Origin: Candidatus Nitrosoglobus terrae
Lineage (GTDB): Bacteria > Pseudomonadota > Gammaproteobacteria > Nitrosococcales > Nitrosococcaceae
NCBI RefSeq assembly: GCF_002356115.1
Contig: NZ_AP014836.1
Coordinates: forward strand, 62,001 to 126,000
Reading direction: 5' to 3'
Length of the DNA: 64,000 nt
This document shows positions 1 through 64,000 of this stretch, in pieces. The notes beneath the pieces are model-generated. The model saw nothing but the letters and a program-made list of their open reading frames with translations, was not told the origin of the DNA and did not search any database. The translations under genes were made by a program, and so were the position numbers. How positions within the stretch are numbered: position 1 is the first letter of the stretch; each line of letters starts with the position of its first letter.

Positions 1-1
1 A

Positions 2-1315
2 TTAACTTCTAAAATAGTCTATAACATTGGGCGGGCAGTTGGTAGTGAAGCTGTTAGTATAGGTCAGCAAACTATTATTGTTGGACGGGATGGACGTCTT
101 TCTGGTACTGAATTAATTCAGGTGCTGATCGAGGGTCTCCGTGCGACGGGGTGTAACGTGATTGATATTGGTTTAGTACCAACGCCTATCCTTTATTTTG
201 CTACTCATCATTTAAATACGGGCACAGGGATTATGCTTACTGGAAGTCATAACCCACCTGATTATAACGGTATGAAAATTATGCTAGGCGGTAAAACATT
301 AGCCTTAGAGGAGATTCAAGCATTACGCCGCCGAATTGAGATGAGCAGCTATGCTCAGGGTGTTGGCGATCTACAAACTTTGGACATGGTACCTGCCTAT
401 CTGCAACAAATAGCTAATGATATTAAGCTTGCTCGACCTTTAAAGGTTGTGGTGGACTGCGGCAATGGCGCTGCGGGAGAAGTGGTTCCGCAGTTGTTAC
501 GGGCATTAGGAAATGAAGTTATAGAATTATATTGCGAGATTAACGGGCACTTTCCTAATCACCATCCTGATCCTAGCCAGCCAGAAAATTTGGAAGATCT
601 GATTGGTAAAGTCAAAGCAACGAAAGCTGATTTAGGGTTAGCCTTCGATGGTGATGGAGATCGTCTAGGCGTAGTTGACTCTGAGGGGCGGATCATTTGG
701 CCAGATCGTCAACTAATGCTGTATGCAATTGATATTCTTTCTCGGCATCCTAAGGCAACTATTCTGTACGATATTAAATGTTCTCGTCATTTAGATCGGA
801 TTATTACCCAGCATGGTGGGAGATCGATCATGTATAAAACAGGTCATTCTTTGATTAAAGCCAAGATGAAGGAAACAGGTGCACTTTTGGCTGGAGAGAT
901 GAGTGGCCATATCTTTTTTAAAGAGCGCTGGTTTGGTTTTGATGATGCACTGTATACCGGAGCTCGCTTACTAGAGATTTTAGCCGCTGATCCTCGAAGC
1001 GCTAAAGAAGTATTTGCTTCTTTGCCTGATGCCGTGAGTACACCAGAATTGCGAATAGAAATGGCTGAGGGGGATCATTTCCAATTTATGGAGAGGTTAC
1101 TAAACCAAGCGGAGTTTCCACAGGCTGAAATAACCTCTATTGATGGATTACGAGTAGATTTTGAGGATGGCTGGGGGTTAGTTCGTTCCTCTAATACCAC
1201 TCCTTGTTTAGTTTTACGTTTTGAAGCTGATAACGTTTTAGCGCTAGAGCGGATTAAAGAGAATTTTAGACATTTAATGTTGAAAGTCGATTCAAGTTTA
1301 GTATTTCCTTTTTAA
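2..1315 (+). CDS. algC: Phosphomannomutase/phosphoglucomutase, 5' end outside window
   Basis: Interconverts hexose 1- and 6-phosphates in the cytoplasm and supplies sugar nucleotides for LPS and exopolysaccharide. The reading frame is open from base 2, so the start lies upstream; a GTG at 122 is internal. The early stretch carries IGRAVGSE and VGRDGRLSG, typical of AlgC. The phosphoserine loop TGSHNPP is near fragment residue 82, the Mg2+ loop DGDGDRLG near 218, the sugar-binding GEMSGH further on, and the phosphate-binding RSSNTTP near the C-terminus. About 437 residues are present of a family length near 460. argB follows after 35 bp, an order also known in Pseudomonas (algC-argB-pyrE). Confidence 0.95.
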   Translation, partial: LTSKIVYNIGRAVGSEAVSIGQQTIIVGRDGRLSGTELIQVLIEGLRATGCNVIDIGLVPTPILYFATHHLNTGTGIMLTGSHNPPDYNGMKIMLGGKTLALEEIQALRRRIEMSSYAQGVGDLQTLDMVPAYLQQIANDIKLARPLKVVVDCGNGAAGEVVPQLLRALGNEVIELYCEINGHFPNHHPDPSQPENLEDLIGKVKATKADLGLAFDGDGDRLGVVDSEGRIIWPDRQLMLYAIDILSRHPKATILYDIKCSRHLDRIITQHGGRSIMYKTGHSLIKAKMKETGALLAGEMSGHIFFKERWFGFDDALYTGARLLEILAADPRSAKEVFASLPDAVSTPELRIEMAEGDHFQFMERLLNQAEFPQAEITSIDGLRVDFEDGWGLVRSSNTTPCLVLRFEADNVLALERIKENFRHLMLKVDSSLVFPF

Positions 1316-1344
1316 GCAAATCTTTAAAGTTTATAAGCGCTTAA

Positions 1345-2256
<912 letters not shown>

Positions 2257-2314
2257 TTCCTGATATCCTGTGGAATTTAAATCAAGCTGTTTTTGATTTT
2301 GATTCCAAGTACGC

Positions 2315-3070
2315 ATGTATTTATTTGATCAAGGTATTTTATTTCTTATTTCCCTGCTGGCTAATTTATTTTCAGCCTTTAGCGGCGGTGGAGCAGGATT
2401 AGTACAATTACCAGCGCTTATTTTTTTAGGATTACCCTTTAGTATTGCTTTAGCTACCCATAAAGTTGCCACAGTGGCCTTAGGAGCAGGCGCAACTTTA
2501 CGGTATCTCAGGAATAATGCTTTAGATCGTTCCTTTGCTTTTTTTGTTCTTGCCTGTGGTTTACCTGGAGTCGTTTTGGGGGCAAATGTAATCCTTAATA
2601 TCCCTGATCGTACTGCGGAGTTAGCACTAGGGGGCTTAACTTTAAGCCTAGGCATTTACTCCTTACTTAAACCAGGGTTAGGGCAAGTTCATCAAACTTT
2701 AAACCGTCACTGGTGCGGGTATTTAATCGGTGGCAGTATTTTATTTCTAATTGGCCTATTAAATGGGGCTTTATCCTCGGGTACCGGTTTGTTTGCCACT
2801 TTATGGCTAGTGAGATGGTTTGGGTTGGACTATAAGCAAGCTGGAGCCTATACATTAGTGTTAGTGGGTTTATTTTGGAATAGTATTGGTGCTTTAACAC
2901 TGGGTTGGTTAGGGAATATTCAGTGGTCTTGGCTGCCCGCCTTGCTTATTGGTTCTCTGCTTGGAGGCTATTTAGGTGCCCATCTTGCTCTTGTAAAAGG
3001 TAGTCGCTGGATTAAAAGAGGCTTTGAGACCGTTACCTTGCTAGTGGGTCTTAAGCTGATTATTGGCTAG
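2315..3070 (+). CDS. TSUP (TauE/SafE) family membrane permease
   Basis: Predicted inner-membrane transporter of the TSUP/TauE/SafE family, whose members move sulfite, sulfoacetate or other small organosulfur anions. The 251 residues are almost entirely hydrophobic, with about eight possible membrane segments. The first has the family's glycine-rich signature (SAFSGGGAG, then a LATHKVA segment) and the second half repeats the pattern (GALSSGTG). It follows argB after 58 bp and converges on pyrE, the two stop codons sharing the same CTAG. The substrate cannot be read from the sequence. Confidence 0.85.
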
Positions 3071-3717
3071 GATTTTGCTCCATATCGCTTACGATAAGCG
3101 CGCATTTGATGAAGTTGATATTCCATCATCGGATCTTTTTCCAAATATTCAATAAGATGTTCTAGGCGGGCAATACTGGTTACAGGAATATTATATTGTG
3201 CTGTAACTTCTTGAGCTGCAGACTGTTTTCCTTGCCCTATTTCTTGACGATCTAGCGAGATAACTACACCAGCAGGGGTAGCGTTAGCAGCGTGTATAAT
3301 TGTTAGGGATTCTCGTGCTGAGGTGCCGGCAGAAATCACATCATCGATAATGAGTACTCGGTTACCGCGAAGCGAAGCGCCTACGATATTACCTCCCTCA
3401 CCATGATCTTTAATTTCTTTGCGATTAAAAGCATATTCAATATCCTGCCCATATAGTTCTGCCAGTGCAATAGCTGTTGCTGCCGCTAAAGGAATACCTT
3501 TATAGGCTGGCCCAAATAATATGTCGAACTTGATCCCTGATGCAGAGATTGCCTGAGCATAAAAACGGCCTAGATGCCCTAGGCTATCACCACTGTTAAA
3601 TAGCCCGCTGTTGAAAAAATAAGGGCTAATTCGGTCTGATTTTAAGGTAAATTCCCCAAAGCGTAGGACTCCTTTTTTGAGTGCAAATGTAATGAACTCA
3701 ATTTGATAGTTTTTCAT
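3067..3717 (-). CDS. pyrE: Orotate phosphoribosyltransferase
   Basis: Transfers phosphoribose from PRPP to orotate to give OMP in de novo pyrimidine synthesis. The 216 residues begin MKNYQIEF as in proteobacterial PyrE. The PRPP-binding motif [13 protein letters not shown] is near residues 121-133, and the mobile catalytic loop ([13 protein letters not shown]) precedes it. It lies on the minus strand and overlaps the convergent TSUP gene by 4 bp at the stops. pyrE is often the gene after argB; here the permease separates them and pyrE is inverted. Confidence 0.97.
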
Positions 3718-3830
3718 TATATTTTTTTACTTAAGATTATGAATATTAAGGCGATATAGCCAATGTAAGCTGTGTTTTAGTTCAGTTAACTAAAGTAAGA
3801 AGAGATACAAAAACTGTTTTTTACTTGGCT

Positions 3831-4619
3831 ATGAATAATTCTCATCAAAGTTTAAAGGATATTTTAGAATCTCTTACCCTACGTATAGTATGTAATAACA
3901 ACATTCTCGCTCAATATCAGCATCAGCTGATTGATAATATTGAAAATGAAGCTGCACTAATATTAGGGGAAATCTACCGACATGAGCAAGGGTTGAAATT
4001 CAGAGCTGTTAGCCAAGGGTTTGTTGGTGGCCAGAGAGCCCTTGCTGAGCATTTTGGTGCTGAGATTAAGGAAGGTGATTTAAAAGAAAATGAAATAGCG
4101 CTTCAAGAACTTCAAGAGAAACTGGCACGGCAATTTCCGCAGGAAGTGATAGATGAGCAAAGAATTGTTATTAGAGAGAAATTTGAAGCTCAGTTACCTA
4201 TCATTAAACGTGCTTTTGAGGAGAACTGGAATGGGGCTAGTACTCGGAGGATTCTAAATCGCCTGCTAGAGGATGCTCTAGGTTATAGAATAGAAGAAAC
4301 ACCGGATGAACCACAGATAAATAATAATAAAAATGGAAGAGAAAGAGCAGATTATATCCTTTCAGTTGGGGAAGGCGATGCTATCGTTATTGAGGCTAAA
4401 CGTATTAATTCAAAGCTTCAAGGGAATGAAGAAGCTCAAATCATTACTTATAGGATACAGTCAGAGATAAAATGGGTGCTCTTAACGAATGTCATTTCTT
4501 GGAAACTTTATGAAATTACTACCACTGATAACAAGAAGGTGGCGCGTTTATTTTTAGCGGTACTCATATCCTTGGGAAATCGGTACTTACTCGTACCGAT
4601 CTCCCTAAAGGACTCTTAA
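3831..4619 (+). CDS. Stand-alone HsdR-N-like PD-(D/E)XK nuclease-fold protein
   Basis: 262 residues from ATG 3831 (a TTG at 3825 is possible). The N-terminal half is acidic, helical and not recognised. The C-terminal half looks like the N-terminal nuclease domain of type I restriction subunits (HsdR_N): a helix with LNRLLEDALGY, then the PD-(D/E)XK-like pair D174 (RADY) and E188-A189-K190 (VIEAKR), then a VLLTNVISWKLYEI strand typical of the family. There is no helicase, methylase or specificity gene beside it, so it is not a complete restriction system. The last 25 residues are hydrophobic and unlike the family. Function unknown; nuclease activity is inferred from motifs only. Confidence 0.7.
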   Translation: MNNSHQSLKDILESLTLRIVCNNNILAQYQHQLIDNIENEAALILGEIYRHEQGLKFRAVSQGFVGGQRALAEHFGAEIKEGDLKENEIALQELQEKLARQFPQEVIDEQRIVIREKFEAQLPIIKRAFEENWNGASTRRILNRLLEDALGYRIEETPDEPQINNNKNGRERADYILSVGEGDAIVIEAKRINSKLQGNEEAQIITYRIQSEIKWVLLTNVISWKLYEITTTDNKKVARLFLAVLISLGNRYLLVPISLKDS

Positions 4620-5338
4620 AACTCATTCTCATTTAGTTCGCGGTATTTATCACATCCTGTCTGCTCACCTCTATCACAAGCGAGTCCATATTCCTCCTTA
4701 GCTTTCGTGTAATTCTGACGTACTCCTCCAAGGCCGTACTGATATAAAGATCCAAGCTTAGCTTGCGCTTTTGCATCACCTTGTGCAGCTGCTTTCTCAT
4801 ACCAGTGGCGGGCTTTTACAAAATCTTGGCGAAGTTCATATAAAAGCCCGACTTCAGATTGTAGATTTGCATCACCTTGGGCGGCTGCTTTTTCGTACCA
4901 TTGATTAGCTTTTGCGTGATCTTGGCGTACACCAAAGCCTTCTTGGTATAAAAATCCAAGCTTGATTTGTGCATTTGCATCACCTTGTATCGCTGCTTTC
5001 TGATACCATTGGCGAGCTATAGCGTAATCTTGACGTACACCAAAACCATATTGGTATAAAGATCCAAGCCTAACCTGTGCCTCTGTATCGCCTTGCATTG
5101 CAGCTTTCTGATACCATTGGCGAGCTCTCGTATAATCCTGAGGTACACCAAGTCCTTGTTGATACAAGAATCCAAAAGCAGATTGTGCTGCTGGATCTCC
5201 TTTGCCTGCCCTATCAGCAATAGTTCTAAGCTTATCTAATGCGGGTCCTTCGACAGCAAAGCTAATAGAGCCAATAACTAGGCTCAGTATGGCAGTAATT
5301 ACTATATAAAATAATCTTGAACTCATAGTTTTTCTCAC
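4616..5338 (-). CDS. Exported Sel1-repeat protein
   Basis: 240 residues with an N-terminal signal sequence (hydrophobic FYIVITAILSLVIG, probable cleavage near SFA) followed by about five Sel1-like repeats. Each has the pattern A-x-x-G-D-x-x-A-Q ... LGxLYQxGxGVxQDY ... A..WYxKAA. These alpha/alpha repeats are protein-protein interaction scaffolds, usually periplasmic when exported. One repeat (near SEVGLLYELRQD) is shortened. It overlaps the convergent gene at 3831-4619 by 4 bp at the stops. Its partner is unknown. A second Sel1 protein is encoded at 23095-23676. Confidence 0.88.
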   Translation of the reverse strand: MRKTMSSRLFYIVITAILSLVIGSISFAVEGPALDKLRTIADRAGKGDPAAQSAFGFLYQQGLGVPQDYTRARQWYQKAAMQGDTEAQVRLGSLYQYGFGVRQDYAIARQWYQKAAIQGDANAQIKLGFLYQEGFGVRQDHAKANQWYEKAAAQGDANLQSEVGLLYELRQDFVKARHWYEKAAAQGDAKAQAKLGSLYQYGLGGVRQNYTKAKEEYGLACDRGEQTGCDKYRELNENEF

Positions 5339-5434
5339 GTATTAAACTAAAAACCTATCTAGTTTAGTCTATAAATCACTAAGCAATCATGATCAGTTTA
5401 TGGTCGATGGAATTATAATTCTTTCTTATAACGA

Positions 5435-6694
5435 ATGGCTTCTAATATTGGAGATTTTTTTTTGGCTAGAACGTGGCGGAAATACCTACTTGTTATCTTT
5501 TCAAAACATATGATTGTAGCCTTCTTTATGGGTTTTTCCAGTGGGCTACCTCTTTTACTTACAAGCTCTGTATTACAGGCTTGGATGCAGCAGGAAGGTG
5601 TTGATCTGACTACCATTGGTTTATTTGCTTTAGTAGGGCTGCCTTATACCTTAAAATTTTTTTGGGCTCCTTTTTTAGATCGTTATCAGTTGGGTCGTTT
5701 GGGTCGGCGTCGCGGCTGGCTATTATGGGCACAGATAGGTCTTATTTTAGCGTTAGTCGGGCTAGGGTTTACAAAACCCGCCGTTAGCCCTATCAATGTT
5801 GCTGGAGCTGCTTTGTTGGTTACCTTTTTCTCAGCAGTACAAGATATTGTTATTGATGCTTATCGCCGAGAAATTTTAACTGATCATGAACTAGGTTTAG
5901 GTTCTGCCCTGTATGTGAATGGTTATCGATTAGGTATGCTGTTGGCCTCTGGTGGGGGGCTTATATTGGCTGATTATTTATCTTTCCCTCAGATTTACGA
6001 GTTGATGGCACTCATCATGCTGGTTGGTGTAATAACCACATTACTAGCGCCAGAACCTAAAACTTTTATCGATACACCGAGAACCATACGAGAAGCTATA
6101 GTAGATCCTTTCCTAGAGTATTTTCAACGCCAAAATGCGGTACTGATTCTATTTTTTATTCTGTTTTATAAGATTGGGGATGCGATGGCAAGTCATATGA
6201 CTATTCCTTTTTACCTAGATTTAGGTTACTCCACCACTGAAATCGGTATGATTGCTAAAGGGTTTGGGTTTGGGGCTACGGTTTGTGGCAGTCTACTTGG
6301 CGGAATTTTGATGCTACGGATGGGTATTTATCGGTCATTATGGCTGTTTGGTATCTTGCAGGCAGTTTCAACGGTAGGTTTTGCCGTGCTAGGGAGTTAT
6401 GGTTACAGTTTGCTGGGTCTTGCTTTGGTGATTGCTTTTGAAAATTTAACTGGAGGAATGGGAACAGCTGCTTATGTAGCATTTATGGCAAGTTTAACCA
6501 ATAAGAAGTTTACAGCTACCCAATACGCCTTACTTTCTAGCTTAATGGGTATTCCCCGCGCTATCATCGCTGCACCAGCGGGTTTTTTTGCTAAAAGCTT
6601 TGGCTGGGTATCATTTTTCTCTTTTTGTGCCTTAATTGCAATTCCGGGATTGCTTTTATTACGTCATCTTCGGCCTAAGCTGCTAAAAATTTAG
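5435..6694 (+). CDS. ampG: AmpG-like MFS muropeptide permease
   Basis: 419 residues with about twelve hydrophobic segments, resembling AmpG, the inner-membrane importer of GlcNAc-anhydromuropeptides in peptidoglycan recycling. Family-like features are MGFSSGLPLLLT in the first segment, LKFFWAPFLDRY after segment two, and AVQDIVIDAYRRE. The first 25 residues (SNIGDFFLARTWRKY) are an amphipathic lead; ATG 5510 would give a shorter protein starting MIVAFFMG. AmpG of E. coli is longer (about 490) because of a C-terminal extension missing here. It is transcribed divergently from the Sel1 gene. Confidence 0.85.
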   Translation: MASNIGDFFLARTWRKYLLVIFSKHMIVAFFMGFSSGLPLLLTSSVLQAWMQQEGVDLTTIGLFALVGLPYTLKFFWAPFLDRYQLGRLGRRRGWLLWAQIGLILALVGLGFTKPAVSPINVAGAALLVTFFSAVQDIVIDAYRREILTDHELGLGSALYVNGYRLGMLLASGGGLILADYLSFPQIYELMALIMLVGVITTLLAPEPKTFIDTPRTIREAIVDPFLEYFQRQNAVLILFFILFYKIGDAMASHMTIPFYLDLGYSTTEIGMIAKGFGFGATVCGSLLGGILMLRMGIYRSLWLFGILQAVSTVGFAVLGSYGYSLLGLALVIAFENLTGGMGTAAYVAFMASLTNKKFTATQYALLSSLMGIPRAIIAAPAGFFAKSFGWVSFFSFCALIAIPGLLLLRHLRPKLLKI

Positions 6695-6698
6695 GGGT

Positions 6699-7007
6699 TT
6701 ATAATTTAATATTTGCTTTTTGCAAAACCGTATTGAGCAGTAATTTATCTGGGTTTTTAATTCGTATACGTTTATTTTGGCTTGTAGCCCCGGAAAGTAG
6801 ATGGATTCTATCTTTATTGGTATGGAAAAATTTAGCTAAAAATTGGATTAAATAGGCATTAGCTTTTCCTGCTATTGGAGGGGTAGTAATTCTTATTTTT
6901 AACTGATCTTTATAGAGGCCAATGATTTCATCACGGCTAGCTCTTGGCTGGAGTCGTACCTGAATAATCAGAGAATCCTGATCCCATAAATACCAAGAAT
7001 TAGCCAT
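6699..7007 (-). CDS. yggU: DUF167 (YggU) family protein
   Basis: 102-residue cytoplasmic protein of the small DUF167/UPF0235 family, function unknown. The core matches the family: VRLQPRASRDEI, then ITTPPIAGKANAYLIQFLAK, and a C-terminal GATSQNKRI stretch. It is the last gene of the minus-strand cluster yggS-proC-yggT-yggU, a widely conserved proteobacterial order. yggT ends only 7 bp upstream, so the two are very probably cotranscribed. The 3' end faces the AmpG-like gene. Confidence 0.92.
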   Translation of the reverse strand: MANSWYLWDQDSLIIQVRLQPRASRDEIIGLYKDQLKIRITTPPIAGKANAYLIQFLAKFFHTNKDRIHLLSGATSQNKRIRIKNPDKLLLNTVLQKANIKL

Positions 7008-7014
7008 TAAAATC

Positions 7015-7584
7015 TCAGATAAGGTGAGGAAATAAAGGCTCGATAAACATAGAGACTACTTGTAAACCTAGCAAAACGACAAGCGGTGACAGATCTAAGC
7101 CTCCCATGAGAGGGATTACATTTCGAGCAGGGCGTAATAGTGGCTCATTAAGGCTATATAGAAGGGTAGTGATAGGATTATAAGCTGCTGGGGCTGGGGC
7201 TACCCAGCTTAAGATGGCCTGAATGATAATAGAAATCTTGAAAACCTCAAATACCAAACCGATTAGATCGCCCATACTTGCCAAAAGTAATAAAGGTAAT
7301 GAAGGCGTACTTGATATTAAGCTTGAGACAATAGTCAGTTTAACTATGGTAAGGGCTAAGAGTAAGACAATAGAGGCAGTATCAAGGTTACCAATAGGAG
7401 GTAGGGAACGACGCAAAGGGTGAAGTAGTGGCTGGGTGATAGTAACTAAAAACTTTGCTACTGGGTTATAAAAATTAGCGCGTACCCATTGTAGAATCAG
7501 GCGCAACATTAATACGAGGATGTAAAAATTAAATAACGTATTAATAATAAACACTAAAGGATTAATAAAATAATCACCGGTCAT
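7015..7584 (-). CDS. yggT: YggT family integral membrane protein
   Basis: 189 residues from ATG 7584, with two YGGT repeats: each half has a hydrophobic hairpin followed by a conserved motif (VTITQPLLHPLRRSLPPIG in the first, LLYSLNEPLLRPARNVIPLMG in the second). The family is linked to osmotic shock tolerance and cell-surface functions, but its biochemical role is not settled. The frame is open further upstream, but the ATG at 7584 (MTGDYF) fits homologues and overlaps the end of proC by 11 bp, showing translational coupling. Confidence 0.92.
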   Translation of the reverse strand: MTGDYFINPLVFIINTLFNFYILVLMLRLILQWVRANFYNPVAKFLVTITQPLLHPLRRSLPPIGNLDTASIVLLLALTIVKLTIVSSLISSTPSLPLLLLASMGDLIGLVFEVFKISIIIQAILSWVAPAPAAYNPITTLLYSLNEPLLRPARNVIPLMGGLDLSPLVVLLGLQVVSMFIEPLFPHLI

Positions 7585-8437
7585 GAGTAGCTCCAAGCTC
7601 CTTGGCAAGTTCTTGGGTACGATTACGGGCAGCTTCCAATGCATCAGCAAAAGCTTGGTGGATACCAAATTTCTCTAAAGTAGCAATAGCACGTTCGGTA
7701 GTCCCACCCGGTGAGGTAACCTGCCGCCGTAGACTGGTAGTATCCTCCTTACTTTCTAATGCCATTTTAGCGGCTCCTAATGCGGTTTCAAGGGTTAATA
7801 AGCGGGCGCTATCTGGATCAAGTCCTAAATGGATAGCCGCTTTTTCCATGGCTTCCATTACCAGAAAAAAATAAGCAGGTCCACCACCTGATAGCGCAGT
7901 CACAGCTTCCATTAAATGTTCGCTGCTAAGCCATAAAGTCATCCCTACGGCTCGTAATATAGACTCGGCTAGCTGTCGCTGTTGGGAAGTAGTCTGAGGG
8001 CTAGCAAACAAGGCTGTGGCGCCCGCTTGAACTAATGCGGGTGTATTGGGCATTGCGCGAAGAATGGGCGCTGAGCATCCAAGCCAATATTCTAAATCGG
8101 AAATTCGAATCCCGGCGGCGATGCTTATCCACAACGGCTGACTTGGCGTAGCTAGTTGTTTTAGGGCGATACTCGCGGTTTTTATCTGTTGTGGCTTAAC
8201 TGCTAGAACAACTACCTCCGCTTTCTGGGCTGCTTGAAAATTATCCAAAGTGGTATTAATACCAAAATGGTGATAGAGCCTATCTAGTTTACTTTGATCA
8301 GGATCGGCAACCCAAATAGCTTGGGCATCATAGCCATTAGCAATTAAGCCACCAATAAGGCTAGTGGCCATGTGACCCCCCCCGATAAAGGCAAGGGCTT
8401 GCTTATTTGTGGCTTGATTTTTTAGCTTCATGTTCAA
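7574..8437 (-). CDS. proC: Pyrroline-5-carboxylate reductase
   Basis: Last step of proline biosynthesis: NAD(P)H reduction of pyrroline-5-carboxylate. The 287 residues hold an N-terminal Rossmann motif (FIGGGHMATSLIGGL), the central VVLAVKPQQI and RAMPNTPALV motifs, and the C-terminal dimerisation and active-site segment with ALSGGGPAYFF and TSPGGTTERAI. ATG 8437 gives MNMKLKN; ATG 8431 is an equally possible start. yggS lies 21 bp upstream and yggT overlaps downstream. Confidence 0.97.
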   Translation of the reverse strand: MNMKLKNQATNKQALAFIGGGHMATSLIGGLIANGYDAQAIWVADPDQSKLDRLYHHFGINTTLDNFQAAQKAEVVVLAVKPQQIKTASIALKQLATPSQPLWISIAAGIRISDLEYWLGCSAPILRAMPNTPALVQAGATALFASPQTTSQQRQLAESILRAVGMTLWLSSEHLMEAVTALSGGGPAYFFLVMEAMEKAAIHLGLDPDSARLLTLETALGAAKMALESKEDTTSLRRQVTSPGGTTERAIATLEKFGIHQAFADALEAARNRTQELAKELGATHDR

Positions 8438-8458
8438 ATCCAGAAATGGTACAGAATA

Positions 8459-9172
8459 TTAAAAGGGCTGTTGTGGTTTAAGGGGTTTTTGTGGTCGAGA
8501 GCCAAAGATGGCGGTGCCGATGCGAACTAACGTAGCGCCTTCAGCAATAGCAGCTTCCAAATCATCTGACATTCCGATGGACAGGATATCTAGTGCTAGT
8601 CCCATCTGGCGAAGCTCGATCCATAGCTGATATAAAGCTCGAAATGGTTGGCGTTGTTCTTCAAAATCAGAGGTAATGGCGGGTACAGTCATTAATCCTC
8701 GTAATGAGAGTCGAGGTATTTCGGCTATCTCTTGTGCCAGCTTAGGAAGATCTTCAGGCATAACGCCGGATTTGGAATCTTCATCGCTAATATTAACTTG
8801 CAAGCATATATTAAGATCCCCTAGTTCCGGTGGCCGTTGATCGCTAAGGCGCTGGGCAATCTTTAAGCGATCAACGCTATGTACCCAATCAAAGTGAGTG
8901 GCAATATCGCGAGTCTTATTTGATTGGATAGGGCCAATAAAATGCCATTCGTAGTGTTCTGATTCCAGTTCTCTAATTTTTGGTAGTGCTTCTTGCAGAT
9001 AATTTTCACCGAAAGATCGCAATCCAGAAGCGGCTGCCGTACGAATTGCATCTACCGAGCAGGTTTTAGTGGCAGCTATCAGCGTAACGCTCCCTGCAGG
9101 GCGGCTAAAGCGTTGTTCAGCTTGAGTAATTCTAGCGCGGACTTGTGCTAGTTGTTGTTCAATCAGTGCCAT
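8459..9172 (-). CDS. yggS: PLP homeostasis protein (YggS/PLPBP family)
   Basis: 237-residue alanine-racemase-fold protein that binds pyridoxal phosphate and buffers cellular PLP; it has no known catalytic role. The PLP lysine is K36 in LIAATKT. Other family marks are FGENYLQEALPK, WHFIGPIQSNK, VNISDEDSKSG and the phosphate-cup region SIGMSDDLEAAI...RIGTAIFG. It is the first gene of the yggS-proC-yggT-yggU operon, divergent from pilT with about 115 bp between starts. Confidence 0.95.
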   Translation of the reverse strand: MALIEQQLAQVRARITQAEQRFSRPAGSVTLIAATKTCSVDAIRTAAASGLRSFGENYLQEALPKIRELESEHYEWHFIGPIQSNKTRDIATHFDWVHSVDRLKIAQRLSDQRPPELGDLNICLQVNISDEDSKSGVMPEDLPKLAQEIAEIPRLSLRGLMTVPAITSDFEEQRQPFRALYQLWIELRQMGLALDILSIGMSDDLEAAIAEGATLVRIGTAIFGSRPQKPLKPQQPF

Positions 9173-9288
9173 ATTTTATTTGCTACCTCCTAGCTAACAG
9201 AATAACTTTAGTTTGGTTAAGTTTAACCGATATTGCTAATGAAAAACTGACCATTCTCCAAATACCTTAAAAATTATTGAATAAATTT

Positions 9289-10326
9289 ATGGATATCACT
9301 GCGTTACTGGCTTTTAGTGTGAAAAATTCTGCTTCCGACTTACACCTCTCTGCGGGGCTTCCGCCAATGCTTCGGGTAGATGGTGAGATACATCGGATCG
9401 ACTTACCGGCTCTGGATCATAAAGAAATTCATAGCACTATCTACAGTATCATGAATGATAAGCAACGTAAGAGTTTCGAGGAATTCCTTGAAACTGATTT
9501 TTCCTTTGAAATCCCTGGATTGGCTCGTTTTCGGACTAATGTATTTACCCAGAATCGCGGATTGGCCGCGGTGTTCCGCACTATTCCTTCCAAAGTATTA
9601 ACTTTAGAAGAACTTAATGCTCCCTCCGGATTTAAGGATATTGCTAATAATTCTCGGGGAATTGTATTAGTAACAGGGCCAACAGGTTCTGGGAAATCCA
9701 CTACCCTAGCGGCTATGATTAATTATAAAAATGAGAATGATTTTGCGCATATTTTGACTATTGAAGATCCTATTGAGTTTGTGCATGAGAGCAAAAAGAG
9801 CCTTATTAATCAAAGAGAAATACATCGAGATACTTATGGTTTTAATGAAGCGTTACGTTCAGCCTTACGGGAAGATCCTGATATTATCTTAGTAGGTGAA
9901 ATGCGAGATCTAGAAACCATTCGCTTAGCTTTAACAGCGGCAGAGACAGGTCATCTAGTTTTTGGTACTTTACATACCAGTTCAGCAGCAAAGACGATTG
10001 ATCGTATTATTGATGTTTTTCCAGCTACGGAGAAGGCTATGGTACGTTCTATGCTTTCTGAGTCCCTGCGAGCGGTTATCTCTCAAACTCTACTTAAAAA
10101 GGCAGGTGGGGGTCGAGTAGCTGCCCATGAGATTATGGTAGGTACGCCCGCCATTCGTAATCTTATTCGTGAGGACAAGATCCCTCAAATGTACTCTGCT
10201 ATTCAAACGGGGCAGAGTGTAGGTATGCAAACCCTAGATCAATGTTTGTTGGATCTAATCCGCCGTAATGTCGTCACGAAACAGGAGGCGGTCAAAAAAG
10301 CGGTGAATAAGGATATTTTTCGCTAG
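9289..10326 (+). CDS. pilT: Type IV pilus retraction ATPase PilT
   Basis: Hexameric cytoplasmic motor that disassembles type IV pili for twitching motility. From ATG 9289 the protein is 345 residues and starts MDITALLAFSVKN, exactly as in PilT; a TTG 12 bp upstream is open but not needed. Walker A is GPTGSGKST, Walker B is ILVGEMRDLET, the His box is FGTLHTSSA, and the PilT-specific C-terminal AIRNLIRE motif is present. The usual partner gene pilU does not follow. It diverges from yggS, as in Pseudomonas. Confidence 0.97.
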   Translation: MDITALLAFSVKNSASDLHLSAGLPPMLRVDGEIHRIDLPALDHKEIHSTIYSIMNDKQRKSFEEFLETDFSFEIPGLARFRTNVFTQNRGLAAVFRTIPSKVLTLEELNAPSGFKDIANNSRGIVLVTGPTGSGKSTTLAAMINYKNENDFAHILTIEDPIEFVHESKKSLINQREIHRDTYGFNEALRSALREDPDIILVGEMRDLETIRLALTAAETGHLVFGTLHTSSAAKTIDRIIDVFPATEKAMVRSMLSESLRAVISQTLLKKAGGGRVAAHEIMVGTPAIRNLIREDKIPQMYSAIQTGQSVGMQTLDQCLLDLIRRNVVTKQEAVKKAVNKDIFR

Positions 10327-10641
10327 AGTACTGATAATTACGGGGTATTTACTTAGAAAACAATACTTATGATTTATACGATAGCAAGAAAAAATTTGAT
10401 ATCTATGATTATGCTATATCAATCTTTGGAATTGCTACATGTTTATTTAGTGTCTTGGCGTATTGAAAAAGATAAACTGGTTGATACCCTTGTTACTCAC
10501 AATCAGATCTCTAGATAGGGCTGCGTTAGTAAAGACGCTTTAAGAATGGAAATTTTGTTACTTAGATTGATTTAAGATAAGCTCTAGCGCGAATAATTTC
10601 AAATAGTTTCAGAAATAGCTTAAACTTTCTTACCTCTTGCT
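10327..10641. other. Intergenic stretch, pilT to MBOAT gene
   Basis: About 315 bp without a convincing gene. A 49-codon open frame (10369-10518, plus strand) has no recognisable similarity and no ribosome binding site. No clear terminator hairpin or repeat is visible. A promoter for the downstream acyltransferase operon probably lies in the AT-rich part after 10540, but I cannot point to a good -35/-10 pair. Confidence 0.5.
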
Positions 10642-12129
10642 GTGCTTTTTACATCCGCCTTATTTTCTTTTCTATATCTGCCCATTGTTGCAACAGGTTT
10701 CTTTATATTTGGTCGCTATCCGCGGGCAGCATCGGCTTGGCTTGGGCTGGCCTCCATATGTTTCTACGGCTATTGGATGCCGAAATACATTGTATTATTG
10801 CTAGTATCAATTGTAGTTAACTACGGGTTTGGGGTTGTCATTGGCAGATTACGTGACAAGGATAGTAATTCCAGCGGAATATCTGCACGTATTGCATTGA
10901 TTTTTGGCTTAATCTTTAATCTTAGCTTACTGTCTTGGTTTAAATATGCAAATTTTTTGCTGGATACACTACGGGCAATTAGCAATTTAAATTTGTCCGA
11001 AATCGATGTAATTTTGCCCATTGGAATTTCATTCTTTACTTTTACACAGATAGCCTTTCTGGTTGATACGTATACAAAGGGAACACGCGAGTATCGTTTC
11101 ATCCATTATTTATTGTTTGTTACCTATTTTCCACATTTAATTGCTGGGCCAATTCTGCACCATGCCCAGATGATGCCTCAGTTTGCAAGCCTTGAAATCT
11201 ATCGTCCTCAAATAGCAAAAATAGCTGCTGGGCTTGGGTTATTTGCATTAGGCTTAATTAAAAAAATTATACTGGCAGATGGTATTGCTCCCTATGCTGA
11301 TGCGGTATTTGATGCTACAGCGGCTAGTCATTTGCCAACTATGCCTGAGGCTTGGATAGGGGCGGTTGCTTATACGTTACAGCTTTATTTTGATTTTTCA
11401 GGTTATTCTGATATGGCTGTGGGTTTATCGATGATTTTTGGAATTCGGCTACCCTTCAATTTTGCTTCACCTTATCGTGCTACCAATATTTCCGAATTTT
11501 GGCGTCGTTGGCATATGACTTTATCTGCTTTTTTGCGTGATTATTTATATATTTCACTTGGGGGTAATCGGCGTGGAGAGTTGCGACGTATCATTAATCT
11601 TATGGTAACGATGCTTCTTGGCGGTCTTTGGCATGGCGCGAGCTGGACATTTGTAGTTTGGGGAGGAGCGCATGGACTTTACTTAGTAATGCACCATAGT
11701 GTTGGTAACGCGTTTACCCGATATCTTGCTTTTCTAGTGCCCCGCTCTTTTATTACATTGGCGGCTTGGTTAATGACGATGTTTGCTGTTATTGTAGCTT
11801 GGGTCTTTTTTCGCGCTACTGATTTCACGTCGGCTAGCATTATATTATCAGCCATGTTCTCAATTGTAGATGCCGACTCTTTCCCAAAGGTTTTGTTTAA
11901 TGCTGGATTAAGCACATCTCGTGGTGTTTGGTTAATTCTGGTATGGAGTTTAATTGCAGTGCTGCCAGTAAATTCAAATATGTTATTTGATCGACTACTT
12001 AAGGTTTGCATCCAATCTCAATGGATTGCTTGGTTCAGTACTGGGGCAGCGACTACTATGGTAATAGCGCTAATCATTATTAACGAGCTGCGTGCCAGTA
12101 TAAGCCCATTTATTTATTTTAGCTTTTAA
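10642..12129 (+). CDS. MBOAT family O-acyltransferase (AlgI-like)
   Basis: 495-residue polytopic inner-membrane protein of the AlgI/DltB/PatA branch, which passes acetyl groups across the membrane for O-acetylation of exported polymers. It begins at GTG 10642 (MLFTSALFSFLYLPIV, typical of the family). Signature elements are PIGISFFTFTQIAFLVD, FWRRWHMTLSAFLRDY (His near residue 290) and GGLWHGASWTFVVWGG (catalytic His near residue 331). It is coupled by a TAATG overlap to an SGNH-type protein, the usual partner. No alginate or cellulose synthesis genes lie nearby, so the acceptor polymer is unknown. Confidence 0.92.
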   Translation: MLFTSALFSFLYLPIVATGFFIFGRYPRAASAWLGLASICFYGYWMPKYIVLLLVSIVVNYGFGVVIGRLRDKDSNSSGISARIALIFGLIFNLSLLSWFKYANFLLDTLRAISNLNLSEIDVILPIGISFFTFTQIAFLVDTYTKGTREYRFIHYLLFVTYFPHLIAGPILHHAQMMPQFASLEIYRPQIAKIAAGLGLFALGLIKKIILADGIAPYADAVFDATAASHLPTMPEAWIGAVAYTLQLYFDFSGYSDMAVGLSMIFGIRLPFNFASPYRATNISEFWRRWHMTLSAFLRDYLYISLGGNRRGELRRIINLMVTMLLGGLWHGASWTFVVWGGAHGLYLVMHHSVGNAFTRYLAFLVPRSFITLAAWLMTMFAVIVAWVFFRATDFTSASIILSAMFSIVDADSFPKVLFNAGLSTSRGVWLILVWSLIAVLPVNSNMLFDRLLKVCIQSQWIAWFSTGAATTMVIALIIINELRASISPFIYFSF

Positions 12130-13157
12130 TGTTTCATAAAATTTTACCCTTAGCCCTCGGATCGCTAGTTTCACTCATTGCTATGGAGCTGGTGCTGCGT
12201 GTTTTACCAACGCCAACAGCTACTCATATGGGGCAATACATTGATCCGTTTATAACGACCTATCCACCAAACTTTGAGTTTCAGAGTGCTACTGGGTGGG
12301 ACTTTCTTAATCCTCAACGACAACGCTCGAACGAATTTGGGTTTATTCCTAATCGGTCATTTTCATCTTCATTGGGGGCTGTTGCACTGATAGGAGATAG
12401 CCTAGTTGAGCAATCAATGCTTGCTCCATCAGATCGCTTGGCAGCAAAGCTTGAAAATGAACGTAATGGTGTCCCTGTTTTTTCATTAGGGATTCCGGGT
12501 AGCAGCTTGTTTGACTATCTTGAACGAGTTAGGTTTGCATATGATACGCTAGGTATTAGAAAGTTTTGGATTGTTGTTGAACGCGCCGATGTTCACCAAA
12601 GTCTTTGTGAGCATGCTTCCTATACAGATGTCTGTCTGGATAAAAACGGTGAACTCTTTCACAAGAAGAAGCTGGCTCATAGCGCTCTGCGAGATCTTCT
12701 TGCACACTCCGCTATCTTGCAGTATTTTTTCGGTGTATTAAGGTTATCAGCTGGAACTTTAACCAAGATTATTAACCCTTTTTCTACCCTAAATATGGGA
12801 GCTAATGTCACTACAGTAATAGATGATAGGCCCTCACCTCTCTCGTCGGCTGAAACTCAAGTGGTTAAACGATTTTTCCAAGATCTCACAAGTTTTAGCT
12901 CGATAAAAGCAGGTATTGTACTTGATCCACAAGTTGGAAATCTTAATCGTAGCGAAGAGTTTATTAGTCCTGCACTGGAGTCAATGTATAAACAGGCAAT
13001 TGCAACGGGTATTGCAGTAATTCATCCTTTTCAAGATTTAAAACAATATTCGGATTCAACTAGGCTAGAAATGCGAGTTGGCCCTTATGATGCACATTGG
13101 AATGCACGAGCAAATATTATTATCGCTAAAGCAATCCTCAGGGACGCACCGATGTGA
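12129..13157 (+). CDS. SGNH-hydrolase-like protein, partner of MBOAT
   Basis: 342 residues with one N-terminal membrane or signal segment (LPLALGSLVSLIAMEL) and a probable periplasmic domain. VALIGDSLVEQ near residue 92 matches the GDS block of SGNH/GDSL enzymes, and DAHWNARA near residue 323 fits the C-terminal Asp-x-His block. Such proteins (compare AlgJ/AlgX, PatB) receive acetyl groups from an MBOAT and place them on the polymer. The one-base stop/start overlap with the MBOAT gene supports this pairing. The exact substrate is not evident. Confidence 0.8.
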   Translation: MFHKILPLALGSLVSLIAMELVLRVLPTPTATHMGQYIDPFITTYPPNFEFQSATGWDFLNPQRQRSNEFGFIPNRSFSSSLGAVALIGDSLVEQSMLAPSDRLAAKLENERNGVPVFSLGIPGSSLFDYLERVRFAYDTLGIRKFWIVVERADVHQSLCEHASYTDVCLDKNGELFHKKKLAHSALRDLLAHSAILQYFFGVLRLSAGTLTKIINPFSTLNMGANVTTVIDDRPSPLSSAETQVVKRFFQDLTSFSSIKAGIVLDPQVGNLNRSEEFISPALESMYKQAIATGIAVIHPFQDLKQYSDSTRLEMRVGPYDAHWNARANIIIAKAILRDAPM

Positions 13158-13652
13158 ATCTAGAGAGAATATAACTAAGCAAAACCCTATTCTGATCTCT
13201 AAAGATCCTTGATGGTTTAATCTCTGAAAAAGGGATATAGTTGTGTTATTTATTACGTTTTTCTGCGTAGCCTTATGCTAAATTTCCTCAACTCCTTTTC
13301 ATATTATTAGCTTTTTTATATTACATGCGAGTAATTAATAATTACGCTAATGAGTGGGAATAATTAATATGGTGCCTTAAAAAAATCTGACTTATTATTA
13401 AGAGAGTGTTTAGTAAGATTTTTAAATTTTTAGCACACTATGCGCAAGATAGTAGCAAATTAATGTTATCTATGGATTAGTAATAAATAATAGATAAGTG
13501 GGCAAATATTAGCTATATACTTAAAAGTTAAAAATATATTAATAGATAGTTTTATCACGATGATGAGGCCTAATTATTGCCTAATCCAGAAAGGATCCAC
13601 CTGCTTTCCTGCTTATTTAAAGAGGTCGGTAGGTTAGAGAGGAAAGAGAATA
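13158..13652. other. AT-rich intergenic stretch
   Basis: About 495 bp, very AT-rich, with many stop codons in all frames. The short palindrome GTAATTAATAATTAC lies at 13330-13344. A good ribosome binding site (AGAGAGGAAAGAG) sits at the right end before the next gene. I see no RNA gene, terminator with a T-run, or coding remnant. Confidence 0.5.
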
Positions 13653-14294
13653 ATGAAAAAATTATCACAGAATGCTTTTTTTCTTACCATAACTGCTCTT
13701 TTCTGTATATCTCATGCTTGGGCACAAGGAAGTAGCCAAACGCAGCAGCCCGGTTACATAGGACTACCTTGCGTTACAACGGATAAAGGGTATGTCGTTC
13801 ATTTTACTGCCTACCAGCCAGCAGCAGGGACGATGGAGAAAGAAAAAGAAAAAGAAGGGGAAGTAAGATCAGCATTTCAGCGTTTTTGCCATGATCTACC
13901 TATAGCAGGTGTTACCTATATCACAATTGATCTTGTTGACAAATATACTAGGAATCGACTTGTTGCTCTTCGGATTGTGGAGGTGGAAGCAGGTGAGGAA
14001 CCAGATTCCATAACAGAAGTACGCACATTAATAGATGTCCCAGAGAAGAAATATCGTACAGGTCTGGTGGAAACTCAGGTGACGTTTGATCAAAAAGGTT
14101 TATATGCGGCTATTTTAACTATAGGAGGGGAGGAGCTCACTATTCCGGTGCGAGTGGGAATAGAAAAGGAGATTCCATTAGCGCGACGGATATCAAATAT
14201 AGTTTTAGGAGTTTTAATACTTTCTATACTTGGTTATGTGCTTTATCATTTTAGATTACAAATTTTAGCGAAGATAAAAAATAAAAAAGCATAG
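13653..14294 (+). CDS. Exported, C-terminally anchored protein of unknown function
   Basis: 213 residues. It has a clear signal peptide (MKKLSQNAFFLTITALF, cleavage probably after AWA), a middle domain rich in beta-type sequence with VGIEKE at its end, and one C-terminal membrane helix (NIVLGVLILSILGYVLYHF) followed by a basic tail. This suggests a periplasmic Ig-like domain tethered to the inner membrane. There are two mature cysteines (LPCVT and RFCHD) and a short charged run EKEKEKEGE. I do not recognise the family. It stands alone with a strong ribosome binding site and about 500 bp upstream. Confidence 0.7.
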   Translation: MKKLSQNAFFLTITALFCISHAWAQGSSQTQQPGYIGLPCVTTDKGYVVHFTAYQPAAGTMEKEKEKEGEVRSAFQRFCHDLPIAGVTYITIDLVDKYTRNRLVALRIVEVEAGEEPDSITEVRTLIDVPEKKYRTGLVETQVTFDQKGLYAAILTIGGEELTIPVRVGIEKEIPLARRISNIVLGVLILSILGYVLYHFRLQILAKIKNKKA

Positions 14295-14496
14295 CTCACT
14301 TATATCTTAAAATAGATACTCCGATTGCCCAATTGCAATGTAGGCAAGAAAATATCTATGCTTGGGTAGTCGGATGTTTTTGTTGATAAAGCCATTGTTT
14401 TGCTAATGATTATTCTAAGTACAATAGTCGGTTTTTCTGACAGGAGATATAAGACAGATAGAAGTATGGTAGGCTGACGATCTCTACGCCTGCTTG

Positions 14497-14862
14497 CTAG
14501 TTTCCAAGGCTTATGAAGGGCTTGATAGATAAATAAAGTATTATAATAATTAACATTAGATGGGATATTATTTTAATAGGATCTTTTTTAATTCTATCAA
14601 TAATAGTTTCAGTTTTTCCTTCCCTTTTTAATTTTTCATGTTCTTTTCTTGCTTTATAAGCCTTCTCCGTTTGGTATCTTGTAATGAGTAAATTTGCTTT
14701 TTCTAGTAGATGCTCATTTTTTAAATAGATAGCTGCCGTCGATATTCCCCATATGCTGGAAGGAGTTTCATAATAGTTTATTTCATTTTTATTCAGTAAT
14801 TCCCGAATTTCTTCGGCTTCATCTTCAGATACATCTCTAAGTGAGAATAATTTACAAGCCAT
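14497..14862 (-). CDS. DUF6164-like small membrane protein
   Basis: 121 residues from ATG 14862 (MACKLFSLRDV). It has an N-terminal soluble domain with FSLRDVSEDEAEEIRELL and YYETPSSIWGIS, then a basic helical linker (ARKEHEKLKREGK) and one C-terminal membrane helix (IISHLMLIIIILYLSIKPF). This resembles proteins annotated as DUF6164, whose function is unknown. The frame is open a further 13 codons upstream, but that would run into the end of the EamA gene. It is probably cotranscribed with that gene, 13 bp upstream. Confidence 0.8.
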   Translation of the reverse strand: MACKLFSLRDVSEDEAEEIRELLNKNEINYYETPSSIWGISTAAIYLKNEHLLEKANLLITRYQTEKAYKARKEHEKLKREGKTETIIDRIKKDPIKIISHLMLIIIILYLSIKPFISLGN

Positions 14863-14875
14863 AGTTAATTTTACG

Positions 14876-15775
14876 CTAATTACTATTGATGTTAGTTGCA
14901 TTTTTATTTTCGTAAATAGGCATTCTTCGGCTGATTGCTACTGTAGTGACTACTAGCCAGGCAAAGATAACAGTGGTGGTGTTTATTTCTTCTCCAATAA
15001 GTATTTGTGAGGCAGCAATGGTAATAAATGGTTGAATTAATAGTGTTTGGCTGACACGAGCAACGCCACCAAGGGCTAAGCTTTTATTCCAGAAAAAAAG
15101 CGCAAATAATTGCGATACCAATGCTAGATATAGAAAACTGACCCATATATTAATGGGTAGCTTATAAATTTCTTCTGGAGCAGTGACTATTGATGGAACG
15201 AGTATAATGGGCAGTGAAAGTACCAGTGCCCAACAAATTACATTCCAGCCTCCTATTTCTCTAGCTAGTATCCCCCCTACCGCATAACCGATTGCCGCAG
15301 CAATCGCCGCACCTAGCAGGGCAATATCTCCCCATAAGAGATTCCCTACCTCTTGTAAAAAAACGTAACTTATTACTAAGGTAGCCCCTAATATGCTTGA
15401 GAGCCAAAAACCCAATGAAGGTTGTTCTTTTCCTATCTTGGCTCCAACAGTTGCTGTAATTAATGGTTGAATACCTAGTACGACACCGCCATGGGAGGCA
15501 GGAACAGTCTTCATAGCCCAAGCAGATAAAATAGGAAAACCAATCACTACCCCGAGCGCAACAATAATAAGCTGTAAAATCTGTTTTTTACTAGGAATTA
15601 TTTCCTTTGTAAGTAGTAGCCATAATCCTGCAATTGTGGCGGCAATCACTGCCCGTCCTGAACTAATAAAGATAGGATCAAGATAAACTACCACTAAGCG
15701 GGTAACAGGTAAGGTTAATCCAAATCCTATTACGGCTATTAGGCCCAGCATCAGCCCTTTTTTCTCATTATTCAT
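14876..15775 (-). CDS. EamA/DMT family permease
   Basis: 299 residues from ATG 15775 (MNNEKKGLMLG), with ten hydrophobic segments in two EamA repeats, the standard drug/metabolite transporter layout. The first segment has GFGLTLPVTRLVV and the region after segment three has SHGGVVLGIQPLITA, a typical EamA fold motif. The substrate is not predictable. The frame is open to a TTG at 15793. It lies immediately downstream of the broken RcnR/FrmR-like gene on the same strand, but its base composition is like the AT-rich bulk of the window. Confidence 0.85.
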   Translation of the reverse strand: MNNEKKGLMLGLIAVIGFGLTLPVTRLVVVYLDPIFISSGRAVIAATIAGLWLLLTKEIIPSKKQILQLIIVALGVVIGFPILSAWAMKTVPASHGGVVLGIQPLITATVGAKIGKEQPSLGFWLSSILGATLVISYVFLQEVGNLLWGDIALLGAAIAAAIGYAVGGILAREIGGWNVICWALVLSLPIILVPSIVTAPEEIYKLPINIWVSFLYLALVSQLFALFFWNKSLALGGVARVSQTLLIQPFITIAASQILIGEEINTTTVIFAWLVVTTVAISRRMPIYENKNATNINSN

Positions 15776-15899
15776 GCCAGTGAGATAGTCCAAGAAAGGT
15801 AGAATGATTAATAGACGAAGATAGCAGCGAGCAAATTAAAAAGTATTTTACTTTATATTTTGGGAGGTTAAAAAAATTATCTCTAGAAGCAGTACTAGC

Positions 15900-16083
15900 A
15901 ACGTAGTTTTTAATGGCTTTGGCCATCAGGCTCTGTGCAGTACCACCTACGGCGGCAGTCTGATGCAGCTACTTCAGCGCAACCCTGCTCAGCATCTAGT
16001 GCCCGCTCAATGGCTTCTACTTGGTTGCGGATGCGACGTACGCATGCTAGTAATTTAGCTTTTCCTTGGACGGTATGGCTCAT
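15900..16083 (-). pseudogene. Frameshifted RcnR/FrmR-type metal-sensing repressor
   Basis: Starting at ATG 16083 the frame reads MSHTVQGKAKLLACVRRIRN and on through VEAIERALDAEQGCAEV, matching the CsoR-like RcnR/FrmR family without gaps. His3 and Cys35, both ligands in E. coli RcnR, fall at the right numbers. Then one extra base (15969) throws the frame off and it stops at 15910 after 57 codons. Skipping that base restores LHQTAAVGGTAQSLMAKAI up to residue 61. Even so, RcnR ligands His60 and His64 are Tyr and Thr, the conserved Arg46 is Gly, and the C-terminus is lost. It is divergent from the His-tailed permease, whose repressor it presumably was. Confidence 0.82.
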
Positions 16084-16098
16084 GGCAATATATATAGA

Positions 16099-16111
16099 TG
16101 TAGGGGATACA
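16099..16111 (+). promoter_or_regulatory. Candidate RcnR/FrmR-type operator
   Basis: TGTA-GGGGA-TACA: a four-base inverted repeat flanking a G-tract, the general layout of RcnR/FrmR/DmeR operators (A/T-rich inverted arms around a G/C tract). It lies between the broken repressor gene and ATG 16117 and overlaps the presumed ribosome binding site. Binding is inferred from pattern and position only. Confidence 0.5.
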
Positions 16112-16116
16112 TTATT

Positions 16117-17178
16117 ATGAAAACTCGTATTTTCTGGTCTTCTGCCATCTACGCGGCTCTGGGGGCTGCTGCATTGTTTGGTGCCAGTACTCCGCTTGCA
16201 AAAGCGCTGCTACATGATACTCCCCCCGTTTTGCTGGCTGGCCTGCTGTATCTTGGCAGTGGAATTGGCCTAGGGCTGGCGAGGCTAGCGCGTGATCGCA
16301 GTTGGTGTATCCCGACAATGCCACGAGCCGAGTGGTTATGGCTGCTACTTGCCATCGGATTTGGTGGGGTGTTAGGGCCTTTGGCCTTGATGTTGGGGCT
16401 TACATTTACGCCCGCATCGACGGCTTCTTTGCTGCTTAACTTGGAAGCAGTGCTCACAGCAGTTTTGGCTTGGGTTGTATTCCATGAGAATGCTGATGGC
16501 CGTATCGTTCTTGGCATGATACTTATTGTGCTGAGCGCGTTGCTGCTAGCGCTACCGGGATCATCAGATGTTGCCTCTCTCAATTGGGGCAGTTCTTTGG
16601 TAGCCGCCGCTTGTTTGTGCTGGGCGCTTGATAACAACTTCACCCGTAAAGTGTCGGCCACCGATGCCCTCTTTGTTGCCGGTACCAAGGGCCTGATGGC
16701 GGGCGTTGTGAATGTCGGAATCGCACTGTGGATTGGCGTCAATTGGCCTACTGCCCCGTTCATAGGGATGGCGATGGTGGTTGGCTTTCTGGGCTACGGC
16801 GTGAGCTTGGTATTGTTCGTCCTTGCCTTGCGCGGACTGGGAACAGCGCGCACTGGCGCGTACTTCTCTACTGCACCGTTCATTGGCGCTGCTATTGCAA
16901 TCTTGGCTTTCGGTGAGCCCACATCTTGGATGTTTTGGGCTGCCGTGTTGCTGATGGCTATAGGTGTTTGGCTTCATTTAACCGAGCGTCATGAGCATAT
17001 GCACATGCATGTACCCATCACGCACACACACCCCCACGTGCATGACTCGCATCATCGGCATACTCACGACTTTTCTTGGGATGGGAATGAGCCACACACG
17101 CATGAGCATGCGCATACGCCCATTACACACAGTCATCCTCACTATCCAGATATTCACCATCAGCACCGACACACGTAG
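16117..17178 (+). CDS. EamA/DMT permease with histidine-rich C-terminal tail (probable metal exporter)
   Basis: 353 residues from ATG 16117, preceded by TAGGGGAT; a TTG further upstream is open but overlaps the sensor region. Ten hydrophobic segments form two EamA repeats. From about residue 288 a cytoplasmic-type tail carries 23 histidines in two related blocks, each built around PITHxHPHxxD then HHxHxHT. Such tails bind Ni, Co or Zn. The divergent RcnR/FrmR-like remnant and the operator-like site support metal or aldehyde responsiveness, so efflux of a divalent metal is my inference. G+C is visibly above the surroundings (36 of 60 bases at 16141-16200), suggesting transfer. Confidence 0.85.
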   Translation: MKTRIFWSSAIYAALGAAALFGASTPLAKALLHDTPPVLLAGLLYLGSGIGLGLARLARDRSWCIPTMPRAEWLWLLLAIGFGGVLGPLALMLGLTFTPASTASLLLNLEAVLTAVLAWVVFHENADGRIVLGMILIVLSALLLALPGSSDVASLNWGSSLVAAACLCWALDNNFTRKVSATDALFVAGTKGLMAGVVNVGIALWIGVNWPTAPFIGMAMVVGFLGYGVSLVLFVLALRGLGTARTGAYFSTAPFIGAAIAILAFGEPTSWMFWAAVLLMAIGVWLHLTERHEHMHMHVPITHTHPHVHDSHHRHTHDFSWDGNEPHTHEHAHTPITHSHPHYPDIHHQHRHT

Positions 17179-17192
17179 GTGAGAGGTGAGAC

Positions 17193-17771
17193 TCAAAGTT
17201 TTAATCCGCCCCACGCACTCCACAATGTCACCGCGCCAAGGATAGTAAATGCGGTGGCAGCAACCGTACGCACCAGCTTCATCGGGATTTTGGAGCCCAG
17301 TTTATCGCCCATGAATACGGCGGGAACGTCCGCAACAAGCATGCCGATTGTCGTGCCGATGACTACCAGTAACGGTGTCCCATAGTGCGCCGTTAGGGCG
17401 ACGGTGGCGATCTGGGTTTTATCGCCCATTTCGGCAAGGAAGAAGGTAATCAAAGTGGCACCAAAGACGCCGAATCTCCTAATGGCGGTGGCCTCTTCAT
17501 CATCCATACTGTCTGGAATCAGGATCCAAGCCGCCATCGCGATAAATGAGAAGCCCAAAATCCAGTGTAGGATTTCAGGGTTCACTGCAGAGGTGATCCA
17601 CGCACCCAAGGCACCGGCAAGGCCGTGGTTGACGATGGTGGCAACGAGAATACCGAGGATAATTGGTAGCGGCTTTTTAAAGCGAGCCGCTAAGACAAAG
17701 GCAAGAAGTTGTGTCTTGTCGCCTATTTCGGCGAGGGCGACGACACCAGTCGATACAAGGAGAGCTTCCAT
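17193..17771 (-). CDS. GDT1/TMEM165 (UPF0016) family Mn/Ca transporter
   Basis: 192-residue membrane protein with about six helices and the family's two signature repeats: EIGDKTQ at residues 15-21 and EMGDKTQ in the second half. The acidic residues and glutamine in these motifs form the cation path. Bacterial members export Mn2+ (MneA type). It ends 14 bp from the His-tailed permease gene (convergent) and shares its higher G+C, so the two probably arrived together as a metal-handling pair. A GGGA ribosome binding site lies 10 bp before ATG 17771. I found no Mn riboswitch fold upstream. Confidence 0.92.
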   Translation of the reverse strand: MEALLVSTGVVALAEIGDKTQLLAFVLAARFKKPLPIILGILVATIVNHGLAGALGAWITSAVNPEILHWILGFSFIAMAAWILIPDSMDDEEATAIRRFGVFGATLITFFLAEMGDKTQIATVALTAHYGTPLLVVIGTTIGMLVADVPAVFMGDKLGSKIPMKLVRTVAATAFTILGAVTLWSAWGGLKL

Positions 17772-17998
17772 ACAAAAATCCCTAAGCTAGATGACAGACG
17801 AATGACTATAATGCATCTGAAAATAACATAGCTTGGATGTAATTCTTAAAGTGGATTTAGCTATTTTCACTCACGTTTAGAAGTATGCTGGAAATTCTCT
17901 CCTATTCTTGGTTGGAGGATCTGGCTATTTTTTGCTGTCCAGTAGCAAAATTCATGCTCATTCTTTAAAAAATAGCAAAACCATCAGATAATCGGGGG

Positions 17999-19240
17999 AT
18001 GAGTATACTTAATATTATTACTATTTTAGTCGTATTGACTGCTATTTTGGGTTATCTAAATGCTAGATTCCTGAAATTGCCCGATACTATTGGGGTAATG
18101 GTGACTGCCATTGTGTTCTCTATCCTTATCTTGGTAGTGAATAGTATCTTTCCAGAACCTTTTGTTTTTGTAAAAGAGTTAGTTACAAAAATAAATTTTA
18201 CAGAGGTATTGCTTGACGGATTTTTAAGTATTTTTTTGTTTGCGGGCGCTTTACAGACTGATGGGGATTCTCTGAAAACAATGCGTGGCCCTGTGCTTTT
18301 GTTTGCTACTGTTGGCGTTCTTGTATCTGCTCTTCTAATAGGGGCAATGATGTTTGTGGGGTTTGAGCTATTAAATTTTAAAATCCCATTTATTCATTGC
18401 TTATTGTTTGGTGCCCTTATCTCACCTACTGATCCTATTGCTGTTTTAGGAATCCTGAAAAAGGCTAGAATATCTAAATCATTAGAAATAAAAATCGTTG
18501 GAGAGAGTCTTTTCAATGACGGTATGGGTATTGTTATATTTCTCACTGTCTTCCATGTTGCTCAGCTTGGGGGTGGGAAGATAACCAGTATTGATATCAG
18601 TTTATTATTTGTTGAGGAGATCGGTGGGGGTATTTTACTGGGATTAAGCCTAGGATATCTGGCTCATTTTTTAATGGGATCTATTAATAATCCACAAATA
18701 GAAGTATTGATTACACTTGCCGTAGTCCTTGGGGGTTACTGGTTGGCTAACCAGCTGAATTTTTCCGGGGCTTTAGCTATGGCAATTGCTGGACTAATGG
18801 TTGGACATAAAGGCTTTCATACTAATGATATATCGGAAGCCACAGAAAATTATGTGGATAGATTTTGGGAGCTATTAGAGCTGTTTTTTAGCACTATCCT
18901 TTTTTTACTGATTGGTTTGCAACTCATTATTATTCCATTCAATTTGCAATACTTATTAGCAGGTGTTTTAACCATACCTATAGTATTGCTGGCACGTTAT
19001 GTTTCGGTATTTTTTCCTCTTTACGTGTTTGAGAAATCTCTTACTCTTGCCTTGCAGGAAGGGCTAATCATGACTTGGGGCGGCTTGCGCGGGGGTATTT
19101 CTATTGCGCTAGTCCTTGCCTTAGAACCTGACATGTCTCGTGAACTACTGCTTACCGTCTGTTATATTATAGTAGCATTTTCCATTATTATACAGGGGCT
19201 TACCGTAGGAAGGTTAGCTAAGAAATACCGTAATATCTAA
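17999..19240 (+). CDS. CPA1-type Na+/H+ antiporter
   Basis: 413 residues with about twelve membrane segments, a cation:proton antiporter of the NhaP/CPA1 group that exchanges Na+ (or K+) for H+ across the inner membrane. Typical marks are LFAGALQTD, the unwound-helix motif ISPTDPIAVLGILK, GESLFNDGMGIVIF with the transport-site Asp, and TWGGLRGGISIALVLAL. There is no long cytoplasmic C-terminal domain. CGGGGG immediately precedes ATG 17999. The return to low G+C here (15 of 60 bases at 18001-18060) marks the right edge of the GC-rich block. Confidence 0.93.
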   Translation: MSILNIITILVVLTAILGYLNARFLKLPDTIGVMVTAIVFSILILVVNSIFPEPFVFVKELVTKINFTEVLLDGFLSIFLFAGALQTDGDSLKTMRGPVLLFATVGVLVSALLIGAMMFVGFELLNFKIPFIHCLLFGALISPTDPIAVLGILKKARISKSLEIKIVGESLFNDGMGIVIFLTVFHVAQLGGGKITSIDISLLFVEEIGGGILLGLSLGYLAHFLMGSINNPQIEVLITLAVVLGGYWLANQLNFSGALAMAIAGLMVGHKGFHTNDISEATENYVDRFWELLELFFSTILFLLIGLQLIIIPFNLQYLLAGVLTIPIVLLARYVSVFFPLYVFEKSLTLALQEGLIMTWGGLRGGISIALVLALEPDMSRELLLTVCYIIVAFSIIIQGLTVGRLAKKYRNI

Positions 19241-19296
19241 GTTTTGAGGATGGAATGTTAGAAAATAATTAATAAACAGATGCGCCTTGCGCTAAG

Positions 19297-20145
19297 CTAC
19301 TGTATAGCAAAGCTACTTAAGTAATTAGGTTTTAGGAATTGAGCAAATATATAAGCTGGAACCTCAACGGTTTGAGTACCGCTTGCATACGGTGCGATTT
19401 GATAGGGTGGAAAAACTAGAATAATCCCAGGGCTAGCAGTCTGTATGTTAGCCGCTGATTGTATGATAAATGCGGCATAATTCTCAGCGGTGGGTTGAGT
19501 ACCCTCGTTCAGCATTTGCCTCATGCGGAATCCCCATTCCTGAACAGCTTCGAGGGATCCTTCATCTGATTTGGGGGCTTCTATCTGGAATTTTTCTAAG
19601 AGTGTACTGCGAGCAAAATTAGCTAGTGCGCTAAGGGCAGGATTGAAGCTAGTAAATAAATCAGCCAAGGTGATGAGCTTACCCAGTTTGCGATCGTATA
19701 CAAAAGTGGCTTTGATCGGTATTGGATGGGCCCCTCCAGTATTTGAGCTACCCGTTTCTAGGATACTAATAAAAGTGTCAATTTGGCTGATAACTTTGAA
19801 GTCTATTAGTAAGTCAAACTGGCGATCGGCAAACTCGGGTAGGTGTTTCCAATCAGGCAGTGCTTGCAAGAACTCATGCTTAGCGTTATCGGCAGCGGTG
19901 CGTATTGCGTCGACCAGAGGTTTTTCATCGGCAGTCAATGTTGGCAATGTAATTGTGATCTTATAGCGCTTGGTGATGATGCGATCACCAGATAACGGTA
20001 CAATGCTAGTGGGTATAAGATCTATAGTAGCTTTACTGTTAGCTACTTGCGCTGAATGTATCATCTCTGGTGTTACTATTATTCCTAGCATCGTGATAAC
20101 AATAAAACTTACAAGCACAATCAGGAGCCATTCTTTAGCTTTCAT
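19297..20145 (-). CDS. Membrane-anchored DUF4163/DUF3298-like periplasmic protein
   Basis: 282 residues. The N-terminal membrane segment (WLLIVLVSFIVITMLGIIV) is followed by a periplasmic domain. The middle contains SNTGGAHP and a FVYDRKLGKLITLADLF segment, characteristic of the DUF4163/DUF3298 pair found in RsiV-like and PdaC-like envelope proteins. It ends with an IILVFPPYQIAPYASG strand typical of DUF3298. Role unknown; possibly cell-envelope related. It is transcribed towards the antiporter gene and has no obvious operon partner. Confidence 0.78.
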   Translation of the reverse strand: MKAKEWLLIVLVSFIVITMLGIIVTPEMIHSAQVANSKATIDLIPTSIVPLSGDRIITKRYKITITLPTLTADEKPLVDAIRTAADNAKHEFLQALPDWKHLPEFADRQFDLLIDFKVISQIDTFISILETGSSNTGGAHPIPIKATFVYDRKLGKLITLADLFTSFNPALSALANFARSTLLEKFQIEAPKSDEGSLEAVQEWGFRMRQMLNEGTQPTAENYAAFIIQSAANIQTASPGIILVFPPYQIAPYASGTQTVEVPAYIFAQFLKPNYLSSFAIQ

Positions 20146-20212
20146 TTATTTACCAGAATAAATAGGCCCCTGATTTTTGCCCATAGTGATTATTTTTGCA
20201 TTATCCTATCCG

Positions 20213-20422
20213 TTAAGATAATACTGGGCCTTCATAATCAAAGCCTGCAGCCTCCACAGCTTGGGCAATGAGTACATCATCATCAATTCCGGTAACGGTA
20301 ATTTGTTTCTTTTCCAGATTAACTTTAACGATTGCCGTAGTTGCTGCCGTAGTAATAGCCCTTTCAACGGATTTAGCGCAGCCATTACAGGTCATACCGT
20401 CTACTTTATAAGTTTTTTCCAT
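20213..20422 (-). CDS. copZ: CopZ-like copper chaperone
   Basis: 69-residue single heavy-metal-associated domain with the MTCNGC metal-binding loop at residues 9-14. It is a soluble cytoplasmic copper chaperone that delivers Cu+ to the P-type ATPase encoded 39 bp upstream on the same strand. The order copA-copZ and the close spacing imply one transcript. Length and fold pattern (beta-alpha-beta-beta-alpha-beta) are normal for the family. Confidence 0.93.
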   Translation of the reverse strand: MEKTYKVDGMTCNGCAKSVERAITTAATTAIVKVNLEKKQITVTGIDDDVLIAQAVEAAGFDYEGPVLS

Positions 20423-20461
20423 GATGATAGGTTTCCTCTAAAATTAAATTTAACGTTGATT

Positions 20462-22918
20462 TTAAATTAGTTTTGGCTGCCATCGGCGCAACAACAGGGA
20501 ATTTGAAACTACACTTACAGACGACATGGCCATAGCAGCGCCAGCAACTACGGGATTCAGCATCCCGAAGGCTGCTAAGGGTATAGCGAGTATGTTATAT
20601 ACGAAAGCCCAGAACAGGTTTTGGCGAATCTTCTGGTAGGTTGCTCGAGAAATAGATAAAGCAGCAGTTACTAAGCTGGGATCACCCCGCATCAGAATAA
20701 TCCCCGCTGTTTCCATAGCTACATCGGTGCCCGTTCCCATAGCCATACCTACATCTGCTGTTGCTAAGGCAGGGGCATCATTTACCCCATCTCCCACCAT
20801 AATCACTCGACGGCCTTGGGCTTGTAATGTTTGGATTTGATTGGTCTTATCTTCAGGTAAGACTTCAGCAATGACTTGTTTAATGCCTATTTTATCTGCC
20901 ACCGCCTGAGCAGCGCCTGAGTTATCTCCCGTTAGCATCACTACGGTTAACCCTCGTGATTGTAATGAGGAAATGGCTTGTGATGTTACTGCTTTAATGG
21001 GATCTGTAGCGGTTAGGATTCCAAGCAGCCGGGATGGTGAGTTAATCTCAGCGACCCAGATAATCGTATGGCCCGTTTTTTCAAATGTTGCCGCCTGTGC
21101 TTGTAAAAGAGAGATATCTATCTGATTTTCCTCCATCAAGCGACGATTACCCACTAAAATAGTGCGTTCCTGAATTTGAGTGCTAAACCCCTTTCCTGGA
21201 AAGTTACGAAAATTTTGAGGTGGGCTTAGCGCCATCCCCTGAGCTTTAGCCAGCACTGCCTTAGCTAGAGGATGTTCACTACCCTGCTGGGCAGAGGCCA
21301 CGAGCTGGAGTAATGTCTCTGCACTATCTTCTACTGGGAGGACAAGATCTACTGCCGGTTGACCCTCAGTAAGAGTGCCCGTTTTATCGAAAACTACCGT
21401 ATCGCTATTTTGCGCGCGCTCTAAAGCAATAGCATCTCGAATTAAAATACCATGACGGGCGGCGGTGCCTGTGCCCACCATAAGCGCTGTGGGGGTAGCT
21501 AGCCCTAGGGCACAAGGGCAAGCGATAACCAGTACCGATATAGCTGCTTTAAAGGCAGTTTCTGTAGATCCCTCTAGTAGCCACCAACCGGCAAAGGTTA
21601 AAAAGGCAATGGTGACGACTACGGGAACAAAAATATGGGTCACTTGATCGACTAATTTTTGTACTGGAGCTTTACTGGACTGAGCATTTTCCACTAATTG
21701 GATGATTCGCGCTAGGGTTGACTCCGCCCCTACGGTGGTGGCTTGGATACGCAATAACCCCTCTCCATTCACTGATCCTCCCGTAATAGCTTCTCCTTTT
21801 CCTCTGGCAACAGGGAGGCTTTCGCCGGTAATCATAGATTCATCAAGCTGGCTACTTCCCTCAATAATCACGCCATCAACGGGAATGTGCTCTCCAGGTC
21901 GTACCAGCACAATATCATCGGTAACTACCTGTTCAGCCGGAATTGTAATAATTTTACCCGCCCGTTCTATCTGAGCTGTTGCCGGTCGTAGTGCCATGAG
22001 GGCACGAATTGCAGAGGCTGCGCTACGCTTTGCCCGTCCTTCTAATCGCCTACCCAGTAGAACTAAGGTAATAACCATTGCTGAGGCTTCAAAGTATAAA
22101 TAATCATTACTAGAGATCAAAATATTCCAAGTACTTAATCCCCAAGCAGCAGAAGTACCTAGGGACACAAGTACATCCATGTTACCTATTCCCCCGCGCA
22201 AAGATTTATAAGCCCCTACATAAAAATGACGACCGATCCAGAATTGAACTGGGGTAGCTAATAGAAATTGAATCCAAGGCGCTAAATCAATATGGATACC
22301 AAAAGGCATCATGAGCATGGGTAAAGTTAAGGGAAAGGTTAAAAGGGCAGCAAGCTGTAGCTGTCTTAGTTCATATCGATCTTTAGCACTGGTCTGTGCT
22401 TTTTCCTGCGCTTCCCTGTCTGCTACGCTTAATAAAGGCTTGGCAGTAAAGCCCGCCTGTTGTACTGCGGTGATAACCGTGTCGGAGCTAAGTACCCCAG
22501 TAGGTGCGGTTATCATTGCCTTTTCCGTGGCTAGATGAATAGCCACCTTACTCACTCCGGATAGGCGATCTAAGACTTTTTCTAACCGAACGGTGCAAGC
22601 CGTACAAGTCATTCCATCAATATTAAAATCTAGCGTTTCCATAGGTACAGTAAAACCGGCTTGGGTAATCAGTTGATAGATTGCTTGGGTAGAGATTAAT
22701 TTAGGGTTAAAGTGAATATGAGCCTGTTCTAAGGCTAAGTTGACTTGAGACTGGATTATGCCAAATTGCTTACTTAGTACCCGCTCTAACCGGTTAGAGC
22801 AGCTAGCACAGGTCATGCCTTTAATCGGTAAAGTTAGGGTTTGGATTTTTTCTTCCAGTTTAGCGCTATCTTGCGAGATAGGCGTTTTAATCGCATTTAG
22901 GGCTGATGTTTTGGGCAT
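20462..22918 (-). CDS. copA: Cu+-exporting P1B-type ATPase
   Basis: 818-residue inner-membrane copper pump. Two N-terminal metal-binding domains carry GMTCASC (residues 34-40) and GMTCTAC (near 103). There are eight predicted helices, the actuator TGES motif, the membrane copper site CPC in ACPCALGLATP near residue 466, the phosphorylated DKTGTLTEG near 509, the HP motif (SEHPLAKAV) and the hinge MVGDGVNDAPAL. It exports Cu+ to the periplasm for copper tolerance and possibly cuproenzyme loading. A MerR/CueR-like promoter element lies about 36 bp upstream of the start; copZ follows. Confidence 0.97.
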   Translation of the reverse strand: MPKTSALNAIKTPISQDSAKLEEKIQTLTLPIKGMTCASCSNRLERVLSKQFGIIQSQVNLALEQAHIHFNPKLISTQAIYQLITQAGFTVPMETLDFNIDGMTCTACTVRLEKVLDRLSGVSKVAIHLATEKAMITAPTGVLSSDTVITAVQQAGFTAKPLLSVADREAQEKAQTSAKDRYELRQLQLAALLTFPLTLPMLMMPFGIHIDLAPWIQFLLATPVQFWIGRHFYVGAYKSLRGGIGNMDVLVSLGTSAAWGLSTWNILISSNDYLYFEASAMVITLVLLGRRLEGRAKRSAASAIRALMALRPATAQIERAGKIITIPAEQVVTDDIVLVRPGEHIPVDGVIIEGSSQLDESMITGESLPVARGKGEAITGGSVNGEGLLRIQATTVGAESTLARIIQLVENAQSSKAPVQKLVDQVTHIFVPVVVTIAFLTFAGWWLLEGSTETAFKAAISVLVIACPCALGLATPTALMVGTGTAARHGILIRDAIALERAQNSDTVVFDKTGTLTEGQPAVDLVLPVEDSAETLLQLVASAQQGSEHPLAKAVLAKAQGMALSPPQNFRNFPGKGFSTQIQERTILVGNRRLMEENQIDISLLQAQAATFEKTGHTIIWVAEINSPSRLLGILTATDPIKAVTSQAISSLQSRGLTVVMLTGDNSGAAQAVADKIGIKQVIAEVLPEDKTNQIQTLQAQGRRVIMVGDGVNDAPALATADVGMAMGTGTDVAMETAGIILMRGDPSLVTAALSISRATYQKIRQNLFWAFVYNILAIPLAAFGMLNPVVAGAAMAMSSVSVVSNSLLLRRWQPKLI

Positions 22919-22947
22919 AAACTGACCTCACGTCTGCTGTTTATAGA

Positions 22948-22977
22948 TGGATAACCCCATTAATATGGGGGTGGCAA
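22948..22977 (-). promoter_or_regulatory. Candidate CueR-type promoter/operator of copA
   Basis: On the minus strand TTGCCA (-35-like, 22972-22977) and TATCCA (-10-like, 22948-22953) are 18 bp apart. Between them ACCCC-N9-GGGGT (22954-22972) forms a perfect inverted repeat. An over-long spacer holding a dyad is the layout of MerR-family promoters such as copA of E. coli. No cueR gene is present in the window. Confidence 0.5.
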
Positions 22978-23094
22978 TAAAAGAATGCAATCCCAAATGC
23001 CCCTTAATGTAGATAACTCTAGTTGCAGTCGGTAGATAGTGATCCGATGCTTGATTGATATAAAGTTAAAAATAGTTGAAATAATAGGCGATAG

Positions 23095-23676
23095 ATGATG
23101 ATAAGAAAGTGTATTGCTGGATTTTTGCTGATTGTTTTTGGGAGCGGGTTATTAATGAATAATAGCCTAGGGGCTACGGTCAATACGGCTGATACGGTCA
23201 ATACGGCTGATACGGTCAATACGGCTGATACGGTCAATACGGCTGATACGGCTGATACGGCTGAAGGTAGTAAAGAGGACGTAACCGTAAAATCTACCCA
23301 GAAGCTGGCTGAGCAAGGAGATGCTAAAGCTCAATCTCTCCTTGGGTACATGTATGCTAATGGTCATGGTGTACCGCAGGATGATAGCCAAGCGGTAAAG
23401 TGGTTTCGGAAGGCCGCTGAGCAAGGGCTTGCTAAGGCGCAGTACAACCTTGGGGTTGCCTATTCTAGAGGCCAAGGCGTTCCTAAAAATAAGGTTGTGG
23501 CCTATGCTTTGTTTAATTTAGCGGCGGCAAAGGGTGTCAATTTAGCTACTACCACTCAATCTGAATTAGTTAAGGAGTTATCTAGCCAGGAGATATCTGA
23601 AGGAAAAACCTTAAGTAGCCAGCTATTTGATTCAGGAAGTTTAGTACCCATAGAGGTTTATTTACATCAGAAGTAA
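23095..23676 (+). CDS. Exported Sel1-repeat protein with TVNTAD tandem repeat
   Basis: 193 residues: a signal sequence (CIAGFLLIVFGSGLLM), then a low-complexity stretch of TVNTAD repeats near residues 28-57, then about two Sel1 repeats (LAEQGDAKAQSLLGYMYANGHGVPQDD and the following AEQGLAKAQYNLGVAY) with a helical C-terminus. It is probably a periplasmic adaptor protein. The threonine/aspartate repeat is encoded by an 18-bp tandem repeat. It is shorter than the other Sel1 protein at 4616-5338 and not a close copy. Its neighbours (copA, glnE) give no hint of function. Confidence 0.85.
   Translation: MMIRKCIAGFLLIVFGSGLLMNNSLGATVNTADTVNTADTVNTADTVNTADTADTAEGSKEDVTVKSTQKLAEQGDAKAQSLLGYMYANGHGVPQDDSQAVKWFRKAAEQGLAKAQYNLGVAYSRGQGVPKNKVVAYALFNLAAAKGVNLATTTQSELVKELSSQEISEGKTLSSQLFDSGSLVPIEVYLHQK
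23176..23265 (+). repeat. 18-bp in-frame tandem repeat
   Basis: The unit ACGGTCAATACGGCTGAT occurs four times without change (23176-23247), followed by two half units ACGGCTGAT/A (23248-23265). It encodes TVNTAD repeats in the secreted Sel1 protein. Because the unit is a multiple of three, slippage would change protein length without breaking the frame. Confidence 0.95.
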
Positions 23677-23801
23677 ATAATCATTTGCTAGCCAATTCTT
23701 AGTCATGGTTCTTTTAAAATGGCGCACTCTTTTTTTAAGAAGCCAGTTTGTGTTTTAAGCTTCCTGTTTTTGAATGATTTTAGGATTTTTGAGTAAAGTC
23801 T

Positions 23802-26714
23802 ATGGATTGGCAAGCAAAAATTCAGGAATTACCTCCTCTTTTACAGGGGCGCGTTAAAAGGGATTTAGCCCGTTTTCAAGAATCCCTAAATCAAAATGGC
23901 CCTGAGATAAGGCTGCAAACAAAGACTAAAGAAACGCTATGTTCTGTATGGGCTGCCAGTGATTTTGTGGCCAGTAGCTGCATTCGCCAGCCTTCGCTGT
24001 TATTTGATCTACAAGAAAGCGGTGATTTATTTCGAACCTATGAGCCTGATTTTTATTCTAAAGCCCTCAAACAACAGCTTGCTCACGTTACTAATGAAAC
24101 AGTATTAATGACCGTATTGCGGCGTTTTCGTCGTCGGGAAATGGTTCGTATTATTTGGCGTGATTTAGCAGGTTGGGCTGACCTTGAGGAAATATTAGGA
24201 GACCTTTCCCAGTTAGCAGAAGATTGTCTTAATAATGCGTTAACTTGTCTGCACCATTGGCAAAGTCAAGAATTGGGTACGCCTTATGGGTTTTACTCTG
24301 GAAAGCCGCAGACATTAGTTATTCTTGGAATGGGTAAATTGGGCGCTCGGGAACTTAATCTTTCCTCAGATATTGACCTTATGTTTACTTATCCAGAAAA
24401 CGGAGAGACTCAGGGGGTAGAGAAAACTCGGAGTAATGAAGAATATTTCACTCGTTTAGCGCAATGTATCATTCGTTGCTTTGAGATGCGTACAGAAGAA
24501 GGGTTTGTGTTTCGGGTAGACATGCGATTACGACCTGATGGTGATTCTGGACCATTAGTAGTCAGTTTTGAGGCTATGGAAAACTATTACCAGAGTCAGG
24601 GGCGAGATTGGGAGCGGTATGCCATGATCAAAGCGCGGGTGGTAGCAGGTGATTACTTGGCGGGGAAACGTCTACTCGCCATGTTGCAGCTGTTTACTTA
24701 CCGCCGCTACCTAGACTTTGGGGCTATCGAAGCTTTACGGGATATGAAGATGTTGATTGTCCAAGAGCTACGGCGCCAAGGAAGTAAAGCGGATATTAAT
24801 ATTAAATTGGGACTTGGAGGTATTCGTGAGATCGAATTTATTGGGCAATCCTTTCAGCTGATTCGAGGGGGGCGTGAGGTAGCGCTTCAAGATCGAAGAA
24901 TCCTACGCACTTTAACACTATTGGCAGAAAGAAATTACCTTCCTGTTTATGTTAAGGAAGATCTGTGCGCAGCTTATGTGTTTTTACGCCGGGTTGAGCA
25001 CCGGTTACAAGCCTATCGAGATGAGCAAACCCATATATTACCTGATTCAGCAGAGGGGCAAGAACGTCTCGCTTTTTCTATGGGTTATAAGGACTGGGAA
25101 GGATTTTTATACCAGCTCAATAGACATCGACATCGAGTTCAAGAGCATTTTGAGCAATTATTTGCGGCCCCTCATATTGGGGCTTTGAAGCAAACGGAAC
25201 AACCTAATGATCTGACTCAAGTTTGGTTAGCCTGCCATTTATCTGAGGCGATATTGGCAGTTTTAAGTACAGCAGGTTATTGCTCCCCGGAAAAGGTAAT
25301 ACAAATGCTGGCTAGATTACGGCAGTCTTATACAGTGAGAGCGCTTAATAGCCGTGGTCAGCGACGTTTGACTCAGTTAATGCCCTTACTATTGGGGGCT
25401 ATTGGCAGTACTGATCAGCCTGAACAATGCTTACAGCGAGTACTCATATTATTAGAGACAATAGCAAAACGAGCAGCTTATTTAGCTTTGCTGATAGAGA
25501 ATTCTATGGCGTTGTCTCAATTAGTTAAATTATGCGCAGCCAGTCCCTTTGTTGCTCGCCAGCTTACTCGTTATCCATTATTGCTAGATGATCTACTAGA
25601 TCCTCGTGCACTCTATCAAGTGCCCAATTATAGTCAACTGACAGAAGATCTAGTGCAATTATTGATCTCTGCTTCTCAGGATGATTTGGAACAGCACATG
25701 GAATTGTTACGTCACTTTCGCCAGCGGCAGTCTTTACGTGTAGCAGCGGCTGATATTACTGGCATTTTACCTTTAATGAAGGTGGGGGATCACCTGACGT
25801 ATTTAGCTGAAGTAGTACTACAAAAATCCCTAGAGCTTAGCTGGCAACATTTGGCGCGTCGCCATGGTTATCCTCACCCTAGTTGTGGAGATGAATTAGA
25901 GAATTGTGGTTTTGCTATTATTGCTTACGGTAAGCTAGGTGGATATGAGTTAGGGTACGGATCTGATCTGGATGTGGTTTTTCTGCATACCGCTAAACTA
26001 AACGATCCCCTTACTAAAGGTGACAGACCATTGCACCCCATTGTATTTTACAGTCGCTTGGGACAGCGACTAATTCATATACTGCAGACTTTAACTCCTT
26101 TAGGAAAACTTTATGAAGTAGATACCCGTCTCCGCCCGAGTGGAGATTCTGGATTATTAGTCAGTAGCCTAGAGGGCTATTGTGATTATCAACGTACTCA
26201 AGCTTGGACTTGGGAGCATCAGGCGTTAGTGCGGGCACGTTTTATTGCTGGGGATAAAAAAATTGGTATTACTTTTGCTGCCATGAGAGAAGAAATTTTA
26301 GTCCGCCAGCGAGATTTAACTAGATTACAGGAAGAAGTCCGTAGTATGCGGACTAAGATGCGTAGCCAGCTGGATCAAAGCCGAATAGGGGTTTTTGATC
26401 TTAAACAAGGGAAGGGGGGTATTGTTGATATAGAATTTATAGTCCAATATGGGGTTCTTGCTTGGGCTCATACTTATCCACATTTATTGGTATATCCTGA
26501 CAATATTCGTACTCTGGAGGGGTTTACGCAAGCCGGATTGATGTCACAGGAAAATAGTACATTGTTAATAAAATCTTATTGCGCTTATCGAATGGCCACT
26601 AACCGACTTAATTTGCAGGAACGGGAGGAGTGGGTAGAAGAAGGACAATTTGCTAAAGAACGTGACGCTGTTCAGCGTTTGTGGTCTGTATTACTAGAAG
26701 CTAAGATAGCTTAG
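23802..26714 (+). CDS. glnE: Glutamine synthetase adenylyltransferase / adenylyl-removing enzyme
   Basis: 970-residue bifunctional regulator that adenylylates glutamine synthetase (C-terminal domain) and removes the AMP (N-terminal domain), in response to PII and glutamine. Both nucleotidyltransferase motifs are intact: GMGKLGARELNLSSDIDLMF near residue 177, and AYGKLGGYELGYGSDLDVVF near residue 709. Repeated RLRPDGDSGPLV and RLRPSGDSGLLV segments follow each. Slightly longer than the E. coli enzyme (946). ilvE follows after 47 bp, an order seen in other gammaproteobacteria. Confidence 0.97.
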   Translation: MDWQAKIQELPPLLQGRVKRDLARFQESLNQNGPEIRLQTKTKETLCSVWAASDFVASSCIRQPSLLFDLQESGDLFRTYEPDFYSKALKQQLAHVTNETVLMTVLRRFRRREMVRIIWRDLAGWADLEEILGDLSQLAEDCLNNALTCLHHWQSQELGTPYGFYSGKPQTLVILGMGKLGARELNLSSDIDLMFTYPENGETQGVEKTRSNEEYFTRLAQCIIRCFEMRTEEGFVFRVDMRLRPDGDSGPLVVSFEAMENYYQSQGRDWERYAMIKARVVAGDYLAGKRLLAMLQLFTYRRYLDFGAIEALRDMKMLIVQELRRQGSKADINIKLGLGGIREIEFIGQSFQLIRGGREVALQDRRILRTLTLLAERNYLPVYVKEDLCAAYVFLRRVEHRLQAYRDEQTHILPDSAEGQERLAFSMGYKDWEGFLYQLNRHRHRVQEHFEQLFAAPHIGALKQTEQPNDLTQVWLACHLSEAILAVLSTAGYCSPEKVIQMLARLRQSYTVRALNSRGQRRLTQLMPLLLGAIGSTDQPEQCLQRVLILLETIAKRAAYLALLIENSMALSQLVKLCAASPFVARQLTRYPLLLDDLLDPRALYQVPNYSQLTEDLVQLLISASQDDLEQHMELLRHFRQRQSLRVAAADITGILPLMKVGDHLTYLAEVVLQKSLELSWQHLARRHGYPHPSCGDELENCGFAIIAYGKLGGYELGYGSDLDVVFLHTAKLNDPLTKGDRPLHPIVFYSRLGQRLIHILQTLTPLGKLYEVDTRLRPSGDSGLLVSSLEGYCDYQRTQAWTWEHQALVRARFIAGDKKIGITFAAMREEILVRQRDLTRLQEEVRSMRTKMRSQLDQSRIGVFDLKQGKGGIVDIEFIVQYGVLAWAHTYPHLLVYPDNIRTLEGFTQAGLMSQENSTLLIKSYCAYRMATNRLNLQEREEWVEEGQFAKERDAVQRLWSVLLEAKIA

Positions 26715-26761
26715 GTGACTATGAATAATACATTCGAGCTAAGAGAAGGAGATAAAATATA

Positions 26762-27685
26762 ATGAGTACTATGGATGACCGTGATGGTGTCATCTGGTTA
26801 GACGGCAAGCTAGTACCTTGGCGTGAGGCGCAGATTCATGTATTGACCCATACTTTACATTATGGGATGGGTGTTTTTGAAGGAGTACGCGCTTACCAAA
26901 GCGTACTGGGTACTGCGATATTCCGCTTACAGGAGCACACTGAGCGTTTATTTCGCTCCGCGCATATCTTAAATATGGCAATTCCCTATGATAAAAAGAT
27001 CCTAAATCAGGTTCAGAAATTAGTAGTACGGGAGAATAACTTAGATACTGCCTACATTCGTCCTATGTGTTTTTATGGATCAGAGGGTATGGGGCTGAGA
27101 GCCGATAATTTACAAGTCCATGTAATGGTAGCGGCTTGGTCTTGGGGGTCTTATTTAGGCGCTGAAAACATGGAAAAGGGTATTCGGGTTAAAACGTCCT
27201 CTTATACTCGGCATCACGTGAATATTACGATGTGTAAAGCTAAAGCTAATGGAAATTACTTAAATTCTATGTTGGCTTTGCAGGAGGCTTTAGGGGCGGG
27301 TTGCGATGAAGCGCTATTATTAGACTCTGAGGGGTATGTTGCCGAAGGAAGCGGAGAGAATATCTTTATTATTCGTGACGGTGTCCTTTATACTCCGGAT
27401 CTGACTTCAGCTTTAGAAGGGATTACGCGAGATACGATTGTTCAACTTGCCCAAGAAATGGGATTCTCATTACGAGAGAAACGAATTACTCGAGATGAGG
27501 TCTATATAGCTGATGAGGCATTTTTCACGGGGACGGCGGCAGAAGTGACTCCTATACGAATGCTGGATGGGCGGAAAATTGGAAGCGGTGGCCGAGGGCC
27601 TATTACTGAGCGCTTACAAACATTATATTTTGACCAGGTTCATGGTCGTAGAAAAACCCATCCGGAGTGGCTCACTCCAGTATAG
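26762..27685 (+). CDS. ilvE: Branched-chain amino acid aminotransferase
   Basis: Fold-type IV PLP aminotransferase that interconverts leucine, isoleucine and valine with their 2-oxo acids. 307 residues. The PLP lysine lies in CKAKANGNYLNS, the phosphate-binding part in EGSGENIFI, and the C-terminal TAAEVTPI motif is intact. The N-terminal HTLHYGMGVFEGVRAY is characteristic of IlvE. AGAAGGAGAT lies 11 bp before ATG 26762, a strong ribosome binding site. It is placed between glnE and yebC. Confidence 0.97.
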   Translation: MSTMDDRDGVIWLDGKLVPWREAQIHVLTHTLHYGMGVFEGVRAYQSVLGTAIFRLQEHTERLFRSAHILNMAIPYDKKILNQVQKLVVRENNLDTAYIRPMCFYGSEGMGLRADNLQVHVMVAAWSWGSYLGAENMEKGIRVKTSSYTRHHVNITMCKAKANGNYLNSMLALQEALGAGCDEALLLDSEGYVAEGSGENIFIIRDGVLYTPDLTSALEGITRDTIVQLAQEMGFSLREKRITRDEVYIADEAFFTGTAAEVTPIRMLDGRKIGSGGRGPITERLQTLYFDQVHGRRKTHPEWLTPV

Positions 27686-27733
27686 GATTAAAACTAGATA
27701 GTAACTAACTGGTGAAGAAGCAAAAGGATATCT

Positions 27734-28480
27734 ATGGCAGGACATAGCAAATGGGCCAATATTCAACACCGTAAAGGGGCTCAAGATGCCAGGCGTGGCA
27801 AGATTTTTACTAAATTAATCCGAGAGATCACAGTAGCCTCACGTCTTGAAGGAGGGGATCCAGCTTCTAGTCCAAGGTTACGTACCGCTATTGACAAGGC
27901 GCTTGCTGCTAATATGCCTAAAGATAAGGTCGAGCGGGCTATCAAACGGGGTACAGGTGATATAGAAGGGATAACCTATGAGGAAGTTCGGTATGAAGGT
28001 TATGGCCCCCATGGTGTAGCGATAATGGTCGATTGCATGACAGATAATCGTAATCGCACAGTAGCTGAGGTTCGTCATGCTTTTAGTAAAGGAGGCGGAA
28101 GCCTTAGTACTGAAGGATCAGTAGCTTATTTATTCAGCAAGAAAGGAATTATTAGTTACCCTAAGGGAAGCCCTGAAGAGAATATTATGGAAGTAGCCAT
28201 TGAATCAGGTGCTGAAGATGTGGTAACTCATGAGGACGGCTCAATAGAGGTATTGATAGATCCAGAAGCTTTTTTAGTTGTTAAAAAAGCGCTTGAAGAC
28301 GCTGATCTAAAGCCGAGGCAAGCAGAAATTACCCAACATGCTTCAACTACAGTGTTGCTGGAGTTAGAGGGGGCAAGGAAAATGTTAAATTTGCTTGAAT
28401 CCTTGGAAGATTTAGATGATGTACAACAAGTATATAGTAATGCAGATTTTTCTGAGGAGACGCTGGCTCAGTTAGCGTAG
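27734..28480 (+). CDS. yebC: YebC/PmpR family regulator
   Basis: 248-residue protein beginning [15 protein letters not shown], the hallmark of the YebC/PmpR/TACO1 family. Members act as DNA-binding regulators or as factors that help ribosomes through proline stretches. The three-domain layout is complete ([16 protein letters not shown] in the first part, [14 protein letters not shown] in the middle). It precedes ruvC by 60 bp, as in very many proteobacteria, and probably shares transcription with ruvCAB. Confidence 0.96.
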
Positions 28481-28540
28481 ACAATAAGCATGCTAGAGAC
28501 AGAAAATATGCCCTGGTATTTAGCAAAATCTCCTTAATTT

Positions 28541-29065
28541 ATGACAAGAATCCTCGGTATTGATCCTGGATCTCGTATTACGGGCTATGGGCTTATTGAA
28601 ACCGACGGCAAGGAAATTTCCTATATTACAGCTGGGCATATCCAGACAGGTGATGGACTATTGGCTGAGCGATTGGGAGAGGTTTTTAGAGGTATTACCT
28701 CAATTATTGAGCGTTACCATCCTGATGAGGTTGCAGTAGAGCAGGTTTTTATGCATCAAAATCCTGATTCTGCTCTAAAATTGGGGCATGCTCGGGGCGC
28801 GGCTATTTGTGCTGCTGTAAATGTAATACTTCCTGTTTTTGAATATACCCCATCCCAAATTAAGCAGGCTGTAGTGGGTCATGGACGGGCAGCTAAATCT
28901 CAAATTCAGTATATGACGCGGTTGTTACTTCAGCTTTCATCTGAGCCTACAGTAGATGCAGCTGATGCTTTAGCTTGTGCGATCTGCCATAGTCATGCAA
29001 GTTCTGTATTATCTGAGCTGGCGGAGCAGGTCAGAGGTCGTCGGCGAGGACGCTATTATCGATGA
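28541..29065 (+). CDS. ruvC: Holliday junction endonuclease RuvC
   Basis: 174-residue RNase-H-fold resolvase that cuts Holliday junctions symmetrically. The four acidic catalytic positions are visible: Asp in [14 protein letters not shown], Glu in VAVEQVF, and the two Asp of [11 protein letters not shown] near the C-terminus. ATG 28541 fits homologues. Its stop overlaps the ruvA start (ATGA at 29062), indicating translational coupling within ruvCAB. Confidence 0.97.
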
Positions 29066-29655
29066 TTGGCCGTTTACGGGGGATTTTACTGGAGAAAAAA
29101 GCCCCTTTTTTATTACTCGATGTTCAGGGTGTAGGGTATGAGTTAGAAACACCGATGTCTACTTTCTATGCCCTTCCTGAAATGGGCGCTGAGGTGACTT
29201 TATACACTCATCTGATAGTGCGGGATGATGCTCATTTACTATATGCGTTTGCTAGTGCGAAAGAGCGGGGATTATTTCGCAGTTTAATTCGGGCTAATGG
29301 TGTCAGTGCGAGGCTAGGATTAGCTATTCTCTCTGAGATTGACTTTGAATCTTTTATCCGCTGTATTCAGGAAGGAGATGTGGCCAGTTTAACTCAGATT
29401 TCAGGGGTGGGTAAAAAAACGGCGGAGCGCCTCATTGTAGAGATGCGAGATCGGCTTGCTAATATTCCTAGAGGTAGCGTAGAAGGGAGTACAGCTGATC
29501 AAAACCGAGCAGTAATAGCAGATGCAGTTAGCGCGCTAATAGCATTAGGCTATAAGGCTCAGGAGGCTAGTCAGATAGTGCGCCAATTCGATATTAAAGG
29601 ATTTACAACCGAGGAGATCGTTCGTCGAGCTTTACAGATAGGGATGAAATCATGA
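29062..29655 (+). CDS. ruvA: Holliday junction binding protein RuvA
   Basis: 197-residue subunit that binds four-way junctions as a tetramer and loads RuvB. It begins [15 protein letters not shown] (OB-fold domain), has helix-hairpin-helix elements in the middle ([16 protein letters not shown]), and a flexible linker before the C-terminal RuvB-binding domain ([13 protein letters not shown]). It overlaps ruvC by 4 bp and ruvB by 4 bp, both of the ATGA type. Confidence 0.97.
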
Positions 29656-30677
29656 ACTCAAGCCAGCGCTTATTATCCACTCAAGAAACCAGAGAGGAGA
29701 AGGCCGTTGGATTTTTTGTACGCCCCACCGTATTGGCTGATTATGTAGGTCAGCCAAAGGTACAGGAGCAGATGAAAATTTTTATTTCAGCAGCCCGAGC
29801 GCGGAGAGAGGCTATGGATCACGTATTGATTTTTGGACCTCCCGGTTTAGGTAAGACGACGCTTTCCCATATTATTGCCCATGAGCTAGGAGTAAATTTG
29901 CGCCAAACTTCTGGGCCAGTGCTAGAACGTCCGGGTGATTTAGCAGCCTTGTTAACTAATCTAAAACCAAGAGATGTGCTCTTTATTGATGAGATTCATC
30001 GATTGAGTCCTATAGTAGAAGAGGTGCTTTATCCGGCTATGGAAGATCGCCAAATTGATATCATGATTGGTGAGGGCCCTGCAGCGCGTTCAATTAAACT
30101 AGATTTAGCTCCGTTTACTTTAGTAGGGGCTACTACTAGGGCTGGGCTATTGACTTCTCCTCTACGGGATAGATTTGGTATTATCCAGCGCTTAGAGTTT
30201 TATGCACTTGAAGATTTAGTCTTGATTGTGGAACGGGTAGCTCGTATTCTGGGGTTACTTTTAGAAGCTGGGAGCGCTTTAGAGGTGGCACGTCGCTCTC
30301 GAGGGACCCCTAGAATTGCTCATCGTTTGTTACGGCGAGTGAGAGATTATGCTGAGATCAAAGGAGATGGCCGAGTAACGTACCAACTAGCACAAAGAGC
30401 ATTAGATCTGCTGGATATAGATATTAATGGTTTTGATACTTTAGATCGTAAACTACTGCTAACAATAATAGAGAAATTTGATGGGGGTCCCGTGGGAATC
30501 GATAGCTTAGCGGCTGCTATTAGCGAAGACCGGGGTACGATTGAAGATGTAATAGAACCATTTTTAATTCAACAAGGCTTTATAACGCGGACATCACGAG
30601 GCCGAATGGCAACGCGCAACGCCTACCTTCATTTTAGTTTAACCCCAGTAGAGCAGGAATCCTCAGATCTTTTTTGA
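29652..30677 (+). CDS. ruvB: Holliday junction branch-migration ATPase RuvB
   Basis: 341-residue AAA+ hexameric motor that drives branch migration with RuvA. Walker A is GPPGLGKTT, Walker B is FIDEIHRL, sensor 1 is GATTRAGLL, and the C-terminal winged-helix domain contains [13 protein letters not shown] and [13 protein letters not shown]. The start overlaps the ruvA stop. ybgC starts directly after the ruvB stop (no gap), tying DNA repair genes to the Tol-Pal cluster. Confidence 0.97.
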
Positions 30678-31085
30678 ATGAATGAGTTTGTATTGCCAAT
30701 CCGAGTTTATTACGAGGATACGGATAGCAGTGGCATAATTTATCATGCTAATTACTTTAAGTTTATGGAGCGTGCTCGAACTGAATGGTTACGCAGCATT
30801 GGTTTTGAGCAAAATGATTTGCTTAAAGAATACGGAATAGTATTTGTGGTACGATCTTTAAGCCTAGATTATCTGCAACCAGGGTATTTTAATGATTGGC
30901 TGAAGGTACATACGCGTATTCTGCGCTATGGCGGTGCAAGCTTAAATTTTACTCAAATAGTACAGCGAGAGGCGGGAGATGACCTGTGTCGGGCTGAAGT
31001 TAAGGTGGCATGCTTAGATGGACAGACTTTTCGCCCCCGCCCTATTCCTAAGCTGATAGTTACGGAGATTTCCGGTGGCTGTTGA
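30678..31085 (+). CDS. ybgC: Tol-Pal-associated acyl-CoA thioesterase YbgC
   Basis: 135-residue hotdog-fold thioesterase. The active-site segment RVYYEDTDSSGIIYHANYFKFMERARTEWL includes the catalytic Asp (EDTD) and the conserved Tyr-His pair. In E. coli and Haemophilus it hydrolyses short-chain or phospholipid-linked acyl thioesters. It heads the tol-pal operon. Its stop overlaps the GTG start of tolQ by 11 bp. Confidence 0.95.
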   Translation: MNEFVLPIRVYYEDTDSSGIIYHANYFKFMERARTEWLRSIGFEQNDLLKEYGIVFVVRSLSLDYLQPGYFNDWLKVHTRILRYGGASLNFTQIVQREAGDDLCRAEVKVACLDGQTFRPRPIPKLIVTEISGGC

Positions 31086-31752
31086 TCTTTCTTTAATTGG
31101 TTTAGTAACTGGAGCTAGCTTTTTAGTTCAGTTAGTCATGCTGTTATTATTAGCGACTTCTATAACTTCTTGGACTCTTATTTTTCGTAAACGAAACGAG
31201 CTGCAGCAAGCTAAAAAAGCTGCTGATGAATTTGAAGATTACTTTTGGTCGGGCAAAGAACTCAATAGCCTCTACGCTGAATTGGCTATGCGTGAGCCTC
31301 CGTTACGAGGTATGGAAGGAATCTTTCTTTCTGGATTTAGAGAATTCGGGCGATTGCGTAAACAGGCAAGCGCAGAGCAACGAGCGGTGTTAGATGGCTC
31401 TCAGCGAGCCATGCGGATTTCCTTAGCGCGGGAGATGGATACTCTGGAAGCTTCATTACCCTTTTTAGCAACCGCCGGATCTATTAGCCCTTATGTTGGT
31501 CTTTTTGGTACTGTTTGGGGAATCTTAAACTCCTTTCGAACCTTGGGAGGAGCTCATCAGGCTACTTTAGCGATGGTGGCTCCTGGGATTGCCGAGGCAT
31601 TAATCGCCACTGCCATGGGACTATTTACGGCTATTCCTGCAGTTGTTGCTTATAATCGTTACGCTCATGAGGTGGAACGTTTAATTAATCGTTATGATGC
31701 TTTTCTGGAAGAGTTCTCTGCTATTTTACAGCGCCAAATTTATATCTCCTAA
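31075..31752 (+). CDS. tolQ: Tol-Pal motor subunit TolQ
   Basis: 225-residue inner-membrane proton-channel subunit of the ExbB/MotA type with three membrane helices: one near the N-terminus (LVQLVMLLLLATSITSW) and two in the second half (ATAGSISPYVGLFGTVWG and ALIATAMGLFTAIPAVVAYN). With TolR it uses the proton motive force to energise TolA for outer-membrane constriction at division. It starts at GTG 31075 inside the end of ybgC. Confidence 0.96.
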   Translation: MAVDLSLIGLVTGASFLVQLVMLLLLATSITSWTLIFRKRNELQQAKKAADEFEDYFWSGKELNSLYAELAMREPPLRGMEGIFLSGFREFGRLRKQASAEQRAVLDGSQRAMRISLAREMDTLEASLPFLATAGSISPYVGLFGTVWGILNSFRTLGGAHQATLAMVAPGIAEALIATAMGLFTAIPAVVAYNRYAHEVERLINRYDAFLEEFSAILQRQIYIS

Positions 31753-31763
31753 ATTAGAACAAT

Positions 31764-32210
31764 ATGCGTTTTTCTCAGCAATATAAGCGACGTCGGCTTA
31801 TGTCTGAAATTAATATAGTACCGTATATTGATGTTATGCTGGTGTTATTAGTAATTTTTATGATTACAGCGCCTATGCTAACTCAAGGCGTAAAAGTAGA
31901 GTTACCCCAGGCAAATGCTAATCCGGTAGAGTCCTCTAAAGACCATGAACCTTTATTAGTGAATATTGATAGCCAAGGGCGCTATTATATTGATATAGGT
32001 AAAACGCCAAATCAGCCAGTAACCGCTAATGAGTTACTGGATAAAGCTACTGTGATTTTGCGCCACAAACCTAACACACCTGTTCTTGTTGGAGGCGATC
32101 GTAGTGTTCCTTATGGTGAAGTAGTAAAGCTAATGGCTTTATTACAGCAGGCGGGCGCTCCCCATATCGGATTAATTACTGAAATGCCCGTAAAACAGAA
32201 GCCCCATTAA
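31764..32210 (+). CDS. tolR: Tol-Pal motor subunit TolR
   Basis: 148 residues: a basic N-terminus (RRLMSEINIVPYIDV), one membrane helix with the proton-carrying Asp (DVMLVLLVIFMITAPML), and a periplasmic ExbD-like domain ending GAPHIGLITE. It forms the stator with TolQ. It starts 11 bp after tolQ and is followed closely by tolA. Confidence 0.96.
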   Translation: MRFSQQYKRRRLMSEINIVPYIDVMLVLLVIFMITAPMLTQGVKVELPQANANPVESSKDHEPLLVNIDSQGRYYIDIGKTPNQPVTANELLDKATVILRHKPNTPVLVGGDRSVPYGEVVKLMALLQQAGAPHIGLITEMPVKQKPH

Positions 32211-32229
32211 TTTAATTTTGATCTTGTTC

Positions 32230-33348
32230 ATGGAGAGCTTACGCAGGACACCATCTCCCTTTTCACTAGCTTTATTAGTACATGGAATTCTACTTGGAAT
32301 AGTCATGGTTAGTTTTAGTTGGACACCCCGATCTAAGCTAGCAAATACTTATCCTCCCGCTATTGTCCAAGCCATAATTATAGATAAAGAAAGTCTTCTA
32401 GCTAAGCTAGATCAGCAGCAGAAAGTTATCCCAGACCCTCAGAAAACAATACCTTCTAAGCTTAAAGTGGCTGAGCAACAAGCTATAGAACTTCAGCATC
32501 AGCAACAAGAAGTAATTAAAAAAGCACAGCAGGAAGTAAAGAGGCAACAGGAATTAGAACAAAAAAAACGACAAGAACAAATACGACTTAAGCAGATAGA
32601 GGCTGAAAAAAAGGCTAAGGAAGAAGCACAGTACAAAGCAGAAGTAGAAAAAAAACGAAAACAGGCTGAGGAACAAAAAAAACAACAGGATCAAGCCCGG
32701 CTTAAGCAGATAGAGGCTGAAAAAAAGGCTAAGGAAGAAGCACAGCACAAAGTAGAAGTAGAAAAAAAACGAAAACAGGCTGAGGAGCAAAAAAAACAAC
32801 AGGATCAAGCCCAGCTTAAGCAGATAGAGGCTGAAAAAAAGGCTAAGGAAGAAGCACAGCACAAAGCAGAAATAGAAAAAAAGCAAGCTGAAGCTAAGCG
32901 ACGTTTAGAGGAAGAGAAGCGTCAAGCGGAAGCGACTAAACGAAAAGAAGAAGATCGTAAGAAAGCAGAAATAGATCGTCGTAAGGCTGAAGAAGACGCA
33001 CGCCGCCAACAGGAACTACAAGCCAGTATTGATGCAGAACAAAAGGCCACGCAAACTAAGATAGCCATTGAACATTTTATTCCGCAGCTACAAGCACGGG
33101 TACAACGTTATTGGATTCGCCCTCCTGGTACTCAAGATAATATGGTTACAGTACTGCAGGTAGAATTACTTCGAACTGGTGAGGTTCGTAATGTTAAAAT
33201 CGTTGAAAGTAGCGGTGATCTGACCTTTGATCGTTCGGCGCAGGCAGCTGTTTATAAAGCCTCCCCTTTACCACTACCTGCAGATGCTGCAGCGGTAGCA
33301 AAGCTGCAAAGCTTCAATTTTAAATTCTGTCCTGGATCGAGTTGTTAA
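32230..33348 (+). CDS. tolA: Tol-Pal bridging protein TolA
   Basis: 372 residues from ATG 32230 (TTG 32218 also open). Domain I is an N-terminal membrane anchor (FSLALLVHGILLGIVMVSF). Domain II is a very long, lysine/glutamate/glutamine-rich helix of about 200 residues, partly made of a 38-residue repeat. Domain III, the C-terminal globular domain with YWIRPPGT, VQLLRTGEV-like and SAQAAVYKASPLPLP segments, contacts TolB and Pal at the outer membrane. It spans the periplasm to transmit TolQR energy. Confidence 0.94.
   Translation: MESLRRTPSPFSLALLVHGILLGIVMVSFSWTPRSKLANTYPPAIVQAIIIDKESLLAKLDQQQKVIPDPQKTIPSKLKVAEQQAIELQHQQQEVIKKAQQEVKRQQELEQKKRQEQIRLKQIEAEKKAKEEAQYKAEVEKKRKQAEEQKKQQDQARLKQIEAEKKAKEEAQHKVEVEKKRKQAEEQKKQQDQAQLKQIEAEKKAKEEAQHKAEIEKKQAEAKRRLEEEKRQAEATKRKEEDRKKAEIDRRKAEEDARRQQELQASIDAEQKATQTKIAIEHFIPQLQARVQRYWIRPPGTQDNMVTVLQVELLRTGEVRNVKIVESSGDLTFDRSAQAAVYKASPLPLPADAAAVAKLQSFNFKFCPGSSC
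32584..32890 (+). repeat. 114-bp tandem repeat inside tolA
   Basis: A 114-bp unit starting at CTTAAGCAGATAGAGGCTG begins at 32587, 32701 and 32815. Two copies are full and the third is partial, with only scattered differences. It encodes a 38-residue helical block (LKQIEAEKKAKEEAQ and on to KKQQDQA). This points to recent in-frame expansion of the TolA helix. Confidence 0.93.
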
Positions 33349-33350
33349 TA

Positions 33351-34652
33351 ATGAATATAAAGATATTTAAATTTTTGTCGATACTGTCTCTGTTAATATT
33401 TATGCCAAATGTATCAGCAGTACTCACCATTGAGATTACTGGGGGTATAGAGGCTGCCTTGCCTATTGCCATTGTCCCGTTTGGGAATGAGGGCGGTGCC
33501 AGTGCTCCGCCGGAGGATGTATCTGCTGTTATTAGCGCTGATTTAGCTCTCAGTGGGCGTTTTACTCCGCTTCCAGAAAAAGATCTGCCTTCTAGACCCC
33601 ATGAGGTTTCTGAAGTTAGATTTCAAGATTGGCGGCGATTAGGATCGGAGGGGTTGGTTATTGGTAAAGTAATTAATTTAGGAGGGGATCAATATGAAGT
33701 AAGCTTTCAGCTACTTGATGTATATAAGGCACAGCAGCTAGTAGGACGACGCTATAAAGTGCCGGCAGGAGATCTGCGCCATTTATCTCATCAAATTGCT
33801 GATTTAATCTATGAAACTTTAACTGGAGAAAAGGGGATCTTTACTTCTAGAATAGCTTTTGTAACGGTTGCAAAGGCAGCTAATGGAGGGAAAAAGTATG
33901 CTTTACAAGTCGCTGATATGGATGGGTATAATCCTCGTACCATATTACAGTCAAAGGAGCCTATTTTATCACCAGCTTGGTCGCCGGATGGTGCTAAATT
34001 AGCTTACGTGTCTTTTGAGCAAAAACGATCAGAGATCTTTATCCAAGAACTGCGTACTGGCCAGAGACAATCAGTAGCCGCATTTCCTGGAATTAATGGC
34101 GCACCAGATTGGTCACCTGATGGACGTAAACTTGCCTTTGTTTCATCTAAGGACGGTAATCCTGAGATCTATATTTATAGCTTAGTGGATGGTAAACTAG
34201 CTCGCCTTACTCGGGATGCTGCTATTGATACTGAACCTGTTTGGGCACCTGATGGAAAGAGTATTGTATTTACTTCTGATCGGGGGGGGCAGCCGCAGCT
34301 TTATCAGGTTTTAGCTGTAGGTGGCCAAGCAAAACGTTTGACTTTTGAGGGAACATATAATGCTTCTGCTTCTTTTGCTCCAGATGGTAAGCGTATAGCG
34401 TTGACTCATAGGGAAAATAAAGGGGGACAATTTCATATCGCTGTTCTTGATTTAGGAAGTAAAAATTTGCAAGTCCTGACTCAAACCCAGATGGATGAAT
34501 CTCCAAGCTTTGCACCTAATGGCCGCATGATTCTCTATGCTACCGCAGGCCCTCAAGGGGGGGCTTTAGCTACTGTTTCTGTAGATAGGCGCATCCATCA
34601 ACGTTTGATGCAACAGGGTGATGAAGTTAGGGAGCCCGCGTGGTCACCTTGA
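33351..34652 (+). CDS. tolB: Tol-Pal periplasmic beta-propeller TolB
   Basis: 433 residues from ATG 33351, just past the tolA stop. It has a signal peptide (IFKFLSILSLLIFM, cleavage near VSA), an N-terminal alpha/beta domain, then a six-bladed propeller with repeated WSPDGxKLAxVS motifs (SPAWSPDGAKLAYVS, APDWSPDGRKLAFVS, EPVWAPDGKSIVFTS). It links TolA to Pal in the periplasm. The protein ends VREPAWSP, as in typical TolB. Confidence 0.96.
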   Translation: MNIKIFKFLSILSLLIFMPNVSAVLTIEITGGIEAALPIAIVPFGNEGGASAPPEDVSAVISADLALSGRFTPLPEKDLPSRPHEVSEVRFQDWRRLGSEGLVIGKVINLGGDQYEVSFQLLDVYKAQQLVGRRYKVPAGDLRHLSHQIADLIYETLTGEKGIFTSRIAFVTVAKAANGGKKYALQVADMDGYNPRTILQSKEPILSPAWSPDGAKLAYVSFEQKRSEIFIQELRTGQRQSVAAFPGINGAPDWSPDGRKLAFVSSKDGNPEIYIYSLVDGKLARLTRDAAIDTEPVWAPDGKSIVFTSDRGGQPQLYQVLAVGGQAKRLTFEGTYNASASFAPDGKRIALTHRENKGGQFHIAVLDLGSKNLQVLTQTQMDESPSFAPNGRMILYATAGPQGGALATVSVDRRIHQRLMQQGDEVREPAWSP

Positions 34653-34690
34653 AATTAAAGAAATAAAATCTTAAAGGAGTTCTTAGCAAT

Positions 34691-35248
34691 ATGCGTCTAA
34701 CTATTCCCATTCTCCTGCTACTAGTCTACTGGTTAGCAGGATGTGCAGGTGGTTCTGCCACAACGAAAAACGAGCCTTCTGCGATGCTGGCAGCAAACAA
34801 AAACCAAACTTTAACCGATGAAGGTGCAACAGCTTCAGGAGATGAAAGTGCAACGGCTTCAGGAGTATCCGAAGGAGAAACCTACCAAGGCGATCCTCTG
34901 AACAACCCTGATAGTCCCTTAGCTAACAAGGTATTTTATTTTAAATTTGATAGCGATGAAATCCAAGAGGATGATCGACCTTCTATTGAAGCCCATGGCG
35001 ATTATCTAGCAAAACACCCTAATATCAAAGTATCTCTTGAAGGCCACACTGATGAGCGCGGATCTAGAGAATATAATTTAGCGCTAGGTGAGCGTCGCGC
35101 TAATGCGGTTCGTCGTCTATTACTTTTGATGGGCGCTTCTGAGGAACAAGTCAAGGTAGTAAGCTATGGAGAAGAGCGTCCAGCCGTAGAAGGCTATGAT
35201 GAGGGGGCTTGGCAGCTAAATCGTCGAGTCGAGATAATTTATCCTTAA
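34691..35248 (+). CDS. pal: Peptidoglycan-associated lipoprotein Pal
   Basis: 185-residue outer-membrane lipoprotein. The lipobox LAGC places the lipidated Cys at residue 18. A flexible, Ala/Ser/Thr-rich linker with a short ATASGDESATASG duplication follows. The C-terminal OmpA-like domain has VFYFKFDSDEI, LEGHTDERGSREYN (diaminopimelate-binding region) and RRANAVRRLL. It anchors the outer membrane to peptidoglycan. A good site AAAGGAG lies 12 bp before ATG 34691. Confidence 0.97.
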   Translation: MRLTIPILLLLVYWLAGCAGGSATTKNEPSAMLAANKNQTLTDEGATASGDESATASGVSEGETYQGDPLNNPDSPLANKVFYFKFDSDEIQEDDRPSIEAHGDYLAKHPNIKVSLEGHTDERGSREYNLALGERRANAVRRLLLLMGASEEQVKVVSYGEERPAVEGYDEGAWQLNRRVEIIYP

Positions 35249-35259
35249 AATAATTAATA

Positions 35260-36039
35260 ATGGCTTTTTGTCGTCAGTCTTATTGGTTTCTTGTTGGAGG
35301 AATCTTAGTCCAAATAGCAACGGTGGCTACTACGGTTGAGGCAGGTGATAAAGCTAACCTGGAGCAACGTGTTGAGCACTTGGAGCGTATTGTTCAAGGA
35401 CAAGGATTGTCCGAGTTGCTATTGCAAGTGGAACAACTACAAGTGGATGTACGTCGGTTTCAAGGAGAGATTGAGGAATTACAGCATGAGATAGATGGCC
35501 TGAAGGACAAGCAACGGGAGCTGTATTCAGATTTGGATCGGCGGCTACAGGATCTAGGCTTATCTGATGGAGCATTATTGCCATCTTCTACAGAAGAGGT
35601 ATCTAAAGATGGAGATACTGAGGCGTCTTCTGCAGCATCTGCTGATCCAGATCCAGATACTCAAGCATATCAGACTGCACTTGGTACGTTAAAGAAAGGG
35701 CAGTATAAAGAAGCTGCTACTGCTTTTAGCCTTTTTCTACAAGAGTATCCAGATAGTAGTTATCGAGATAATGCTCAATATTGGCTAGGGGAGACTTATT
35801 ACGTGCTGCATGATTTTAGCGCAGCTGTAGAGGCTTTTCAGTCTCTGATTAACCGATATCCGGAGAGTCCTAAAATTCCTGGAGCTATACTTAAGCAGGG
35901 ACTCTCTTATTATGAATTGGAGCAATGGGAGCAAGCAAAAGCTAAGCTCCATGAAGTACTTACTCATTACCCTGATTCTACCGCCAGCCATATGGCTGAA
36001 GAATATCTTGAAAAGATGAAGCGCGGGGGTCATACTTAG
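35260..36039 (+). CDS. cpoB: Cell division coordinator CpoB (YbgF)
   Basis: 259 residues: a signal sequence, an N-terminal trimerising coiled coil (LEQRVEHLERIV to LQHEIDGLKDKQ), a serine/aspartate-rich linker, and three C-terminal TPR repeats (YQTALGTLKKGQYKEAATAF, YWLGETYYVLHDFSAAVEAF, GLSYYELEQWEQAKAKL). CpoB couples Tol-Pal to PBP1B activity during constriction. It is the last gene of the tol-pal group, with queE 31 bp downstream. Confidence 0.95.
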   Translation: MAFCRQSYWFLVGGILVQIATVATTVEAGDKANLEQRVEHLERIVQGQGLSELLLQVEQLQVDVRRFQGEIEELQHEIDGLKDKQRELYSDLDRRLQDLGLSDGALLPSSTEEVSKDGDTEASSAASADPDPDTQAYQTALGTLKKGQYKEAATAFSLFLQEYPDSSYRDNAQYWLGETYYVLHDFSAAVEAFQSLINRYPESPKIPGAILKQGLSYYELEQWEQAKAKLHEVLTHYPDSTASHMAEEYLEKMKRGGHT

Positions 36040-36070
36040 AAATCACGACTATAGCTATCTATCCCTAACT

Positions 36071-36712
36071 ATGAGTCGGCTTCGCATTACTGAGATTTTT
36101 TACTCTTTACAGGGAGAAAGCCGCACTGTTGGTTATCCCACTGCATTTGTGCGTTTAACTGGTTGCCCCCTCCGTTGTCGCTATTGCGATACTGATTACG
36201 CTTTTCAGGGAGGGGTTTGGATGAATCTAGAGCAGATTTTCACTACGGTAGCTACGTTTAGTACCCACTACGTAACGGTAACTGGTGGCGAACCTTTAGC
36301 GCAGCCGGCATGTTTAGAGTTCCTAGCTCAACTTTGTAATGCCGAATACGAGACTTCATTAGAAACCAGTGGTGCGTTAGATATTTCAGCCGTTGATCCA
36401 CGAGTGATTAAGGTTATGGATCTTAAAACTCCGGGATCAGGGGAAGAAAATCGTAATTTTTATGCCAACCTTGATTACTTACTATCTCATGATCAAATAA
36501 AGCTAGTCCTCTGCGATCGAGAAGATTACGATTGGGCTAAAACAATACTTGAAAAATATCGTTTGTTTGGGCGCTGTGAAGTGTTATTGTCCCCTAGCTA
36601 CAATCAGCTTAATCCTACTGTATTAGCTGGGTGGATATTAGAAGATCACTTACCTGTAAGAATGCAAATTCAGCTGCATAAATACCTTTGGGGAGAAGAA
36701 CCTGGACGATGA
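36071..36712 (+). CDS. queE: 7-carboxy-7-deazaguanine synthase
   Basis: 213-residue radical SAM enzyme that makes the deazaguanine ring of queuosine from 6-carboxytetrahydropterin. The cluster motif is [14 protein letters not shown] (C-x3-C-x2-C), preceded by [20 protein letters not shown], and [12 protein letters not shown] binds SAM. Queuosine modifies tRNA Asp, Asn, His and Tyr wobble bases. The next pathway gene, queC, follows after 13 bp. Confidence 0.96.
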
Positions 36713-36725
36713 TTCTCCTACAGCA

Positions 36726-37388
36726 GTGATTCTAGTTTCTGGGGGACTTGATTCTGCTACGACATTGGCAATTGCCAAAGATCTAGGGTTTGCTTGTTAT
36801 GCTATAAGCTTTGACTATAGTCAACGGAATCGAGTTGAGCTTCAAGCAGCAGCAGAGATTTCTAGCTTGCTAGGAGTAATTGAACATAAAGTCATTAGAG
36901 TCGATTGGGGAGGAATTGGTGGCTCAGCATTAACTGATTCTAATATCCCAATACCAGAGAAGATAGCTGTAGGGGCTATTCCAGTGACTTATGTGCCTGC
37001 TAGGAATACGCTATTTTTAGCCTTTGCTTTAGGCTGGGCTGAAATATTAAAGGCTCAGGATATCTTTATTGGGGTTAATACTATAGATTATTCTGGTTAT
37101 CCGGATTGCTGCCCAGAGTTTATTAAGGCTTTTGAATATCTTGCTAATCTGGCTACCTGTGCTAGCATGAAAGGGCAGGTATTTCATATTCAAGCACCTT
37201 TACTTTATCTTTCAAAAGCTGAGATTATTCGAAAAGGGATAAATCTTGGAATTGATTATTCTCGTACAGTTTCCTGTTATCAGGCAGATGAGGCAAAGCG
37301 TGCTTGCGGAGTTTGCGATAGTTGTCGCTTTCGTAAGCAAGGTTTTCTAGAAGCAAATATTGCTGATCCTACTATTTATTATCGTTAA
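36726..37388 (+). CDS. queC: 7-cyano-7-deazaguanine synthase
   Basis: ATP-dependent PP-loop enzyme that turns the QueE product into preQ0. 220 residues. The nucleotide-binding loop is [11 protein letters not shown], and the zinc-binding cysteines are in [17 protein letters not shown]. The likely start is GTG 36726, only four residues before SGGLDS and shorter than most homologues by a few residues. A nearby ATG (36709) is out of frame, so the exact start is uncertain. tRNA-Lys follows on the same strand. Confidence 0.94.
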
Positions 37389-37402
37389 ATACTTACTATA
37401 GC

Positions 37403-37430
37403 TTGAGATTTTTGGCAACTCAGGTAAAAT
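37403..37430 (+). promoter_or_regulatory. Probable sigma-70 promoter of tRNA-Lys
   Basis: TTGAGA (37403-37408) and TAAAAT (37425-37430) are separated by 16 bp and lie 22 bp before the mature tRNA 5' end. Both are close to the -35 and -10 consensus. Confidence 0.6.
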
Positions 37431-37452
37431 TAAGTTTTAGCTATTCTACTTA

Positions 37453-37528
37453 GGGCCGTTAGCTCAGTTGGTAGAGCACCGGGCTTTTAATCCGTGTGTC
37501 GAAGGTTCGAATCCTTCACGGCCCACCA
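37453..37528 (+). tRNA. tRNA-Lys (UUU)
   Basis: 76 nt including an encoded CCA end. The seven-base acceptor stem GGGCCGT/ACGGCCC is perfect, the D arm GCTC/GAGC and T arm GAAGG-TTCGAAT-CCTTC are standard, and the anticodon loop CTTTTAA gives anticodon UUU. The anticodon stem CCGGG/TCCGT has one G-U pair at its inner end and an apparent C-U mismatch at the 27-43 position. The gene closes the long plus-strand run of core genes. Confidence 0.97.
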
Positions 37529-37919
37529 AGTAAAACCTATTCTCATAATTTTTAGCAGCTCTATAGTCTAGCTAAAAAACCTTTCCCATTATCCATCGCT
37601 ATTTTTAATCTCTATTTAGAGTAGAAACAAAAAATATTCCAAGAATAAAAATCTATTTTTAGCATTAAAAAATTAACATTAGGCTAGACTGCAATGCCGA
37701 TGCGATCAAGACTTGTATACTAGCTATACTATAGATGGCTTTATTATTATAGAAGGTAAGGTAAAAGACTATTTCGGTTAGAGCTAAATAACTCTGTGGT
37801 AGGGTTGAATTGAGTAATTCTACCAAGATTCTAGGAGATGATATAAAGTCTTTATATCATCTCCTAGTAGGCCATTCATCTATCAGCTAACTTCCTAGCT
37901 AAACCGCAGAAAGTCACTG
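37529..37919. other. Intergenic region between tRNA-Lys and desaturase gene
   Basis: About 390 bp without a gene. A weak 8-bp inverted repeat TTTTTAGC/GCTAAAAA (37549-37578) follows the tRNA. The strong hairpin at 37831-37867 is listed separately. No coding remnant or tRNA-derived attachment-site duplication is visible. Confidence 0.55.
37831..37867. repeat. Perfect 17-bp inverted repeat (hairpin)
   Basis: CTAGGAGATGATATAAA and its exact complement are separated by only GTC. It lies 53 bp beyond the stop of the minus-strand desaturase gene, so it may stabilise or end that transcript, but neither side has a T-run and the loop-proximal half is AT-rich. It is not a standard rho-independent terminator. 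Confidence 0.9.
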
Positions 37920-39089
37920 CTATGCCTTTTGTAGGGAATAACGGCGTAGGGAAAGAGAAAAATCTTCTAGGGCCTTAATTCCTGATTGCTCGGCCTGATG
38001 ACACCACTCTTGAAGTGCCTGCAGTATGGATTCTTGATTTAACCAAGCTTGGGACCAAATCTCTTGCAATTGCTGACGAAACCGATAGACAGTTTCCAAT
38101 TGATGGTGCTCTTGTATCATTGCTTGAAACTCAAGATGAGTTTTGGCATCAATCAATGCTTCATTACTGGTTAGCCAGCTTTGTATCTGCCGATATAGCT
38201 GTTTCCCCGGGAAGTGAATAGCTTCTTCCTTGAGTACGGGCAGCATAACTTTTTGGCCATAGGTGGTTATTAAATGGAAACGATGAGCCACTACTGCGCG
38301 AACAGTATCCTTATCAATTCCTTGTTTATCATTTCGAATGAGCAGCTTAGGTGCGATTTTTTTTACTCGCGCTAGCCCTAGCGCTTGAAAGAGGCAAATA
38401 TACATCCACCCAAGGTCAATCTCATACCATTTTGATGAGAATTTTGCTGAACTACCGTAGGCATGATGATTGTTGTGTAGTTCCTCTCCTCCAATGAGGA
38501 TACCCCAAGGGAGGATATTAGTGGAAGCATCGGCTACTTCATAATTACGATATCCCCAGTAATGGCCTATTCCGTTGATTACCCCTGCTGCAAAAAAAGG
38601 AATCCAATGCATTTGAACCCCCCATACAAGTATTCCTGGCACTCCCAATAAAATTAGATCAAGAAAGAACATTAGGGCAATACCTAAGAAACTATGTTTG
38701 GTATATAAATGGCGCTCGATCCAATCATCAGGGGTAGCATGCCCATATTGCTCAGATACTCGAATATCTCGAGCTGATTGTCGATACACTTGAGCCCCTT
38801 GCCAAAGCACTTTTTGGATACCTAGGATTTGTGGGCTATGGGGGTCGTCTTCGCCTTCACATTTAGCATGATGTTTACGATGCACTGCAACCCATTCTTT
38901 AGTAACGATCCCTGTAGTAAGCCAGAGCCAGAAGCGGAAAAAGTGGCCCAGCCACGGATGAAGCTCTATGCCACGATGAGCTTGGTGGCGGTGCAGATAA
39001 ATAGTTACACTCACTATTGTTAAGTGAGTTAAAAGCAATGTTATTGCTACATATCCCCAGCCAGATAAATTTAATAACCCAAAAAACAT
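37920..39089 (-). CDS. Membrane fatty-acid desaturase (delta-9 type)
   Basis: 389-residue di-iron membrane enzyme of the acyl-CoA/acyl-lipid desaturase family. The three histidine boxes are present: HRHQAHRG near residue 33, HRKHHAKCEGEDDPHSP near 70, and EELHNNHHAYGSSAKFS near 200. Four hydrophobic stretches form the membrane core. The C-terminal third (after RVKKIAPKLLI) is a long soluble helical extension, usual in proteobacterial members. It introduces a double bond into membrane fatty acids. TTGGAGAT lies before ATG 39089. Confidence 0.93.
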   Translation of the reverse strand: MFFGLLNLSGWGYVAITLLLTHLTIVSVTIYLHRHQAHRGIELHPWLGHFFRFWLWLTTGIVTKEWVAVHRKHHAKCEGEDDPHSPQILGIQKVLWQGAQVYRQSARDIRVSEQYGHATPDDWIERHLYTKHSFLGIALMFFLDLILLGVPGILVWGVQMHWIPFFAAGVINGIGHYWGYRNYEVADASTNILPWGILIGGEELHNNHHAYGSSAKFSSKWYEIDLGWMYICLFQALGLARVKKIAPKLLIRNDKQGIDKDTVRAVVAHRFHLITTYGQKVMLPVLKEEAIHFPGKQLYRQIQSWLTSNEALIDAKTHLEFQAMIQEHHQLETVYRFRQQLQEIWSQAWLNQESILQALQEWCHQAEQSGIKALEDFSLSLRRYSLQKA

Positions 39090-39410
39090 AAGGTTTAATC
39101 TCCAATTATATAAAATCTCGTCAGCAAAATTAGCTCTCTAGTGGCTAGATTGACACTTTAGGCTATTTTAGATGAATGGATTTTATTATTATTTCAGCCT
39201 ACTATACTTTAAATTCCCAACGGTTATTTTATTAAGTTAAATTACCTTGTCGATGATAGGAAACCATTTCTTAATTTTATACTTTTCCCCTTAGTATGGA
39301 TATTTAAGGGTAAAATTACTACATAGTGTATTAAATTTCTATTTCCATGTAACTACTTATCTTTAGTGAGAGATTTTTCAAGGGTAAATAACAGATACAA
39401 CCCTTATTAT
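39090..39410. other. AT-rich intergenic stretch, desaturase to yejF
   Basis: About 320 bp upstream of the desaturase gene and downstream of yejF (both minus strand). It is AT-rich and should hold the desaturase promoter. I see no hairpin with a T-run, repeat or open reading frame worth listing. Confidence 0.5.
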
Positions 39411-41069
39411 TTATAGTACTACTTTAGGTACAGATTCTAGTAGTTTTTGCGTATAAGGATGAGTAGGTGCCTGATAAATATGTTCCGTGGAGCCTTGCTC
39501 AATAATGCGTCCACTGCGCATTATTGCCAATTTATTGCTAATATATCTTACTACGCCGATATTATGCGTGATGAACAATAATGTAAGGTTACGCTTATAT
39601 TGTAGCTCTAGAAGTAATTCTAAAATCTCAGCCTGCATGGATACATCTAAAGCACTTGTAATTTCATCACAAACGATAAAACGAGGCTCTAAAGCAAGCG
39701 CTCTGGCAATACAGATACGTTGACGTTGGCCGCCAGAAAATTCATGGGGGTAGCGCCATAGATAATCTTCTTTAAGGTGTACTTGCTGAAGTAGAGCGCT
39801 GGCTCGATCAAGGCGATCTTGAGGAGAGCCGCCGATACCATGGGCCGCCATGGGTTCAGTCAAAGTTGTGGCAATAGTGAGACGAGGATTTAGTGATGAT
39901 AAAGGATCTTGGAAAATAATTTGTAACTCTCGCCGATAGCGGCGTAGTTCATTATGCCGTAATGTAGCCAAATTAGTACCCGCATAGCAGATTTGCCCTC
40001 CAGTAGGTTCTACAAGGCGAAGTATGGCTCGTCCTAGCGTAGTTTTACCACAACCGGATTCACCCACAAGCCCAAAGATCTGACCTACTGGAATAATTAA
40101 ATTGATTCCATCTACGGCTCGGACATAACCCGCCGTACGTTGTAGTATGCCTTTGCGGATAGGGAAATGTACCTGTAGTTGGCGAAGTTCTAATAGGGGG
40201 GGATCTTCAGTGATTGTAGTTGTATTGATCGTCTTTGCTGTTGTTTTATGATGTTTGAGGTTCTCTGGTAGCGCTGCTAGGAGTTGACGGGTATAGATAT
40301 GCTGAGGGTGATGTAAAACGTCTTTTAAAGATCCGGATTCGACAATTTTCCCTAGTCGCATAACGGCTAATTGGTGTGCTATTTGCGAGACTACCCCGAA
40401 ATCATGAGTAATGAATAAAATACCCATATTCCGCCGTGTTTGTAACTCACGCATTAAGCGTAAAATTTCAGCCTGGATAGTGACATCAAGCGCTGTTGTT
40501 GGCTCATCAGCGATGAGTAGATCCGGCTCACAAGCCATGGCCATAGCGATCATTACTCGTTGACGCTGGCCACCAGAGAGTCGATGAGGGTATTCATCAA
40601 TACGCTGCGCTGGGTTTGGGATTTGTACCTGATCTAAAGCGGCTATAGTTCGCTCCCGTGCTTCAAACTCATCCATATTAGGGAAGTGTAATTGTAAAGC
40701 TTCTATAATTTGTTCACCAATCGTAAATACTGGATTTAGGCAGGTCATAGGCTCTTGAAAGATCATAGCAATTCTAGCACCACGGATTTTTCGCTTACGT
40801 GGCTCAGATAAATGCAATAAATCTACCGTTTCATGCTGGCCATTATTATGGCGCCAATCAAATAGGATCTGCCCATCAGGGTGACTACTGATATTTTGAG
40901 GAAGTAGTTGAATTACTGATAAAGCGGTAATAGATTTACCGCTACCTGACTCACCTACTAAACAAAAAGTCTCTCCTCGATCGATGGTAAAGCTGACTCC
41001 ATCTACTGCCTTGATGGTTTTATTACCTGTTCGGAGATAAGTTTTTAGGTTGTTAACTTGTAGTAGCAC
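39411..41069 (-). CDS. yejF: Peptide ABC importer, double ATPase (YejF-like)
   Basis: 552 residues with two complete ABC domains. The first has [21 protein letters not shown] and [11 protein letters not shown]. The second, after a linker near residue 270, has [24 protein letters not shown] and CDEITSALD; isoleucine replaces the usual proline after DE. Each carries an oligopeptide-ABC C-terminal tail ([12 protein letters not shown]). It powers uptake of peptides (microcin C-type substrates in E. coli). It is the last gene of yejABEF, with a 55 bp gap after yejE. Confidence 0.95.
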
Positions 41070-41124
41070 AGCGTTTGATTAATACCAAAATGAGCATAGA
41101 GTGTAGGTGATCTGTTGTTATGAT

Positions 41125-42312
41125 TTAAGATTTCTTTAGGTAAGGATCGATAGCATCACGAAGAGCTTCGCCAATTAGATTATAGGTGAATACGGTGAGA
41201 AAAATTGCCCCACCAGGAAAGGTTGCCATCCACCAATTAAAAGTAGAAGATTTTACTGCTTGATTGAGCATTTGACCCCATGAGGGATCATCTACTAAGC
41301 CTAAACCAAGAAAACTCAATACAGCTTCCGCAAGAATAGCAGAGGCTACACCAAAGCTGGCCGCTACTAGGATAGGCCCGATCCCATTAGGTAGCATGTG
41401 CCGAAATAGGATGGAGCGCAACGGTAATCCGCAAGCGATGGCAGCTTGAACAAAGTCCTGTTGCCGTAAGCGTAGAAATTCAGCACGTACATAACGAGCA
41501 TAACTTGACCAGCTCGTGATACCAATGATTACCATGAGCATATATAAATTATGACCAAAGAAGGCGACAAAAGTAAGTAATAGGAACAGCGTGGGTACCG
41601 CCTCGAAGATTTCAACTAGACGCATGCCAATAATATCTATCACCCCGGAAAAATAGCCCATAAAGCCGCCGATAAGAATACCAATTACCATAGCAATACC
41701 CGTAGCAACAAAACCAATACCCAGTGAGATGCGCGAAGCATAAATCATTCGCGATAAAACATCAGCTCCGTTTTCATCAGTACCAAGCCAGTGATTTCCT
41801 GTTGGAGAGTCAAGAGGTGGCTGTAGCCCAGGCTCGTTTCGATCTCGTTGGTAGTCCTTAGGAGAGTAAGGAATGGGAGCGTATATCACCCAGTTATAGG
41901 TTCCAATAGCTTCCTGCTGTCGATATTGTTCGTAGATAGTTAGAACTGGAGGATGTATAAAAATAGCGCTCAATACGCCAGTAAAAATCAACGTGCTAAT
42001 AAGTCCCCACAGCCAAATATATAGAGGTGGCTGCATCAAGCTTAAAGTAAGGCCAGTAAAAAATAATGCTAAAAGAATCAGATCAATAGGAGCGAGATAA
42101 TGTAGCAAGGGGCTACTAATATGGCCGTTTTGGCTAAGTAATAGTGGGTGGCTGTTAGCTAGAAAGGGAGCAAATACCGCTAAAAATCCTAACAGCCCTA
42201 TCCAGACTAGTCCTAAGCGCGCGCCTCGATGGGCAAGCACCTCATATACTATTTGGATGGTATAGCTGTGGTTTGGTTTTAGTAGTGCTAATGAGCGAGC
42301 AATATAGCCCAT
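41125..42312 (-). CDS. yejE: Peptide ABC importer permease (YejE-like)
   Basis: 395-residue inner-membrane permease of the DppC/OppC class. After a first helix (LVWIGLLGFLAVFAPFLAN) there is an extra helical hairpin (LLALFFTGLTLSLM and YIWLWGLISTLIFTGVL). A periplasmic segment with PLDSPTGNHWLGTDENGADVLSRMIYA follows, then the permease core with the EAA motif (AAIACGLPLRSILFRHMLPN). Longer than E. coli YejE (about 341) because of the hairpin. It is 5 bp downstream of yejB. Confidence 0.93.
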   Translation of the reverse strand: MGYIARSLALLKPNHSYTIQIVYEVLAHRGARLGLVWIGLLGFLAVFAPFLANSHPLLLSQNGHISSPLLHYLAPIDLILLALFFTGLTLSLMQPPLYIWLWGLISTLIFTGVLSAIFIHPPVLTIYEQYRQQEAIGTYNWVIYAPIPYSPKDYQRDRNEPGLQPPLDSPTGNHWLGTDENGADVLSRMIYASRISLGIGFVATGIAMVIGILIGGFMGYFSGVIDIIGMRLVEIFEAVPTLFLLLTFVAFFGHNLYMLMVIIGITSWSSYARYVRAEFLRLRQQDFVQAAIACGLPLRSILFRHMLPNGIGPILVAASFGVASAILAEAVLSFLGLGLVDDPSWGQMLNQAVKSSTFNWWMATFPGGAIFLTVFTYNLIGEALRDAIDPYLKKS

Positions 42313-42317
42313 GTAAC

Positions 42318-43697
42318 TTAGTCGTAGCTAACCCGAGGGTCAGCAATAGCATAGCAAATATCAGCAATAAGATAGCCAAGTAGGGTTAATAGGCCGCTAA
42401 TGAGGGTAATGGAAAGTACTAGCTCTCGATCTCGAGCCTGTACTGATTCTACTGCTAATTTACCCATACCTTCAATGGAGAAAATAGATTCTACAATAAC
42501 TGATCCAGCTAGTAATCCAGGCAGGAGCGTAGCTGAGACAGTAATAAGTGGTAGCAAACTATTGCGGAATACATGGTTCCAAAGAACCATATTCTCTGCT
42601 AATCCTTTTGCTCGTGCAGTACGAGCATAGTTAGCCATTAAATTTTCTAATATGGCAGTGCGGGTTAATTTTGCAAGAAAAGCAAAACTACCGTAAGTTA
42701 AGCATAATACGGGTAGAATTAGATGCCAAAGCCGATCTAATAGAAACCCGCGAATAAATTCACCACTATACCATTGGGTACTCATCAATAGCCCTGTTCC
42801 TGCCCCTAACAGAGCCATTATTCCTGTGCGTAGGCCAGTGTGATTTATATAACTTAGCCCTCCAGCAGTGATAGCTAGTATTTCTCCTAGAAATACGGCT
42901 GACTCTATAGAAGGAGTAGGTAAGCTAAGAGTCATCCAGAGACCAAACCCCAGTCCTAATCCGAGCAGTATAATACTACGGAGCAGCCGTGGAGTTTTCA
43001 GCGCTAACCCTATACCAATGATCGTACCAATAGCACTAGCGCTAAAAAGCTGGATAACATCATAGATGGAGCTCCAATGGGGCAAAAAAGGCATATCTAA
43101 TGCCTCCCGTGTGCTTAACCCTGCTGTAGGAAACCAGTGCCAATATTGGTTACTAGCAAAGAATCCGATTAATAGAATCCCAGCCAGCATAGTTGGAATT
43201 GACCATAATCCTAGCATTAAGGTGCTTGAGCTTAAATCAAATGCTTTGCCTCGTTCAGTAGCGGCGTGTACGCCAACAGTAATAGCTAAAATGTAAATCA
43301 AGGGGAGAGAAAGTATATTTAACAGTAGCGTGATAGGCACCCGTTCTTTAAGTAGATCAAGGGCTGGGCGGCCATAGTGAAAACTAGTCCCCAAGTTTGG
43401 TTCCTTCCAAAAGGAGAATCTTCTGGTGTTAGTTTTTGAGTCATGAGTAAATCCGATAGGTGAGATATTATTTAACCAGCGTAGATACTGGATAGCAGGT
43501 GGAGAATCTAAACCATAGAGCTTATTGTAATAATCTTCTAGTGCTTTTTTTGCCTCAGGTTCCAGATTTTGGCCGCCGATTAAGCTTTGAGCGCTTATAC
43601 CGCCAGGCGAGGCTGCCATAACGGTGAATACAACTAGAGTAATACCAAGCAGTGCCGGAATCATTAACAGAAAGCGGCGGATAATATAGGCGAGCAT
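42318..43697 (-). CDS. yejB: Peptide ABC importer permease (YejB-like), enlarged
   Basis: 459 residues against about 364 in E. coli. The DppB-type frame is intact: MLAYIIRRFLLMIPALLGIT at the start, and the EAA loop ARTARAKGLAENMVLWNHVFRNSLLP with VIVESIFSIEGMG near the end. The extra 90 or so residues form an insertion near residues 205-310 with three or four added hydrophobic segments (GTIIGIGLAL, LGLGLGFGLWM, EILAITAGGL). It forms the heterodimeric channel with YejE. yejA ends 7 bp upstream. Confidence 0.93.
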   Translation of the reverse strand: MLAYIIRRFLLMIPALLGITLVVFTVMAASPGGISAQSLIGGQNLEPEAKKALEDYYNKLYGLDSPPAIQYLRWLNNISPIGFTHDSKTNTRRFSFWKEPNLGTSFHYGRPALDLLKERVPITLLLNILSLPLIYILAITVGVHAATERGKAFDLSSSTLMLGLWSIPTMLAGILLIGFFASNQYWHWFPTAGLSTREALDMPFLPHWSSIYDVIQLFSASAIGTIIGIGLALKTPRLLRSIILLGLGLGFGLWMTLSLPTPSIESAVFLGEILAITAGGLSYINHTGLRTGIMALLGAGTGLLMSTQWYSGEFIRGFLLDRLWHLILPVLCLTYGSFAFLAKLTRTAILENLMANYARTARAKGLAENMVLWNHVFRNSLLPLITVSATLLPGLLAGSVIVESIFSIEGMGKLAVESVQARDRELVLSITLISGLLTLLGYLIADICYAIADPRVSYD

Positions 43698-43704
43698 GGA
43701 TTAT

Positions 43705-45567
43705 TTAATGGGTAGTATATTTTTGTTCAGCCTTTGGTATATACCATTCCACCGGTGTTATTCCCAAATTTAAGCCAAGCTGAGTAGTTTTCACATTACG
43801 TATTCGTTGATCTACAAATACCAGCGATTTGCTTCGTAATAGAAAAGTATAGGGCTGATCTTCGTAGAGAATACGCTCACAATTTTGCCATAAATCCATG
43901 CGCTCGGACTCGTTAATTGTAGTTCGTGCTTGATCGATGAGGGCATCAAGTTTTAGGTTTCGATAGCCAATGAAATTATCACCGCCAATTATAGTCTGAC
44001 TACTATGAAACATTGGGTAAATATCGATTTCAATTCCACCCGTCCACCCTATGGTAATGGCATCGAAATCTTTCTTATTAATTTTATCAAGCATCACTGG
44101 CCATTCGGCAGGTTCGGGTTCAAGTAAGATACCGGCATGAGCATATAAATCTTTAAGTAATAATATCAGGCGCCGAGTATCATCTAGATCTTGAAAAAAT
44201 ACCAATTTAAACTGAAAAGGTTTGCCTTCAATATCTTCTATAACGCCATCTCCATTCCGATCAGCGTAACCGGCTTGCGCTAATAAGTTTTTAGCTTTAG
44301 TGAGATTAAAAGGCTGTGGAGTTAGTGTTGGATCATGTTGAGGGCTGCTGGGGTTAAATGGGCTTATTGCTGGATCTGCGTAACCTTCCATAATTTGGTT
44401 GATGATTCGCGCTTGATCAGTCAGAGCGGTCATTGCCTGACGTACTCGTCGGTCAGCAAAACGGGTAGGCTGCCCATCGCGTTCTTCATTCCAAGCGATG
44501 AAATTATAGCCAGCTGTAGGGTTTCTATACTCAAAGTGCTGGGTATGCTCTGTAAAGCTGTGATCTTTAAGTAATTTCTGATACTCCAGTGGCCGAGCAC
44601 TATAAATATCAATATTGCCATTGCGAAATGTAGTTAGGCGTGCACTGTCATTAGCAATAACTTTCCATAATAACTTATTAGCAGAAGGCTGTACTGGTCC
44701 CCAGTAGCGGGAGTTATACTCTAATTCTACTAAGCCCTGATCTGGGGTCCAGCCTTTAGGATCCTTAAGTCGATAAGGCCCTGATCCTAGTAACAAGCCT
44801 TTAGATTGGTTAAATTTCTCTGGTTGATCTAGATAAGATTCATAGAAATGTTGGGGCAATACAGGTAAGCTACCAGCAAGTGCTAGGCTATCAAAGTAAG
44901 GTTCTTTAAATTTGAACTCAACTAGATCAGAGCTAAGGGCAGTAACGCTCTCAAGTTTATTGTAATAAGCACGTTCCCGTGGTGCTGCAATAGCCGGATT
45001 CATGATAAAGGCAAAGGAGAAAGCAATATCCTTAGCAGTGAGAGGCTCACCATCAGAGAAAGTAAGCCCCTTTCGTAAGTGAAATTGAATTGTAAGCTTA
45101 TCCTCATTAATACTCCAGTCATGAGCTAGCAATCCTTGCCACTCTAGAGATTCTGGATTACGGCTAAGGAGTGATTCAAGCACGTAGTTTTGGATCTCAG
45201 CCGCATAAGCATCGCTGGAGACCAGTGGTGTAAGAGTCTTAAGACCTACGCTAAAAGCTTGTATGAGCCAATCTCCAGAACTGTAATCTGGTTGCTGCGT
45301 AGCAGCGTAGGCGCGATGGAATACCAGTGGAATATCTGCTGTATCATTTTTTTTAGTAGTGGTAGCTAATCCATTAGTGGCGGCTGCTTTATATAATAAT
45401 TGATGTAATCTACGTAAATCTTTAGCTTGCTCCGTTAAGGCTTGATTTATCTCGGCCAATTTAAGCCATTGCCGATCAATCATATACATAGCAAGTAGGA
45501 TGAGCACCCCTAGTAGGCTTAAAGACAAGAATAAGAAAAAATTTTTAACTGTGAGTCGGCGTGCCAT
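43705..45567 (-). CDS. yejA: Peptide-binding protein (YejA-like), membrane-tethered
   Basis: 620-residue extracytoplasmic solute-binding protein, family 5. The binding domain begins near residue 85 and has the typical AHDWSINEDKLTIQFHLRKGLTFSDGEPLTAKD region. The N-terminus is not an ordinary signal peptide: a helix (FFLFLSLSLLGVLILLAMYMI) is followed at once by a coiled-coil-like stretch (LKLAEINQALTEQAKDLRRL) with no cleavage site evident, so it probably stays anchored in the inner membrane. First gene of yejABEF, whose permeases are also unusual. Confidence 0.92.
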   Translation of the reverse strand: MARRLTVKNFFLFLSLSLLGVLILLAMYMIDRQWLKLAEINQALTEQAKDLRRLHQLLYKAAATNGLATTTKKNDTADIPLVFHRAYAATQQPDYSSGDWLIQAFSVGLKTLTPLVSSDAYAAEIQNYVLESLLSRNPESLEWQGLLAHDWSINEDKLTIQFHLRKGLTFSDGEPLTAKDIAFSFAFIMNPAIAAPRERAYYNKLESVTALSSDLVEFKFKEPYFDSLALAGSLPVLPQHFYESYLDQPEKFNQSKGLLLGSGPYRLKDPKGWTPDQGLVELEYNSRYWGPVQPSANKLLWKVIANDSARLTTFRNGNIDIYSARPLEYQKLLKDHSFTEHTQHFEYRNPTAGYNFIAWNEERDGQPTRFADRRVRQAMTALTDQARIINQIMEGYADPAISPFNPSSPQHDPTLTPQPFNLTKAKNLLAQAGYADRNGDGVIEDIEGKPFQFKLVFFQDLDDTRRLILLLKDLYAHAGILLEPEPAEWPVMLDKINKKDFDAITIGWTGGIEIDIYPMFHSSQTIIGGDNFIGYRNLKLDALIDQARTTINESERMDLWQNCERILYEDQPYTFLLRSKSLVFVDQRIRNVKTTQLGLNLGITPVEWYIPKAEQKYTTH

Positions 45568-45798
45568 GGTGAGGTGCTGTAGGCTGGTTTTGGGTGATTG
45601 TGAGAAGGTTTGGATAAAATATAATGACCGTACTTATTTTAAATAAAAAACTATTATGGATCTATTATATATAAAATTTTAAAAATATTTAGGGTGCTTA
45701 GTATGACTTGCGTACAGATAGCCTTACTTAGATAATGCTATACAGGACTCCGAGATGGTGGGGTAGGGAGCGAAGGAGTTCGTTATAATAGCAATTAC

Positions 45799-45834
45799 AA
45801 AAAACCACCTACTATCTATGATAGTAAGTGGTTT
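45799..45834 (-). terminator. Rho-independent terminator of the RRM gene
   Basis: On the minus strand AAACCACTTACTATC, loop ATA, then GATAGTAGGTGGTTT form a 15-bp stem with one G-U-type position, followed by further Ts. It lies 50 bp beyond the RRM gene stop (45884) and upstream of yejA. Confidence 0.8.
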
Positions 45835-45883
45835 GATTATTAGTTATTCTATACTAAACTAATAAAATAATGATAGTTAGAGT

Positions 45884-46174
45884 CTAGAAGCGTTTTTGAC
45901 GATCACCAAACCTCTCACGGCGAGGCTCTTCACTGCGGGGACGCGCCTGATTAACTACAATCTGCCGCCCCTTTAGATCAGTGTTATTCATTTCTTTAAT
46001 AGCGGTTTCGCCATCCTCTTTCTTAACCATTTCAACAAATCCAAACCCTTTAGATCGGTTTGAAAATTTGTCCATAATCACTGTAGCTGAGGAAACCTCA
46101 CCATAATTTTGAAATGCTGATCTTAGATCTTCATCTGTTACTTGATAGGAGAGATTTCCAACGTAGATATTCAC
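45884..46174 (-). CDS. Small RRM RNA-binding protein
   Basis: 96 residues from GTG 46174: NIYVGNLSYQVTDEDLRSAF begins exactly like cold-inducible bacterial RRM proteins, and AGGAA lies 10 bp before the GTG. An in-frame ATG at 46204 would add ten unmatched residues. RNP2 is IYVGNL and RNP1 is SKGFGFVEM. The C-terminus is a short arginine-rich tail (RPRSEEPRRERFGD). It probably binds mRNA, with possible cold or stress roles by family analogy. A clear terminator follows, and about 400 bp of non-coding DNA lies upstream. Confidence 0.93.
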   Translation of the reverse strand: MNIYVGNLSYQVTDEDLRSAFQNYGEVSSATVIMDKFSNRSKGFGFVEMVKKEDGETAIKEMNNTDLKGRQIVVNQARPRSEEPRRERFGDRQKRF

Positions 46175-46204
46175 TGTGCATATTCCTGAATTTATACGTG
46201 CCAT

Positions 46205-46614
46205 TCGACCAATATCATCATAATCTTAACTAATGGCACGTAAATCAAGACCTGATGTATCATAAACTTAATAACTTAAGATTCGCTTATCTTTGAATTC
46301 CGCAAACTTAAGTAATGAGCATAGCATAAATTAAGCATGCTGCAAGTACTAGCATTAATTTTTTATAGGATGCTCGTATTATCATCTTTTTTAAAGACTA
46401 TCTTTTAATAATAGTTAGTACGCTTAGACTGCCCTGCTGTGATTTACTTTGTACAATGCATGTGTTTATTTTATCGCTAGATATAACAAAATCCTTGGGT
46501 ATCCTAAGATCTAGGATTAAAATATCTTAATTTGCAAATGTTATAGAGATACTATGAGGGTTTCTTAGGTAGTTTACCTAGGATATTTCGATAGCAACCT
46601 AGTTAAGGCACATA
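46205..46614. other. Divergent intergenic region, RRM gene to secF
   Basis: About 410 bp between divergent genes; it must hold both promoters. It is AT-rich, with no open frame and no trace of secD, which usually precedes secF. Part of it may be a long leader of the RRM mRNA, as in cold-inducible genes, but I see no conserved structure. Confidence 0.5.
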
Positions 46615-47565
46615 ATGGAAATTTTCAAGAAAAAGACCCATTTTGATTTTATGGGTAAACGACGTTTAGCATTAATGTTGTCAACGGGAATAAATCTTTT
46701 ATCTATAGCTTTTCTTATTTTTCGCGGGCTTAATTTTGGCCTTGATTACACGGGGGGTATGCTATTAGAGATTGGCTATGAACAACCAGTAGAGCTCTCT
46801 GAGGTGCGAAAAAGTCTAGCTGAGATAGGTTACCAAGAGGCATTAGTACAGCATTTTGGTACTACACGAGAGGTTATGATTCGGCTAGCACCGCAGGAAG
46901 GAAAAAATAGCCAAAAAATTGGAGATGAGGTACTAAAAGCCTTAAAAACAGGAAATACAGGAAATGATGATCGTATCAATCTACGTCGGGTAGAATTTGT
47001 TGGCCCAGAAATGGGTGAAGAACTGGCAACGGATGGCTGGATGGCCATGTTTTATGCCACCATTGGTATTCTTATTTATGTCACATTTCGGTTTGAGTAT
47101 CGATTTGCCACCGGCGCTGTAGTAGCCCTTGTTCATGATGTACTTGTAATTCTTGGTATATTTTCGATGTTTTGGCTTGAGTTTGACCTGACTGTATTAG
47201 CAGCCGTACTTGCAGTGATTGGTTATTCTCTTAATGATACAGTGATTATTGCTGATCGAATTCGAGAAAATTTCCATAAATTACGTAAAGCAACCACGAT
47301 TGAGGTACTTAACAGCGCTATTAATGACACTCTGTCACGTACAATAATGACAAGTGCTCTTACATTGATGGTATTAATAGTTTTTTATTTTCTAGGCGGA
47401 GAAGCCCTTCATGGTTTCTCTCTTGCCCTTATTATCGGCATTATAGTAGGGACTTACTCCTCTATTTATATTGCAAGCCCCATTGCTTTAGTTTTGGGTG
47501 TAAATAAGACTCATTTTTTAGTTAAGAGCAAGGGCATCACTACTAGTAAGGATAATCTTCTATAG
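46615..47565 (+). CDS. secF: Protein translocase subunit SecF
   Basis: 316-residue inner-membrane protein of the RND superfamily that, with SecD, uses the proton gradient to complete Sec export. Six membrane helices flank a periplasmic domain. Family marks are GLDYTGGMLLEI near residue 42, the GPEMGEELATDGW segment, IGYSLNDTVIIADRIREN, and SRTIMTSALTLM. The sequence looks complete and functional. Unusually, no secD or yajC gene is next to it; the gene before it is the divergent RRM gene. Confidence 0.96.
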   Translation: MEIFKKKTHFDFMGKRRLALMLSTGINLLSIAFLIFRGLNFGLDYTGGMLLEIGYEQPVELSEVRKSLAEIGYQEALVQHFGTTREVMIRLAPQEGKNSQKIGDEVLKALKTGNTGNDDRINLRRVEFVGPEMGEELATDGWMAMFYATIGILIYVTFRFEYRFATGAVVALVHDVLVILGIFSMFWLEFDLTVLAAVLAVIGYSLNDTVIIADRIRENFHKLRKATTIEVLNSAINDTLSRTIMTSALTLMVLIVFYFLGGEALHGFSLALIIGIIVGTYSSIYIASPIALVLGVNKTHFLVKSKGITTSKDNLL

Positions 47566-47744
47566 CTGATATTATATTGTTGAAAACAGGAAAATATTTA
47601 AGAGTAGCTCTTGTAGTGTAGGGTTGTTTAGGAGTAGGCGGGTTTAACCTAATTCTTCTGTGATAGTGGTGTGAGGGAGTGATACTTATTTTGAGAGATC
47701 ATGTAAAGGTAAGCAAAAAATATCAGAGTGGTAAGAGAAGAGAA

Positions 47745-47776
47745 AAAGCAAAGCGGCGGGTAAGCCGCTTTGCTTT
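47745..47776 (-). terminator. Rho-independent terminator of the FNT gene
   Basis: AAAGCAAAGCGGC (47745-47757) and its exact complement (47764-47776) enclose a 6-nt loop. On the minus strand the stem is followed by TTC after a T-rich 3' arm end. It lies 16 bp beyond the stop of the minus-strand FNT gene. It could also serve secF transcripts from the other side. Confidence 0.85.
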
Positions 47777-47791
47777 AGTATGATTACTGAC

Positions 47792-48712
47792 TCATTTATA
47801 AGTTGTTGTACTATGGGTGTAATACCAAAGGGTAGAATTAAAGACAGCTGCACCAAGGATATTGCCGATAGTCACAGGGATTTGATTCCACACCCACCAT
47901 TCATAAATACTGACTTTCGCACCAGAAAGTATTCCTGCTGGGAAAACAAACATATTGACTACGGTATGCTCAAAGCCTAGGGCGAAGAAAGTACCAATAG
48001 CTATCCACATCAATACCACTTTTCCCGGAACGCTGCGAGCCGCCTTAGACATAATAGGCCCTAGACTCACTAGCCAATTACAAAGGATTCCCATCCCGAT
48101 AGCTGTTAACCACCCTATAGCGCCATAATGCACATACTCAGCTTTATGCTCAGCTACGTGCGCTATAGTGACTAGGAGCGGTGGTGGCGGAACAGAGCCA
48201 CCCTTGGTCAAAGAGAACCACAGTAAGCAAGCAAAGAAAATCCCCCCGAGGAGGTTTCCTAGGAAGGTCAAAGCCCAATTACGGATCACTCCCAACGGAG
48301 TAACCCGACCTGCATACATTCCAATAGGCATGACTGAAAAGCTTCCAGTAGCCATTTCAAGGCCTAAAGTTGACAACATAACATAGCCTACTGGAAATAA
48401 TAGGCCAGCAGCTCCACTAGGCCATCCTTGCGCTATAAGCAAGAATGAGAGTGCCGCTCCATAAGCCAAAAAAGGGGTACATAAAAACCCCCGTATTAGT
48501 GTGTGGTGAGCAGCAAAATGATCTTTTTTAACCGCGTCCTCAACAAGATCTTTCCCCATTTGGACTGGGGGTACGGCATCAAGTAACGGAGGGGGATCGG
48601 ATTTTGGAGGAGCCGTGTTAACTGCTGTCTCAGTGCTCCTAGTGGCTGTAGCACTAGCCGCTGGTCTATCGGCATAGCCTGGTTCGTAAGTTTTACTGAA
48701 AGTATCACTCAT
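47792..48712 (-). CDS. Formate/nitrite transporter (FNT) family channel
   Basis: 306-residue pentameric membrane channel of the FocA/NirC family carrying formate, nitrite or related anions. The six-helix core includes FLAYGAALSFLL, GLEMATGSFSVMP, NLLGGIFFACLLW, and the pore histidine in FEHTVVNMF near residue 250. The first 50 or so residues are a proline/alanine/threonine-rich hydrophilic extension absent from short members. Nitrite is the likelier substrate because a nitric oxide reductase gene lies upstream on the same strand; this is inference. It is followed by a strong terminator. Confidence 0.9.
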   Translation of the reverse strand: MSDTFSKTYEPGYADRPAASATATRSTETAVNTAPPKSDPPPLLDAVPPVQMGKDLVEDAVKKDHFAAHHTLIRGFLCTPFLAYGAALSFLLIAQGWPSGAAGLLFPVGYVMLSTLGLEMATGSFSVMPIGMYAGRVTPLGVIRNWALTFLGNLLGGIFFACLLWFSLTKGGSVPPPPLLVTIAHVAEHKAEYVHYGAIGWLTAIGMGILCNWLVSLGPIMSKAARSVPGKVVLMWIAIGTFFALGFEHTVVNMFVFPAGILSGAKVSIYEWWVWNQIPVTIGNILGAAVFNSTLWYYTHSTTTYK

Positions 48713-48898
48713 GCTATTGCAGTCTCCTTATTGTTTTAAGATTGGCTATTATTCATACTAGATCTTCTCAATCTCCTGCTAATTTTGTGCCATATTAAAT
48801 AACAATAAATAACATATTGTTTTTAAAACAAAATAAGAAAATTAATATTAAGCGAGTAACTCAAATTACAAGAGTTTTACAACGCTAGTGGCTCATAA

Positions 48899-48915
48899 TG
48901 GTTGATTTCAACCAA
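48899..48915 (-). promoter_or_regulatory. Palindrome resembling an FNR/NNR box upstream of the FNT gene
   Basis: TGGTTG-ATTT-CAACCA is a perfect 6-bp dyad with a 4-bp spacer. Read as TTGAT-N4-ACCAA (48902-48915) it differs from the FNR/NNR consensus TTGAT-N4-ATCAA at one base. It lies about 190 bp before the FNT start, far for a simple activator site. Confidence 0.35.
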
Positions 48916-49145
48916 TTTTCCTACTCTCAGGAAATTTTGAATGATATTTATAGGTAGTGTAGCTAAAACGGCTTGATACATTGATGCCGCTTATATTTAC
49001 CAGTAGGCAGGTAATTGCTGAAGTGAGTAGCCAACATGGTCGATCTCATGCTCAATTTTATCTAACCGCCTAATCCTAATATAGAGACTTTGAAGAAAGC
49101 TATTAAAGTTAATAAATCTAGCTAGCTTTCTGTAGGTAATAAGCG

Positions 49146-49187
49146 ATAGGGTTCTGCGCTAAGTCACTCCCTAGCGTAGAACCCTAT
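49146..49187 (-). terminator. Hairpin downstream of qNOR
   Basis: 16-base arms ATAGGGTTCTGCGCTA and TAGCGTAGAACCCTAT with one non-Watson-Crick position and a 10-nt loop, beginning 9 bp after the qNOR stop. There is no T-run, so it may be an RNA-stabilising hairpin or a weak terminator. Confidence 0.6.
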
Positions 49188-49195
49188 TAGTTAAA

Positions 49196-51493
49196 TTAGC
49201 GAGATTCAGTGCTAGTTGCGCGTACGCTTAACCAGCCTTTGGTTGCAGCAATGAGCAGCGGTAAAGATCCGAAAACTATAAAGACTACATCGCCAGGTAA
49301 GCGTAACCACTCAAGTAGGCGTGCAGTATCGCTTGCTGTATATTCAAGGCTGCGAGCGTGCCAGTAACCGTTCTGGAGTACATCCCATACTTGTAATACT
49401 CCACCAGGAAACAGGCTCATGACTATCATCATCCCAAGGCCAATATTAGTACCGAAGAAAGCCATCTTGAAATATTTTTCAATACTAGGCCAGCGTGTTT
49501 CCTCTGTAGTTTGGCGTAATACGAATGCCATCATTGCGATAGCCAGCATTCCAAACACACCCATGAATGCAGCATGCCCATGATTAGGTGTTAGGATAGT
49601 ACCTGTTTCATAGTAGCTAACGATAGGTAAATTGACTAAGAGACCGAATACGCCAGCACCAGTAAAATTCCAAAACCCCACAGCCATAAGAAAGTAGAAG
49701 GTCCACTTATGAGGTAAGTTATCTAGGTTACCTTGTTCATGTTGTCCGCTACGAGCTGTTTGTACAAAGCCCCAAGCTTCTAAGGTGATGAGGGTTAGGG
49801 GGACCACTTCTATGACTGAAAATAGCCCTGATAAGGCCATATTAAAATGAGTTTGGCCATTAAAATACCAATGATGACCCGTGCCTACAAGTCCTCCGAG
49901 AAAGACTAAGATGCAATCAAAATAAACTGCACGTAGTGCGGTATTACGGCTTACAAGGCCAATCTTAAAGAACACAAGGGCAACTACGGTTGTAGCAAAG
50001 AGTTCAAAAAAACCCTCAACCCATAGATGTATGATCCAAAAACGCCAAGTATCGACTACGGTAAAATTAGTTTTAGCGCCATAAAATAAGGCCGGAATAT
50101 AGAATATTGGAATGGCCAGTGATGTTAGTAGAAACATTCGCGCCAGTGGTTTGACCTCTGGATGACTCACCTTACGTGGATGAGCTAACCACCATAGCAC
50201 CCCAAACCAAATTAACAACCCAGCCACCAACAAATATTGCCATAGGCGACCGATTTCAAGAAATTCCCAGCCTTGATTGCCAATCCAAAACCAAAAATCA
50301 CCTAACATATTTACCATTCCTAGCCATTCGCCTAGCAGGCTTGCGCCAATAACGACTGCAAAAGCGCAGAATAGTCGATTAACCCAAGTGGTTAATCCAT
50401 CAGGTTCATCATCTCGTAAGGTACGGCCGAGGAACAGAGCAGCAGCTACGTAGGCAGTAGCAATCCAGAAGATTGCTGTTTGTAAGTGCCAAGTGCGTAT
50501 TAAGTTGCTGGGAAAAATTTTATCGATTGGAAGGCCGTAGAAATCGCCTGGCTCAGCCCGGGAATGGGCAGCAGCACCACCTAATAAGGTTTGTATGAAA
50601 AATAACAGGGCTACTACAACAAAGAACTTCACTAGAGCACGTTGTCCAGGGCTAGCTTGACCTAGCAGTATATGCGGGGGCCCTTGATGACGACCACTCC
50701 AGCCTAGAAATTCAAATCTACCAGATGACAGTAATACAGCTCCAATACCACCTAATAGCACAACTAGGCTTAGTGCGCTCCATAGCAATGCTCCAGAAGT
50801 AGGTTGATTACCTACACTGGGATCATAGGGAAAATTATTAGTGTAGGAGAAATTTTCATCAGGACGATTGGCTACCGATGCCCAAGCAGCCCAAGTTACA
50901 AAGGCAGTAAATTGCTGCAATTCTGTTGAGTCAGTGATTGTGTCAGGCTTAAGCCCGCCGTTGGTAGTTGGATCTTTAAAATAATCGGTCCAGTGTTTGA
51001 TTTCTTGGCGGTAAGCTTCAGTTTCAGCGGGTGTTAATTTAAGTACCCCAGTAGCACTATCATAGCGGTTAGTTTTCAGCATAACGGTTACTTCGGCTCT
51101 CACCGCTGCTTGTTCAGATAGTGTGAGTTGCGCCATATTTTTATGATAGCGCTCCTGAGCAAGTGTTGCCGCTATACCTTCACCAATACGATGTAGCGCT
51201 GTGGCGGAGTAGTCAGGGCCAAGATAGGCCCCATGGCCCCAAATACTGCCATTATTCATTAGGCCGTACTTTAAGAATACTTCTTGACCACCACTAATGT
51301 CATCGCTAGTGAATAATATATTTCCCTGAATATCCTCTATCTTTAGCGGAATAGGTGGGGCATTATGGTAAGCCTTGTGAGTAATCGACAATAGCAGGGC
51401 AAAGCCGATTACCATTACCATGATAATACTTCTAATCCACCATGGCGATAACGGACCACTGTCTTCATTGGAAGCAGATGCAAAGGTTTTCAT
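49196..51493 (-). CDS. norB: Quinol-dependent nitric oxide reductase (qNOR)
   Basis: 765 residues, the length of single-subunit qNOR. The N-terminal 200 residues make one helix plus a periplasmic cytochrome-c-like domain without a CxxCH heme site, typical of quinol-type enzymes. The catalytic core follows: RTWHLQTAIFW near 335 (heme b ligand), HLWVEGFFELF near 491 (FeB His and conserved Glu), GTGHHWYF near 540 (FeB His pair), NHGHAAFMGVFG near 639 (heme ligands). It reduces NO to N2O at the inner membrane, serving NO detoxification or partial denitrification. A strong TAGGAGGA site precedes ATG 51493. Confidence 0.93.
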   Translation of the reverse strand: MKTFASASNEDSGPLSPWWIRSIIMVMVIGFALLLSITHKAYHNAPPIPLKIEDIQGNILFTSDDISGGQEVFLKYGLMNNGSIWGHGAYLGPDYSATALHRIGEGIAATLAQERYHKNMAQLTLSEQAAVRAEVTVMLKTNRYDSATGVLKLTPAETEAYRQEIKHWTDYFKDPTTNGGLKPDTITDSTELQQFTAFVTWAAWASVANRPDENFSYTNNFPYDPSVGNQPTSGALLWSALSLVVLLGGIGAVLLSSGRFEFLGWSGRHQGPPHILLGQASPGQRALVKFFVVVALLFFIQTLLGGAAAHSRAEPGDFYGLPIDKIFPSNLIRTWHLQTAIFWIATAYVAAALFLGRTLRDDEPDGLTTWVNRLFCAFAVVIGASLLGEWLGMVNMLGDFWFWIGNQGWEFLEIGRLWQYLLVAGLLIWFGVLWWLAHPRKVSHPEVKPLARMFLLTSLAIPIFYIPALFYGAKTNFTVVDTWRFWIIHLWVEGFFELFATTVVALVFFKIGLVSRNTALRAVYFDCILVFLGGLVGTGHHWYFNGQTHFNMALSGLFSVIEVVPLTLITLEAWGFVQTARSGQHEQGNLDNLPHKWTFYFLMAVGFWNFTGAGVFGLLVNLPIVSYYETGTILTPNHGHAAFMGVFGMLAIAMMAFVLRQTTEETRWPSIEKYFKMAFFGTNIGLGMMIVMSLFPGGVLQVWDVLQNGYWHARSLEYTASDTARLLEWLRLPGDVVFIVFGSLPLLIAATKGWLSVRATSTESR

Positions 51494-51523
51494 ATATCCT
51501 CCTAAAGCGAGTAATTAAATACC

Positions 51524-51537
51524 TAACGATACCGTTA
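51524..51537 (-). promoter_or_regulatory. Palindrome just upstream of qNOR
   Basis: TAACG-ATAC-CGTTA is a perfect 5-bp dyad with a 4-bp spacer, 30 bp before the qNOR start codon. Its position suits a repressor site in the 5' leader, but it does not match an operator I can name. Confidence 0.35.
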
Positions 51538-51711
51538 AACCGTAGATCGTTTTTCTAGCTATCCTCTTACATACCAATCCGCTTTTAAATTTACCCCTTA
51601 TGTGTTTATCATAACTATATTATTTATCATGAATTTAATTTCAAGCTAAGCAAATTATTGGAAGTTTTAGGATTGAGGTAAGTTGATTGGAATAAGTTTT
51701 ATCAAATCTTT

Positions 51712-51724
51712 TTGATGTAATCAA
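51712..51724. promoter_or_regulatory. Shortened FNR-like palindrome between qNOR and serS
   Basis: TTGAT-GTA-ATCAA is perfectly symmetric and has both FNR/NNR half-sites, but the spacer is 3 rather than 4 bp, which should weaken or abolish binding by the usual dimer. It lies about 220 bp before the qNOR start and 149 bp before serS. Confidence 0.3.
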
Positions 51725-51851
51725 GATACATGTTTAATTATAGTTATTAAAAAATAGGGATCTTTGTCTTGGATTACCTAGGGATTTCTAATAGATCTAG
51801 TCAAAGCTAAGGCTGGTATAAGGATGGTTTATGGTTTGGCAATTAATCTAG

Positions 51852-53141
<1,290 letters not shown>

Positions 53142-53217
53142 TTAATTAAATAAAGAGTCGAGTTATTTTTAAGCGCTTGGAAAAATAAAAATTAAATTAT
53201 AGGTATATAATAAGTTA

Positions 53218-53919
53218 ATGGAAGAGTTATCAATAGCACAACGCATCGCTGTTTGGGTACTACCTATATTATTCGCCATTACTGTCCATGAAGTAGCCCA
53301 TGGCTGGATGGCGCTTCAACTAGGTGATCGCACTGCACAAATGATGGGACGATTAACCCTTAATCCTATCCATCATATTGATCCTGTTGGCACTCTATTA
53401 ATTCCTGGAATTTCGTTATTACTTGGAGGTGTTATTTTTGGCTGGGCAAAACCAGTCCCTGTATCTTGGGGAAGACTCCGTCGCCCAAAAAGGGATATGG
53501 CGATTGTAGCTTTAGCAGGACCTATTGCTAATTTAATGATGGCTATTCTCTGGGGGTTTATATCCCGGTTAGGGATTATTTTAGCACCGGATCTTACTGT
53601 AATTGGTATCCCTTTATTTTATATGGGAATTGCTGGGATATTTATTAATGTTATTTTAATGATGCTAAATCTAATTCCATTACCTCCGCTTGATGGAGGT
53701 AGAGTATTAGTGGGGCTGCTTCCTGAATCTATTGCTTCTAAAGTAAGCTACATTGAGCCTTTTGGTTTGATTATACTGTTATTATTACTCTTCTCTGGTG
53801 CCTTGTGGTATCTCCTATGGCCTTTAGTCAACTTACTCTTAGCCGGATTAGTGCATTTTGCTGGGATACCGAAGCAGGATTTTATTAGGGCATTATTAGC
53901 GTTGATGGGAGCTCAATAA
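53218..53919 (+). CDS. Site-2-protease-type M50 membrane metalloprotease
   Basis: 233-residue intramembrane zinc protease of the short M50 group (no PDZ domain). The zinc motif HEVAH is at residues 24-28 in the first helix, and the third ligand lies in PLPPLDGGRVL near residue 159. About six hydrophobic segments. Substrates of this short group are mostly unknown; some cleave anti-sigma factors. It lies upstream of trpS in what looks like an operon continuing to scpAB and rluB, a common gammaproteobacterial order. Confidence 0.93.
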   Translation: MEELSIAQRIAVWVLPILFAITVHEVAHGWMALQLGDRTAQMMGRLTLNPIHHIDPVGTLLIPGISLLLGGVIFGWAKPVPVSWGRLRRPKRDMAIVALAGPIANLMMAILWGFISRLGIILAPDLTVIGIPLFYMGIAGIFINVILMMLNLIPLPPLDGGRVLVGLLPESIASKVSYIEPFGLIILLLLLFSGALWYLLWPLVNLLLAGLVHFAGIPKQDFIRALLALMGAQ

Positions 53920-53944
53920 CAATGTATAACCAAGGAGAGTATTA

Positions 53945-55156
53945 TTGAGTCCCCTTCAATCTCAGCGGGTACTTTCCGGAATGCGCCCAACTGGACAGCT
54001 GCATCTTGGCCACTATCATGGTGTGCTAAAAAATTGGGCTCAGCTGCAGCATGAATATCAATGTTTTTTCTTCGTGGCTGACTGGCATGCTTTAACAACA
54101 GAGTATGAAAACCCTCAGGGGATTGTCGCCAGTGTTTGGGATATGGTGATTGATTGGCTTTCCGTAGGGGTTAACCCTTCAATAGCGACTTTATTTATTC
54201 AATCTAAAATTCCAGAGCATGCGGAGCTACACCTGCTACTCTCGATGCTTACTCCTTTAAGCTGGTTAGAGCGGGTGCCCACTTATAAAGATCAGCAGGA
54301 AAAACTAAAGGAAAAAGATCTTGCTACTTACGGTTTTCTAGGATATCCGCTGCTACAAAGCGCTGATATTCTCATTTATAAGGCAGCTGGAGTTCCAGTA
54401 GGTGAAGATCAGGTTCCTCATGTTGAAATTACTCGGGAAGTTGCCCGTCGTTTTAATCATCTTTATGGTTATGAAACGGATTATCAGGCATTGGTAGAAG
54501 CCGCTATTAAAAAAATGGGTAAAAAGAATGCCCGGGTGTATCTGGATTTACGCCGATGTTTCCAAGAACAGGGGGATACCGAATCTATAAAAAAAGGTCA
54601 CTCTTTTTTAGATAGCCAAGAAAATCTTACCCTTGGCGATCGAGAGCGTCTATTTAGCTACTTAGAAGGGGTTGGTAAAGTAATCTTACCGGAACCACAA
54701 GCCTTACTGACCTCAGCTGCGCGCATGCCTGGGCTAGATGGGCAAAAGATGTCTAAATCCTATGGTAATACCATCGCCTTGCGTGAATCTCCTGAGCAGG
54801 TAGAACATAAGATCCGGACAATGCCTACAGATCCAGCTCGTGTTCGACGCTCAGATCCAGGAGATCCGGATAAGTGCCCTGTTTGGCAATTCCATTTAAT
54901 TTACTCCGACAATGAGATCAAACAATGGGTTCAAGAGGGGTGTAGGGGAGCGGGAATTGGTTGTTTAGATTGTAAACGGCCAATTATTGATCGGGTTCAA
55001 GCCGAGCTAAAAATTATTCGAGAGCGAGCACAAGCATATATTGAGGATCCTAATTTAGTGCAGCAGATTATCAATGAAGGTAATGAGGCTGCCCGTAAGG
55101 TTGCCCGGAAAACTTTAGAAGAAGTACGGGAAGTAATGGGATTATCCTATGGATAG
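53945..55156 (+). CDS. trpS: Tryptophanyl-tRNA synthetase
   Basis: 403-residue class I synthetase. The HIGH-type motif is PTGQLHLGHYHG and the KMSKS loop is GQKMSKSYGN. It starts at TTG 53945, supported by AAGGAGAG 8 bp upstream and by alignment of SGMRPTG near the N-terminus. It is longer than E. coli TrpS (334) because of an insertion between the two motifs, as in the longer TrpS subgroup. It is 25 bp after the M50 gene and 17 bp before scpA. Confidence 0.96.
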   Translation: MSPLQSQRVLSGMRPTGQLHLGHYHGVLKNWAQLQHEYQCFFFVADWHALTTEYENPQGIVASVWDMVIDWLSVGVNPSIATLFIQSKIPEHAELHLLLSMLTPLSWLERVPTYKDQQEKLKEKDLATYGFLGYPLLQSADILIYKAAGVPVGEDQVPHVEITREVARRFNHLYGYETDYQALVEAAIKKMGKKNARVYLDLRRCFQEQGDTESIKKGHSFLDSQENLTLGDRERLFSYLEGVGKVILPEPQALLTSAARMPGLDGQKMSKSYGNTIALRESPEQVEHKIRTMPTDPARVRRSDPGDPDKCPVWQFHLIYSDNEIKQWVQEGCRGAGIGCLDCKRPIIDRVQAELKIIRERAQAYIEDPNLVQQIINEGNEAARKVARKTLEEVREVMGLSYG

Positions 55157-55173
55157 ATGGTTGCTAGAATTAA

Positions 55174-55980
55174 GTGGTGAATGATTTACCCGAATCATCT
55201 TTAGCTGAGCGGACGCTGGCAGTAGTGCAAGGGCGACCTATTACTGAGCTACCTAAAGATCTTTATATTCCTCCAGATGCCTTAGAAGTTTTTCTTGAAA
55301 GCTTTGAAGGACCATTGGATCTATTGCTTTATCTAATTCACAAACAAAATCTAGATATTTTAGATATCCCTATCGCTACGGTGACCCGCCAATATATGGA
55401 ATATATAGAGATTTTGCGTGATCTACGTTTAGAGCTAGCCGCAGAATATTTAGTCATGTCGGCTTGGCTAGCTGAAATCAAATCGCGAATGTTATTGCCC
55501 CGCCCTCAAGAGATTACTGAAGAGGAAGACGATCCTAGAGCCGAATTAGTTCGGCGTCTCCAAGAGTATGAACGTTATAAGCAAGCTGCTGAAGATTTGA
55601 GTTCTCTACCTAGAATAGGTCGAGATATCTTCGAAACAAGTGTGTATCTTGCTTCTGAGTATAGGGTTAAACTTGAGCCTAAACTTGAGCTAGCTGATCT
55701 CCTGTCTGCTCTTAAGCAGATTATAGCTCGAACAGAGTTATTAACTCATCATCATGTTGTTCAAGAAGCTCTATCAGTACGGGAGCGGATGGTAGAAGTG
55801 CTGAGTAAGGTGAATGCTGATACTTTTCGTGAGTTTACGACTTTGATTCATCCTAAAGAAGGGCGTTTAGGGATAGTGGTCACTTTTTTAGCTATATTAG
55901 AGCTAGCTAGAAAATCTTTACTAGAGGTAGCCCAAGCTGAGATTTATGGTTCTCTTCATATAAGAGCGATGGTAGAGTGA
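55174..55980 (+). CDS. scpA: Chromosome segregation protein ScpA
   Basis: 268-residue kleisin that joins SMC heads in the chromosome-condensation complex. The N-terminal segment with FEGPLDLLLYLIHKQNLDILDIPIATVTRQY is the SMC-neck binding helix bundle, the middle is acidic, and the C-terminal winged helix has VVTFLAILELARKSLL. It starts at GTG 55174. The stop overlaps the scpB start by 4 bp. Confidence 0.95.
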   Translation: MVNDLPESSLAERTLAVVQGRPITELPKDLYIPPDALEVFLESFEGPLDLLLYLIHKQNLDILDIPIATVTRQYMEYIEILRDLRLELAAEYLVMSAWLAEIKSRMLLPRPQEITEEEDDPRAELVRRLQEYERYKQAAEDLSSLPRIGRDIFETSVYLASEYRVKLEPKLELADLLSALKQIIARTELLTHHHVVQEALSVRERMVEVLSKVNADTFREFTTLIHPKEGRLGIVVTFLAILELARKSLLEVAQAEIYGSLHIRAMVE

Positions 55981-56594
55981 ATGACCTGTGTTCTCTAAAA
56001 AATATTATTGAAGCTGCTTTACTTGCAGCGGATCGACCCCTATCTATTGATGAGATTTGGGCTTTATTCGATGAAGAAGCACGACCCTCTCATAATCAAA
56101 TACAAAATATAATCAAGGAATTGATTGATGATTGGGGGATTAGAGCAATCGAGCTTAAAGAGGTTCATAGTGGTTACCGTTTTCAAGTACGCCAAGAGAT
56201 AGCTCCTTGGATTTCGAGACTTTGGGAGGAGAAGCCCTCTCGCTATTCTCGGGCATTCTTAGAAACGTTAGCTCTTATTGCGTATCGTCAACCCATTACC
56301 CGGGCGGAAGTTGAGGAGATTCGCGGCGTCTCTGTAAGTAGCGGGATCATAAGAACACTACAAGAGCGAGAATGGGTAAGAACTGTAGGGCATAGAGAGA
56401 CTCCTGGACGGCCAGCCTTGTATGGTACAACCCGAAAATTTCTGGATCAATTTAATCTTAAGAGTTTAAATGAACTACCTTCCTTAGCAGAGTTAAAAAT
56501 TTTAACCGATCCCAAAATAGGGTTTAAAACTAGTATGGGATTTATAGTTGACGCTACTGAAGAGGCCTATCAAAAAGAGATAACTTCTTCGTAA
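55977..56594 (+). CDS. scpB: Chromosome segregation protein ScpB
   Basis: 205-residue KITE-type partner of ScpA made of two winged-helix domains. Characteristic are LKNIIEAALLAADRPLSIDEIW at the start and SRAFLETLALIAYRQPITRAEVEEIRGV in the middle, then GRPALYGTT. It binds the ScpA middle region to complete the SMC-ScpAB condensin. It overlaps scpA (ATGA), and rluB follows after 37 bp. Confidence 0.96.
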   Translation: MNDLCSLKNIIEAALLAADRPLSIDEIWALFDEEARPSHNQIQNIIKELIDDWGIRAIELKEVHSGYRFQVRQEIAPWISRLWEEKPSRYSRAFLETLALIAYRQPITRAEVEEIRGVSVSSGIIRTLQEREWVRTVGHRETPGRPALYGTTRKFLDQFNLKSLNELPSLAELKILTDPKIGFKTSMGFIVDATEEAYQKEITSS

Positions 56595-56631
56595 TTAGGA
56601 TAAGTAAGGCTAGGAAAAGAATTCATTGAGA

Positions 56632-57420
56632 ATGGAGCGCTTGCAAAAAGTATTAGCGCGAGGAGGATTAGGTTCTCGCCGGGAAATTGAGACATGGATT
56701 AAGGCAGGTCGAATTCGGATTAATGGTACCTCAGCTCAGCTAGGTGATAAAGTTTCGATGACGGATCGAATTACTATTGATGGTCGGCCTATATCTCCTA
56801 AGCGATTACAATTTTCTCCTTCTTCTCAAGTCATTTTATACCATAAACCTACGGGTGAGATTTGTAGCCGTAAAGATCCTCAAGGTCGTCCTACTGTTTT
56901 TCAGTCACTACCGCGCCCCCAGCAGGGTCGGTGGATAAGTATTGGTCGCTTGGATATCAATACTTCGGGTCTGTTATTGTTTACTACCGAAGGTGAGATT
57001 GCCCACTGTTTAATGCATCCCTCTGCTCAAATAGAGCGAGAATATGCGGTTCGGGTTTTAGGAACGGTACAAGAATCTGCCCTTCAGCGTTTACAAGCAG
57101 GTGTACAGTTAGAAGATGGTTTAGCACGCTTTGAGCATATTTTGGATGCAGGTGGCGAAGGGGCTAATCACTGGTATCATGTTAAGCTCCGAGAGGGGAG
57201 AAAACGGGAAATTCGCCGACTTTGGGAATCTCAGGGTGCCCAAGTGAGTCGGCTAATACGTATTCGTTTTGGGCCGATTAGGTTACCGCCAAGATTACGG
57301 GCTGGCCGCTGGCATTTTTTGGAGTCATCCGAATTAAAAGCATTATTAGAAGTAGCTGGGATAGCACACCAACCTGTTACTAAACTGCAACCAATAGTAG
57401 GTAGACGAGTAAGGAGCTGA
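56632..57420 (+). CDS. rluB: 23S rRNA pseudouridine synthase RluB
   Basis: 262 residues from ATG 56632 (MERLQKVLARGGLGSRR); a TTG 6 bp upstream is possible. The N-terminal S4 RNA-binding domain is followed by the RsuA-type catalytic domain with GRLDINTSGLLLFTTEGEI, where the Asp is the nucleophile, and REGRKREIRRLWE. It isomerises U2605 of 23S rRNA in E. coli. The scpA-scpB-rluB order is widely conserved. It converges on the next gene with 25 bp between stops. Confidence 0.95.
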   Translation: MERLQKVLARGGLGSRREIETWIKAGRIRINGTSAQLGDKVSMTDRITIDGRPISPKRLQFSPSSQVILYHKPTGEICSRKDPQGRPTVFQSLPRPQQGRWISIGRLDINTSGLLLFTTEGEIAHCLMHPSAQIEREYAVRVLGTVQESALQRLQAGVQLEDGLARFEHILDAGGEGANHWYHVKLREGRKREIRRLWESQGAQVSRLIRIRFGPIRLPPRLRAGRWHFLESSELKALLEVAGIAHQPVTKLQPIVGRRVRS

Positions 57421-57445
57421 AATTGAGATTATTAGTTTTTGAAGA

Positions 57446-58306
57446 TTAATGCTTTGGAATAAGACCCCGTTGGGATCGCCGTGAAGTACGCCATGCGATC
57501 CAAAGCTTACGTAGCGGGGTTAAGGTAGTTTGTCGCTGTAGTAATAAATAGCCATCTTCTTCAATAGCATCTAAAACACTTAGGCAAAGGGCAGCCTGAA
57601 TCAGGCCGGCACGTTGTGAGTAGTAATTGTGTTTGTTAAGTAGGGTTAAGGCGTTGTGAAGGTAATGGCGGATTTGGCTTGCATAATGAGCGAATAAGGC
57701 GGAGAGGTTTTGGATATTATTGTTTCCGGCCAGAAGATCTTCTATAGAAATGCTGAGGGAATCTAATGTATCTTGAGATAAATAAACACGACCTCTATCA
57801 GCATCTTGGCGTACATTACGCAGGATATGAGTTAATTGTAGGGCAATACCTAACTGCTCGGCGTATTTTCGCGTCTTTTGATCTTGGTAGCCATAAATTT
57901 TAGCCGCCATTGCGCTGATAGTCCCAGCGATTTGATAACAATAAAGAACAAGATTTTCAAAAGTTGGATAGGTAAATTGCTCTAGATTACGGGTCACTCC
58001 TTCAATAACCTTAAGAAACAACTCTTGGGGTAGATTATAGATGCTGATAGGATAAGCTAAAGATTGAGTTATAGGATGTTTAGGATGGCCCGCAAATAAC
58101 CGGGAGATTTCCTCTTGCCACCATTGAAGCTTAGTTTCAGCAATAATAATCTCTGGGCATTCAATTACAATATCACTAATTTCTTTTTGATATGCATAAA
58201 GGGCAGTGACCGCTTGTTTTTGGTGCTCAGGCAGAAATAAAAGACTGTAGTAAAGACTAGTTCCAGGCTGAGCTACTTTGCTTTGGCAATACTCTACTGG
58301 ATTCAT
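57446..58306 (-). CDS. Squalene/phytoene synthase family protein with degenerate active-site motifs
   Basis: 286 residues matching the HpnD/CrtB-type fold along the whole length: YCQSKVAQPGTSLYYSLLFLP at the start, TKLQWWQEEI, then IALQLTHILRNVRQD and RGRVYLSQD. Both aspartate motifs that bind the Mg-diphosphate are altered. The first, usually DDVVDE, is SDIVIE at residues 44-49. In the second, usually D-x-x-E-D, Asn164 and Gln167 replace acidic residues and only Asp168 remains. It may therefore be a non-catalytic member, like NDUFAF6-type assembly factors. No hopanoid genes lie nearby. Confidence 0.85.
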   Translation of the reverse strand: MNPVEYCQSKVAQPGTSLYYSLLFLPEHQKQAVTALYAYQKEISDIVIECPEIIIAETKLQWWQEEISRLFAGHPKHPITQSLAYPISIYNLPQELFLKVIEGVTRNLEQFTYPTFENLVLYCYQIAGTISAMAAKIYGYQDQKTRKYAEQLGIALQLTHILRNVRQDADRGRVYLSQDTLDSLSISIEDLLAGNNNIQNLSALFAHYASQIRHYLHNALTLLNKHNYYSQRAGLIQAALCLSVLDAIEEDGYLLLQRQTTLTPLRKLWIAWRTSRRSQRGLIPKH

Positions 58307-58320
58307 TGTAGTAGTAGTAC

Positions 58321-58635
58321 TTAAATCCGTAAGCGAACAACCGGACGGCCATTGATTAGGTGCTCGCTGATAATTTCATCAATGTCTTTATGGTTGGTAT
58401 AGCTATACCAAATTCCTTCTGGGTAGACGACTATGGCGGGTCCTTGAGCGCATCGATTAAGGCATCCTGCAATATTAATGCGTACTTGATGGTTTTTTGC
58501 TAATCCCAGTGCTTTAATTTTTTCCTTAGCATAACTTCGAAATGCTGAGGAGTTATGATCTTGACAACAGGGGCGGCCGTTATCTCGCTGATTGGTGCAA
58601 AAAAATACATGATAACGATAGTAAGACTCGTTCAT
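58321..58635 (-). CDS. Thioredoxin-like 2Fe-2S ferredoxin
   Basis: 104 residues from ATG 58635 (MNESYYRYHVFFCTNQR). The frame is open upstream, but that part overlaps erpA; ATG 58659 is an alternative. The cluster cysteines follow the thioredoxin-fold ferredoxin pattern: Cys13 with Cys23/24 in the first half, then AGCLNRCAQGPAIVVYPEG (Cys58 and Cys62). It is probably a small soluble electron carrier. It lies 41 bp after erpA, whose product helps make Fe-S proteins. Confidence 0.88.
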   Translation of the reverse strand: MNESYYRYHVFFCTNQRDNGRPCCQDHNSSAFRSYAKEKIKALGLAKNHQVRINIAGCLNRCAQGPAIVVYPEGIWYSYTNHKDIDEIISEHLINGRPVVRLRI

Positions 58636-58676
58636 AGATAATGATCTTGAAATAGACATGTAGAGATAGAGAGCGT

Positions 58677-59027
58677 TTAAGCAGAGAAGGATGATCCACA
58701 GCCACAAGTGGTTGTAGCGTTAGGGTTTCTAATCACAAACTCAGATCCTTCTACACTTTCAGTATAATCAATTTCTGCTCCTATTAGATACTGATAGCTC
58801 GTGGGATCGATGAGCAAGGTAACCCCCTGTTTTTCTACCTGAGTATCATCTTCATTAAGAGTGTCGTCAAAGGTAAAACCATATTGAAAGCCTGAGCATC
58901 CACCCCCGCTAATAAATACACGTAGCATCAAATTTTTATTACCTTCTTCTTCAATAAGTTCTTTAACTTTAGTAGCGGCGGCATCAGTGAATGTTAATAA
59001 AACTGGTGTAGTATCAATTGTGTTCAT
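58677..59027 (-). CDS. erpA: Iron-sulfur cluster insertion protein ErpA
   Basis: 116-residue A-type carrier that delivers Fe-S clusters to target proteins. The three conserved cysteines are in [15 protein letters not shown] and the C-terminal [25 protein letters not shown] in the middle is typical of ErpA rather than IscA. It forms a minus-strand group with bactofilin and argC upstream and the ferredoxin downstream, an order seen in other gammaproteobacteria. Confidence 0.96.
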
Positions 59028-59102
59028 AGTCGTATTATCCTTAAAATTTAAGCGATTGATTTAAATCTGAAATTTATTAAAAAATTTGTTTTCTTTAACA
59101 AT

Positions 59103-59525
59103 TTACTTAAAAGAAGTAGTTTCGACCCCTAATTTATTAGTTAATGCTAACTTAGGAACGGGCTTATCCTCTATAGTGATAAAATTTCCATTAACTTTAG
59201 CCCCTACCGCCATTTCGATCAGGTGATAATAAACATCCCCGTGGACTTGCGCCTGATTTGCAAGTTCAAGGCGCTTAGTAGCATGGACATCACCCGTTAC
59301 AGAGCCACTAAGAATAATATAGGGGACTTTAACTTGTCCTTCAATGATTCCACTTTCACTCACAGTAAGTAATGAATTCTCTTCCTCTGCTACAATATTC
59401 CCTTTTACGTATCCTTCTACTCGCAGTCCTCCACTAAAAGTAATACCTCCTTCAATGCGAGTATCTTGCCCAATGAGGGTATTAAGCTTAATACTGTGTT
59501 CATATTTTTTGGGACGCCAAAACAT
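59103..59525 (-). CDS. Bactofilin
   Basis: 140-residue polymer-forming cytoskeletal protein (DUF583). The beta-helix core has repeated short strands with glycine turns: LIGQDTRIEGGITFSGGLRVEGYVKGNI, then SGIIEGQVKVPYIILSGSVTGDV. Short, charged and proline-containing tails flank the core. There is no membrane segment. Bactofilins form filaments that organise cell shape or wall enzymes. It is clustered with the DUF6776 coiled-coil membrane protein, a possible partner. Confidence 0.93.
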   Translation of the reverse strand: MFWRPKKYEHSIKLNTLIGQDTRIEGGITFSGGLRVEGYVKGNIVAEEENSLLTVSESGIIEGQVKVPYIILSGSVTGDVHATKRLELANQAQVHGDVYYHLIEMAVGAKVNGNFITIEDKPVPKLALTNKLGVETTSFK

Positions 59526-59579
59526 TTTAAACCCTCCTCATTAAGAATAATTCATTTTTAACTGTAATTAAGACAATTA

Positions 59580-60302
59580 TTAATTTTTTATCGAGGCCCA
59601 ATTAAAAGTTTTTTCTGCTAATTTAGAAGAACTTTCGTTAGGATATAAGGTAATTTTAACTTGAGTTGGTTTGAAATTATTTGGTAGCAATAACTCACCT
59701 TCAAGAATTTGAAAGTATTTAAATTTAAAGTTAATGGCGTTAGCTTTAGAAAGGCTGTCAAGATTAAATTGTGCAGATCTTCCATTTAACACGCCGTAAA
59801 TTACGAGCTGTGCTTGGCCTTGGGTGAGCTGGGCTGTTTTACGGCCTTGAGTAAGTACGAGATGGTAATGAAATAATCTCGCTGTTACTGTCTTACTGAT
59901 GCTGAAATCCTGAATATGGAACCCTTGATCCTCAAGGGACTTAATTAATCCTTTATAAGCGGAAAGCTGACGATTAAGCTCATAAATTTTGTTCTGTAAA
60001 GCTTCTAAATCAGTACTTAGATCCATACGGGCGTGCTGCTCTATCTTTAGCTCCCGCTGGGTTTGAGCCAAGGATTTTCGTAGACGAGCATTTTCCTGAT
60101 CTAAATAAGAAATCTTTTCTTGAGCGCTAAGATGAGCTGGTGAGGAAGAGGTATCGGCTATTAAGTCTAGCGATGCGGAAATTAAATGAGGAAGAAACCA
60201 GCCTATGGTTCCACTGGCCACTATTAAGAGGGCACTCAAGATCCATATACGCCAAGGGCGATGTTCTGTGATAATAAAGCGAGGGTCTGCGCGTTTTGCC
60301 AT
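59580..60302 (-). CDS. DUF6776-like membrane coiled-coil protein
   Basis: 240 residues: a short cytoplasmic N-terminus, one membrane helix (IWILSALLIVASGTIGWF), a periplasmic coiled coil of about 60 residues (SAQEKISYLDQENARLRKSL to IYELNRQLSAYKGL), and a C-terminal beta-rich domain with RLFHYHLVLTQGRKTAQLTQGQ. This layout and position between argC and bactofilin match proteins annotated DUF6776. Function unknown, possibly envelope organisation with bactofilin. Confidence 0.82.
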   Translation of the reverse strand: MAKRADPRFIITEHRPWRIWILSALLIVASGTIGWFLPHLISASLDLIADTSSSPAHLSAQEKISYLDQENARLRKSLAQTQRELKIEQHARMDLSTDLEALQNKIYELNRQLSAYKGLIKSLEDQGFHIQDFSISKTVTARLFHYHLVLTQGRKTAQLTQGQAQLVIYGVLNGRSAQFNLDSLSKANAINFKFKYFQILEGELLLPNNFKPTQVKITLYPNESSSKLAEKTFNWASIKN

Positions 60303-60344
60303 TTTTACTTATAGGCGTTTATTTAGGAAATAAGTAAACTGAGA

Positions 60345-61379
60345 TTATGGAATAATAGCAATATCATTGAGGCCAGATGTTTCTTTTAAGTTAAACATAA
60401 GATTCATGTTCTGTATTGCTTGGCCAGAGGCTCCCCTGACTAAATTGTCAGTAACCGAAAGTATTACAATAGTATTATCCTCGACTGAGGGGCGATGGAT
60501 AGCAAGGCGGCACATATTAGTGCCTCGGACACTGCGAGTTTCTGGGTGGCTTTTAGGGGGAAGTACATCAACAAACGGACTCTTTGCATAGCGCTGCTCA
60601 TAAAGGGATTGAAGATCGATCTCTTTCTGGAGCTGGGCGTATAAGGTGGCATGGATTCCGCGAATCATAGGGGTGAGGTGAGGCACAAAGGTTAAATGTA
60701 TGGCAGATTTACTAATTCGACTAAGCCCTTGGACAATTTCTGGATGATGTCGATGACCACTCACGCTATAGGCTTTAAAGTTTTCACTGGCCTCGCATAG
60801 TAGAGTGGCTATAGCCGCTTTACGACCGGCTCCGCTTACCCCTGATTTAGCATCGGCAATAAGGTGATTTGGATCGACTAATCCTTGCTCTAGCAGTGGT
60901 AAAAACCCTAATTGGACAGTGGTAGGATAACACCCTGGGCAGGCTATTAGCTGAGCTTGGCGAATGGCTTCTCGGTTAATTTCAGGTAAACCATAAACTG
61001 CTTCAGTTAATAGATTAGGAGCAGTGTGAGGATGGCCGTACCAGCGTTCCCATACCGTTGGATCAGAGAGGCGAAAATCAGCAGATAAATCAATGACTCG
61101 GGTATTTCGTGCAATTAACTCTGGCACCATTTCCATGGCTACGCCGTGAGGGGTAGCGAAAAGAACAACATCACATTCTTGGGCTAACTGAGCTAGATTA
61201 GGTTTAATAAATTGTAGATTGACATGACCTCGAAGATTTGGAAAGAGATCACTCACTGCAGTGCCGGCTTTAGTACGTGAGGTAATAGCTACAATTTCAA
61301 CATTGGGATGATTGGAAAGTAAGCGGAGTAATTCAATCCCTGTATATCCTGTTCCGCCAATAACTCCCACTTTAATCAT
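60345..61379 (-). CDS. argC: N-acetyl-gamma-glutamyl-phosphate reductase
   Basis: Third step of arginine synthesis: NADPH reduction of the ArgB product. 344 residues. The Rossmann motif [17 protein letters not shown] is at the N-terminus, the catalytic cysteine lies in [10 protein letters not shown] near residue 150, and the active-site His is in the [14 protein letters not shown] region. It is well conserved along its length. It is the first gene of the minus-strand group argC-DUF6776-bactofilin-erpA-ferredoxin. Confidence 0.97.
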
Positions 61380-61644
61380 GATTTTATCCTTAATCCTAAG
61401 AAATTACAGTTAATAATAGAGAGCTTATAGGCAGAGTAAAAGCATTGTTAAAGATAAATTAATAAGCCGTATAATTTAACTTGGTCGTATAGCATGATAC
61501 GTAAAATAATACCCCATGCCCGCCTAAAAAATAAGAAGGATTGCGTTAGAGAAGAGTGTCTACTATTTCGTCGGCTAGGGTTGAAAGATTATTCAGATTA
61601 ACCTAATGCTAGAATTAAGCTAAGTAAAATTTTTTAAAAATAAA

Positions 61645-63216
61645 TTAATGGCGAAAATGCCGTACTCCAGTGAAAATCATAGCAATGTTATGTTCATTAG
61701 CTGCTGCAATTACCTCATGGTCTCGCCTAGATCCACCAGGCTGAATAATAGCACTGACACCCATTTCTGCTGCTGTATCTAAACCATCTCGAAAAGGAAA
61801 AAAAGCATCTGAGGCTAACACTGCACCTGAGACTAAAAATCCTGCCTCTTTAGCTTTAAGTCCTGCAATTTGGCTACTCATGACCCGGCTTGTTTGTCCA
61901 GCACCAATACCTATTGTTTGCTCATTTTTAGCATAGACAATAGCGTTGGATTTGACAAATTTCACTACTCGCCAAGCAAATAAGAGATCTTTAGCTTCTT
62001 GAGAAGTCGGTGATCGCGTTGTAACTGCCTGCGGTAGTTCTGAAGGTGCTAATCTTTGATCCTGTTCTTGAATTAATAAACCCCCGGCAACTCGTTTATA
62101 GTCCAAATTAGGTATTGGCTGGGATGGCCATTCACCACAAGTTAGCACCCGTATATTGGGCTTAGCCGCTAATACGGCTTGAGCGGTTATGTCTATTGTT
62201 GGGGTAATAATAACTTCAGCAAATTGGCGTTCAATGATAATTTTTGCTGTCAATGCATCTAATGGGCAGTTAAAGGCAATAATACCGCCAAAAGCTGAAA
62301 TAGGATCAGCACTATACGCCCGTTCGTAAGCTTCTTCGAGGGATTTTCCGATGGCTACCCCGCAAGGATTGGCGTGCTTGACTATAACGCAGGTAGGCGT
62401 GTTGGGAAATGATTTAACACACTCTAAAGCGGCATCGGTATCAGCTATGTTATTAAAAGAAAGATCCTTGCCTTGTAATTGCTGAGCCGCAGCAACAGTT
62501 CCCTTCTGAGGGGTATGATCTACATAGAATGCAGCTTGTTGATGAGGGTTTTCGCCATATCGTAATTCCTGTTTTTTAATACATTGAATACTATAGTCGT
62601 GCGGAAAATTTATTTTTTTATCTTTTAAAGAGAGTTTTTCTAGATAATTAGCAATAACTGTGTCATAAGCTGCAGTATGCTTAAAGCTTTTAACTGCAAG
62701 CTCAAAGCGAGTAGCAGGTGAAATAAATCCATTGTTTATTTTTATCTCAGCGAGGATAAGTTCGTAATCAGTTGGATCAGTTACCACCACGACAGATTCA
62801 TAATTTTTAGCGGCTGCTCGTAGTAGCGCTGGCCCACCAATATCAATATTCTCAATGATAGTGGGCAGGCTAGACTTTGGGTTTGCTATTGTTTGTTCAA
62901 ACGGATAGAGATTAACAACAACTAGATCAATAGGTTTGATACCATATTCAGCCATAATAGGGGCATCAGCCTCTCTCCGCCCTAGAATACCTCCGTGAAT
63001 CTTAGGGTGAAGACTTTTGATACGCCCTCCCATCATTTCTGGGAATTGGGTATAGTCTGATACCTCTATCACCTTAATATGATGTTCTTGAAGTAATGCA
63101 GCAGTACCTCCGGTAGATAGTATTTCAACGCCATAGGTCGTTTGCAGCTGACGTGCAAATTCTGTCACTTTGCTCTTATCGGAAACGCTAATAAGCGCAC
63201 GTTTTATAGATTCCAT
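61645..63216 (-). CDS. purH: Bifunctional AICAR formyltransferase / IMP cyclohydrolase
   Basis: 523 residues catalysing the last two steps of IMP synthesis. The N-terminal IMP cyclohydrolase domain (MGS-like fold) has [17 protein letters not shown] and STGGTAALL. The larger C-terminal formyltransferase domain has the catalytic Lys-His of [23 protein letters not shown], and the C-terminal [14 protein letters not shown]. The upstream gene on the same strand is fis, a less common neighbour than purD but usual where fis sits between prmA and purH. Confidence 0.97.
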
Positions 63217-63296
63217 AAATTTCCTTAGCGGTACCTTAAGTTTCAGGTAAATTAGCGACGACGAGGTTAACTTCTAGATAATGTTTTAAGATTATA

Positions 63297-63593
63297 TTAA
63301 TTAATTGAGCTAATATTATACTGCTTTAGCTTTTTACGAAGAGTACTACGGTTCATACCAAGAAACTTAGCAGCTTTTGTTTGATTACCGCCAGCGTATT
63401 TTAATGTGATCTCTAGTAATGGAGGTTCTATCTCCCTAATTACAATCCCGTAGAGGTCATTGGGATTATGTCCATCAAGGTGTTCAAAATACTCATTTAA
63501 CATCTGTCTAAGGCATTCTTTAATGGATGAGTGTTGCTGTTCTTCATTGAAGCTAGTTTTATAGGATTCAATCTGGGTAAGTTTGTTACTCAT
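63297..63593 (-). CDS. fis: Nucleoid-associated regulator Fis
   Basis: 98 residues from ATG 63593 (MSNKLTQIE), the same length as E. coli Fis; the frame is open to a TTG ten codons upstream. The C-terminal helix-turn-helix is GGNQTKAAKFLGMNRSTLRKKLKQYNI, nearly the family consensus. It acts in the nucleoid on rRNA promoters, recombination and DNA topology. In enterics fis follows dusB; here it lies next to prmA with purH downstream. Confidence 0.95.
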   Translation of the reverse strand: MSNKLTQIESYKTSFNEEQQHSSIKECLRQMLNEYFEHLDGHNPNDLYGIVIREIEPPLLEITLKYAGGNQTKAAKFLGMNRSTLRKKLKQYNISSIN

Positions 63594-63756
63594 GAAACTA
63601 TTATCACTCTTAGCTTGTAACAAGGATTATTAATTCGTATTTTAATAGAAAATTGGGAAATTCGATTTCACATTGAAAGGAGTTATTTGAGGGCTAGCCA
63701 TAATACTCCCAACAATAAATTAGAAAAAGATTTTAACCATAGATTAACAATATTTA

Positions 63757-64000
63757 TTAATGACGATGGCCGATAAGTAATCCCCAATTTTCCTTGATCA
63801 TTGGGGTCTCAAAGATAAACCAATTGCTATAAACTTCAATAAGTTGTGGGATTTGATCCTGAGTAATACCTGACAAAGCGAGATAACCACTAGAGCAAAC
63901 TAATTTAGCGAAATGAGGGGCTAGCTCTAATAAGGGGTTTGCCAGAATATTAGATATCAAAAAATCAATTTTTATTGCTGTTAACTCAGAGGGTAATAAG
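63757..64000 (-). CDS. prmA: Ribosomal protein L11 methyltransferase, 3' part only
   Basis: The last 80 or so codons of a minus-strand gene that runs off the right edge; the frame is open to base 64000. ISNILANPLLELAPHFAKLV followed by SGYLALSGI and the final ENWGLLIGHR match the C-terminal end of PrmA, whose catalytic fold contains the conserved NILANPL motif. PrmA trimethylates ribosomal protein L11. It precedes fis by about 163 bp, consistent with the prmA-(dusB)-fis order. Confidence 0.92.
   Translation of the reverse strand, partial: LLPSELTAIKIDFLISNILANPLLELAPHFAKLVCSSGYLALSGITQDQIPQLIEVYSNWFIFETPMIKENWGLLIGHRH

Follow-up and report, generated by a model that had tools for sequence, protein, structure and literature searches.

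A conserved HpnD homologue without catalytic motifs in Candidatus Nitrosoglobus terrae: a candidate pseudo-synthase with a possible role in complex I biogenesis

We analyzed a 64,000-nucleotide stretch of DNA from Candidatus Nitrosoglobus terrae (the window; assembly GCF_002356115.1, contig NZ_AP014836.1, forward-strand positions 62,001 to 126,000) around a gene whose product resembles HpnD, the presqualene diphosphate synthase. Throughout, proteins of HpnD type with 0 to 3 of the five catalytic aspartates are called dead and those with all five are called active. The features of the locus, in window coordinates, are as follows.

55174..56594, plus strand: scpA-scpB, conserved flank (label by sequence recognition)
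56626..57420, plus strand: rluB, convergent neighbor (label by sequence recognition)
57446..58306, minus strand: HpnD homologue of 286 aa, very likely catalytically degenerate (a putative pseudo presqualene diphosphate synthase)
57491..57517, minus strand: C-terminal patch P264-LRKLW-x2-W272 (TPLRKLW), kept in dead and active HpnD
57803..57817, minus strand: former motif II, residues 164 to 168, NVRQD (DxxxD in relatives)
58073..58123, minus strand: patch W62-W63-x2-E66 ... H77-P78, conserved in both dead and active HpnD
58160..58177, minus strand: former motif I, residues 44 to 49, SDIVIE (DDxxDE in relatives)
58321..58707, minus strand: small [2Fe-2S] ferredoxin-like gene (family models matched under their cut-offs; true start probably inside the ORF)
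58677..59027, minus strand: erpA, iron-sulfur cluster insertion protein, upstream of the HpnD homologue on the same strand

The reading frame of the HpnD homologue begins with ATG and is intact. The first-pass annotation had claimed a fold-wide match to HpnD-type synthases, and profile searches bore this out: PF00494 (SQS_PSY) scored 207 bits and TIGR03465 (HpnD) 288 bits against a cut-off of 278.6, each over nearly the entire length of the protein. The HpnD family cut-off was thus passed by a protein in which both DDxxD (motif I) and DxxxD (motif II) failed. A structure predicted from an input of 30 sequences (the window's protein and those of other loci) had a mean pLDDT of 95, and its top structural matches were CrtM-type synthases with Z of about 30 (3vjd, 272 residues, rmsd 2.4, 23% identity). 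Both motif sites were ungapped in the alignment with relatives and read as the annotation had read them; its statement that most catalytic aspartates were lost was also right, three of five being gone and two left. In the numbering of S. aureus CrtM, D48, D52, and D172 were replaced and D49 and D176 left, and R171 was retained. We also considered aspartates moved to an adjacent position, which the annotation had named as a contrary outcome; this was ruled out, since none was displaced in the ungapped alignment. The HpnD homologue is a retained protein without catalytic motifs, and, judged from its residues, catalysis has very likely been lost.

In each of the six f1 genomes (f1 being the family of the window), the gene had an open frame and the AMO family was matched, from which we take f1 to be presumably the ammonia-oxidizing Nitrosococcaceae. 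The other five genomes keep one or zero of the five aspartates: four genomes of genus g2 read VGIVAE with NVRQD or NIRQD (one of five), and G002 has none of the five (INISLE and NTRQY), its orthologue scoring 210.8 bits with TIGR03465, under the HpnD cut-off. All 24 proteins read from the sister family (f2) had five of five. Because the motifs are missing from 6/6 f1 genomes in related but differing ways, chance or sequencing error is excluded. In two close f1 pairs, dN/dS of the HpnD homologue was 0.129 and 0.191, the highest among eight genes in one pair and the second highest in the other (for comparison, ScpB, 0.15 and 0.12; RluB, 0.12 and 0.13; TrpS, 0.04 and 0.02). The gene is clearly under purifying selection, though at the upper end of the eight genes, and the earlier argument against a decaying gene holds. 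Separately, a 1.1-Mb genome of f2 (G009; locus L099, G009:C6:187000-202000) has an intact NuoD but only a remnant of hpnD, interrupted by 11 in-frame stops.

The stop codon of the ferredoxin-like gene lies 14 bp before the HpnD homologue, and this gene adjoins hpnD in 5/5 other f1 loci and in 8/9 f2 loci examined. Both families of the order thus have a [2Fe-2S] ferredoxin-like gene beside hpnD, the dead and the active form alike. The gene order in f2 is ferredoxin (8/9), active hpnD, hpnE (8/9), a yciK-like SDR, mostly followed by one or two further genes, and then rluB; the one f2 hpnE that was profile-tested scored 403 bits with TIGR03467. Family f1 lacks the genes that separate hpnD from rluB in f2, and hpnE is absent from the window's locus. 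The window's protein is accordingly like HpnD in passing the family cut-off, in carrying the same noncatalytic surface motifs, and in its f2-like locus (ferredoxin, hpnD ... rluB), but it differs in that both aspartate motifs are broken, no hpnE lies beside it, and its genome has no HpnC.

To place the dead form more widely, we used a sample of 274 gammaproteobacterial genomes and assigned class by reading the motif columns. Dead HpnD was found in 50 genomes and active HpnD in 68, with five aspartates read in 68/68 of the latter. Among the matches listed, no genome had both forms, where 12.4 would be expected if they were independent (P = 1.1e-7). Reduced to one genome per family, and again among the matches listed, the counts were 29 dead, 40 active, and none with both of 159 (P = 8e-5); genomes are not independent, and this count corrects for kinship only partly. 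Second copies in active genomes scored lower with a dead-protein model than with the HpnD model, among the matches listed, and were judged not dead by these scores and only in part by reading. Absence in these counts means that a genome was not among the listed matches. The HpnD model matched 164 genomes, of which 46 had weaker matches only and were all counted as having neither form; the four of these that were read had aspartates and belonged to other subfamilies, the remaining 42 are unread, and the neither class may therefore hide more dead forms. Among the dead loci, contig ends truncate L118, L177, and L189, and L187 is split, without motif II. Three families (f65, f148, and f152) have the dead form in one sampled genome and the active form in another. 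A scan of named genome contigs gave only five loci, none from the window's family. Betaproteobacteria seem to have the dead form too: at locus L202, from a metagenome-assembled record titled Janthinobacterium lividum, an HpnD without the motifs lies near ubiG, a yciK-like SDR, and rluB. The literature searched yielded no account of an HpnD lacking catalysis, nor of mutual exclusion of dead and active forms, and we do not claim priority.

Trees were used to count the catalytic losses. In a quick tree that included the motif columns, all 52 dead proteins lay on one side of a branch with an SH-aLRT of 97. When motif columns and long rows were removed, the dead protein at L115 (G208) grouped with the active protein of its own family (99/83; 98/93). 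AU tests kept both a tree with all dead proteins in a single clade (p = 0.655, with a likelihood 9.65 above the free tree) and a tree in which f1 was joined to f2 (p = 0.472), so that neither one loss in the gammaproteobacteria nor a grouping of f1 with active f2 is excluded.

The residues that survive are not those of the active site. Among the 55 dead loci, the number retaining each residue is 54 for W62, 55 for W63, 50 for E66, 55 for H77, 53 for P78, and 47 for W269; P264 is kept in 52, and the other three loci do not cover the site. Each of these seven residues is kept in 55 to 61 of 61 active loci. Pocket residues behave otherwise: N168, Y41, R or K at position 45, and R171 are each present in 61/61 active loci, versus 1, 13, 18, and 22 of the 55 dead loci, respectively. 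Eighteen of the 55 dead loci have no aspartate at all (in one of them motif II is not covered). CrtM and HpnC, which are active enzymes with aspartates, share the fold of the window's protein (2zco, Z 30.1; 4hd1, Z 25.9) but stand at 23% identity and are without W62, W63, and H77 in pairwise alignments. Conservation of the patches with loss of the pocket indicates that selection keeps the HpnD surface and not the active site.

The first-pass annotation had suggested that the protein may be a pseudo-enzyme with another role, as NDUFAF6 is for complex I in mitochondria. The genome of the window carries nuoA, nuoB, nuoD, nuoF, nuoH, and nuoJ as well as a gene of DUF498 (PF04430), which we take to be the family of the assembly factor NDUFAF3, and NuoD is present in 6/6 f1 genomes. 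Across the sample, NuoD was over its cut-off in 228/274 genomes; ten matches under the cut-off were picked by E value. Of the 118 genomes with an HpnD of either form, 111 had NuoD, versus 117 of 156 others (P = 1.7e-5); with one genome per family, the counts were 65/69 versus 66/90 (P = 6e-4). Dead-form genomes alone had NuoD in 46/50 cases, versus 117/156 for genomes of the neither class (P = 0.009; 0.036 with one genome per family); set against all other genomes, they gave a P value of 0.09. As NuoD is so common, the association of the dead form is modest. It is no weaker for active HpnD and so may stem from lifestyle or ancestry. DUF498 behaved similarly, with 111/118 genomes with either form versus 109/156 others (P = 2.3e-7), and itself tracks NuoD (P = 1.6e-15). 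Within NuoD genomes, HpnD accompanies DUF498 (P = 0.008; one per family, 0.096), and within DUF498-bearing genomes NuoD is no longer predicted by HpnD (P = 0.19). The dead-form genomes without NuoD over the cut-off are G062, G113, G230, and G300, and those without DUF498 are G062, G107, G245, and G255. The decayed hpnD of G009, which retains NuoD, together with the 117 of 228 NuoD genomes counted as having neither form, indicates that HpnD is not generally required for complex I.

Homologues from another class of the same phylum, which we judge from gene content and genome size to be Alphaproteobacteria, provide a second line of association. We read 16 such loci, chosen from 20 (three of the others had aspartates, and one was a lone dead form of family f192, whose main matches, at 240 to 300 bits, were left out of the reading), and in all 16 neither motif is intact. 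W62 and W63 are each present in 16/16, H77 in 10/16, and P78 in 14/16. A DUF498 gene lies at most three genes upstream in 11 of the 16, one identified by model and the rest by BLAST cluster. In 13/16 of these loci (L224 to L235 and L237 to L240), the motif-less PSY-fold genes lie downstream of genes that by eye are SecD/SecF-like; the secDF neighborhood of NDUFAF3 and NDUFAF6 homologues in alphaproteobacteria may already be published. The motif places read AxxxD in 7/16 and AxxxH in 7/16, with both in one protein, and 13 have H at the D176 place. The wider tree separates the outside-class homologues from the gammaproteobacterial proteins; support near the root is weak (92/76).

PMC12470011 and PMC8007014 describe NDUFAF6 (C8orf38) as having an SQS/PSY fold without working DxxxD motifs; the former gives AxxxD and AxxxH/SxxxH at the motif places in human and Arabidopsis, not in Drosophila, and the latter places four bacterial proteins as outgroup orthologues of a fungal NDUFAF6 homologue. 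Tight coevolution of NDUFAF3, C8orf38, and C2orf56 is reported in PMC3436739. Compared with NDUFAF6 as known from these published descriptions, the window's protein is alike in its fold without DxxxD and in a host with complex I, but it reads SxxxI and NxxxD, not AxxxD/AxxxH, a pattern that is partial in the outside-class homologues. No NDUFAF6 chain was among the 21 PDB sequence matches of the HpnD homologue, which excludes nothing.

The explanation that we favor is that a former presqualene diphosphate synthase lost its catalytic motifs and kept a second, noncatalytic job, which would be an NDUFAF6-like one in the biogenesis of complex I (NDH-1). The protein would probably act at the NuoH/Q-module stage, jointly with the DUF498 (NDUFAF3-type) protein; it may bind subunits of complex I, or an isoprenoid in their vicinity, and the WW-x2-E/HP and TPLRKLW patches may form the working surface. 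Of the annotation's suggestion, the retained, motif-less HpnD stands as observed; the role is the best-supported explanation, argued by association from the co-occurrence with NuoD and DUF498, from DUF498 near the outside-class homologues, and from the partial AxxxD/AxxxH pattern there, and we rate its chances as about even. A broader version is more tentative and, on balance, doubtful: gammaproteobacterial HpnD would have two jobs, making presqualene diphosphate and serving complex I biogenesis through a separate surface, so that dead HpnD stays where hpnC and hpnE are lost because another squalene route exists or none is needed. A single gene would then exist in an active and a dead state, and NDUFAF6 would have arisen by the same kind of change in the mitochondrial line.

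Gene neighborhoods bear on the foremost alternative, a noncatalytic isoprenoid- or quinone-binding protein that serves ubiquinone synthesis or general respiration (e.g., complex II) and not complex I specifically. We compared clusters of five ORFs on each side of 54 dead and 35 active loci; flank lengths were unequal and ORFs came from a simple script, so that the counts are rough lower bounds. A yciK-like SDR was nearby in 16/54 dead versus 19/35 active loci and rluB, which also accompanies many loci of either kind, in 15/54 versus 14/35; these common neighbors suggest that dead and active loci are related. For hpnE the counts were 1/54 versus 21/35 and for hpnC 0/54 versus 9/35, so the dead form occurs where the partner genes are missing. 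Ten dead loci (L110, L114, L161, L164, L166, L169, L172, L178, L181, and L187) and none of the 35 active ones have sdhA nearby, and an SdhD-like gene is also present at eight of those ten. Near dead HpnD, ubiG was found in 22/54 loci and a gph-like gene in 20/54; together with the yciK-like SDR and, at times, sdh, such neighbors point to quinone metabolism or general respiration, not to nuo, and no nuo gene adjoins the HpnD homologue in the window. The sdhA counts and the prenyl synthase fold favor this alternative as well. Since ubiG (3/35) and the gph-like gene (9/35) also occur near active HpnD, the linkage may be inherited, and neither gene lies near the HpnD homologue in the window. We consider a quinone-related or general respiratory role unlikely.

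Changed catalysis would explain the retained gene differently, with the two remaining aspartates still acting on FPP, for example as a YisP-like phosphatase. YisP of B. subtilis has an altered active site and is reported to be a phosphatase on FPP; its structure (3we9) has the same fold as the model (Z 25.9, rmsd 2.3, 236 residues), and the window's protein keeps the D49 and D176 equivalents and R171. Identity to YisP is 18 to 20% in fold alignments. Against this reading, the other f1 genomes are down to one or no aspartate, the 18 dead loci noted above have none, and N168 survives at a single dead locus. These losses make a changed catalytic activity quite improbable.

A third alternative is that the protein is a regulatory or scaffold partner of an SQS-hopanoid pathway, one that has taken the place of HpnCDE. 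Each f1 genome has two PF00494 genes, the HpnD homologue and an SQS-type gene, and in 6/6 the SQS-type match lies 1.1 to 1.2 kb from a squalene-hopene cyclase (SHC) match; the SHC family was matched in 0/53 f2 genomes. The first-pass annotation had raised the possibility of a second, intact HpnD in the genome. None was found, the intact paralogue being the SQS-type gene beside SHC, with motifs DTIEDE and NILKDIWDD. It scored 118 bits against a curated SQS cut-off of 287, so that its name rests on motifs and place. HpnC is absent from the window's genome, as neither PF00494 gene qualifies (the SQS type scored 50 bits against the HpnC cut-off of 250). In that genome, the SQS-type gene, SHC, and a gene of 253 aa (HpnG-like by eye) stand in tandem (L101:8913-12791). 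Given the SQS-type gene beside SHC in all six genomes, squalene synthesis in f1 probably does not require the HpnD homologue. With SHC counted at E < 1e-50 (41 of 54 matching genomes), it is commoner with the dead form (17/50) than with the active form (2/68), which, with the SQS-SHC pair in the window's genome, speaks for a hopanoid partner. Stated the other way, a strong SHC match is absent from 66 of the 68 genomes with intact HpnD in the 274-genome sample. Yet it is absent from 33 of the 50 dead-form genomes too, and 1.3 Mb of a 2.0-Mb contig separate the HpnD homologue from SQS-SHC, so we regard a hopanoid partner as very improbable. A functionless relic in slow decay, for which the G009 copy offers a precedent, is strongly disfavored by dN/dS of 0.13 to 0.19, the open frames in all six f1 genomes, and surface patches kept across distant families.

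If the complex I reading is true, these loci would amount to many natural bacterial examples of isoprenoid synthases that became respiratory helpers, in hosts amenable to gene deletion, and NDUFAF6 function and any lipid or isoprenoid binding would become testable in bacteria. The window's protein, which scores over the HpnD cut-off despite its broken motifs, also shows that annotation as HpnD can lead to a false prediction of squalene synthesis.
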